From Archaeoglobaceae archaeon (lineage in GTDB: Archaea > Halobacteriota > Archaeoglobi > Archaeoglobales > Archaeoglobaceae): a stretch of DNA of 38,267 nt. The stretch's first letter is position 1. Each line of letters opens with the position of its first letter. A program made the translations under genes and the position numbers. Below are positions 1-38,267 of this stretch, piece after piece. The stretch spans positions 1 to 38,267 of the forward strand of contig WAPX01000048.1 of NCBI GenBank assembly GCA_015520485.1. The letters are read 5' to 3'. The notes beneath the pieces were generated by a model. That model saw only the letters and a list, made by a program, of their open reading frames with translations. It searched no databases and was not told the DNA's origin.

Positions 1-858
1 ACTGTTCCTCAGGCGGCAAAAGAGGTGGGGGTTAGCAAAGTCATAGGCTACGTATGGCTTGAAAAGTGGAATGAAAAGGGATTGGAAGGCTTAAAACCAA
101 ACTACGGAGGGGGAGACCTTCAGAACTAAGCAAAGAGCAAAAGGAAGAGCTAAGGAAGAGCTCAAAACTATTCTTGAGAAAAGGGATGATTGGACAACCG
201 AGGAAGTGAGAGAACTGATCAAAGTTGGTGTGGAGTACAGCTTAAGACATGTGAGCAGACTGCTAAAATCCTTCGGAATGAAATATGCAAAACCATACCA
301 GAAAGACTACAGAAGACCTGAGAACGCTGAAGAAGAGCTTAAAAAAACTTGAAGAAGTTGAAGTTGATTTTGATAGCTGCATAATAGGATTTCTGGGATG
401 AAACTTCACCTCAGCTCAATGCAAACACTCAAAGGCCCTTTCAATAAACCATCTGTAAAGAAGAACACTACAAAAATGAGGGGGCAACACCTTCGGTTTC
501 TATGCGATAAACGGTGAGAGTGTGGTGGATTTTAAGGAAAACTCCAAGAAAGAATCTGTTTGCGATTTTCTAGAGAAGATAAGAGAGAAGAATCCAGATA
601 AAACCATAGTGAGCATTCTAAATAACTTCAGATCACGCTGGGCCAGAAAAGGAACCGAACATAGTTTTGATTTATCGCCTCCTTATTCTCCCGACCTGAA
701 TCCGATTGAACAAATCTGGAGAGCTATAAAAAGAGTACTGTCCCCTCATAAAAACACTAGAGGATCTTAAAGAAGTTATTTCGAGTAGTTTTTACCAGTT
801 AACTCAGAAGAGAAGCTTTGTTGAGAGGTGGATTGAGAAGTTTTTGAGTTTTGGTTAG
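1..858 (+). pseudogene. IS630-family DDE transposase, broken by frameshifts
   Basis: Translation in shifting frames gives a helix-turn-helix N-terminus (bases 1-125), a middle part that matches the right-hand copy, and a C-terminal DDE part at 522-858. The diagnostic motif PPYSPDLNPIEQIW, containing the last catalytic acidic residue, lies near 680-720, and the reading ends KFLSFG at the TAG of 856-858. The reading frame is broken at about 115, at the 11-base duplication of 141-162, by a small deletion near 220, and again between 350 and 520 and near 755. The position normally holding the second catalytic Asp reads SILNNFRSR (near 612-640), so Asn has replaced Asp. The 5' end lies beyond the window. 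The product would be inactive. Confidence 0.85.
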
Positions 859-881
859 GTAAGTTATGTCAGATACTATAA
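1..881 (+). mobile_element. IS630-family insertion sequence, decayed copy, 5' end outside window
   Basis: This is the left copy of an insertion sequence whose other copy lies inverted at 38017-38267. The two share an identical first 151 bases when one is reverse-complemented, and the same terminal sequence (gttatgtcagatactata, here at 863-880). The family call rests on the transposase fragments, which carry an IS630/Tc1-type DDE C-terminus. IS630 elements normally insert at TA, which fits the TATA at the inner end, but the outer end and the target duplication cannot be seen. An 11-base tandem duplication (141-151 repeated at 152-162) and several frameshifts show that this copy is not functional. 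Confidence 0.85.
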
Positions 882-976
882 AATGGTTCCTAAAATACTT
901 CCGTTAAGTTTTGAAGTAGCTGTTTGACTGAGTGCAAAACCACAAAAGAATTATTCCTGACGTATTTTTGAAAAAC

Positions 977-1519
977 ATGGAAGTTATCTTTGTCACTTCA
1001 AACGAGGGCAAGTACAGGGAAGTCAGGGCGATGGGAGAAAAATACGGAATAGAAGTGGGATGGATTAGGAAGGAGTATCTGGAACCGCAGGGTAACGATC
1101 TGGAAGAAATTGCGAGGATGAGTGCCGAGCTACTTTCGAAAGACATAAATTCTCCGTTTTTCCTAGAAGACAGCGGATTGTTCGTAAAAGCATTAAACGG
1201 CTTTCCCGGGCCGTACTCCTCGTACGTTTTTAAGACCATAGGAAACGATGGAATTTTAAAGCTCATGGAAGGTGTTGAGGACAGGAGCGCCTACTTTTTG
1301 GCGGTTGTAGCCTACTGGGATGGTGAAAAAGTGCGAACCTTTACGGGAAAGGTGGAGGGCAAAATTTCCAGAGAAATGAGGGGAGATAAAGGCTTTGGCT
1401 ACGATCCAATATTTGAATACGAAGGCAGAACTTTCGCCGAGATGGGTGAAGAAAAGAACGAGTATTCGCACAGGAGAAAGGCTGTGGAAAAACTGTTCAG
1501 CTACATATCAGGCAGGTGA
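977..1519 (+). CDS. XTP/dITP pyrophosphatase (RdgB/HAM1 family)
   Basis: The 180-residue protein hydrolyses non-canonical purine nucleoside triphosphates (ITP, dITP, XTP) to the monophosphate and pyrophosphate, keeping deaminated purines out of nucleic acids. The family signature is at the N-terminus: [10 protein letters not shown] matches the SxxxNxxKxxE substrate loop. [19 protein letters not shown] and [10 protein letters not shown] are also typical. Length is normal for the family. The frame is open back to an ATG at 932, but the ATG at 977 places the first beta strand (MEVIFVTSN) at the N-terminus, as in relatives, so 977 is chosen. The stop overlaps the next gene's GTG by four bases (GTGA), which implies translational coupling. 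Confidence 0.93.
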
Positions 1520-1791
1520 GGCTGTTGGTAAAAGTCCGAATAGAACTTTTCGCCACATTGAGGGAAAAATTCGGCAAGTGTGTTGAAGTCGAGTGCGACG
1601 GAACTCTGGAAGATTGCTTCGTTCAGGCTTCCAAACTGCTCGGAAAGGAGTTTCTCGATGAGGTGATGAAAGACGGAAAGTTGAGAGACGACAGAATAAT
1701 CACAGTAAACGGTAGGAACGTTAAAGACGAAATAAGAGAGCTCAGAGATGGAGATTTAATCGCTGTCTTTCCACCCATAGCTGGAGGTTAA
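1516..1791 (+). CDS. MoaD-like ubiquitin-fold sulfur carrier protein
   Basis: A 91-residue beta-grasp protein ending in PPIAGG. The C-terminal Gly-Gly is the residue pair that is adenylated and thiocarboxylated in MoaD and in archaeal SAMP modifiers. It could therefore be the small subunit of molybdopterin synthase or a ubiquitin-like protein modifier; the sequence alone does not separate these. [10 protein letters not shown] near the N-terminus and [14 protein letters not shown] at the end are typical MoaD segments. The GTG start overlaps the TGA of the preceding pyrophosphatase gene. No moaE or E1-like partner lies nearby. Confidence 0.88.
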
Positions 1792-1915
1792 CTCTTTTTG
1801 ATTTGCTGATTGTTTTAATGTCTGGTTTTTAACTGCTGAAAACCCGAAAAGTGAGCGGAACGGTGCATCACGGGTAGCGTAAAAAATAATATCCAGAACG
1901 TGAAGGACACCAAAA

Positions 1916-1925
1916 GTTTTAAAAC
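1916..1925 (+). promoter_or_regulatory. Candidate TATA box of the ribosomal protein operon
   Basis: The palindromic AT stretch GTTTTAAAAC is the best TATA-like element before the L7Ae gene. Counting about 26 bases downstream places transcription start near 1947, which would leave a leader of about 59 bases before the start codon at 2006. The position is predicted by eye. Confidence 0.45.
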
Positions 1926-1953
1926 ATGGTTGAATAAGCAAGTCAGCACGTTA

Positions 1954-1986
1954 CCGGCTGATTAACTGGCCGATGAATGATGACGG
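1954..1986 (+). promoter_or_regulatory. Candidate kink-turn in the L7Ae mRNA leader
   Basis: The leader has a D-box-like CTGA at 1958-1961 and a perfect C-box consensus ATGATGA at 1977-1983, flanked by CCG (1954-1956) and CGG (1984-1986) that can pair outside them. In a D-loop-C arrangement the two boxes can form the tandem sheared G-A pairs of a kink-turn, the RNA motif that L7Ae binds. An alternative simple hairpin (CGGC 1955-1958 with GCCG 1969-1972) competes with it. The element ends just before the Shine-Dalgarno site, so bound L7Ae could block translation of its own mRNA. This is inference. Confidence 0.45.
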
Positions 1987-1992
1987 AAGGAA

Positions 1993-1999
1993 GGAGGTG
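1993..1999 (+). promoter_or_regulatory. Strong Shine-Dalgarno site for L7Ae
   Basis: GGAGGTG complements the archaeal 16S rRNA 3' end and lies six bases before the ATG at 2006, fixing that start. Confidence 0.8.
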
Positions 2000-2005
2000 T
2001 AAAAG

Positions 2006-2371
2006 ATGAACGTGTACGTTAGGTTTGACGTTCCTGAAGAACTGCAGAATGAGGCTTTAACTTTGCTCGAGAAGGTTAGAGAAACAGGAAAGGTAAAAAA
2101 AGGAGCGAACGAGACTACGAAAGCTGTGGAAAGGGGACTTGCAAAACTCGTCTACATAGCCACCGACGTTGACCCGCCGGAAATCGTGGCTCATCTGCCG
2201 CTGCTCTGCGAGGAGAAGAACATACCGTACATCTACATAAACGGAAAGAGCAGAATAGGACAGGCCGTAGGAATTGAGGTCGATTGCTCTGCAGCAGCAA
2301 TAATTAAAGAGGGAGAGGCGAGAAAGGAACTCAACCAGCTCGTTGGCAAGATAGAGGGGCTCAAGAAGTAA
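2006..2371 (+). CDS. rpl7ae: 50S ribosomal protein L7Ae
   Basis: The 121-residue RNA-binding protein recognises kink-turns. In archaea it serves in the large ribosomal subunit, in box C/D and H/ACA guide RNPs, and in RNase P. The core [30 protein letters not shown] is the family's RNA-contacting signature, followed by [11 protein letters not shown] and the hydrophobic [11 protein letters not shown] segment. The length matches archaeal orthologues. It is the first gene of a run with S28e (18-base gap), L24e, NDK and aIF5B, a common archaeal order. Its leader holds a candidate kink-turn, so autoregulation is plausible. The window also encodes Cbf5, the pseudouridine synthase that works with L7Ae in H/ACA particles. 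Confidence 0.97.
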
Positions 2372-2389
2372 TCCCGGAGGTGTTGAATA

Positions 2390-2602
2390 ATGGCTGAAGA
2401 GGATATACAGCCGGCCGAGGTAATTGAAATAATAGGGAGAACCGGTATGCACGGAGAAGCCACTCAGGTTAAGGTGAGGGTTCTCGCTGGAGAGAACAAG
2501 GGAAGGATAATCACGAGAAACGTTTTTGGCCCTGTGAGGGTTGGAGACGTGCTCATGATCAAGGAAACTGCGAGAGAAGCAAAGAAACTACTTGTCCGCT
2601 GA
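2390..2602 (+). CDS. rps28e: 30S ribosomal protein S28e
   Basis: This 70-residue OB-fold protein belongs to the small ribosomal subunit, near the mRNA exit. It is recognised by [25 protein letters not shown] and the conserved end REAKKL. Length is normal for archaea. A Shine-Dalgarno site (GGAGGTG, about 2376-2382) precedes the ATG. It follows L7Ae by 18 bases and precedes L24e by 10, so the three are co-transcribed. Confidence 0.97.
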
Positions 2603-2612
2603 GGTGGTTTAA

Positions 2613-2792
2613 ATGGAAAAGAGAGTCTGCTCCTTCTGCGGACACGAGATTGAAGTTGGAACGGGAAAGATGTACGTCAGAAGGGATGGAAAAGTACTGT
2701 ACTTCTGCTCCCGCAAATGCGAGAAGAACATGCTCAAGCTGAAGAGAAATCCGAGAAAGCTGAAGTGGACGAAGTACTACCAGAAGGGTTAA
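2613..2792 (+). CDS. rpl24e: 50S ribosomal protein L24e
   Basis: This short gene encodes 59 residues beginning [14 protein letters not shown] and ending KWTKYYQKG. Four cysteines (6, 9, 32, 36) in the pattern CxxC and CxxxC form the zinc-binding site of L24e, a large-subunit protein at the subunit interface. A GAGGTGG Shine-Dalgarno site overlaps the S28e stop and lies about six bases before the ATG. The length and the position after S28e and before NDK match the order seen in many euryarchaea. Confidence 0.96.
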
Positions 2793-2878
2793 ACTGCGTA
2801 ATTTTATATTTAATAAAGTTTGCAAGCTATTAACTTAAACCTTGTAAAATTTATCATAAATTGAACGGGGATGGCAGC

Positions 2879-3328
2879 ATGGAAAGAACTTTTGTTATGG
2901 TAAAGCCCGATGGCGTTCAGAGGGGATTGATAGGGGAAGTAATTTCGAGACTCGAAAGGAAAGGGCTGAAAATAGTCGCCATGAAAATGCTCTGGATTCA
3001 GGAGGAGCTTGCGAGGGAGCACTACATGGAGCACGCAGAAAAACCGTTCTTTCAGGCTCTGGTCGACTACATAACCTCTGGTCCTGTTGTTGCAATGGTT
3101 GTCGAGGGCAAAGAGGCCGTGAAAGTCGTGAGAACACTCATTGGAGCAACAAACCCAATCGAAGCAGCTCCCGGAACTGTCAGAGGAGACTTCGGGATGG
3201 ATATTGGAAGAAACGTTGTTCACGCCTCAGATTCTCTTGAATCGGCTGAGAGGGAGATATCTCTGTTTTTCAACGCTGATGAAATAGTTGATTACTCAAA
3301 ATCCGGTGAGGAGTGGCTTTACGAGTAG
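2879..3328 (+). CDS. ndk: Nucleoside diphosphate kinase
   Basis: The 149-residue enzyme transfers the gamma phosphate of ATP to other nucleoside diphosphates through a phosphohistidine. The catalytic histidine is His115 in NVVHASDS, and the N-terminal [15 protein letters not shown] and GTVRGDFG segments are family hallmarks. An in-frame TTG at 2861 would add six residues, but the ATG at 2879 gives the canonical N-terminus. The 86-base gap after L24e contains AT-rich TATA-like stretches (for example near 2847-2857), so the gene may have its own promoter as well as readthrough from the ribosomal genes. It lies 47 bases before aIF5B. Confidence 0.97.
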
Positions 3329-3375
3329 TTTTTCATTTTTTACTTTAATGCTCAGCGACGTACAGAGGTGGTACA

Positions 3376-5175
3376 GTGGGCAAAAAGAAAAAAGAAAAGG
3401 AGCAGAAAAAGCTGAGGACTCCAATTGTTTCCGTTCTCGGTCACGTTGATCACGGGAAAACAACACTGCTCGACAGAATAAGGAAGAGCAGGGTAACGGC
3501 AAAAGAGGCGGGAGGCATAACCCAGCATATTGGAGCTACGGAAGTTCCGATAGACGTGATAAAGGACATCTGCAGAGATATATGGAAAGCTAAGGTGAGC
3601 ATACCGGGACTGCTGTTCATAGATACTCCCGGTCACAAAGCCTTTACGAACCTGAGGAGGAGGGGAGGAGCTCTCGCAGACCTCGCAGTTCTCGTCGTTG
3701 ACGTAAACGAAGGGTTCAAAGACCAGACTGAGGAGGCTCTGTCAATTCTGAAGACCTTCAGGACACCATTTGTTGTTGCTGCAAACAAGATAGACAGGAT
3801 TCCGGGATGGCAGAAGTGCGAGGGTTTGCCGTTCGTTAAGAGCTTCGCAAAGCAGGACGATGTAGCTAAGAGGAGGCTCGAAAACAGGATATACGAGCTG
3901 ATAGCGAAGCTCTACGAGTACGGATTTAATGCGGAGAGGTTTGACAGAATTACAGACTTCACGAGAACGGTTGCTATAGTCCCGATTTCGGCGATAACCG
4001 GGGAAGGAATACCCGAACTGCTCATGCTTCTGGTCGGTTTGGCTCAGAAGTACCTCGAAGAGAACCTGAAGCTCCACGTTGAAGGCAGGGCAAAGGGAAC
4101 TATACTCGAGGTGAAAGAGGAAAAAGGGCTCGGAATAACGTGCGACGTCATACTCTACGACGGAACTCTCAGAGTTGGAGACAGGATTGCCATAGCTGGA
4201 AAAGATGACGTCATAGTTACCAAGGTTAGAGGAATACTGAAACCGAGACCAGCTCAGGAGATGAGGCTGGAAAGTAAATTCAGGGGCGTTAAAGAGGTCA
4301 CAGCAGCAGCGGGAATAAAGCTCGTAGCACCGGATCTGGAGAACGTTATTGCCGGGAGCGAGTTCGAAGCTGTTGAAAGCGAGGAGGACGTAGAAGAGTT
4401 CAGGGAAAGGATAAAGAGAGATTACGAAAAAGTTGCAATAAGAACGGATGAGGAGGGAATAATTCTGAAAACCGACACTCTCGGTTCTCTCGAGGCGTTA
4501 ATAAATGAGCTCAGGGAACACGGAATACCGATAAAGAAGGCTGAAGTGGGTGATATAGACAAGAGAGATATCGTCGAAGCTTCAGCGAACAGAGATGAAC
4601 TGAACAGAATGATAGTTGGATTCAACGTCAAAACGCTGCCAGGAGTTGAGGAGGAGGCTGATAAGTACGACGTCAAACTCTTCATTGATTCGGTCATATA
4701 CTCTCTCATAGACAACGTAACCCAGTGGAGAGAGAAAGTAAGGCTGGAAAGGGAAAAGCAGAAGGTGGAAGCTCTCGTTATGCCGGCGAAAGTAAAGCTT
4801 CTGAAGAATTTTATTTTCAGAAGGAGTAAACCCGCAGTTGTAGGTGCGAGAATACTTGCAGGGGAGCTGAAAAAAGGAGCTAGGTTAATTAAACCCGACG
4901 GAAGCGTAGCTGGAACCGTCAGGAGTATGAAAAAAGGTGACGAATTTCTCAGCGTTGCTGGAGAGGGTGAAGAGCTGGCTATAGCCATAGACGGTGCGGT
5001 GATAGGGAGAAACCTGAGTGGAGACGAAGTTCTCTACGTCGATGTGCCGGAAAGGCATGCGAGAATAATAAGAAAGGAGCTCTACGACTCGTTAAGCGAT
5101 AGCGCGAAAAAAGCGTTTGACGAATTCCTTGAAATTAAAAAGAAGGTTACGGAGAAGCCCCTGTGGGGTCGTTAA
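3376..5175 (+). CDS. infB: Translation initiation factor aIF5B (IF-2 family)
   Basis: The 599-residue GTPase promotes subunit joining and initiator tRNA placement. G1 is GHVDHGKTT (about residues 21-29), G3 is DTPGH, and G4 is NKID. The GTPase domain is followed by a beta-barrel domain, a middle alpha/beta/alpha domain and a C-terminal barrel (FRRSKPAVVGARILAGELKKG). It lacks the long charged N-terminal extension of eukaryotic eIF5B, as usual in archaea. The start is a GTG with GAGGTGG about seven bases upstream. The 3' end overlaps the open frame of the next gene, but that gene probably starts further down. Confidence 0.97.
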   Translation: MGKKKKEKEQKKLRTPIVSVLGHVDHGKTTLLDRIRKSRVTAKEAGGITQHIGATEVPIDVIKDICRDIWKAKVSIPGLLFIDTPGHKAFTNLRRRGGALADLAVLVVDVNEGFKDQTEEALSILKTFRTPFVVAANKIDRIPGWQKCEGLPFVKSFAKQDDVAKRRLENRIYELIAKLYEYGFNAERFDRITDFTRTVAIVPISAITGEGIPELLMLLVGLAQKYLEENLKLHVEGRAKGTILEVKEEKGLGITCDVILYDGTLRVGDRIAIAGKDDVIVTKVRGILKPRPAQEMRLESKFRGVKEVTAAAGIKLVAPDLENVIAGSEFEAVESEEDVEEFRERIKRDYEKVAIRTDEEGIILKTDTLGSLEALINELREHGIPIKKAEVGDIDKRDIVEASANRDELNRMIVGFNVKTLPGVEEEADKYDVKLFIDSVIYSLIDNVTQWREKVRLEREKQKVEALVMPAKVKLLKNFIFRRSKPAVVGARILAGELKKGARLIKPDGSVAGTVRSMKKGDEFLSVAGEGEELAIAIDGAVIGRNLSGDEVLYVDVPERHARIIRKELYDSLSDSAKKAFDEFLEIKKKVTEKPLWGR

Positions 5176-5209
5176 TAGGTCTAAGGATACGCCTGTGCAT
5201 TTGAAGGAC

Positions 5210-6466
5210 ATGAAAACGATGTTCGTTGGGGTTGCCAGAGCGAGAAAAGATGCCAAAGCGTTATCACACGCAATAAAGTGCGAAACGATAAGTCTTGGCG
5301 GAATAAGGAGTGCTGAAAGCGTTAAAGATTTAGAAATTTTTGACTGCCTGAAAAATAAAATACCGCTGTTCTTTGCTGGAAGAGAAGACGTGGAAATTGG
5401 ACGGGCTTTTCTGGAAGAAGTTTCCAGGCTGAACCCTCTTGCGGGAATGATCATGCTGAGCAAGAAAGCTGTCAGAAACACGAGAATGGAGGAAATAAGG
5501 AAAAAATTCGAAATCGAAAAGGCAAAACTCAGGCTGTGCTACGAGTACAGCGGAGTTTTCAGGTTCTCCAGATTCAACGGTGCTGGAGTTGAAATACACC
5601 CGGACTACGATTCTTACTTTATAACTTCTGAAGAGTTTGCAGAAAACATGTCTGAAGTTTTTAAGGTTGAATTCGCGGAAGGCGGGCTTGTAATCAGAAA
5701 ACTCATGAACGAGGAGTGGATATACAATCCAGAACTGAAAGCAGTTGTGAGCAAAAAAATAGGGGAGGAGTGCAGAACTGTCCTCAAAACTGACGTGGAT
5801 GTCAGAAAAATACCTCTAAAACGAATGGCTGAAGACGGGAAAAACAGGGAATTCCTCGCAGCTCTGGAGAGAGTGGCGATCAACTTCATCAGGGAAAATG
5901 CAGAAAGTGGAAACGTGGCAGTTCCATTTAGCGGAGGTAAAGATAGTTTGGCTTCGCTGATTCTGGCGCGTAAAGCCTTTCCGGACAGCGAACTAAAAGC
6001 TATTTACGTGAGAACCAATTACGAATTGCCGTACACAGAGGAGTACGTTGAAAGCGTTTGCGAGAAGCTTGGTGTAGAGCTGATAGTCGTGGATGCTGTT
6101 TTCAGCTCGTCGATTAAACCAGCACTGGACAGCAGGGTGTGCACGAAGTTTAAGATGGAGAGGCTGAGAGAGGCTGTCAGGAAAATCGGCAATCCAGTTC
6201 TGATTGCAGGAGACAGGGACGCAGAGAGCAGGATCAGGAGAGAAAGGCCAGAGGTCGTTAACAGAGTGTCGTTAGAGCTTTTTCCCGTGAAGTACTGGAG
6301 CGGATCGGCTGTCCAGCTCTACTCAATTCTGAACGGGGTTGAGCTTCATCCTCTTTACTACGCGGGTTTTTACAGAATTGGGTGCTCAATCTGCCCGTCC
6401 ATGAGCGACTGGGAGAGGTACATTCTCGGCAAGCTTAACCTGAAAGGTCGCCGAAAAATCAGGTAA
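5210..6466 (+). CDS. PP-loop ATPase, PAPS reductase-like
   Basis: The 418-residue protein has an N-terminal half I do not recognise (residues 1-235) and a C-terminal PAPS-reductase-type PP-loop domain. SGGKDS at 241-246 is the PP-loop that binds ATP or adenylylated substrate. Cys311 in DSRVCTKFK is placed like the conserved cysteine region of CysH-type proteins, and GCSICPSM near the C-terminus supplies Cys392 and Cys395. Archaeal proteins of this kind are commonly annotated as phosphoadenylylsulfate reductases, but most have no proven substrate; sulfur transfer or tRNA thiolation are alternatives. The frame extends back into aIF5B to 5117. The ATG at 5210 avoids that overlap, and another ATG follows at 5219. 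Confidence 0.72.
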   Translation: MKTMFVGVARARKDAKALSHAIKCETISLGGIRSAESVKDLEIFDCLKNKIPLFFAGREDVEIGRAFLEEVSRLNPLAGMIMLSKKAVRNTRMEEIRKKFEIEKAKLRLCYEYSGVFRFSRFNGAGVEIHPDYDSYFITSEEFAENMSEVFKVEFAEGGLVIRKLMNEEWIYNPELKAVVSKKIGEECRTVLKTDVDVRKIPLKRMAEDGKNREFLAALERVAINFIRENAESGNVAVPFSGGKDSLASLILARKAFPDSELKAIYVRTNYELPYTEEYVESVCEKLGVELIVVDAVFSSSIKPALDSRVCTKFKMERLREAVRKIGNPVLIAGDRDAESRIRRERPEVVNRVSLELFPVKYWSGSAVQLYSILNGVELHPLYYAGFYRIGCSICPSMSDWERYILGKLNLKGRRKIR

Positions 6467-6520
6467 AAGTGACATTCAACCAGCAATGTACAGGTGATTT
6501 TGAATCAAATCTTAACAGAT

Positions 6521-6530
6521 TTATATTTAT
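6521..6530 (+). promoter_or_regulatory. Candidate TATA box for the membrane winged-helix gene
   Basis: TTATATTTAT lies 24-33 bases before the ATG at 6554. This spacing predicts a leaderless or nearly leaderless transcript and supports that start over the upstream in-frame ATG at 6494. Confidence 0.6.
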
Positions 6531-6553
6531 ACTGCCACGAAAACTGTATTTCG

Positions 6554-7405
6554 ATGTCGCTGAAAACAGGGATTTCCACGATTGCAATTTTCACAATCGT
6601 TTTTACGCTGATTGTGTTCGCTCCCGTAAGCGCTGCAATCGTTCACGGCGTTGTTTACAACTGGGAGAATTTAAAACCCCTCCCGAAAGCGATAGTCGTC
6701 GTCAACACAACGCCCGAGCAGAGGCTCGTAACTCCAAACGGGAATTACTCCTTCAATCTGCCTCCCGGACACTACGTAATAAGGGCGTTTTACTACAAAA
6801 ATGGAAGGCTTGTGCTTTACACAGAAGACAACATTACCATAGAAAACGCCAGTGGTAGCTACATAGTAGATCTAATACTCTTTCCACCCCTGAACTTCAA
6901 CTTCACCCAGCCAGACATTGAGTTTCCCGCTCCCTCTGCAACTCCTACTTCCGGCGGACAAAACAACGTATTAGTATACGTGATTTTTGTATCTACACTA
7001 CTTACCGGCGTGCTCGTGGCATTCTATCTGTTTAAAGGCTTTAGAAAGCGAAAGGTCGAGTCTGACAGCGGTACTTACGAGTTAAGCCCTGAACCTGAAA
7101 AACCTGAACCCGTGAAAGTGGAACTCGTCAAATCGGAAATGCCGGAAGAAAAGGAAGTTAAAGAAGAACCCGAAAAAGGAGTTCCGTGCTTACCGGAAGA
7201 CTTGGTAAAGGTTCTTGATGAAATAGTTAAGGCTGGGGGCAGGATAACTCAGAAAGAGCTCAGGAAGAAACTCGGTTACTCCGAAGCAAAGGTGAGCTTA
7301 ATACTCACCGACCTCGAAAGAAGGGGTTACATAGAGAAGGTTAAGGTGGGTAGGGGAAACGTTGTTTTCCTTAAAGACGAGTACAGAAAATTTTTCGGGC
7401 TTTAA
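6554..7405 (+). CDS. Membrane-anchored winged-helix regulator-like protein
   Basis: The 283-residue protein is modular. Residues 7-28 form a signal peptide or anchor ending APVSAA. Residues 29-110 form a small beta-rich extracytoplasmic domain (VVYNWENLKPLPKAIVVVNTTP, then GNYSFNLPPGHYVIRAFY) resembling carboxypeptidase-regulatory folds. A transmembrane helix spans about 138-160, followed by a basic KGFRKRK stop-transfer, a Glu/Pro/Lys-rich linker (170-210) and a winged-helix domain (215-283; ITQKELRKKLGYSEAKVSLILTDLERRGYI). This topology puts the DNA-binding domain in the cytoplasm and a sensor outside, as in other archaeal membrane-bound HTH proteins. Target and signal are unknown. The frame is open back to 6494, but the TATA box at 6521 supports 6554. 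Confidence 0.75.
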   Translation: MSLKTGISTIAIFTIVFTLIVFAPVSAAIVHGVVYNWENLKPLPKAIVVVNTTPEQRLVTPNGNYSFNLPPGHYVIRAFYYKNGRLVLYTEDNITIENASGSYIVDLILFPPLNFNFTQPDIEFPAPSATPTSGGQNNVLVYVIFVSTLLTGVLVAFYLFKGFRKRKVESDSGTYELSPEPEKPEPVKVELVKSEMPEEKEVKEEPEKGVPCLPEDLVKVLDEIVKAGGRITQKELRKKLGYSEAKVSLILTDLERRGYIEKVKVGRGNVVFLKDEYRKFFGL

Positions 7406-7472
7406 ACTTAAAAAGATGAACTTGAGCTCATAGTTGCCCGCTGAATTCTGATTAAGTCTAGACTTTAACCCC

Positions 7473-8174
7473 TCAACCCTCAGCCAGAGACCTGAGCAGC
7501 TTCAGAACACCATCAAACGTGTACTCTTCAGGAACCAAGCTTTCAACTCCGAATTTTTCCAGCTCCCTCTTCGTTGGCGGGCCTATTGCTATTACCCTGC
7601 ACTGAGGTTTGCCAAGCTTCAACTCATTGCAAAGCTCAAAGAACGTTCTAACCATCATTCTGCTTGAAAAAACGACGAAGTCGACCTGACCCTCGCAGAC
7701 TTTTTTCACGAGTCTGATCTGTTCCTCTCCTTTTTTCGGAACTATCCTGTAAAGCCTGAACTCCTCGGCATTTCCCACGCTCAGAAGGACTGGGTCTCCC
7801 TTATCGCTTCTCAGCAGCGCAATCCTCATGCCGGACAGTTTGTCTCTGAACTCCTTAGCCACGCTTTCCGAATCAAATTTTCCCGGTAGCTCGCTCTCTA
7901 TTCCGTGATTTCTGAGCTTTTCAGCAGTTTTGGAACCTATTGCTATTACCTTTTTCCCCTTCAATTTTTTTACGAGGTCGTACTTCTCCAGCACCTCAAC
8001 CGCCGTCTTGCTCGTGACTATGGCGGCATCGAACTCTTCGCTTTCAAACCTCCTGACCTCTTTTTCATCGGCAACTGTATCGAGAAGCGGTGCGTGCAAA
8101 ACTTCGAACCCTTCTCTCCTGAAAATTTCGAGCTCTCCAGCTCTGCTTTCAGGTCTGAAAAACACGACTTTCAT
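7473..8174 (-). CDS. hemD: Uroporphyrinogen-III synthase
   Basis: The 233-residue enzyme closes hydroxymethylbilane with ring-D inversion to uroporphyrinogen III, the precursor of siroheme, haem, cobalamin and F430. It is recognised by the two-lobed HemD pattern: KVVFFRPESRAGELEIFRREGFEVLHAPLLDT, then FDAAIVTSKTAVEVLEK, and in the second lobe VDFVVFSSRMMVRTFFEL and CRVIAIGPPTKRELEKFGV. HemD is poorly conserved, so the call rests on this overall pattern. An AGGTGG site lies just upstream of the ATG (plus-strand 8179-8184). It is divergent from the membrane-protein gene at 8221. The other hem genes are not in the window. Confidence 0.85.
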   Translation of the reverse strand: MKVVFFRPESRAGELEIFRREGFEVLHAPLLDTVADEKEVRRFESEEFDAAIVTSKTAVEVLEKYDLVKKLKGKKVIAIGSKTAEKLRNHGIESELPGKFDSESVAKEFRDKLSGMRIALLRSDKGDPVLLSVGNAEEFRLYRIVPKKGEEQIRLVKKVCEGQVDFVVFSSRMMVRTFFELCNELKLGKPQCRVIAIGPPTKRELEKFGVESLVPEEYTFDGVLKLLRSLAEG

Positions 8175-8190
8175 TCTCCCACCTGATAAA

Positions 8191-8200
8191 CTTTATAATT
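8191..8200. promoter_or_regulatory. TATA-like element between divergent genes
   Basis: CTTTATAATT lies 21-30 bases upstream of the ATG at 8221. Its complement (AATTATAAAG) is also TATA-like and lies a similar distance upstream of hemD at 8174. One AT-rich element may therefore serve both directions. Confidence 0.5.
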
Positions 8201-8220
8201 CTCCATGTTTACCTCAAACC

Positions 8221-8985
8221 ATGATTGTTGAGGGTCTCAGGCTAACGGTTAAGAACATTGGCATGATCGTTTTCCCGATTGCTGCACTTATAGTATTATA
8301 CCTTTTTCTGGTTGGTGCCGTTCTTACCGCAATGCCTCCCGGAGAGATGCAGAAAATTGCTAAAATGAGTTCTGAATACAGCAACATGAGCGAGTACGTA
8401 AAGAACGTGGAAAAAAACGTGCTTTCAGCTTTGAAAAAGAATACTGAAAAGACGATTTTAATATTTCTGCTCTTTGGAATATTTGCGCTGATAATTGGAG
8501 AGTTCTTCAACGCTTCTCTAATAGCAGCCGCGAGAGATGTTGTTCTGACGGGCAGTTTTTCGTTCAGGAAGGCGATTGACGACGGAATAGTTTACACGTT
8601 GCCGGTGCTCGCCGTTGACATTCTGTGCGGTTTTGGAGCTCTCGCCTTTATGATGCCACTCTACATCGCCTACTACGTTACGGGAAACGCCGTTATCGGA
8701 GAGATTGCGCCTCTGTTCTTCATGTTTGTGGCACCCATGCTCATAATGCCCAAGTACGTCGTGGTTGTCAGAAAGGAGTCCGCAATAAACAGCATTGCCG
8801 AAGGTTTTAAAATAGCTCTATCCAGCTATCCCCCCGCTTTCAGCTCGGTCGTTTTCTGCGCTCTGATAACTCTGATTTCTTCAATTTTACCCTTCATTTC
8901 GATTCTTGGTTTTGCCTTCTCCAGCTCTCTGCTCAGCGTTTACATGTGCGCCATTGCCTCAACGCATGCGGGGTGTGAAATGTGA
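8221..8985 (+). CDS. Polytopic membrane protein of unknown function
   Basis: The 254-residue product is mostly hydrophobic. Helices are visible at about residues 13-37, 78-105, 120-145, 160-178 and 205-245, with one longer hydrophilic segment between the first two (about 40-76; KIAKMSSEYSNMSEYVKNVEKNV). It resembles archaeal membrane proteins of the DUF4013 type in its glycerophobic helix pattern, but I cannot assign a family with confidence. The frame is open upstream into hemD, but the ATG at 8221 is placed correctly behind the TATA element at 8191 and is chosen. The stop overlaps the GTG of the FAH-family gene by four bases (GTGA). Confidence 0.7.
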   Translation: MIVEGLRLTVKNIGMIVFPIAALIVLYLFLVGAVLTAMPPGEMQKIAKMSSEYSNMSEYVKNVEKNVLSALKKNTEKTILIFLLFGIFALIIGEFFNASLIAAARDVVLTGSFSFRKAIDDGIVYTLPVLAVDILCGFGALAFMMPLYIAYYVTGNAVIGEIAPLFFMFVAPMLIMPKYVVVVRKESAINSIAEGFKIALSSYPPAFSSVVFCALITLISSILPFISILGFAFSSSLLSVYMCAIASTHAGCEM

Positions 8986-9716
8986 AGGCGTACGGCAGGT
9001 TTTGCGCGAGAGGCGAGTTTTTTGAAGGCGAGTTTGAAGTCTCCGATGGATTCGTGGAATTTGAAGGACTGAAGTTAAACATGAAATCGGTAAAATTCCT
9101 GCCACCATCGAAACCGGAGAAAATAATATGCGTAGGCCTGAACTACGTCGACCACGCCAAGGAGCTGAACATGGAGGTGCCCGACGAACCCGTGATCTTC
9201 TTGAAACCCCCTTCTTCCCTCATAGGACACGAGGACTTCGTGGAAATACCCGAACTCCCGGAGGGTTTGGACAGAATAGACTACGAGGGAGAGCTCGCAT
9301 TTATAATTGCAAAGAAATGCAAAAACGCGTCAGCAGATGAAGTAGAGGAATACGTTCTCGGATACAGCTGTTTTAACGACGTTACGGCGAGAGACATTCA
9401 GAGAAAAGACGGGCAGTGGACGAGAGCCAAGAGTTTCGATACCTTTGCATGCCTGGGCCCTTACGCAGTAAAGCTCGACCCCTCGAACCTCAGGATAGAG
9501 ACGAGACTCAACGGCAAAACCGTGCAGAGTTCAACCACCGCTAACCTGATATTCAGCGTTGGCAGGCTGCTGGAGTTCATATCGGACGTCATGACGCTGA
9601 AAAGAGGTGACGTGATAGCAACGGGAACTCCACCGGGGGTCGGCAGGGTGGAGAGAGGTGACGTTGTCGAAGTGGAAATAGAGGGCATTGGAACGCTGAG
9701 AAACAGGTTCGTTTAG
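8982..9716 (+). CDS. Fumarylacetoacetate hydrolase family protein
   Basis: A 244-residue FAH-superfamily enzyme, which use a divalent metal and an acidic triad to cleave C-C bonds or decarboxylate or hydrate beta-keto acids. Family segments are KIICVGLNYVDHAKELN, EPVIFLKPPSSLIG, IDYEGELAFII (metal-ligand Glu residues), FNDVTARDIQ and KRGDVIATGTPPGVG. Substrate cannot be read from the sequence; relatives include acylpyruvases and 2-hydroxyhepta-2,4-diene-1,7-dioate isomerases. The GTG start overlaps the stop of the membrane-protein gene, so translation is probably coupled, although the two products have no obvious functional link. Confidence 0.9.
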   Translation: MKAYGRFCARGEFFEGEFEVSDGFVEFEGLKLNMKSVKFLPPSKPEKIICVGLNYVDHAKELNMEVPDEPVIFLKPPSSLIGHEDFVEIPELPEGLDRIDYEGELAFIIAKKCKNASADEVEEYVLGYSCFNDVTARDIQRKDGQWTRAKSFDTFACLGPYAVKLDPSNLRIETRLNGKTVQSSTTANLIFSVGRLLEFISDVMTLKRGDVIATGTPPGVGRVERGDVVEVEIEGIGTLRNRFV

Positions 9717-9790
9717 CCAATTCGTTTAATTCGTTTATTTGTTTGATTCAGTGATTATCGCAGAAGTCCGCTGAACCGAATCGACCGAAA

Positions 9791-9827
9791 CTTTAATAAT
9801 TCCTTAAATATCATTTTACTTAAAAAG
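9791..9827 (+). promoter_or_regulatory. TATA-like cluster upstream of aIF1
   Basis: Three AT-rich elements (CTTTAATAAT, CCTTAAATAT, ACTTAAAAAG) lie 17-53 bases before the ATG at 9844. Which one is used cannot be decided by eye. A GGGGGT stretch (9827-9832) may act as a weak Shine-Dalgarno site. Confidence 0.4.
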
Positions 9828-9843
9828 GGGGTAATACCAGAGG

Positions 9844-10152
9844 ATGAGTCCGGATATATGTAGCATCTGTGGACTGCCAAAAGACTTGTGCGTTTGTGAG
9901 GAGGTCGCGAAGGAGCAGCAGCAGATTGTTATAAAAATCAATAGGAGAAGGTACGGAAAAGAGGTAACAGTTATTGAGGGGATAGATAGCGGGGAAATAA
10001 ATCTTGAGGAACTTGCCCGGTTTTTGAAGTCCAAACTTGCCTGCGGTGGCACTGTGAAAAACGGTGCCATAGAGCTGCAGGGCAATCACGTGAACAGAGT
10101 TAAGGAGCTCCTTGTGAAGAAGGGTTTTAATCCCGATAGGATCAAAACGTAG
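9844..10152 (+). CDS. Translation initiation factor aIF1 (SUI1)
   Basis: The 102-residue protein binds the small ribosomal subunit and monitors start-codon selection. The SUI1 domain occupies the C-terminal 75 residues; [35 protein letters not shown] is diagnostic. Four cysteines at 6, 9, 16 and 18 form a CxxC/CxC zinc-binding N-terminus typical of archaeal aIF1. Length is normal. It is transcribed from its own promoter region, and a T-rich stretch follows the stop. Confidence 0.95.
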
Positions 10153-10226
10153 TTTTAGTAAAGTTTTTAAATCTTTTTTATGTTTTTTATTTGAAAATTT
10201 GTTTTGGAAGTTAGCAGGTGGAACGA

Positions 10227-11963
10227 ATGAAAACGAAAGGTGCAGTGGGCAGAATTTACGGTGAGGCAACGTCCACGGAGTTTAACTTCGTGGTTTTCGA
10301 CCCGAGGGAAGTGAGGAGAACGGATTACGTTAAGGTCTGGAACGACGTGGAGGGGTGGGTTATCGCTCAGGTTCTCGAAGTAAAAGCTACAGCAGATCTG
10401 AGTGGAGCTGACGTGCTCGAGGGCAGAGATGCTGAAAGGGAGCTGTGCATAGCCAAAGCAACGGTTATAGGGAGAAGAGACGATGAAGGAATGCTCAGAG
10501 TACCGAAAACACCGTTTGTCCCCGGTGAAAGCGTTTTCAAAGCGGAAGAAGATTTCATAATCGATGTTCTTGGGTTGAAGAGGGAGGGGGTGTACATAGG
10601 ATTCCTTCAGGATACTGACATAAAGGTAAGGCTTGACGTAAACTCCCTCGTCCAGAAGCACTGCTGCATTCTCGCGAAAACTGGCAGCGGTAAGAGCTAC
10701 ACTGCAGGAGTGATAGTTGAGGAACTGCTCGAAATGGACGTTCCCCTGCTCATAATTGACCCGCACGGAGAGTACTCTTCTTTAAAATACCCGAACGATG
10801 ACGAGTTTGACCTCGAGAAAATGAAGTACTTCGGCGTCAGGCCAAAGGGCTACGACAACGTTCTTGTTTACGTACCGCCCGGTTCACCTTTTGCGGAGAT
10901 AGCGGATGGTGTGCTCAAACTCGACGGAAAGAATCTGTCGGCCGAAGAGCTCATAGAGCTTGCTGGAATAACCGGAAACTCTTCTCAGGCTCTGGTTTAT
11001 CAGGCCGTTAAAAACCTGAAGAAGAGGGGCAGTTACACGGTTGAGGACGTGATAAGCGAGGTCGAGGGAATAAAGCACAACGCCAAGTGGACGGTTCTTG
11101 GCAGTCTGGAGAAGATAGCTGAAGTTGGACTTTTCGATGACAGCCCGACTCCTGTGCAGTTGCTGCTTCAGAAAGGAAAGGCAGTCGTCCTCGACATGAG
11201 AGGAATTCCTCCGGAGCATCAGGATCTGATAGTTTCGAAAATATGCAACGAGCTCTTCGAATTGAGAAAGCTTGGAGAGGTGCCTCCGGGAATGATAGTT
11301 CTGGAGGAGGCTCACAACTTCATACCAGAAAGAGGTTTTGGAAAATCGGTCTCCACATCGGTTCTGAGAACGATAGCGAGTGAGGGTAGGAAGTTCGGTC
11401 TTGGACTGATGGTCATAAGTCAGAGGCCGGCGAGAGTCGATAAAAACGTTATAAGCCAGTGCAATACCCAGATAATTCTCAGAGTTACAAATCCAAACGA
11501 CATAAATGCAATAAAGAAGGGAGTGGAAGGAATTACGGCTGAAATGGTCGATGAAATAAAAAGACTGCCGCCGGGAACGGCAATGGTCGTCAGCCCTGAA
11601 CTCGAGAAACCGGTTATAGTTGAGGTCAGGGTGAGGAGGAGCAGGCACGGTGGAGTCGCTGTAAGCGTTGTGGAAGGCAGTGTTGAGAGCAAACGCAAAA
11701 GGAGTTTGTGGAGGAAGTCTAAAAGAGACAGTGGAGATGAAAGCGAGAAAGCTGAAACCGGTAAAAGAAAAATTTTAAAAACAAGAGTTAAAAGCAGGGC
11801 TAAGCCGGAAGAGCTGAAGGAAGTTGAGCTGAAGGAAGTTAAATCTAAAGGTGAATCAGAAGAACCGGGGGAAGTGGAATCTGAAAAGCTTGAAAATAAA
11901 AAGTCTGAAAATAAGAAAACTTCGAGTAAGAGGAACATTCTCAGGAAGATGTTTGGAGTTTGA
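10227..11963 (+). CDS. herA: HerA-type bipolar DNA helicase/translocase
   Basis: A 578-residue ATPase with an N-terminal HAS-barrel (about 1-130) and a FtsK/VirB4-like RecA core. Walker A is AKTGSGKS (150-157), IIDPHGEYSSL follows, Walker B is MIVLEEAH (from about 356), and ISQRPARVDK carries the predicted arginine finger. HerA hexamers pump DNA in end resection, usually with the nuclease NurA and with Mre11-Rad50. None of those genes is adjacent here. Instead UPF0212 and a Cas4-like protein follow on the same strand. Residues from about 485 form a Lys/Glu/Ser-rich, probably disordered tail ending NILRKMFGV. ATG 10227 is preferred over the GTG at 10218 because AGGTGG (10214-10219) precedes it. 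Confidence 0.9.
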   Translation: MKTKGAVGRIYGEATSTEFNFVVFDPREVRRTDYVKVWNDVEGWVIAQVLEVKATADLSGADVLEGRDAERELCIAKATVIGRRDDEGMLRVPKTPFVPGESVFKAEEDFIIDVLGLKREGVYIGFLQDTDIKVRLDVNSLVQKHCCILAKTGSGKSYTAGVIVEELLEMDVPLLIIDPHGEYSSLKYPNDDEFDLEKMKYFGVRPKGYDNVLVYVPPGSPFAEIADGVLKLDGKNLSAEELIELAGITGNSSQALVYQAVKNLKKRGSYTVEDVISEVEGIKHNAKWTVLGSLEKIAEVGLFDDSPTPVQLLLQKGKAVVLDMRGIPPEHQDLIVSKICNELFELRKLGEVPPGMIVLEEAHNFIPERGFGKSVSTSVLRTIASEGRKFGLGLMVISQRPARVDKNVISQCNTQIILRVTNPNDINAIKKGVEGITAEMVDEIKRLPPGTAMVVSPELEKPVIVEVRVRRSRHGGVAVSVVEGSVESKRKRSLWRKSKRDSGDESEKAETGKRKILKTRVKSRAKPEELKEVELKEVKSKGESEEPGEVESEKLENKKSENKKTSSKRNILRKMFGV

Positions 11964-12002
11964 TATGAAGCTGTCTCTATTTTCATCTGGAGGTGGTTTT
12001 GA

Positions 12003-12344
12003 GTGAATTACCTTGTTGTTCTTCAGGGAGCGTGGATTGTCAGAAATGCAAAGAGCGTTGAAGATGCGATGAACATAGCAGTAGCTGAGGCGGGTAAGAG
12101 GCTGAACCCCGACCTCGACTTCGTGGAAATAGACGTCGGTTACATTGAGTGCCCGAGGTGCGGAGAGAGCCTCAAGAGTGCTTTCATGGTTGCCGGACTC
12201 GCTCTGGTTGGACTAATATTCGAAATGAAGGTTTTTAACGCCGAAAGTAAAGAGCACGCTGCGAGAATAGCGAAGTACGAGATAGGCAGAAGGCTCAGGA
12301 AGATACCGCTCGAGGTAGTTGAGGTAACAGAGCTGGAAGAATGA
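12003..12344 (+). CDS. UPF0212 (DUF555) conserved archaeal protein
   Basis: A 113-residue archaea-specific protein of unknown function, recognised as UPF0212 by [34 protein letters not shown] and [16 protein letters not shown] CxxC pair (CPRC) may take part in metal binding, though only two cysteines are seen. Length matches the family. GGAGGTGG lies about seven bases before the GTG start. It follows HerA by 39 bases, and its stop overlaps the ATG of the Cas4-like gene (ATGA), so the two are probably translated together. Confidence 0.88.
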
Positions 12345-13021
12345 CGTTCGTAAGAGTCAGCGACATCTCCTCCCTCCTCTTCTGCCAGAGGTACTGCTAC
12401 TTCAACCTGCTCTACGGAGAAGTGGTGCCCGCGGAAATCAGCGTCATGCGGGAGCTTTACTTCAGCAGAAGAGCGGGAATTGAAAACTACGCTGAGTGGG
12501 CGAGGAAAAAGTTTTTCACTCTTTACGACGAATCAGAAGAGTTCGTCGAGCTGTTCGAAAAAGCTGAGCGTGAATTCGTTTACTCGGAGGAGGTCGAGAG
12601 GCTCGAAAGTCTTGGAACTGAAATAGACCTGAAGAGAGAAGACGTAAAGCTGAAGGGCAAACTTGACGAGCTCGTGAGAGATTCCGAAAAGAAGAAAAAA
12701 CCGCTCGTACTCGGCTACAAAGCCCCTGAAGAGGGCGTCTGGTACAGAGATAGAATAAAGCTCGCCTCTTTTTGCGTTTTGCTTGAAAAGACCTTCGGGT
12801 GTAATGAAGGGTACGTTTACTACTGTTCCGGAAAGCTCAGGGAAGTTAAAATATCAAGAAAAGACAAATACACAGTGTTAAAAGCCGTGGAAAGGGTAAA
12901 CAAACTGAAGAAGGGATTTATTCCCGAAAAACCGGAAGGCAGAGAAAACAGGTGTAAGAAATGCAGGTATCGAAACGTGTGTGAAGAAAAAAGTGAAACT
13001 TTTGCCTCAAAGTTTCTTTAA
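12341..13021 (+). CDS. Cas4-like RecB-fold protein with altered nuclease motif
   Basis: The 226-residue protein has the Cas4/RecB architecture. An N-terminal region carries cysteines (LLFCQRYCY, Cys15 and Cys19). The PD-(D/E)XK-like core follows (KGKLDEL, Asp109; [10 protein letters not shown], Lys127), and the C-terminus has a cysteine cluster (Cys205, Cys208, Cys214). Canonical Cas4 binds a 4Fe-4S cluster with such cysteines. In Cas4 the second motif reads E-x-K and motif III has Gln. Here these positions appear to be Gly125 (LGYK) and Lys140 ([12 protein letters not shown]), so nuclease activity may be lost. No CRISPR array or other cas gene is in the window. It is coupled to UPF0212 by an ATGA overlap. 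The 3' end overlaps the alaS stop by four bases. Confidence 0.72.
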
Positions 13022-15732
13022 TTTCCTTCCTCTGCCTCTTCAATTAGGCTCCACAGAGATTCGAGGTTGGGCATCGTTCTGCCAGCACCCTGTGCTAAAT
13101 CCTTTTTTCCTCCTCCTCCTCCGTTAGTAAGCTCCGCCACTTTTCTGGCGAGCTCTCCAGCATCCAGATCTCTTCCTGAGAAAGTGACGAACCTGACCTT
13201 TTCACAGTCTCTGCACAGCAGAATTCCGGCAAGACCCATTTCAGCCAGCTTCAAGGCCACCTTCTGCATTCCTTCACAGCTGTCAAGGGTTTCGACCACG
13301 AATCCGTTCTCTGCTTTTCTGGATATTTTTTCAGCCTTCAGCACCGCAATTTCTTCAGCCAGCCTGTCGATCGTCTTCTTCTGCTCCTTCCACTCCTCGA
13401 AAAATCTTTTGACTGTTTTTGGCAGAAGTCTCTCTTCTACTCTGAGTATTGAACTCGCTTCCCTGAGCAGTTTCTCCTTCTCCGCAATCTGTTCGAGGGC
13501 AGCCTCTCCAGCGGCGAACTCGAACCTTATTACTCCATCCTGAATCGACTCGACTCTGAGCACCTTTATTACGCCTATCTCCCCAGTTGCGCTGCAGTGA
13601 GTTCCAGCACAGGCCTGCACGTCATCTCCAACCCTTACGACTCTGATTTCCCTTCCCGGAGGCACTCCTCCCTGATAAAGCCTGAAACCGTACTTCTTTT
13701 CCGCTTCAATTCTGTCCATCCACTCGCACCTCACAGGTTTGTTTGCCATGACTTCTCTGTTCGCCACCAGCTCTATTTCTCTGATTTGCTCTTCATCCGG
13801 CCTCCTGTAGTGCGTTATGTCGAGCCTCGCCCTGTTAGACTCCTTCTTAGCTCCAGCCTGCCACACGTGGTTGCCGAGGACTTTTCTCGCGGAGTAAAGC
13901 AGCAGGTGAGTTGCTGAGTGGTGTCTCGTGTGTCTGAGCCTTCTTTCCCTGTTCACGACTCCTTTTACGGTATCTCCCGCTTTGATAGCAGTCCCGTCTC
14001 TAAACCTAACAACGTGGGCTATAACACCATCTTCGATAAAGACATCAACAACTTCGTATTTTCTGCCGTTCAGGAGCATGTAGCCCGTATCAGCACACTG
14101 GCCTCCACTTTCTGGGTAGAACGCAGTTTTATCTAAGATAACGTATGCCGTGCCGTCTCCGGAAGGTTCAACGCCAATAACTTCAGCTTCAAACTCGAAT
14201 ACAGGCTCGTAGTACAGCTTTTCCGTTTTCGGGTATTTGCCCTTCAGCTTCTTCACTTCGGCTTTCTTCTCCGCCTTTGAATGCCTCTCTGCGAGTCTGG
14301 AGTAGAAGTTTTCCGGAAGCTCAACGTTTATACCTCTCTCCTTCGCAATTTTTACCGCTATTTCAGCCGGTACGCCGTGAGAATCGTACAGTTCCACGAG
14401 GTCGTCGACGTTCAGCTTCTTCTTTCTGGACACTATCCTTTCCACCATTCTTATTCCCTTTTCTATCGTCGAGCGATACCTCTTTTCTTCGAGTTCGAGT
14501 ATTTCCTGTACTGTATCCATTGAAACGTCAAAGCTGAAGTTTTTCATCAGCTTTTTGTGCATCTCGACGAGGTCGAACAGGGAGAGAGTTAGCTCCAGCT
14601 CTTCGGCAAGCCTTATCGCCCTTCTTATCATCAGCCTCGCCAGATAGCCTCCTCCCGCGTTAGACGGAATTAACCCGTCTCCGAGCATGAACAGTATAGC
14701 TCTCGTGTGGTCGGCAAGAGCGTAAATTTTTTCCAGAGGTGCAACCACCTTCAGCAACTTTTCCACGTCAATTCCCAGTTTTTCAGCCGTTTTTATCCTG
14801 AACTCCTCCAGAGCCTTACCCTTCAGAGACCCCATGACTCCGGCCAGTCTGGAGCTCTCCGCCACGATTTCAGACACATCCTCGTCTTTGCGGGACAGCT
14901 CGATACTGCTGTTTTCCTCTATAGCGTCGAGAACTGACGGAAATATGGCGTCGTAAACTGTTGGCGTTCCCTGACTCGCCCAGACGAACCTCTCCAGTCC
15001 GTAACCCGTATCGACTATGTACCTGTCCATTTTTCTGTACCTCTCTCCCTTTATCTCGATGGTGCCGTTTTCGTCGGCGACCAGATTCATGAAAACAAGG
15101 GTGGCGAGCTCTATACCGCTGACTATGGCTTCGAGACATGGCCCGGCGTTTCCTCCACCAGCCCATGGTTCCTCCTTGTAAACTATGCTTTCAAGCCTTA
15201 CTCCCAGCTCTTCGAGCAGCTCCGTGCAGTACTGTACGGTTTCGCTTTTCCAGTAAATTTCCTCCTCTTTGCTGTTAAAGGCGTGGTGCGCCATCATTTC
15301 GAAAAGTGTCAGGTGTCTGCCTGTTTTTCCAACGCTGTCCAGATCGTCCATCCTTATACACGGCTGGGATATCGTGAGCGGGTTGGCAGGAGGAGGAGCC
15401 ACTCCAGAAGTTACGAAAGGCTGAAAGTCCGCTATTGACGCTATCGTCAGGTATATGTCGTCCCTCCACCTTGCAACTACGGGATACCTGTCCACGCGGG
15501 TGTGTCCTCTCTTCTCAAAAAAGGAGAGGTAGTGTTCCCTCATTTCGTCAAGCGTAAACTTCTTTTTGAAAACCGGAGTTCCTATGAATCCGTAACTCTC
15601 ACACGGCGGATCTCCACAGATCTCTCTGCTTTCGTCAAGCGTCCAGAAGTATTTTCCGCACTTAACGCACCTTTTTCTGACGAAGCCTCTCTCCCTGAGG
15701 TAATCGATGTCAAGGTATTCTTTCTCGAGCAT
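13018..15732 (-). CDS. alaS: Alanyl-tRNA synthetase, archaeal type
   Basis: The 904-residue enzyme charges tRNA-Ala and clears mischarged serine and glycine. The N-terminus carries the archaeal cysteine motif (CVKCGKYFWTLDESREICGDPPC). Class II motifs follow, including FVTSGVAPPPANPLTISQPCIRMDDLDSVGKTGRHLTLFEMMAHHAF. The editing domain shows the zinc ligands HHSATHLL and CAGTHCSATGEIG. The C-terminal DHHA1 domain ends with a GGGGGKKDLAQGAGR segment. The stop overlaps the convergent Cas4-like gene by four bases. Confidence 0.98.
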   Translation of the reverse strand: MLEKEYLDIDYLRERGFVRKRCVKCGKYFWTLDESREICGDPPCESYGFIGTPVFKKKFTLDEMREHYLSFFEKRGHTRVDRYPVVARWRDDIYLTIASIADFQPFVTSGVAPPPANPLTISQPCIRMDDLDSVGKTGRHLTLFEMMAHHAFNSKEEEIYWKSETVQYCTELLEELGVRLESIVYKEEPWAGGGNAGPCLEAIVSGIELATLVFMNLVADENGTIEIKGERYRKMDRYIVDTGYGLERFVWASQGTPTVYDAIFPSVLDAIEENSSIELSRKDEDVSEIVAESSRLAGVMGSLKGKALEEFRIKTAEKLGIDVEKLLKVVAPLEKIYALADHTRAILFMLGDGLIPSNAGGGYLARLMIRRAIRLAEELELTLSLFDLVEMHKKLMKNFSFDVSMDTVQEILELEEKRYRSTIEKGIRMVERIVSRKKKLNVDDLVELYDSHGVPAEIAVKIAKERGINVELPENFYSRLAERHSKAEKKAEVKKLKGKYPKTEKLYYEPVFEFEAEVIGVEPSGDGTAYVILDKTAFYPESGGQCADTGYMLLNGRKYEVVDVFIEDGVIAHVVRFRDGTAIKAGDTVKGVVNRERRLRHTRHHSATHLLLYSARKVLGNHVWQAGAKKESNRARLDITHYRRPDEEQIREIELVANREVMANKPVRCEWMDRIEAEKKYGFRLYQGGVPPGREIRVVRVGDDVQACAGTHCSATGEIGVIKVLRVESIQDGVIRFEFAAGEAALEQIAEKEKLLREASSILRVEERLLPKTVKRFFEEWKEQKKTIDRLAEEIAVLKAEKISRKAENGFVVETLDSCEGMQKVALKLAEMGLAGILLCRDCEKVRFVTFSGRDLDAGELARKVAELTNGGGGGKKDLAQGAGRTMPNLESLWSLIEEAEEGN

Positions 15733-15866
15733 CGTAGCACCTTTGCCGTGTTTGCGTTTAAGGTTTTCTTCTGCGTTTTGAGATTCTCTGAGATCCCGGG
15801 TCGGACTTAAAATGTGCGGAAACCAAAAACCAAAAAATCAAATATGGTAACGGCAAAGCCAGAAAC

Positions 15867-16643
15867 ATGATAAAAGTGGCAGTAACCGGTGCAGCGGGGA
15901 GGATGGGAAGGTTAATAGTAAAAAACGTCGTGGAAGATGAAGAGCTCGAACTCGTTCAGGCTTTCGATGTGGTTGAAGTGGGGAAAGATGCAGGAGAGCT
16001 TGCTGGAGTTGGAAAAACCGGAGTTGAAATAACTCACGCTTCTGAACTCGAATCAAAGCTGAATGCAGACGTTCTCGTTGATTTTACCACTGCAGATGCT
16101 GCTGTAAACAACATATGCATCGCCGCAAAAAAAGGTGTTAAGCTTACAGTGGGAACGACCGGATTCACGGAGGAGCACTGGAAAAAGATAAGGGAGTGCT
16201 GTACGGTTCCGGCAGTAATATCTCCAAACTTCAGCGTCGGAGTGAACGTGTTCTGGGAAGTTGTAAGAAGAGCTGCCGAGCTTTTGAAGAACTACGACAT
16301 GGAAGTTCTCGAAATGCATCACAAGTTCAAGAAGGACGCTCCAAGCGGAACGGCGCTGAAGGTCGTGGAAATACTGAAGGAAGTTGCCGGAGAAAAAGAG
16401 GTCGTGACGGGCAGGAGCGGCATCTGTCCGAGAGGGGACGAAATCGGCGTTTTCGCAGTAAGGGGCGGAGATGTTGTTGGTGAACATACGGTGTTTTTCA
16501 TAGGTATGGGCGAGAGAATAGAGATAACGCACAGAGCCTGGAGCAGACAGGCTTTTGCTGGAGGTGCCATAAAAGCCGTGAAGTGGATAAGCAGGGTTGA
16601 AAAACCGGGAATATACGGAATGAAGGACGTGCTTGGTCTTTAG
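15867..16643 (+). CDS. dapB: 4-Hydroxy-tetrahydrodipicolinate reductase
   Basis: The 258-residue enzyme reduces (with loss of water) 4-hydroxy-tetrahydrodipicolinate to tetrahydrodipicolinate with NAD(P)H in lysine synthesis. The Rossmann motif is VTGAAGRMGRL; DVLVDFTTADAA and GTTGFTEEHW are cofactor-side segments. The catalytic signature EMHHKFKKDAPSGTA holds the active-site His and Lys. Length is normal. Other dap genes are not in the window. It is followed within 25 bases by UPF0235. Confidence 0.97.
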   Translation: MIKVAVTGAAGRMGRLIVKNVVEDEELELVQAFDVVEVGKDAGELAGVGKTGVEITHASELESKLNADVLVDFTTADAAVNNICIAAKKGVKLTVGTTGFTEEHWKKIRECCTVPAVISPNFSVGVNVFWEVVRRAAELLKNYDMEVLEMHHKFKKDAPSGTALKVVEILKEVAGEKEVVTGRSGICPRGDEIGVFAVRGGDVVGEHTVFFIGMGERIEITHRAWSRQAFAGGAIKAVKWISRVEKPGIYGMKDVLGL

Positions 16644-16668
16644 CTGTTAATAAGGTAAAAAACAGAAA

Positions 16669-16965
16669 ATGAGCGTTGAGAGATCCGTAACCGAAACGGA
16701 AGGAGGATGTTACATAAGTCTGGAGGTTTCTCCCGGCTCAAAGAAAAGGGAGATCAAGGGATTTGACGCGTGGAGAAACTCCGTAGAGGTTGCTGTCAGA
16801 GCTCCACCGAAAGGCGGAAAGGCCAACGCCGAACTCGAAAAGTTTCTGAGCGAAGTTTTTGGGGCTGAGGTGAAAGTTGTAAAGGGCAGGAAATCACGCC
16901 AGAAAGTCGTCTTCGTCAAACTGAGCAAGAGCGATGTCGTTAAAAAACTGAAAGAGCTGCTGTGA
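16669..16965 (+). CDS. UPF0235 (DUF167, YggU family) protein
   Basis: A 98-residue protein of the DUF167 family, recognised by VSPGSKKREIKGFD, VEVAVRAPPKGGKANAELEKFLSEVFG and VKGRKSRQKVVFV. Structures of relatives show a small alpha/beta fold, but the function is not known. It follows dapB by 25 bases, and its TGA overlaps the GTG of the Toprim gene (GTGA). Confidence 0.92.
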   Translation: MSVERSVTETEGGCYISLEVSPGSKKREIKGFDAWRNSVEVAVRAPPKGGKANAELEKFLSEVFGAEVKVVKGRKSRQKVVFVKLSKSDVVKKLKELL

Positions 16966-17378
16966 CTGCCATGGCCTGCATGAGTTTTGAGGAAATTCTG
17001 GAATTTGAAAAAAGTCTGAGAGAGCTGAGGGAAAGGAGCGTTAACGGAGCTGTGATAATCGTTGAAGGACTTAGGGACAAAGCAAGCCTGAGGTTGCTCG
17101 GAATTAAGGGGAAAATTGTTGAGGCATCAAACGTGCCATCAGATGTTCTGGCTGAAAGGGTGTGTGAGGTCTGCAGGGAGTCGAGAGACGTTATAATCTT
17201 CACAGACCTCGACAGAAGTGGAAGAAACCTGAGGAAACGGGTAGTCAGGGCTTTTGAGTGCAGAGGAATAATTCCGGACGTCGAGACTGGAAAAAAGTTG
17301 CTCTCGCTCTGCAGGGTGAGCAGCGTCGAAACCCTTGCTTCGAGGTACTACAAGTCCATTGAATATTTGAAGTTTTAA
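16962..17378 (+). CDS. Small Toprim-domain protein (UPF0292 type)
   Basis: The 138-residue protein is essentially a stand-alone Toprim domain. The first acidic residue lies in VIIVEGLRDKASLRLLG and the DxD motif is in IIFTDLDRSGRNLRKRV. Small Toprim proteins of this kind are related to the catalytic parts of DnaG primases, RNase M5 and topoisomerases and use Mg2+ to act on phosphodiesters; the substrate here is unknown. The GTG at 16962 is preferred for its four-base overlap with the UPF0235 stop. ATGs at 16971 and 16980 are alternatives. Confidence 0.82.
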   Translation: MTAMACMSFEEILEFEKSLRELRERSVNGAVIIVEGLRDKASLRLLGIKGKIVEASNVPSDVLAERVCEVCRESRDVIIFTDLDRSGRNLRKRVVRAFECRGIIPDVETGKKLLSLCRVSSVETLASRYYKSIEYLKF

Positions 17379-17426
17379 ATTATATAACCATTAAAATTGT
17401 CGTAATGAGCAGTTCAGCAACGCCAG

Positions 17427-17435
17427 ATTTAAAAA
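17427..17435 (+). promoter_or_regulatory. Candidate TATA box of the chelatase gene
   Basis: ATTTAAAAA lies 22-30 bases before the ATG at 17457, predicting a leaderless transcript. This argues for that start rather than the GTG at 17436. Confidence 0.55.
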
Positions 17436-17456
17436 GTGTCTGCAATAACAGTAAAA

Positions 17457-19406
17457 ATGGTTGATAAGATGTCAGAATTACTTGTCTTTCCGTTTTCAGC
17501 AATAGTGGGGCAGGAGAAAGCCAAGCTCGCACTGCTGTGTAACGCAATAAATCCAGCGATTGGTGGCGTTTTGCTCAGCGGAGACAAGGGCTGTGGAAAA
17601 TCGACGATGGTCAGAGCTCTTGCCGACGTTTTGCCGGAGATAAAGGTCGTGAAGGGGTGTATGTTCAACTGCAACCCGGAAAACGAGGTTGAAATGTGCG
17701 AGTACTGCAGGGAGAGAGCGAAAAAAGGCGAAATTGAGGTGGAACTGATAAAAATGAGAGTCGTTGACCTGCCGCTGAGCGTTACGGTGGACAGACTCGT
17801 TGGAAGTGTGGACATAGAAAAAGCTCTGAAAGAGGGAGTCAGAGCCATACAGCCGGGAATTCTCGCACAGGCGAACAGAAACATTCTGTACATCGACGAA
17901 GTAAACCTGCTCGACGACTACGTTGCGGATGTGCTGTTAGACTCTGCGGCAATGGGATGGAATTTTGTTGAGAGAGAGGGCATAAGCCTGAAGCACCCGG
18001 CAAGGTTTGTTCTCGTTGGCAGCATGAATCCGGAGGAAGGAGAGCTCAGACCCCAGATACTGGACAGGTTCGGGCTTTACGTTCAGGTTGAGGCGGTGGA
18101 CGATGTCGAGCAGAGGATGGAAATCCTCGGCAGGGTTGAGGAGTTTCAGAGCGATCCTCAGGGATTCAGAAAGAGGTTCGAGAGCGAACAGAGAAGAATA
18201 AGGGAGAGCGTTGCAAGGGCGAGAGAAATCCTGAACAGGGTCGAGATCGATGAAGACCTGCTGAAGTTTCTGGTAAAAACGATTGTCGATCTGGGCATAA
18301 AAACTCACAGAGCTGAGATCGTATGTCTGAGAACGGCAAAAGCTATAGCAGCTTTCGAGGGCAGAAAAAAAGTAACTTTTGAAGACGTGAAAAGGGCAAT
18401 GGAACTCGCATTACCTCACAGAACAAAAAGCAAGCCGTTTGAAGATATCAAACCTCCGTACGGCAGTGAAAAAAGAGACGGGAGAGAAGGCAAAGACGAA
18501 AACGAGAATAAAAGTAAAAGTAAAAAAAATGAAAGTGAAAGTAAAAATAATTTAAAAAGTAAAAACAGCACGGGTAAAAACAGAAAATCAAAACAGGGAG
18601 AAAAAAGTGAAAGCGAAACCGGGATGAATAGCAGAAAACCGGATGACAGAGAAGAAACCGTAAAAATATCAGATCTGCCGGGTAAGTGCAGTTACGGAAA
18701 AGCCCACCTCAGAGGTTCGAGGGGGGAAAGGGTAAGCTCAACCGAAGGGTTTGGCGTGCACGTATACAGTATTCCCGGAAGGGGAGGCGAAATAGACGTT
18801 TTTGGAAGTCTGAAAAACGCACTGCTCAGAAACCCCGAAAGCTGGGAGGTTACAGAAAGAGACCTGCTCGTGAAGGTAAAGAGGGTCAGAGTGCCCAGAC
18901 TTACAGCAGTCGTCCTCGACGCGAGCGGGAGCATGTTCGTCAGGAGAAGGCTTTCCGTAGCGAAAGCAATAGCAAGGTCTCTCGTCGAGAACGGCTACGT
19001 TAAAAGAGACCTGCTGTCTTTAACGGTCTTCAGAAATACCTCTGCAAGAACAGTGGTCAGTCCTACGAAAAGGTACTCTGCTATCTTTAAAGCCCTCGAT
19101 GAGGTGGAGTTTGGCGGTAAAACCCCTCTCACTCTCGCTCTGAGGGAAATCAGAAGACTTGCAAAAGCGTTCAGAGCAAAAAACAAAAATTCCGTGGTTA
19201 AAGCTGTGCTCATTACGGACGGAAAGGCAAACGTCCCCGTCAGAAGGGGCACGGGAAGCATAAGAGAGGAGATAGCCGAGGAGCTGGAGAGGCTTATCAG
19301 AGAGAACGTTAAACTGGAGGTTTATGACACGAGGCGGGGCTTTGATCCCACGCCCTCTTTCACAGAAATGATGGAAAAAGCTGGATTTAAAGTCTGGAGA
19401 GTTTAG
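17457..19406 (+). CDS. ChlI-ChlD fusion, AAA+/VWA metal-chelatase subunit
   Basis: The 649-residue protein fuses the two ATPase-side subunits of Mg- or Co-chelatases. The AAA+ part (1-330) has Walker [10 protein letters not shown] (42-50), Walker [12 protein letters not shown] and a cysteine-rich insert ([17 protein letters not shown]) seen in ChlI-like proteins. The VWA part (about 480-649) has the MIDAS signature LDASGSMFV. Archaeal proteins of this kind are thought to work with CobN-type subunits in cobalt insertion for cobalamin; no cobN is in the window, but cbiB is. Residues 338-400 are an unusual Lys/Ser/Asn/Glu low-complexity linker encoded by A-rich DNA. The start at 17457 is set by the TATA box at 17427. 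Confidence 0.88.
18505..18585 (+). repeat. A-rich simple-sequence tract inside the chelatase gene
   Basis: The linker between the AAA+ and VWA parts is encoded by repeated AAAAGT/GAAAGT units with an uninterrupted run of eight A at about 18527-18534. The encoded peptide is a Lys/Ser/Asn/Glu repeat. Runs like this are prone to replication slippage, and the region may vary in length between strains. Confidence 0.6.
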
Positions 19407-19424
19407 CCCAAAAGCAAAGCCAGA

Positions 19425-19886
19425 TTACCTCAAAACAGGCCCAACATCTTCAAATCCCTGCCTCTGCCCGGTTCCGGCGAGTTTCTGCAGTTTTTTCGGA
19501 TTTAAAATTAAGTCCACGGCATTTCTCACGTGCTCTCTAACTCTGTTTTCCGTCACTTCGAGCAGTTCTTTCTCGTCCCTGCACTCGTCTTCGTGAACGA
19601 AAACCTCTATTACGTGCGTGTTCGTCATGAGCTGAACCATTATCAGCCCCAGCGAGGCTTCGTGAGCGCACTGCTTGTCTATGGGCTTCGGGCCGGGCAT
19701 ACCCATTGCCACGACTATTGAGCAGTTTCTCTCCTCTATGAGCTTCTTTGCCGCAACCGGCAGGTCTTTAACTCCCGGAACCGTGTACCTTTCGTAGGGA
19801 AGAGAACAGATTCTCCTGAGCTCGTCTATCGCTATTTTTCCCATGTTGACCCTCGCAAACGTCGTGTCAGCAAAACCAACCTTCAC
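19425..19886 (-). CDS. ribC: Riboflavin synthase, archaeal type
   Basis: The 153-residue enzyme dismutates two 6,7-dimethyl-8-ribityllumazine molecules to riboflavin. The archaeal enzyme is unrelated to bacterial RibE and resembles lumazine synthase. Markers are KVGFADTTFARVNMGKIAIDEL, YTVPGVKDLPVAAKKLIEE, VVAMGMPGPKPIDKQCAHEASLGL and VIEVFVHEDE. Length is normal. It is divergent from the kinase at 19945 with 58 bases between the starts, and its 3' end faces the chelatase gene. Confidence 0.95.
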   Translation of the reverse strand: MKVGFADTTFARVNMGKIAIDELRRICSLPYERYTVPGVKDLPVAAKKLIEERNCSIVVAMGMPGPKPIDKQCAHEASLGLIMVQLMTNTHVIEVFVHEDECRDEKELLEVTENRVREHVRNAVDLILNPKKLQKLAGTGQRQGFEDVGPVLR

Positions 19887-19944
19887 GCAGCAAGCTACCT
19901 TTTCCGGCGAAAAAGCTTTTCGGATTCACGCCACAAATTCCGTG

Positions 19945-20535
19945 ATGGCAGAGGAAGTGCTGGAAAAGTTAATCTTGGAAAAATTTGAGAAAAAGATCAG
20001 GGGGAGGCACTCGACAGTTTACGTTCTTGGAGGTAGAGTGGTTAAAGTCTTTAAAAAGGATTTGAGCTACAATTTCTGGAAAGAGGTTGCTTTTCTCTCT
20101 TACCTCCAGCCCAGAGGTTTCGTTCCGAAAATTTACGCCATACAGCCGTCCAGTTCGTCGATAACGATGGAGTACATAGACGGTAAAAACATTGGAGAAC
20201 TCGCTAAAAACGGAAAACTTAGCGCGAAAATGGTGATTGACTGTATGGACGTGTGCAGGACTCTCGACACCCTGATGATCCAGAAGGAGGAAATGAGTAG
20301 ACCGGAAAAGCACATAATATTCAGAGATGGTGAACCCTATTTCATAGACTTCGAAAGGAGCGTAATAACGCCAAAGCCCGCAAACGTAACCCAGTTCACG
20401 AGCTACCTGATAAAAAAATTTAAAATCGAATCCGAGCTCACAGACCTTGTTAAAGAGTACAAGAGGAAGTTCGACGAAGCGAGTTATTCTGAGCTCAGGT
20501 CAAATTTAATGCGTGTTTTGAGTTCTGAGCTGTGA
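19945..20535 (+). CDS. COG2112-type predicted Ser/Thr protein kinase
   Basis: The 196-residue protein is a small RIO/Bud32-like kinase. The ATP-site Lys lies in RVVKVFKK, the helix-C Glu in WKEVAFLSYL, and the hinge is ITMEYIDGKNI. The catalytic loop is not the usual H-x-D...N. As in COG2112 proteins it reads SRPEKHIIF, followed by the metal-binding Asp in YFIDFERS. Activity and substrate are therefore uncertain. An open frame extends upstream to 19843 across the riboflavin synthase start, but the ATG at 19945 gives the expected N-terminus. No partner gene is evident. Confidence 0.75.
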   Translation: MAEEVLEKLILEKFEKKIRGRHSTVYVLGGRVVKVFKKDLSYNFWKEVAFLSYLQPRGFVPKIYAIQPSSSSITMEYIDGKNIGELAKNGKLSAKMVIDCMDVCRTLDTLMIQKEEMSRPEKHIIFRDGEPYFIDFERSVITPKPANVTQFTSYLIKKFKIESELTDLVKEYKRKFDEASYSELRSNLMRVLSSEL

Positions 20536-20563
20536 TTACCGTTTCTGTCTAATTGATCTTTAT

Positions 20564-21484
20564 TTACAGAATTTTAAGGGTGCTGACAGCCATCACCAGC
20601 AGAATCGAGAAAAAAACAGCCATAGCGGACAGCTCCCTGAAAATCTCTACAGCCAGTACGACGTCATTTCTATCCGGTAATTTCCCCTCCGGATTTATTA
20701 CGTAGTATCCCGGTTTCTCTAACCTGAGGTTCAGAGCGTACGCCATGGCCACCATTGAACACGCATTCACCTTGCCCTCTATCCCCTCAAAAACGGCCTT
20801 AATCGTTCTCCTTCCTCTACCGTACCTCAGTGCGAGAATGGAAATAAAAATAACCGATAGTCTTGCCGGAACGAAGTTTAAAACATCATCGAGTCTCGCA
20901 GCAAACTTGCCAAACCAGAAGTACTTTCTGTTTCTGTAGCCAATCATGGCGTCGCACGTGTTTGCAGCTCTGTAAACCATGGCACCGCTCAAACCTGAAA
21001 GGGCGTAGTAAAACACAGGTGCCATGACTGAATCAACGAAGTTCTCGGCTATTGATTCCACCACTGCGGAACACCTCATTTCGTAACCGAGCTTTTTTAC
21101 GTCTCTGCTGACCAGCATCTGAACTCTATAAGCCTCGAAATCCGAGTTAATTGCCGCGTTTACGTGCTCAACCATTGACCTGATCGAGAAAGTGCACTTC
21201 AGCAGGTACACTGAAAGCAGAAACGATATAATCTTTACACATACGTTAAATTTCATAAGAATGCTGGGTATCTGCGCTAAACCGCAGGAAAAGGCCAGAA
21301 CAGCCAGAGTGGAAAAGGTGCCCGAGAAAAAGCTCGGAAAATTCTGAGTGTTGATTTTCTCAAATACGGACATCAGCTTACCGTACCACACCACTGGATG
21401 AACAAAAACGGGTGGCTCCCCCATGCAGAGGTCAAAAGCCACAGCCGTCACCAGCAGAACTGCATCGAAGATCGTTCTGTTCAC
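20564..21484 (-). CDS. cbiB: Adenosylcobinamide-phosphate synthase (CbiB/CobD)
   Basis: The 306-residue membrane protein attaches the aminopropanol arm to adenosylcobyric acid late in cobalamin synthesis. Characteristic segments are DLCMGEPPVFVHPVVWYGKL, AVVESIAENFVDSVMAPVFYYALSGLSGAMVYRAANTCDAMIGYRN and the F-x-A-R-L-DD motif (GKFAARLDDVLNFVPARLS). Several hydrophobic helices agree with its known membrane location. A TATA-like CTTAAAGTAC on the minus strand, about 24 bases upstream, suggests a leaderless transcript. It is divergent from radA. No other cobalamin-synthesis operon surrounds it. Confidence 0.95.
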   Translation of the reverse strand: MNRTIFDAVLLVTAVAFDLCMGEPPVFVHPVVWYGKLMSVFEKINTQNFPSFFSGTFSTLAVLAFSCGLAQIPSILMKFNVCVKIISFLLSVYLLKCTFSIRSMVEHVNAAINSDFEAYRVQMLVSRDVKKLGYEMRCSAVVESIAENFVDSVMAPVFYYALSGLSGAMVYRAANTCDAMIGYRNRKYFWFGKFAARLDDVLNFVPARLSVIFISILALRYGRGRRTIKAVFEGIEGKVNACSMVAMAYALNLRLEKPGYYVINPEGKLPDRNDVVLAVEIFRELSAMAVFFSILLVMAVSTLKIL

Positions 21485-21598
21485 AGCTTATAAACTCCAA
21501 AAAGTACTTTAAGTAATTCTGTTGGAGAAGTATGCTAAAAAGTTAAGAGAGGGTTGATGTAAACCACAAGTTTTTGATGTAAAAGCAGGGTGAGTGTA

Positions 21599-22612
21599 AT
21601 GGCTGAAAATATGGTTGAAAGAGAAGACGAGCAGAAAAGTGAATCCGGACACGTAGACTTGGAGGATATACCGCACGTGGGTCCTGCCATAGCGGAAAAG
21701 CTAAGAGAGGCAGGATATACGACTGTAGAGGCTGTTGCCGTTGCTTCTCCATCCGAACTCGCATCAATAGAGGGACTATCTATTAGTGAGTCCACCGCTG
21801 CAAAGATAGTTGCTGCTGCGAGAAAGCTCGCCTCAGTTGGAGGGTTTGAAAGCGGAGATCGCGTTCTTGAAAGAAGAAAGAATATTGGAAAGATAACCAC
21901 CGGCAGTAAAGCCTTTGACGACCTCCTCGGGGGAGGAGTGGAAACACAATCCATAACCGAGTTTTTTGGAGAATTCGGCAGCGGTAAGACGCAGGTCTGC
22001 CACCAGCTTGCTGTAAACGTACAGCTACCAAAAGATCAGGGAGGTTTGGAGGGGTGCGTAATCGTCATAGATACGGAAAACACGTTCAGACCTGAGAGAA
22101 TAATGCAGATGGCAGAGGGAAAGGGGCTCGACCCCAGAGAAGTTTTGAAGAACATATACGTTGCTCAGGCTTACAACTCAAATCACCAGATGCTCCTCGT
22201 CGACAACGCAAAGGAGCTTGCGAACAAACTCAAAAAAGAGGGGAAGGAGGTAAAGCTGCTCATAGTCGATTCACTGATGGCACACTTCAGAGCGGAATAC
22301 GTCGGAAGGGGAACTCTTGCAGACAGACAGCAGAAGCTGAACAAGCACCTGCACGACCTGCTCAGATTCGGAGAACTGTTCAACGCCGCAATAGTCGTTA
22401 CCAACCAAGTTCAGGCGAGACCCGACATATTTTACGGCGATCCGACAAAACCCGTGGGAGGTCACATAGTTGCACACACAGCAACTTTCAGGGTGTACCT
22501 CAAAAAGAGCAAGGGAGAGCTCAGAGTGGCAAGGCTGATCGACTCTCCCCATCTGCCGGAGGGAGAAGCTCTGTTCAGAATTACCGAAAAGGGAATTACG
22601 GACAAGAAGTGA
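21599..22612 (+). CDS. radA: DNA repair and recombination protein RadA
   Basis: The 337-residue archaeal recombinase forms filaments on single-stranded DNA and drives strand exchange. The N-terminal helix-hairpin-helix domain ([22 protein letters not shown]) precedes the RecA core with Walker [29 protein letters not shown] and the loop region [20 protein letters not shown]. Length is typical of Archaeoglobus-like RadA. The ATG at 21599 is preferred over the GTG at 21590 because GGGTGAG lies just upstream. Its TGA directly abuts the stop of the convergent TFE gene; together they form TGATCA. Confidence 0.98.
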
Positions 22613-23149
22613 TCAGGAGCTTACTTTTCTCGCTCTCCTTTTAGCTCCGTCTATTTTTGCTATGAGTTCGTCTATTTTTTTTATTTCTTCTTTCAGATTT
22701 TCCAGCACTATGCTCGTATCAAAGTACTCAAGGGGCGCTCCACACCTCGGGCATGTGAAGTTCAGGTCCATGGCTTCCTCGTAGTTCACCTTTACACACC
22801 CGTTTATGCAGAGGTAGTAAACGCTCATTTCCTCTGCCTCAAGTTTTTCCTGAAGCTTTTTCTTCGTTTTCAGCAGTTCTCTTTTCAGCACCTCGTCCTC
22901 CTTATCGTACCTTATTCGCCAGTAGTACTCCATCCATCCGGTTTCGTCATCTCTTCTTCTCCTGTAATCTGCAAGTCCTATCTCGTAGAGGTAAAAAAGA
23001 GCTTTTCTTATGTCGTTTATTTCCACTCCAAGTTCTGCAGCGATTTCCTCGTCGGTAAACTCCCTCTTCGGATGTAGCGTGTATACTATCAGTCCAACTT
23101 CGCCAGCGACTCGTTCTATGAGTTCTCTGATTAAGTCCTCTCGATCCAT
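22613..23149 (-). CDS. tfe: Transcription factor E (TFE alpha)
   Basis: The roughly 178-residue factor is the archaeal homologue of TFIIE-alpha. It helps open promoter DNA and load RNA polymerase. A winged helix occupies the N-terminal 80 residues (FTDEEIAAELGVEINDIRKALFYLYEIGLADYRRRRD), followed by a coiled linker and a zinc ribbon (YLCINGCVKVNY and FTCPRCGAPLEYFD). The first zinc knuckle reads CxxxC rather than the usual CxxC. A GTG at 23161 would add four residues and sits about 25 bases from a minus-strand TATA-like element (plus 23184-23191), so it is a real alternative to ATG 23149. Confidence 0.93.
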   Translation of the reverse strand: MDREDLIRELIERVAGEVGLIVYTLHPKREFTDEEIAAELGVEINDIRKALFYLYEIGLADYRRRRDDETGWMEYYWRIRYDKEDEVLKRELLKTKKKLQEKLEAEEMSVYYLCINGCVKVNYEEAMDLNFTCPRCGAPLEYFDTSIVLENLKEEIKKIDELIAKIDGAKRRARKVSS

Positions 23150-23253
23150 GTCTGCATTCACAGGCTTACTATTTCTGCAACGAAGTATTTAACGTTTTTT
23201 AAACTGCCGTATCATGAACTGTGCCTGTGCAGTATATATTTATAGCATCTGGA

Positions 23254-23302
23254 GCCTCCGGGGATTTGCTAATAAATGTCAAATCTCAGGCATAAACCGG
23301 AG
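23254..23302. promoter_or_regulatory. Nested inverted repeats upstream of feoB
   Basis: GGATTTG (23262-23268) pairs with CAAATCT (23280-23286) around an 11-base loop. GCCT (23254-23257) pairs with AGGC (23288-23291), and CTCCGG (23256-23261) is the reverse complement of CCGGAG (23297-23302), so the two outer pairings exclude each other. The segment lies between the TFE promoter and the feoB TATA box. It could be an operator pair or part of a transcribed leader. Confidence 0.4.
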
Positions 23303-23307
23303 TGCGC

Positions 23308-23325
23308 TGACACCTTGGCAGGTCA
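23308..23325. promoter_or_regulatory. Candidate operator next to the feoB TATA box
   Basis: The 18-base element begins TGAC and ends GTCA, with an inner ACCT...AGGT inverted repeat around TTGGC/TGGC. It lies immediately upstream of the TATA box, where a metal-dependent repressor or activator could block or assist TBP/TFB. The regulator is not identified. Confidence 0.35.
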
Positions 23326-23327
23326 AC

Positions 23328-23336
23328 ATTTAAAAA
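23328..23336 (+). promoter_or_regulatory. Candidate TATA box of feoB
   Basis: ATTTAAAAA lies 27-35 bases before the ATG at 23363, giving a nearly leaderless transcript. A second TATA-like stretch (TATATATTTAT, about 23233-23243) lies further upstream. Confidence 0.55.
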
Positions 23337-23362
23337 GCTCACAGCAATAGCGGACAGGGAAC

Positions 23363-25078
23363 ATGCGGAAGTTGAGAGTTGCCATGGTCGGTAATCCGAA
23401 CGTTGGAAAAACTGCGATACTCAATGCTCTCACCGGGGGAAACTTTCAGGTCGGAAACTTTCCCGGAACAACTGTGGAAAGAAAAGAGGGAAAAACAACA
23501 ATAGATAACGTTAAGGTGGAGTTCATAGACCTGCCCGGAATTTACAGTCTGAAAGCTTACAGTGCTGATGAGGAGGTTTCAAGAAAATTCCTTTTTGAGG
23601 GGGATTACGACCTGATTCTGAACGTTATCGACGCGTCAAATCTGGAGAGAAACCTCTACCTGACGTTACAACTGTGCTCCACAAAATCTCCAATGGTAAT
23701 AGCGCTGAACATGATCGACGAAGCTGAAAAGAGAGGAATCTGGGTTAACTCCAAAAAGCTCTCGGAGTTTCTGGGTGTGCCTGTAGTTGAAACCGTGGCA
23801 GTCAGAGGTGAGGGAATAGACAAGCTCAGAAAAGCAATTTTCAATCCCGGAAAGTGCAGGATTTCCGCTAAGTCGAGAGAAGAAGCAATAAAGCTTGCAG
23901 AGGAAATAACGAGAAGTGTTTTGAAAAAGAAGAGCAGCCTGACCTGCGTTGACGAGCTGGATGAGGTTTTTACCGATCCTGTCGTGGGAATGCTGATTTT
24001 CCTCTCCGCAATGTGGATGCTTTTCAAGTTCACCTATCAGGTAGCTTCACCTTTCGTTAAACTGATTGAGGTTGGAGTGGATTTTGCTGCTGGATTAATT
24101 GGTAGTAAAAACGTTTTTTATTCCCTGCTGAGCGGAGGTGTTATCAAGGGCGTTGGAAGCGTACTCGTCTTCGTGCCGAACATAGCGTTCCTCTTCATAG
24201 GGCTCGCTTTTATGGAACTCAGCGGTTACATGGCGAGAGCAGTTTTTCTGATGGACAGAATTATGAGCAGACTGAAGTTAAACGGCAGAGCTGCCATACC
24301 GCTGATAATGGGCTTCGGCTGCAACGTCCCGGCTGTGCTGACTGCGAGGGGTATAGAGGACAGCAGGGTAAGATTTGCCACGATACTGAGCATTCCGTTT
24401 ATATCCTGCAGTGCGAGACTTCCAGTGTATGTTTTGCTTGCCGGCCTGTTTTTCCCGAAAAACGGAGGGGAGGTTTTAATGGTAATCTACCTTCTGAGCG
24501 TTGGTTTCGCCCTTTTAACAGCTTACCTGCTGAGAACCTTCGTTTTTAAAGGAGACGCTGACTTTGTGATGGAACTGCCCCCCTACAGAATACCAAACCT
24601 GAAAGACGTGTTCATGAACAGCTGGCACGGATTGAAGCACTTTCTGGAGAAGGCAGGTACAATAATACTCGCAATGTCTGTAGTGCTCTGGTTCATAACA
24701 AACTACCCGAGCAGAGTGGACAGCTATGCTTTCGTGATTGGAGATGCAATAAAACCGCTGTTCTCTCCAATGGGCTGGGGAAGAGAGGTTTCTATTGCCC
24801 TGCTGACCGGACTCATAGCGAAGGAAGTGATAGTGGAGACTCTCAGCGTTACGGCTCAAAATCTGCACGCCTTGCTGAGTCCAGCACAGGCTTTTGCCCT
24901 GATGGTCTTTATACTGCTGTACATGCCCTGCACGGCTACAATGGCGGTTATAAAGAGTGAAACCGGAAGCTGGAAGTGGGTGGCTTTTTCGGCAGTGTAC
25001 AGCTTTTTGATTGCTTACGTGACAGCTCTAACTGCGCTGTATCTGCTTCGCCTGTGGTTGATTTACGGGTTCGGGTAG
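23363..25078 (+). CDS. feoB: Ferrous iron transport protein FeoB
   Basis: The 571-residue inner-membrane Fe2+ transporter has an N-terminal G domain (G1 GNPNVGKTA, switch GNFPGTTVERKEG, G3 DLPGIYSL, G4 LNMID) and a C-terminal membrane domain with Gate motifs (GFGCNVPAVLTARGI; LTGLIAKEVIVETL). It is shorter than typical bacterial FeoB, mainly through a shorter linker and C-terminus, as often in archaea. No feoA precedes it. It leads a same-strand group with a small membrane protein (55-base gap), a radical SAM protein (3-base gap) and a YeiH-type transporter (4-base gap). Confidence 0.96.
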   Translation: MRKLRVAMVGNPNVGKTAILNALTGGNFQVGNFPGTTVERKEGKTTIDNVKVEFIDLPGIYSLKAYSADEEVSRKFLFEGDYDLILNVIDASNLERNLYLTLQLCSTKSPMVIALNMIDEAEKRGIWVNSKKLSEFLGVPVVETVAVRGEGIDKLRKAIFNPGKCRISAKSREEAIKLAEEITRSVLKKKSSLTCVDELDEVFTDPVVGMLIFLSAMWMLFKFTYQVASPFVKLIEVGVDFAAGLIGSKNVFYSLLSGGVIKGVGSVLVFVPNIAFLFIGLAFMELSGYMARAVFLMDRIMSRLKLNGRAAIPLIMGFGCNVPAVLTARGIEDSRVRFATILSIPFISCSARLPVYVLLAGLFFPKNGGEVLMVIYLLSVGFALLTAYLLRTFVFKGDADFVMELPPYRIPNLKDVFMNSWHGLKHFLEKAGTIILAMSVVLWFITNYPSRVDSYAFVIGDAIKPLFSPMGWGREVSIALLTGLIAKEVIVETLSVTAQNLHALLSPAQAFALMVFILLYMPCTATMAVIKSETGSWKWVAFSAVYSFLIAYVTALTALYLLRLWLIYGFG

Positions 25079-25133
25079 TTCAGGTTTAAACGAAAGCGGG
25101 AACTGACAAAAGCTGAAAAAGAGGGGGTCTGAA

Positions 25134-25496
25134 GTGAGAAGCGACGTTAAGCACAAACTCATATGCTTTACCTACTTTACTGTATTCCTGATTTTATCGT
25201 TGCTAGAGGTAAAAAGCTCAGTACCGGATGCGTTCGTCCTTTTTACAGTGTCCCTGTGTTTCGCTCTTAGCTTCAGGAGGGGTAAAGTTTACGCCGTTGC
25301 CGCCTCAATACTGAGCATTGCGTTTGCCACGGTATCTCTTATGGCTGTTATATCTTCAATCGTGCTCACGCTCCTCAGCGCTCGAACCATCGACATCTCT
25401 CAGATAACCGGAGCTCTCATAAAGCAGCTCGGCGTGCTCGGTTTTGTGTCCGCACCATTCCTGATTGACCTGCTGAAAAGCTGGAGAGAAGACTGA
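25134..25496 (+). CDS. Small membrane protein of unknown function
   Basis: The 120-residue product has about four hydrophobic helices (about residues 10-25, 31-46, 54-82 and 93-112) and short charged ends, with no recognised motif. The GTG start follows a GGGGGTCTGA stretch, a weak ribosome site. It sits between feoB and the radical SAM gene, three bases before the latter's start, so it belongs to the same operon. It might assist one of the membrane transporters, but nothing in the sequence shows this. Confidence 0.6.
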   Translation: MRSDVKHKLICFTYFTVFLILSLLEVKSSVPDAFVLFTVSLCFALSFRRGKVYAVAASILSIAFATVSLMAVISSIVLTLLSARTIDISQITGALIKQLGVLGFVSAPFLIDLLKSWRED

Positions 25497-25499
25497 CAG

Positions 25500-26717
25500 G
25501 TGAGGAACTTCAAGGTTAAACGTTTTATTCTTTACGACCTCACACATTTCATGTTCGACCTCAAAGAAAAGCCGTTCATAGTTTTCTGGGAGTTGACGAG
25601 AGCGTGCATGCTCGCCTGCAAACACTGCAGGGCAAAAGCTCAGAAAAAGAGGCACCCCGATGAGCTGAACACGAAGGAAGCTTTTGCGGTAATAGACATG
25701 CTCAGGGAGTTTGGAAAACCCTACCCTCTTGTCGTTGTTACCGGCGGAGATCCTCTGATGAGAGATGACCTCTTTGAAATACTGGAACAGGCTTCGAGCT
25801 CCAAAATCAGGGTTGCAGTCGCTTTCAGCGGAACACCCTTAGCTACGAGGGATAAGATAGAGAAACTGAAGGACAGCGGAGTGTCAAGGATTGCAATAAG
25901 CATAGACGGCAGCAACGCAGAAATACACGACACCTTCAGAGGTGTGAAGGGAACTTTTGAAACGAGCATGAAGATAATAGATACTGCGAACGAGGTTGGC
26001 ATTCCACTGCAAATAAACACCACCGTTACGAACTTTAACCTGCACGACCTGCCAGACATGGTAAAACTGTGCCTGAGCAAGGGCGCAGTTCTGTGGGACG
26101 TATTTTTTGTCGTGCCCACCGGCAGAGCGAAGAAAGAGTACATGCCAGGCGCTCAGGAATTTGAAGATATCTTGTGCTGGCTTTACGACGTGAGCAAAAA
26201 AGTTAATTTAAACGTGAAAAGCTCTGCAGCGTGCCATCTTAGGAGAATTGAGTTTATGAGAGATTCAGGAGTAATGCCCGAGACTGCAGAACTGTATCAG
26301 GAGTTGCTTGAAAGGCTGGAGAAAATTACAGTTAAAGGTAAGAGCGAAGAGAGCAAAATAGTCATGGGTTCCCACGGCAGAAGTCTGGCAGTGGACGGAA
26401 TAAAAAGAATGATGGGAATAACCGACGGCAGAGGCATGTTCTTCATAAGTCACACGGGAGAAGTTTATCCTAGCGGTTTTCTGCCTGTTGTTGCTGGCAA
26501 CGTCAGAGAAAAATCTTTAAAGGAGATATACATGGAATCTGCCGTGTTTAAAGACCTCAAAGATCCGGAAAAACTGAAGGGCAAGTGCGGGAAGTGTGAA
26601 TTCAGGTACATATGTGGCGGAAGCAGGGCAAGAGCTTACGCGGTTTATGGAGATTACCTCGCACAGGAGCCGAGGTGCATATACAGGCCGGGTAAATTCG
26701 AGCTTATAAAAGTTTAA
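25500..26717 (+). CDS. Radical SAM/SPASM protein (TIGR04053-like)
   Basis: The 405-residue protein has a radical SAM core with the cluster motif CMLACKHC (Cys36, Cys40, Cys43), the GGDPLMR SAM-binding segment and ISIDGS. A C-terminal SPASM region has CGKCEFRYICGGSRARAYAVYGDYLAQEPRC for auxiliary Fe-S clusters. The sequence pattern, including DLTHFMFDLKEKPFIVFWELTRAC and VLWDVFFVVPTGRA, resembles the TIGR04053 group, whose chemistry I do not know. SPASM enzymes modify peptides or tetrapyrroles; a haem-pathway role (AhbC/AhbD-like) is an alternative that I cannot support. The GTG at 25500 is chosen for tight packing; the ATG at 25551 is possible. Confidence 0.82.
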   Translation: MRNFKVKRFILYDLTHFMFDLKEKPFIVFWELTRACMLACKHCRAKAQKKRHPDELNTKEAFAVIDMLREFGKPYPLVVVTGGDPLMRDDLFEILEQASSSKIRVAVAFSGTPLATRDKIEKLKDSGVSRIAISIDGSNAEIHDTFRGVKGTFETSMKIIDTANEVGIPLQINTTVTNFNLHDLPDMVKLCLSKGAVLWDVFFVVPTGRAKKEYMPGAQEFEDILCWLYDVSKKVNLNVKSSAACHLRRIEFMRDSGVMPETAELYQELLERLEKITVKGKSEESKIVMGSHGRSLAVDGIKRMMGITDGRGMFFISHTGEVYPSGFLPVVAGNVREKSLKEIYMESAVFKDLKDPEKLKGKCGKCEFRYICGGSRARAYAVYGDYLAQEPRCIYRPGKFELIKV

Positions 26718-26721
26718 AATT

Positions 26722-27684
26722 ATGTTTGGAAGAGCGTTTGAAGTTAAAAAAGAGGAATTGAGCTTCGTACTCGTCATAGTGCCGGGCGTGCTCGCGTATG
26801 CAGTGAGCCGTATCTTTCCGGTTTTCGATGCTCTGTTTCTTTCCTTACTCTTCGGAATAACCGCAGGTTCGGTTTTCAGGGGAGAGCAAATAAAAATCAG
26901 TGCAGAAAGAGCATTATCCGTTGCTCTTCCAGCAGGTATAGTTCTGTACGGATTCAAGGTTAGAATTCCTGCTCCATCTAAGATACCAGTGGAAGTAATA
27001 GCGCTGACGACTTTTTCCGCCATGATTATGAGCTTTTTTGTCTATTCTTTCTCCAGACTGCTGAAGGTTGAGAAAAAACTTTCAGTGCTTCTGGCATGTG
27101 GAACTGCGATATGCGGAGCGTCAGCCATAACAATACTGTCTTCGATAGTTAAGCCGAGAAAGGACGAATTTTCAGCTTCAATACTGATAATAACAGTTGT
27201 GGGGTTGACAGGAGTCATATTTTATCCGGCAATCTGGCACATACTGTGTTTAAGTGCAAAAGAGTATGCTGCTCTCTGCGGAGCTACGCTTCACCAGACG
27301 GGGCTTGTAGAGGCGGCCACGAGACCTTTTGGAGAAAACATGATGAGAGAAGCACTGTCAGTTAAGGGAATAAGGATTACACTCATATCTGTTGCTGCCT
27401 TAGCGGCATCCATGAAGTATTCCGAGGGATTTTACGTTCCGTGGTACATATTTGCCTTTCTCGTAATTTCTGTACTTTCAAGTTTTATGATTCCGCAACA
27501 GGCGGTGAAGTTCATGGAGCCACTATCCACGCTCGCTTTTTCGGTAACACTTGCGAGCATCGGTGTGTCGGTGAGAGTTTCAGAAGTTCAGAGAGTTGGA
27601 ATAAGGCCACTGCTAGCATCCTATGCAGGCTGGATTTTTGCCCTGTCGCTGTTCCTGTTAGCTCTTAAGTCTACAGGTTTTTGA
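26722..27684 (+). CDS. YeiH-family (UPF0324) membrane transporter
   Basis: The 320-residue protein has about ten hydrophobic helices and the YeiH signature LACGTAICGASAITILSSIVKPRKDE, plus GATLHQTGLVEAA. The family is annotated as putative sulfate exporters, but substrates are mostly unproven. It starts four bases after the radical SAM gene, so the two are co-transcribed. A T-rich stretch follows its stop. Confidence 0.88.
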   Translation: MFGRAFEVKKEELSFVLVIVPGVLAYAVSRIFPVFDALFLSLLFGITAGSVFRGEQIKISAERALSVALPAGIVLYGFKVRIPAPSKIPVEVIALTTFSAMIMSFFVYSFSRLLKVEKKLSVLLACGTAICGASAITILSSIVKPRKDEFSASILIITVVGLTGVIFYPAIWHILCLSAKEYAALCGATLHQTGLVEAATRPFGENMMREALSVKGIRITLISVAALAASMKYSEGFYVPWYIFAFLVISVLSSFMIPQQAVKFMEPLSTLAFSVTLASIGVSVRVSEVQRVGIRPLLASYAGWIFALSLFLLALKSTGF

Positions 27685-27740
27685 GTTTTTAGTTTAATTT
27701 TATTTATTTTAAATCTTATTTCAGTAGTAATCTAATTTTT
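27685..27740 (+). terminator. T-rich candidate terminator after the feoB operon
   Basis: Several runs of four or five T in an AT-rich stretch directly follow the YeiH-type gene. This is the usual look of an archaeal intrinsic terminator. The assignment is by composition only. Confidence 0.4.
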
Positions 27741-27815
27741 AGACTTAGACTTAAATAACTTCAGTAACAGACAGGGTACATTGCACAAGTTCAGCAACAC
27801 GTATTGCGAGCAAAC

Positions 27816-27824
27816 AATTTAAAG
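27816..27824 (+). promoter_or_regulatory. Candidate TATA box of cbf5
   Basis: AATTTAAAG lies 22-30 bases before the ATG at 27846, predicting a leaderless mRNA and supporting that start over the TTG at 27804. Confidence 0.55.
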
Positions 27825-27845
27825 CTGGACGCCAGACTAACCTCA

Positions 27846-28859
27846 ATGGGCAAATCGATATTAGGGGAAGTCGAGGAATCGTTTTACGTCAGAGAAGAAG
27901 CGAAAACCGACGAAAGCTACGGGTGTTACCCGTATAAAAGGCCAATTGAGGAATATATAAAAAAAGGATTTGTTTGCATAGATAAACCGATGGGGCCAAG
28001 CAGCCATGAAGTAGTTGTGTGGGTGAGGAGGATACTCAACGTTAAAAAAACGGGACACGCCGGAACGCTCGATCCAAGAGTCACCGGAGTGCTGCCTGTT
28101 TTTATAGAGGACGCAACCAAACTTGTCAGGTTCCTTCAAAGATCGGAAAAAGAGTATGTCACCCTGATGAGACTGCATTCCGACGCCTCCGAAATAGAAA
28201 TCGTTAAAACTCTGAACAAATTCGTGGGCAAAATTTACCAGAGACCTCCGTTAAAATCTGCTGTCAGGAAGAGGCTGAGAATCAGAGAGATTTACGGGAT
28301 TGACGTGCTCGAAATAGATGGTAGAGATGTGCTGTTCAAAGTTAGGTGTGAGGCAGGAACTTACATCAGAAAACTCTGCACAGACGCAGGAGAGGTTATG
28401 GGAAAAGGAGCACACATGCAGGAGCTGAGAAGAACAAAAACAGGCTGTTTCACTGAAGACATGTGTTACACATTGCACGATTTGCTTGACGCATACGTGC
28501 TGTGGAAAGAAGAGGGTGAGGAAAAGTACCTGAGAGAAGTGATAAAACCGATGGAGCTTGCAGTTACCAGCATGCCAAAAATCGTGATAAAGGATACGGC
28601 TGTTAACGCAATAACTTACGGGGCGAACTTGATGGCTAAGGGAGTTGCCTACGTCGAAAAGAACGTCAGAGCCGGAAAAGACGTCGCGATATTCACCCTG
28701 AAGCACGAACTTGTGGCTATAGGCAAGGCTTTGAAGAATGCTGAAGAGATAGCAAGGATGAACAGCGGTGAGGTTGTCGATATTGCAAGAGTTCTCATGG
28801 AGAGGGATGTTTACCCTGTGGCGTGGACGAAGAAGAAAAATAAAATTAGTTTGCGTTGA
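27846..28859 (+). CDS. truB: tRNA/rRNA pseudouridine synthase Cbf5
   Basis: The 337-residue catalytic subunit of archaeal H/ACA RNPs isomerises uridines in rRNA and can make Psi55 in tRNA. The TruB core shows GFVCIDKPMGPSSHEVV and the catalytic Asp in HAGTLDPRVTGVLPV, then RPPLKSAVRKRLR and CEAGTYIRKLC. A C-terminal PUA domain (about 250-330; MPKIVIKDTAVNAITYGANLMAKGVAYVEKNVRAGKDV) binds the ACA end of the guide RNA. Partner L7Ae is encoded in this window; Gar1 and Nop10 are not. Confidence 0.96.
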   Translation: MGKSILGEVEESFYVREEAKTDESYGCYPYKRPIEEYIKKGFVCIDKPMGPSSHEVVVWVRRILNVKKTGHAGTLDPRVTGVLPVFIEDATKLVRFLQRSEKEYVTLMRLHSDASEIEIVKTLNKFVGKIYQRPPLKSAVRKRLRIREIYGIDVLEIDGRDVLFKVRCEAGTYIRKLCTDAGEVMGKGAHMQELRRTKTGCFTEDMCYTLHDLLDAYVLWKEEGEEKYLREVIKPMELAVTSMPKIVIKDTAVNAITYGANLMAKGVAYVEKNVRAGKDVAIFTLKHELVAIGKALKNAEEIARMNSGEVVDIARVLMERDVYPVAWTKKKNKISLR

Positions 28860-28973
28860 TTTTGAGGTCAGGTCTTATTGGTAATTACCCGGATAAAATC
28901 AAAAATATTATATCATTCAAGACAGAATTTTTAAAAGATGCAAATTCCTGAAAATATTGCAAACCGTAGATTT

Positions 28974-29387
28974 ATGGTGAAAGCATTTTTAACGGTAATT
29001 CTGCTTCTGCTCGCAGGTATTTCGGTGGTTTCTGCAGATTTAGCACCCAAACCGGAGATTTTTGGTGTTGACCTGATTATAATTATCCTGCTATCCGTTT
29101 TCTTTTTATCAAATCTCTGTATCGAGCTGTTTGTTGCATTTATCTATTCCACGCTCAGAAAGCTTAAGATGAAGAAAGTTCTGCTTGCCGTTTTTGTTGC
29201 AAATTCGATATCATATATTCCGTTTTTCATAGCAGCCGTTACAATCGGGAACATACCACTCCTCGAAGTGATCGTGATTTTATTCGAGTGCTGTGTGATA
29301 AGGCTGGTTGCCAAAGTCAGCTGGAAAGACGGTTTCTTCCTCAGCCTTGCAGCGAATTTGACGAGTTACATGATATTTCGGCTTTAA
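28974..29387 (+). CDS. Unrecognised small membrane protein with signal peptide
   Basis: The 137-residue product starts with a clear signal-like helix (MVKAFLTVILLLLAGISVVSA) followed by DLAPKPEIFGVD and two or three more membrane helices. I find no family motif, though the arrangement of a short periplasmic segment after the signal and then a hydrophobic body recurs in archaeal proteins of unknown role. ATG 28938 would add 12 residues. The TATA-like element at about 28927-28935 fits 28974, and a second at about 28904-28914 fits 28938. It faces the 475-residue gene with 20 bases between their stops. Confidence 0.55.
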   Translation: MVKAFLTVILLLLAGISVVSADLAPKPEIFGVDLIIIILLSVFFLSNLCIELFVAFIYSTLRKLKMKKVLLAVFVANSISYIPFFIAAVTIGNIPLLEVIVILFECCVIRLVAKVSWKDGFFLSLAANLTSYMIFRL

Positions 29388-29407
29388 GAGACATGACCAC
29401 TCACCAA

Positions 29408-30835
29408 CTAAACAACGATTCCGGCTTCTTTCAATTTCATCCTCGCAAGCATTCTTTCTCCGGTCTTCGACTTTTCTGCAAACTCCTTCAGTTCACCGAA
29501 GCTTACGGGTTTCAGCCTGAAGGATTTGTTTGTTCTGTCCGGTATCACCTCAAAAATCTTTCTAAGTTCCACGCCGTCGAACATGTAAAACGCGTCCTTT
29601 GGTCTGGCTTTTCCATTTTTCGCCTTACAGGCAAGGCAGAAGTATCTGCGACCGCTCTTAAATTCGAGAACTATGAAGTGCAGGTAATACCCCCTTACAG
29701 GCTTTGTTATCAGACATGTGTACTCGAGGTGCGTGGCGAGCTTCTTTCTCACCCTCACCCTTACGGCGTCGACAACGTAGTCGTAGCACGTGTCACAGTC
29801 CGGTATTTTATCAATATCCTCCAAAGCGCTGATAAATCTGCTGGTCAGACTCTCAACAGCTGGAAAAATGTACTCTGATGTGTCCTCTATAAATTTACAG
29901 ATTAAATCTAATTCGAAATCCTCAACTTTTTTACCATTGATGTACGATTTAAACCGCCTCTTTTCTGGATACAGAAATAAATCGACACTCAGCCGGTAGT
30001 TTCCGCTTAACAGGTCTTCAAGCAGCTTTTTGCTCGCAAGGCAATCACCCTTCCCGTCTAGGGAGAAATTGCTCAGGAAATCGTTCACGAGTATGAGAAG
30101 AACTGTTAAAGTTCCCCAGCGAATGCCTTTCTCTCCAAATAGCACGTTGATTCTGTACCTCACTCCACTTGGCACGTTCTGAACTTCAGATTTTACGTCT
30201 GTTCTGGTTACCCTTATAACCCTCTCAACGGCACGGCTGTTTGAAGCAATTCTGATCAGGGGTACGTATGCAGATATGCCAGGAAAGTCGCTTTTTGCAA
30301 ACTTCAGGGCATTTTCAATACATTCGAGAACGTGAAGTGTGTAAGCTCTCGAATCTACCCTTCTAACTCTTTTCAGAACCTCTTCGTATGCTTCTTGGGA
30401 AAAAAACGTTGAATTGAGGTAGTGTCTGAGCAGTCCAGCCATTTTTCTGTGGTTGCCAAGCTTCAGGATGACGTGGTTAACCATTCTACTCGAGTCTTTC
30501 CACACCTCACATCTTCGCTTCAACGCGTAGATGTTGAGGTAGAAGACGATGTAAACGAGTTCGCAGGCAACCCTTTCCTCTCCAATTAAAAACATCCTGT
30601 CAAAATTAATATTTTCCAGTCTTTTCACTATTTCAGACCATTCAGCTTTTAAAAACTCAAAGAAAAGTCTTCCCCTTTTTACATCACTCCTACTCTTAAA
30701 ATCGAAGTTCAGCCCAAAGCTCGAATCGAGTAATCCCGACCACATGTTGAGAAAATTTGAAAATATGTCGTAAAATTCGTTAAAAACCCTTTCAGACTTT
30801 TCGAGGCTATCTCCACCAGTTTTGAGCAGCGTCAA
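29408..30835 (-). CDS. Unrecognised 475-residue protein with two CxxC pairs
   Basis: I do not recognise this protein. The N-terminal two thirds look helical and rich in charged residues; no membrane helix is convincing except a hydrophobic stretch GTLTVLLILVNDFL near residue 235. Two CxxC pairs (PDCDTCYDYV and YFCLACKAKNGKARPKD) in the last third could form a zinc site. Between them lies a basic beta-rich stretch (VRVRVRKKLATHLEYTCLITKPVRGYY). The start is TTG, five bases after a perfect GGAGGTG (plus 30841-30848); no ATG is closer. It lies between an orphan membrane gene and tRNA-Asp, which suggests an accessory segment. A role cannot be assigned. Confidence 0.7.
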   Translation of the reverse strand: MTLLKTGGDSLEKSERVFNEFYDIFSNFLNMWSGLLDSSFGLNFDFKSRSDVKRGRLFFEFLKAEWSEIVKRLENINFDRMFLIGEERVACELVYIVFYLNIYALKRRCEVWKDSSRMVNHVILKLGNHRKMAGLLRHYLNSTFFSQEAYEEVLKRVRRVDSRAYTLHVLECIENALKFAKSDFPGISAYVPLIRIASNSRAVERVIRVTRTDVKSEVQNVPSGVRYRINVLFGEKGIRWGTLTVLLILVNDFLSNFSLDGKGDCLASKKLLEDLLSGNYRLSVDLFLYPEKRRFKSYINGKKVEDFELDLICKFIEDTSEYIFPAVESLTSRFISALEDIDKIPDCDTCYDYVVDAVRVRVRKKLATHLEYTCLITKPVRGYYLHFIVLEFKSGRRYFCLACKAKNGKARPKDAFYMFDGVELRKIFEVIPDRTNKSFRLKPVSFGELKEFAEKSKTGERMLARMKLKEAGIVV

Positions 30836-31012
30836 ATCAACACCTCCAGTTGGTACAGTAAGCCATAAACCCCTATACAGTTTTGAACTGACTTAAAAAC
30901 ATCTGAGTATCCATTCTAAAACCTTTTTGTCCTACATTTAAACCTCGAAAACCTTCTACTGCATTGGACTGCTGTCTCGATTTCAATTGAGTTCACGCAA
31001 TTTGAGCACAAA

Positions 31013-31020
31013 GCTTAAAT
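31013..31020 (+). promoter_or_regulatory. Candidate TATA box of tRNA-Asp
   Basis: GCTTAAAT ends about 30 bases before the first base of the mature tRNA, the usual place for an archaeal tRNA promoter. Confidence 0.6.
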
Positions 31021-31049
31021 TGAGGATGCACCAAAGCCAGAATGCAGAT

Positions 31050-31124
<75 letters not shown>

Positions 31125-31253
31125 CTTATATTTTTGGCCTGGGAGGGTATACGACAGCGTTTGCGAGTTTTAAATCCAGTGGCTAAGTCCGGTGAGAAGA
31201 TCGCTGTCATTAATAAAATAAGATATAAAGCTGGTAACGGTTTACATCCAACT

Positions 31254-32930
31254 TTACATCCCGATCAAAAAGGTTCCGAGAATTCCCGTAACGACCATCT
31301 GCAAGAGTATGCAGAACCAGAACAGGTAGAGGGCTTTAAACCCAAGTTCTCTGAACCCCCTGTCTATGCTCTCGAAAAACCTCTTGCCCATTACTGTAAC
31401 TTCCACGTCTCTCCTGCCGTAGGTTACCTCAGCTTCCTGCCTTTCCTCCCTTTCAAATTCGTCCATGAATCGAATGAGAAAGCTTTTTACGGCTTCTCTG
31501 TCCTCCACGTCACTTCCTACCGGTTTATACCCAATTTTGGGGGATACACCCGTCTTGGTGTGGTTGTCAGTCGTTACAGCTATCAGTTCCACATCCCTGT
31601 TCCGGGCTATTTCCTCGATCTCCCTTCTGAATTCGAGAACCATGTTGTTTCCGTCAACCATCAAAATGCAGTACCTGCGATTACCGTAATCGAGCATCAA
31701 TGCGGCAATGCAACCACAGATGTTGCAGGTCTCAACACTTTCTTTTTTGAAAAAGCAGGAAAGCTTAGCTTTTTCTCTTTCTCTGCTGATCTTTGAAGCT
31801 TCTTCAATGAGCTCTTTCACGTCCTGCACGTCGAAATCCGAAACCTCGTACCTGTTTCTGTGTGCATTGTGAGCTTCGCACAGCAGAACGTCTTTTCCAA
31901 AAGCTTTTTCGGCAAAAACGTTTAGCTCTGGAGGCAAGTCGTCCGTAACAGTTTTTCCACTTAAGACGAGCAGGTCAACGCTGTCGAACGGAAAATCGTA
32001 CAGCGTGTAGTTCTTTCCTTCGAGTTTGAACGGCTCTTTTGGTTTGCAGCTCACATCGCAGCACGATATCGAGTTAACTATCCTCTCGATGTCCTCCCCT
32101 CCAGCCGGATTCAGTTCGTGCTTGGTTGCAGAATGCAGGTACATCGTGTTACCTGCTTTCAGTATGCTTCCAACGAGTTTTCCCCCTCCAACGTTCCTTA
32201 TTGGCCCGGGATGGAAGGCCGTGTTGACGAGCTTTGTGGAGCAGGAGCCTGAGAACTTCAGGCATTTAACGAAACCCCTTCTCACTTCTCCGGTTTTTTT
32301 CAGTTCGCTTTCAAATTCTTCCGGATTCGTTGTGAGCCAGAAAAGAATAAAGGCCTTCAGCATTCTCTTCATGTTTACTTTATCGTAATTTTTGTCAATA
32401 AAAAACTTTATATAAATAATTGCAAGCAAAACGCCAAAAACTGTGGATATACTGTAACTCAGCATTCTGTGCGGAGCGTTAAAGGAGTAGTGGTAATCAA
32501 CGGGATACAGAAGAAGAAGAATTGCCATGCTAACAATGCCGACTTTCTTTTCATCTGCTCTGGACGTGAAGTACAGTACGAGCGTTAGCAATGTGGAAAG
32601 GGCTGCCGGTGACAGGACAATCAGTTCGAAAAATCCAAGGTGAATTACAAAAAAGTCAAAAACCTCCACGAAAATTAAAATTAAGAGGGCAAGAAAAAAC
32701 AGCCTCCTGCTGTTAAAAGCTAGACCTATTGGTCTGGAAAACAGGAGGAGAAGCAAGATAATGGCGAGCCCTATGAAGAGGTAACGTTTTGCAAAAAACG
32801 ACTTGCTGACCATACCGTTTAGAGCTGAGGCAAAAACGATGGTTATCAGTCCCAGAGTAACCGTAATTCTTTTCTTTGGAATTGTGAATATCTTGGAGTA
32901 AAACTTCTCGAGCATGTTCGTGTCTATCAT
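31254..32930 (-). CDS. DUF2070 family archaeal membrane protein
   Basis: The 558-residue protein has six or so N-terminal membrane helices within residues 20-175, a large cytoplasmic domain and one more hydrophobic segment at the C-terminus (FWFCILLQMVVTGILGTFLIG). The soluble domain carries the DUF2070 signature AFHPGPIRNVGGG (about 238-250), with CEAHNAHRN, LMVDGNNMVLEFR and TTDNHTKTG. The conserved His and Asp residues suggest a metal-dependent activity, but function is unknown. The ATG start at 32930 is preceded by an AT-poor leader with no clear promoter by eye. A 220-codon open frame on the opposite strand is a shadow. Confidence 0.9.
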   Translation of the reverse strand: MIDTNMLEKFYSKIFTIPKKRITVTLGLITIVFASALNGMVSKSFFAKRYLFIGLAIILLLLLFSRPIGLAFNSRRLFFLALLILIFVEVFDFFVIHLGFFELIVLSPAALSTLLTLVLYFTSRADEKKVGIVSMAILLLLYPVDYHYSFNAPHRMLSYSISTVFGVLLAIIYIKFFIDKNYDKVNMKRMLKAFILFWLTTNPEEFESELKKTGEVRRGFVKCLKFSGSCSTKLVNTAFHPGPIRNVGGGKLVGSILKAGNTMYLHSATKHELNPAGGEDIERIVNSISCCDVSCKPKEPFKLEGKNYTLYDFPFDSVDLLVLSGKTVTDDLPPELNVFAEKAFGKDVLLCEAHNAHRNRYEVSDFDVQDVKELIEEASKISREREKAKLSCFFKKESVETCNICGCIAALMLDYGNRRYCILMVDGNNMVLEFRREIEEIARNRDVELIAVTTDNHTKTGVSPKIGYKPVGSDVEDREAVKSFLIRFMDEFEREERQEAEVTYGRRDVEVTVMGKRFFESIDRGFRELGFKALYLFWFCILLQMVVTGILGTFLIGM

Positions 32931-33171
32931 CGCCGGAAGGGAAATCAGAGGTAATTTATCTGTTGTGTCTCGACGTTGCTGATTGAGTTGTGCGGATTTG
33001 ATTGTGTGACTGAAATCATCGATTGCAGATTAAAACCAATACGGGCCGAATGCGAGCTAAAGTTTACGGCTTGTTTCTCTAAATGAAATACCTAAATAAA
33101 AAAATTTAAATAAATAAGTTATAATGTAAATTTGCAAAAACGTGAACCTGGCGGAGCTTGCGGAGGAAAAG

Positions 33172-33179
33172 CTTTAAAG
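33172..33179 (+). promoter_or_regulatory. Candidate TATA box of the BtuFCD-like operon
   Basis: CTTTAAAG lies 25-32 bases before the ATG at 33204, giving a leaderless start. GC-rich GGCGGAGCTTGCGGAGG lies immediately upstream and is unlike the surrounding AT-rich DNA, so it may hold an activator or repressor site. Confidence 0.5.
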
Positions 33180-33203
33180 ACAAATATATTTGATAACATA
33201 TCA

Positions 33204-34328
33204 ATGAATTCGAAAAAACTGTTTGCAGTACTGTTTCTCGTTGTGCTTGCTGCTGGATGTGTGGCACATAAAGCGGAGCTGACGAAGCACGAGCTGAACG
33301 TAACTCCATCCGTTGTGTTTGGAAAGAACCTTGTAAAGTACGCAAAGAACTTCAAACTCATCCCGTTTACTTCCAGAAACTGCAAGGGATACATTCTGAA
33401 AACCAGAGACGGTAAAAACTGGGACGTTTACGTTCTCTACAATGGAACAAAACCCGTTATAGAGAGTCTGAGCAACCCGGTTTATATCAGGATTCCCGTC
33501 AGGAGACTCGTTGTGATGTCCTCCACCCACATAGCTATGCTTGAAGCGATAAACGCGACGAACTGCATTGCTGGCTACATGTACACGGGTAACTACAAAA
33601 TTTACTTCCCGGACGTAGTGAAAAAACTCAGGGAAGGTAAAATTGTAGAACTCGGAAGTCCGTACAATCCAGATTACGAGAAAATAATAGAGCTACACCC
33701 TGATCTGGTCGTGATATACGTTGCCGGGAATTCCAAGGTTGCCGAGAAGTTAAGGGAACTGCACATTCCGTTTGTCATCGACAGCGAGTGGAAGGAGACT
33801 TCGCCGCTCGGAAGGGTTGAATGGGTCAAGTTCTTTGGAGCAATTACTGGAAAGGAAAAGGCAGCAGAAGCTTACTTTGAAAGAATAGTCAAAAACGTCA
33901 CAGAAATAAAGGACGAGCTGAGAAATGCGAGCAGACCCACACTTGCCTGGGCTATTGTTTACAACGGCAAGGTGTACATGCCCACGAACAACACCTACGT
34001 GGCAAACATGGTGAGAATTGCCGGATGCAGGTACCTCTGCGCAAACGAATCTCCCACGGACATAGCAACTTTACTCAAAGTGGCGAGCAACGCTGATTAC
34101 TTTATCTACGGCTCCTACTTTGCCAAGAATCTGACGTACATCAGAAAAGTGGATCCGAGACTGACGGAGTTAAAGGCTTTTAAAGAGTTCAAAATATACA
34201 ACATATCTCCAGACTACTGGCAGCTCGGTTACCTCCACACGGACAGGGTGATTGAAGATTTAGCGGCTATAACTCATCCAGAGCTCTTCAGGAACTATAC
34301 TCCGCACTTCTTCATCAGGCTGAAATGA
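33204..34328 (+). CDS. BtuF-like substrate-binding lipoprotein of a metal-chelate/corrinoid importer
   Basis: The 374-residue protein begins with a lipoprotein signal, MNSKKLFAVLFLVVLAAGC, with Cys19 at the lipobox. Residues 20-100 form an extra N-terminal beta-rich part. The periplasmic-binding fold of the BtuF/FepB family follows: VVMSSTHIAMLEAINATNCIAGYM, ELGSPYNPDYEKIIELHPDLVVIY, and VKFFGAITGKEKAAEAYFERIVKNV. It lies 32 bases before the permease gene. Substrate (vitamin B12, haem or Fe siderophore) is not fixed by sequence; the fused ATPase downstream favours corrinoids. ATG 33204 is set by the TATA box at 33172; the frame is open to 33132. Confidence 0.82.
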   Translation: MNSKKLFAVLFLVVLAAGCVAHKAELTKHELNVTPSVVFGKNLVKYAKNFKLIPFTSRNCKGYILKTRDGKNWDVYVLYNGTKPVIESLSNPVYIRIPVRRLVVMSSTHIAMLEAINATNCIAGYMYTGNYKIYFPDVVKKLREGKIVELGSPYNPDYEKIIELHPDLVVIYVAGNSKVAEKLRELHIPFVIDSEWKETSPLGRVEWVKFFGAITGKEKAAEAYFERIVKNVTEIKDELRNASRPTLAWAIVYNGKVYMPTNNTYVANMVRIAGCRYLCANESPTDIATLLKVASNADYFIYGSYFAKNLTYIRKVDPRLTELKAFKEFKIYNISPDYWQLGYLHTDRVIEDLAAITHPELFRNYTPHFFIRLK

Positions 34329-34360
34329 CGTTCTGAAACCCGGTCCCTTAGGGTGAGTCA

Positions 34361-35371
34361 ATGCAGAGCAGAAACGCAGCGATAATGGTACTCCTGATTA
34401 TTTTCCTTTTTTCTTCCATTGCTGCTGGAATACTGGTGGGCAGTGTCAATGCATCAATCTCCGATCTTATCAGGTACCTCTCCGGTAAAAACGATGTGCT
34501 CGGCTACATAATATTTAATGTGAGGATACCGAGAACCTTGGCTGCGGCGATTGCTGGGGCGAGTCTGGCTGTAAGCGGACTTTTGCTGCAGACTTACTTC
34601 AGAAACCCGCTTGCGGGACCCTACGTTCTCGGCATTTCTTCAGCAGCATCGTTTGGTGTCGCTCTTTACGTTCTCGCAGGAATAAGCCTGATTCCAAACT
34701 TCTCCTTTGGCATGATGTTTCCCGCCTTCATAGCTTCGGCTCTCGCCGGTTCAGCTCTGGCAATTCTGCTGATACTTGCGGTTGCTGCGAGAGTTAAAAG
34801 TGCTGTCACTCTGCTCATAGTGGGTCTGATGATCGGCTACATGTTTTCTGCAGTTGATCAAATTCTGATAACGTTCGCCAACGCAAAAAGAGTGCAGCTT
34901 TACATCCTCTGGAGTTTTGGAACTTTTTCCGGCGTGACGTGGGATTATCTCAAAGTAATGACAGCAATCCTGATTCCGTGCCTGGTGTTAACGGTTCTGC
35001 TTTCCAAACCCCTCAACGCGATGCTTCTCGGTGAAAACTACGCAAAAACTATGGGGGTTAATGTGAGAGCTGTCAGAGTCGTCGTTATATCTCTTTCAGC
35101 CGTGTTTGCGGCAATAGTAACTGCCTATTGCGGTATAATAGCTTTTGTGGGTCTGGCAGTTCCGCACATAGCGAAACTCGCCCTTAAGGCCTCTGATCAC
35201 AGAATACTGATTCCCGCCACCATCCTTGCAGGAGCTGCGATAACCGTCACCTGCGATATAGCAGCGAGAATGCTTTTAAGCCCGGTAGAACTTCCAATAA
35301 GCGTTATAACGTCCCTGTTTGGTGCACCCGTTGTGGTTTACCTCGTGCTTAAAAGGAGTTTTAGCGTTTAA
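34361..35371 (+). CDS. BtuC/FecCD-family ABC permease
   Basis: The 336-residue permease has about ten helices and the family signatures [48 protein letters not shown]-like, with [16 protein letters not shown] here, and [19 protein letters not shown], the loop that contacts the ATPase. Two copies would form the channel. A GGTGA site lies just upstream of the ATG. It is 30 bases before the ATPase gene, so binding protein, permease and ATPase make a complete importer. Confidence 0.93.
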   Translation: [336 protein letters not shown]

Positions 35372-35401
35372 CTGCTGTAAAACAATGCGTGAGGGTTGAA
35401 A

Positions 35402-36598
35402 ATGAAGTTTTCGAGCGTGAACCTCTCCGCAGGATACGATGGAAGAGTTGTTGTTGATTGCGTAAATCTGGAAGTCAGAGCTGGTGAAATAGTGGCTGTT
35501 CTCGGCCCGAACGGGGCTGGAAAATCAACTCTGCTGAAAACTCTCGCCTCAATTCTAAAGCCCGTAAACGGAGCAGTTTACGTTGATGGCAGGAGAACTG
35601 ACCTCATGAACCCATCGGAGCTCGCAAAGAACATTTCCGTAACTCTCACAGAAAAAATAGATGCGGGATTCATGACAGGTTTTGAAGTCGTGGCTCTCGG
35701 AAGGTATCCTTACTCTGACGCTTTTGGAAGGCTTGGCTGTGAAGACGTGAGAGTTGTGGAAGAGTGTCTGGAGCTCGTCAACGCAAAAAATCTGGCCTCA
35801 AAACCCTTCTCCGAAATGAGCGATGGTGAGAAGCAGAAGATAATGATTGCGAGAGCTTTGGCTCAAAAACCTGCAGTAATTCTGCTCGACGAGCCCACGA
35901 GCTTCCTCGACGCAAAGCACAGGGTGGAGATTATGCTGCTCCTGCGCAGAATAGCTGAAAAAGGAGTTGCCGTTCTCATAACAACTCACGACGTGGAGCT
36001 GGCTCTGAGGCTCTGCGACAGAGTTGTCCTGCTATCAGAAGGTAGAGTTGTGTGCAGTGGAGAGCCCGAGCTAGTTCTCAGAGATGAGCTGCTGAGAGAG
36101 GTTTACACAACCGAGAAGGCGAGCTTCAGCGAAGAACTCGGAACCTTTGAAGTTTCATCTGATTCCCGCTCCGAAAAACCAGCCATTCACGTCGTGTGCG
36201 GAGGGGGAACGGGTTACTCGATAATGAGGTTTCTGGCGAGGAAAAGCATACCTTTCACGGCTGGAGTTCTGCATTCGGGAGATGTTGACTGCTGCGTGGC
36301 AAGGACGTGTGCGGTTGAGTGCATCGTGGAGAGAGCGTTTGAGAAAATAAGCCCTGACAGGCTTGAGGCGTGCAAAAAAATCGTGGAGGGAAAAACGGTC
36401 ATCGATTCAGCATTTCCCGTTGGTGTGCTGAACGAAGCAAACCTTGAAATCTTCGAGGTAGCAGACAGGGTTATATCTTTTAGAGAAAAGGGGGAATTCA
36501 AAAAACTATCCTGCCGTGAAGCAACTTTTGTTAAATCAACGAAGGAGCTCCTCAGGTGCCTCGAAGAACTTCGTCTCTTGCCCTTTTTGCACTCTTAG
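35402..36598 (+). CDS. BtuD-like ABC ATPase with C-terminal Rossmann-like extension
   Basis: The 398-residue protein joins a FecE/BtuD ATPase (1-250) to an extra domain (about 257-398). Walker A is GPNGAGKST (35-43), the signature is MSDGEKQK instead of LSGGQ, and Walker B is VILLDEPTSFLD. The extension starts IHVVCGGGTGYSIMRFL, a Gly-rich nucleotide-binding-like loop, and has DVDCCVARTCAVEC and IDSAFPVGVLNEANLEIF. I recall the same length and layout in the haloarchaeal cobalamin importer ATPase BtuD, which supports a corrinoid role; this comparison is from memory. ATG 35402 is preferred over TTG 35396. The 3' end overlaps the convergent zinc-ribbon gene by 47 bases. Confidence 0.82.
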   Translation: MKFSSVNLSAGYDGRVVVDCVNLEVRAGEIVAVLGPNGAGKSTLLKTLASILKPVNGAVYVDGRRTDLMNPSELAKNISVTLTEKIDAGFMTGFEVVALGRYPYSDAFGRLGCEDVRVVEECLELVNAKNLASKPFSEMSDGEKQKIMIARALAQKPAVILLDEPTSFLDAKHRVEIMLLLRRIAEKGVAVLITTHDVELALRLCDRVVLLSEGRVVCSGEPELVLRDELLREVYTTEKASFSEELGTFEVSSDSRSEKPAIHVVCGGGTGYSIMRFLARKSIPFTAGVLHSGDVDCCVARTCAVECIVERAFEKISPDRLEACKKIVEGKTVIDSAFPVGVLNEANLEIFEVADRVISFREKGEFKKLSCREATFVKSTKELLRCLEELRLLPFLHS

Positions 36599-36944
36599 CA
36601 ACAACTCTCGCTCTGTGATTCTCCAGCTTTTTCAGAACGTCCAGAGCTCTGTCGACTCTGCTGCTCATCAGTTTCAGAGCTTTCACGACCTCCAGCAGTA
36701 CGGGAACGCTGTTTTCCCTCTCAACGAACTTTTCCAGAGCGTTCACCGCCTTTTCTCCACCAATTCTGCCAAGGACGTTTATGGCGTTTATTTTGAACTC
36801 GTCAACGGGGTGGTTGAGAGCCGAAATCAGCTTCTCTTCATAGCTCAGTCTATCAAAGGACTCGAAAGAAAAATTACAGTAGGGACAAACTTTGCACCCT
36901 TCTTCTACCTCCTTCCAGCACTTCGGGCAGAAAAACGTGGGCAT
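36552..36944 (-). CDS. Zinc-ribbon/HEAT-repeat protein
   Basis: The 130-residue protein begins with five cysteines (6, 9, 17, 20, 23) in FFCPKCWKEVEEGCKVCPYC, a zinc ribbon. Short helical repeats of HEAT type follow (EEKLISALNHPVDEFKINAINVLGRIGGEKAVNALEKFVE and so on). Such proteins usually serve as adaptors. It lies 29 bases downstream of the COG1689 gene on the same strand. Its 3' end overlaps the BtuD-like gene by 47 bases in antisense. Confidence 0.72.
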   Translation of the reverse strand: MPTFFCPKCWKEVEEGCKVCPYCNFSFESFDRLSYEEKLISALNHPVDEFKINAINVLGRIGGEKAVNALEKFVERENSVPVLLEVVKALKLMSSRVDRALDVLKKLENHRARVVAKSAKRARDEVLRGT

Positions 36945-36973
36945 GTTTTTCTGGTTATCCGTTTTAACTTCAC

Positions 36974-37795
36974 TCAGTACAGCATTCTGAGCAGAGATTT
37001 CACCGCGTAGTACGAGAATTCCAGACTCGAAGTACCGAGGTAAACGCTCCTTCTGAAACCTCCATCGGCATTCTGCAGGCCGGAGATGTACCTAATCGTT
37101 TTCACGTTTCTGTACTTCTCCCCCATTATGTGCAGGCTCTCCACGGCAAAAAAGGTATCCTCGATGTAGGGTGGATAGCTTTCCGGAACCTTTGAAAATC
37201 CACCGTCTTTCCACTCCCTGTTCGTTATAAATCTGACAACTTCCTCGTCCCTTTCTGAGAGAACGTAAACGCAGTAGTACGTGTCCTCTAGATTCGGTAT
37301 TTTCACGCCGAACCCCTTTGCATGCCCTTCTTTTTTCTCGAACATCCTGACGAAATCTCTCGCTTTTTTCAGCTCCTTGCACTTCACGTTCAGAAGTCTC
37401 AGCACATTTACCAGAGAGTAAACTTCTCTCAGCACGTTGGGCATGTCGAAGGAGTACGTTGCTGTTATGCCCGATTCGAGCTCGTGAATGTCTCTAACTT
37501 CAACCTTTTTCACCCTGCTCATCGCCCTGTTCAGCCTTTCGACAGCAAACCCCTCTACATCTGGCAATTCCTCTCCAAGCAGGTTTAGAGTATTCAGAAC
37601 GAAGTAAACGGAGTGCGGGTTCATTTTTAACGAAGAGTGCAGGTAGTCAACGAGCCTCTCTTTTTCAGGAATTTTCTCGTTCAGCGAATTCAGTATGAAA
37701 ACAGCATAGTACGTCTCCGGCAGAGAAGAAGGCAGGGGATAACAAAAAGCAAAGCCCCCATCTTCAGCTCTTCTTGAGAGCACATACTTCTTCAA
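36974..37795 (-). CDS. COG1689-type alpha/alpha-toroid protein (prenyltransferase/terpene cyclase fold)
   Basis: The 273-residue protein carries the repeats of the prenyltransferase beta-subunit and squalene-cyclase fold: EDGGFAF near the N-terminus, WKDGGFSKVPESYPPYIEDTFFAVESLHIMG, and LQNADGGFRRSVYLGTSSLEFSYYAVKSL at the C-terminus. No catalytic DxDD or zinc-ligand set of the cyclases or prenyltransferases is evident, so function is unknown. The nearest canonical start is TTG 37795. Homologous-looking sequence (VLAEVIDAESLKKYV) continues upstream in the same frame to about 37825, and the good Shine-Dalgarno site is at 37829-37837, so the true start may be non-canonical and further upstream. 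Confidence 0.75.
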   Translation of the reverse strand: MKKYVLSRRAEDGGFAFCYPLPSSLPETYYAVFILNSLNEKIPEKERLVDYLHSSLKMNPHSVYFVLNTLNLLGEELPDVEGFAVERLNRAMSRVKKVEVRDIHELESGITATYSFDMPNVLREVYSLVNVLRLLNVKCKELKKARDFVRMFEKKEGHAKGFGVKIPNLEDTYYCVYVLSERDEEVVRFITNREWKDGGFSKVPESYPPYIEDTFFAVESLHIMGEKYRNVKTIRYISGLQNADGGFRRSVYLGTSSLEFSYYAVKSLLRMLY

Positions 37796-37940
37796 AGATT
37801 CGGCATCAATAACTTCGGCTAAGACGCTATCACCCCCTTTTCAAAGGTATAGAACAGGCGTCATCAGGCTTTAAAGCCTATTTTTTGGGGGTGGACGCCA
37901 TCACCCTGATTTTCGTCTGTCGCGTTCATTATATACATTA
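37796..37940 (-). promoter_or_regulatory. Structured leader region of the COG1689 gene
   Basis: On the minus strand a TATA-like TATATAAT (plus 37928-37940) predicts transcription start near 37908 and a leader of about 110 bases. The leader contains GGCGTC (37894-37899), CACCCCC (37887-37893), the palindrome AGGCTTTAAAGCCT (37866-37879), GACGCC (37857-37862) and GGGGGTGAT (37829-37837). CACCCCC is a perfect complement of the GGGGGTG Shine-Dalgarno-like site, and GGCGTC of GACGCC. Confidence 0.45.
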
Positions 37941-38016
37941 CGCCTATTTGTGGTACATGTATGTATCCCAGAGTTTCAAAACCATTAGTCCTGCCCTCGT
38001 GTTGTTTTAACTTTAT

Positions 38017-38267
38017 TATAGTATCTGACATAACTTACTCCACACCAAATTTGTTTTTGATCAGTTCTCTCACTTCCTTGGTTGTCCAATCATCCCTTTT
38101 CTCAAGAATAGTTTTGAGCTCTTCCTTTTGCTCTTTGCTTAGTTCTGAAGGTCTCCCCCTCCGTAGTTTGGTTTTAAGCCTTCCAATCCCTTTTCATTCC
38201 ACTTTTCAAGCCATACGTAGCCTATGACTTTGCTAACCCCCACCTCTTTTGCCGCCTGAGGAACAGT
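38017..38267 (-). mobile_element. IS630-family copy, internally deleted, outer end outside window
   Basis: Read on the minus strand, this starts with the same 151 bases as window positions 1-151. It continues with the transposase middle part in an intact frame (KEELKTILEKRDDWTTKEVRELIKNKFGVE), then jumps from the position equivalent to left base 236 to the inner terminus (gttatgtcagatactata). About 620 bases are missing, including all DDE catalytic parts. The join occurs at a shared GTA. It is a non-autonomous derivative; the outer end is not in the window. Confidence 0.85.
38037..38267 (-). pseudogene. IS630-family transposase N-terminal remnant
   Basis: The remnant codes for the helix-turn-helix part and the start of the linker only. 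The first part (TVPQAAKEVGVSKVIGYVWLEKWNEKG) and the second part (RPSELSKEQKEELK) are in different frames joined by a -1 step at GGGGGA, exactly as in the left copy. The reading stops at TAA created by the deletion join. No catalytic residue is left. Confidence 0.75.

Follow-up and report, generated by a model that had tools for sequence, protein, structure and literature searches.

The leader of the COG1689 gene near the end of the window (the whole stretch analysed, 38,267 nucleotides of an Archaeoglobaceae archaeon contig) raises the question of whether it contains an RNA switch that can hide the gene's own Shine–Dalgarno (SD) site and, if so, to what it responds. The initial annotation had proposed a switch with mutually exclusive pairings. 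This main idea holds; the known RNA class and its ligand had been missed. By its sequence, the leader is a fluoride-sensing riboswitch of the crcB motif class (RF01734) and not a new switch. It is very probably a translational riboswitch of the archaeal kind, with COG1689 as part of the fluoride response.

The aptamer and its pairings

The features of the locus are the following.

37928–37935, minus strand: putative TATA-like box TATATAAT, at a comparable position in relatives
37848–37914, minus strand: fluoride riboswitch aptamer (crcB motif, RF01734)
37902–37906, minus strand: 5' strand of P1, GGGTG, pairing with CACCC, with covariation in relatives
37894–37899, minus strand: 5' strand of the pseudoknot, GGCGTC, in the P1 loop (RF01734 alignment, covariation)
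37887–37893, minus strand: CACCCCC, of which the first five bases are the 3' strand of P1 and all seven complement the SD site
37867–37878, minus strand: P2 hairpin, GGCT-TTAA-AGCC (RF01734 alignment)
37857–37862, minus strand: 3' strand of the pseudoknot, GACGCC (RF01734 alignment, covariation)
37829–37837, minus strand: SD-like site GGGGGTGAT, the expression platform, matching GGAGGTGAT at eight of nine bases and forming 7 bp with CACCCCC
36974–37822, minus strand: COG1689 gene, encoding an alpha/alpha-toroid protein; frame intact, start uncertain
36552–36944, minus strand: zinc-ribbon/HEAT-repeat protein gene downstream of COG1689, a probable operon partner

The pairings on which the initial annotation was built are all present on the minus strand: CACCCCC (37893–37887) with GGGGGTG (37837–37831), GGCGTC (37899–37894) with GACGCC (37862–37857), and the latter with GCGTC (37827–37823, inside AGCGTC). 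When the leader is shuffled with its dinucleotides preserved, a seven-base complement of the SD site turns up in 0.9% of cases; taken alone, the complement is only mildly surprising and no more than suggestive. The minimum free energy fold of the 119-nucleotide leader pairs CACCCCC with GGGGGUG (−32.7 kcal/mol, z-score −1.7); the folding z-scores are weak and were not counted as proof. These modest values would fit chance complementarity devoid of regulatory function. The pairings are nevertheless lifted clear of chance by an RF01734 match above the gathering score together with conservation in relatives. Given this match, the covariation and the presence of the element at the same position throughout the clade, coincidence is highly improbable, and for the aptamer it is refuted by conservation.

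The match scores 35.8 bits against a gathering cut-off of 34 (E = 1.8e-6), covers all 64 positions of the full model (1–64) and, at 37914–37848 of the minus strand, is the sole Rfam riboswitch in the window. The loop closed by P1 (GGGUG/CACCC) is joined to the 3' tail by the GGCGUC/GACGCC pseudoknot, and P2 (GGCU-UUAA-AGCC) is followed by the conserved UGAUG. The GGCGTC/GACGCC pairing is thus the aptamer pseudoknot and not the competitor of the SD helix for which it had been taken. The score lies just 1.8 bits over the cut-off, and most Archaeoglobi relatives have a shorter P1–P2 linker. Copies from Thermococcus carry a whole additional hairpin between P1 and P2, so insertions are tolerated at this point. 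The aptamer occupies a 5' leader position upstream of COG1689, a gene that adjoins crcB in relatives.

The TATA-like box at 37935–37928 would put the beginning of the transcript at about 37907, where P1 has its base, and not inside 37796–37850, which the initial annotation had named as a refuting result. The near-repeat GGGTGATGGCGTC/GGGTGATAGCGTC with its CACCCCC...GGGGGTG ends was also considered as a small mobile element with target duplication, and this was rejected in view of the RF01734 match and the presence of the same element in relatives that have no such duplication.

Co-variation of the Shine–Dalgarno site with P1

CACCCCC serves both as the 3' strand of P1 and as the anti-SD strand; of the two helices, P1 and P1-3'/SD, only one can form at a time. 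In the proposed mechanism, CACCCCC would pair with GGGGGUG when fluoride is absent, hiding the SD site. Binding of fluoride with Mg2+ would stabilize the pseudoknotted aptamer, in which P1 (GGGUG/CACCC) would retain the CACCC strand and thereby free the SD site for translation of the COG1689 gene and probably also of the HEAT/zinc-ribbon gene. The leader is thus likely to be a translational ON switch, as expected for a fluoride-response gene. Its RNA presumably binds and responds to fluoride.

COG1689 homologues were sought in 60 relatives and 16 Archaeoglobi loci were examined. RF01734 lies just upstream of COG1689 in eight of these 16 loci (eight genomes), with seven copies at or above the cut-off and one below it at 31 bits. 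Of 77 named COG1689 loci from GTDB genomes, 58 were scanned for RF01734 (L087 and L088 are among those left out), and 38 of the 58 archaeal loci have the motif directly upstream of the gene. It sits further upstream, behind other genes, in four more, and several of the negative loci are distant homologues or lack upstream DNA. The positive loci include 24 of 25 Thermococci, five Bathyarchaeota, Brockarchaeota, Micrarchaeota and Methanocrinis. At two loci of one genome (L054 and L058, G023), stop codons or frameshifts seem to interrupt the COG1689 copies that follow riboswitches.

Compensatory changes, which the initial annotation had set as the test of its stems, occur in relatives in both the aptamer stems and the anti-SD helix. 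P1 and the pseudoknot are 99.1% paired over 22 distinct trimmed sequences, with 31 cells changed on both sides, and their covariation score is reached by none of 500 shuffles. Covariation of the anti-SD helix is weaker yet positive (three of 500 shuffles), and its core pair across relatives is AU in ten, GC in eight, GU in three and other in one. The segments for these analyses were trimmed manually. For the anti-SD alignment, SD sites were chosen by a picker that favoured C at position 6, and three sites that it had misplaced were corrected by hand; a count of SD and P1 sequences made without the position-6 bonus agrees with the picker-based alignment.

In that count, the P1 3' strand CACC is paired with an SD of GGUG in 12 of 12 Archaeoglobi and CGCC with GGCG in 18 of 24 Thermococci, the remainder having G.U pairs (four) or a mismatch (two, L125 and L128); sequences of the same clade are related, and these counts are not independent events. 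An 8 bp helix, CCCACCUU/GAGGUGGG, is formed in three of five Bathyarchaeota. At the Thermococci loci the SD of COG1689 is GGAGGCG in 19 cases and GGAGGTG in three, as against two and 24, respectively, for the other open reading frames of the same loci (Fisher p = 2.6e-8). Duplexes of the P1 3' strand average −11.3 kcal/mol with its own downstream region and −10.0 kcal/mol with the regions of other clades. Taken across these alignments, co-variation of the SD with P1 clade by clade, as GGUG in Archaeoglobi and GGCG in Thermococci, is supported.

A further layer of control was considered, in which GACGCC would pair with the GCGTC that follows the SD site when the latter is hidden. GGGGGTGATAGCGTC would then copy the whole P1 5' strand and loop (GGGTGATGGCGTC) and compete for both of their partners. 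The two sequences agree at 12 of 13 bases and the geometry would permit an H-type pseudoknot. The leaders of the Archaeoglobi relatives compared, however, contain no comparable GCGTC after the SD site, which points to chance or to a lineage-specific trait and makes the extra layer quite unlikely. The GACGCC/AGCGTC pairing proposed in the initial annotation is likewise absent from these leaders; it is probably incidental and was dropped as a second stem.

The COG1689 gene and its surroundings

The frame that follows GGGGGTGAT reads AGC GTC TTA GCC GAA, and there is no ATG, GTG or TTG at a normal distance after the SD site; TTA (37822–37820) lies six bases after it. A canonical start at such a distance usually goes with translational archaeal fluoride riboswitches but does not define them. 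Most relatives have TTG or ATG 3–4 bases after the SD. In the nearest relative (L008), the SD is followed by CTG; there is no canonical start close by, and this CTG seems to be used. The first canonical in-frame start (ATG/GTG/TTG) in the window is TTG 37795. It was rejected: it lacks an SD in its vicinity, and starting there would remove residues that are modelled with high confidence in the first helices. The codon found in the window may be an unusual start, an error in the sequence or a true mutation.

If the start codon has been lost, this together with mobile-element debris upstream could mean that the aptamer was inherited and no longer switches in this genome. The low RF01734 score would fit such decay, as would the missing canonical start near the SD, an IS-like repeat that ends at 37987 and the riboswitch-free leaders of COG1689 in the three same-genus relatives that have the gene (G001–G003). 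Yet all conserved aptamer cores and the 7 bp SD complement are intact, the TATA-like box sits between the IS-like repeat and the aptamer, and the COG1689 frame is uninterrupted and shows purifying selection (codon-position differences from the nearest relative of 0.19/0.14/0.57). We therefore regard decay as unlikely and retain the reading of a working translational switch. Separately, a repeat with fragments that resemble a transposase reading frame occupies both ends of the window (1–237 and 37987–38267), so the contig breaks at a repeat; the same repeat is found at the ends of contigs C61 and C45.

The COG1689 product is a prenyltransferase-like alpha/alpha toroid (PF00432), modelled at a pLDDT of 90.5. 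Its closest folds are RabGGTase beta and squalene-hopene cyclases (PDB matches at E of about 1e-8 to 1e-9, Foldseek matches at about 1e-5). It shares this fold with protein geranylgeranyl/farnesyltransferase beta subunits and squalene-hopene cyclases at only 14–16% identity. No Asp, Cys or His occurs among the near-invariant polar columns checked, so there is no sign of a zinc site or a DxDD motif. No mention of COG1689 was found in the literature searched.

The zinc-ribbon/HEAT gene also follows COG1689 at seven other loci (L008, L009, L010, L013, L016, L123 and L156) and a homologue lies near fluoride riboswitches in a further genome (G051; L061 and L063), making it a candidate second fluoride-response gene. 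COG1689 adjoins crcB in five genomes (G012, G016, G017, G022 and G028), and enolase is next in G021. A CRCB search of the window genome, rated 99.96% complete, gave nothing above the cut-off. The genome has one CLC-family gene, and neither of its two riboswitch matches lies on the contig of that gene. The second match is a sub-threshold copy of 33.1 bits (L038, contig C43, 19132–19193) that precedes the operon of a PF00146 (NADH dehydrogenase subunit 1-like) membrane protein, an arrangement also seen in G001, G003, G004 and G022. crcB RNAs have been linked to formate hydrogen lyase genes (PMC2864571, PMC11139923).

COG1689 is likely to be an archaeal fluoride-response gene. We are evenly divided on the broader proposal that COG1689 (TK0513-like) toroids are a dedicated archaeal fluoride-defence family, riboswitch-regulated in several archaeal phyla and with an SD that co-evolves with P1. 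Such a family would act alongside CrcB in genomes that have both, and possibly in its absence here. What had been an unlabelled switch now has a named, testable ligand, fluoride. The SD tracking the P1 sequence in each clade provides comparative evidence for translational control by archaeal fluoride riboswitches. An uncharacterized archaeal protein family is tied to fluoride stress, even in a genome with no recognizable CrcB exporter, which makes its function directly testable.

Comparison with known fluoride riboswitches

The window copy shares P1, P2, the pseudoknot, the conserved core and the 5' leader location with the crcB motif (RF01734). It differs in a P1–P2 linker that is a few bases longer, in its low score and in its downstream gene, which is COG1689 and not an exporter.

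The Thermococcus COG1689 loci have the same layout as the riboswitch–TK0513–crcB region of T. kodakarensis, and since this matches their order of COG1689 then crcB, TK0513 is presumably COG1689. Like the window copy, the T. kodakarensis riboswitch is archaeal and thought to be translational; the window copy has GGUG where Thermococci usually have GGCG, carries no extra P1–P2 hairpin and resides in a genome without a recognizable crcB. As of 2021, no natural archaeal riboswitch other than the fluoride-responsive one of T. kodakarensis had been determined experimentally, and its control is believed to be at the level of translation (PMC8241225, PMC11077080; Speed et al., 2018, via PMC8241225). 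Transcript mapping placed the crcB RNA 'surprisingly' before TK0513, which precedes crcB, rather than before crcB itself (PMC4247193).

The bacterial transcriptional fluoride riboswitches of B. cereus and T. petrophila follow the same aptamer logic as the window copy. In the bacterial RNAs, it is the pseudoknot strand with which a terminator competes (PMC11077080, PMC13273304), whereas in the window the SD site would compete for the 3' strand of P1.
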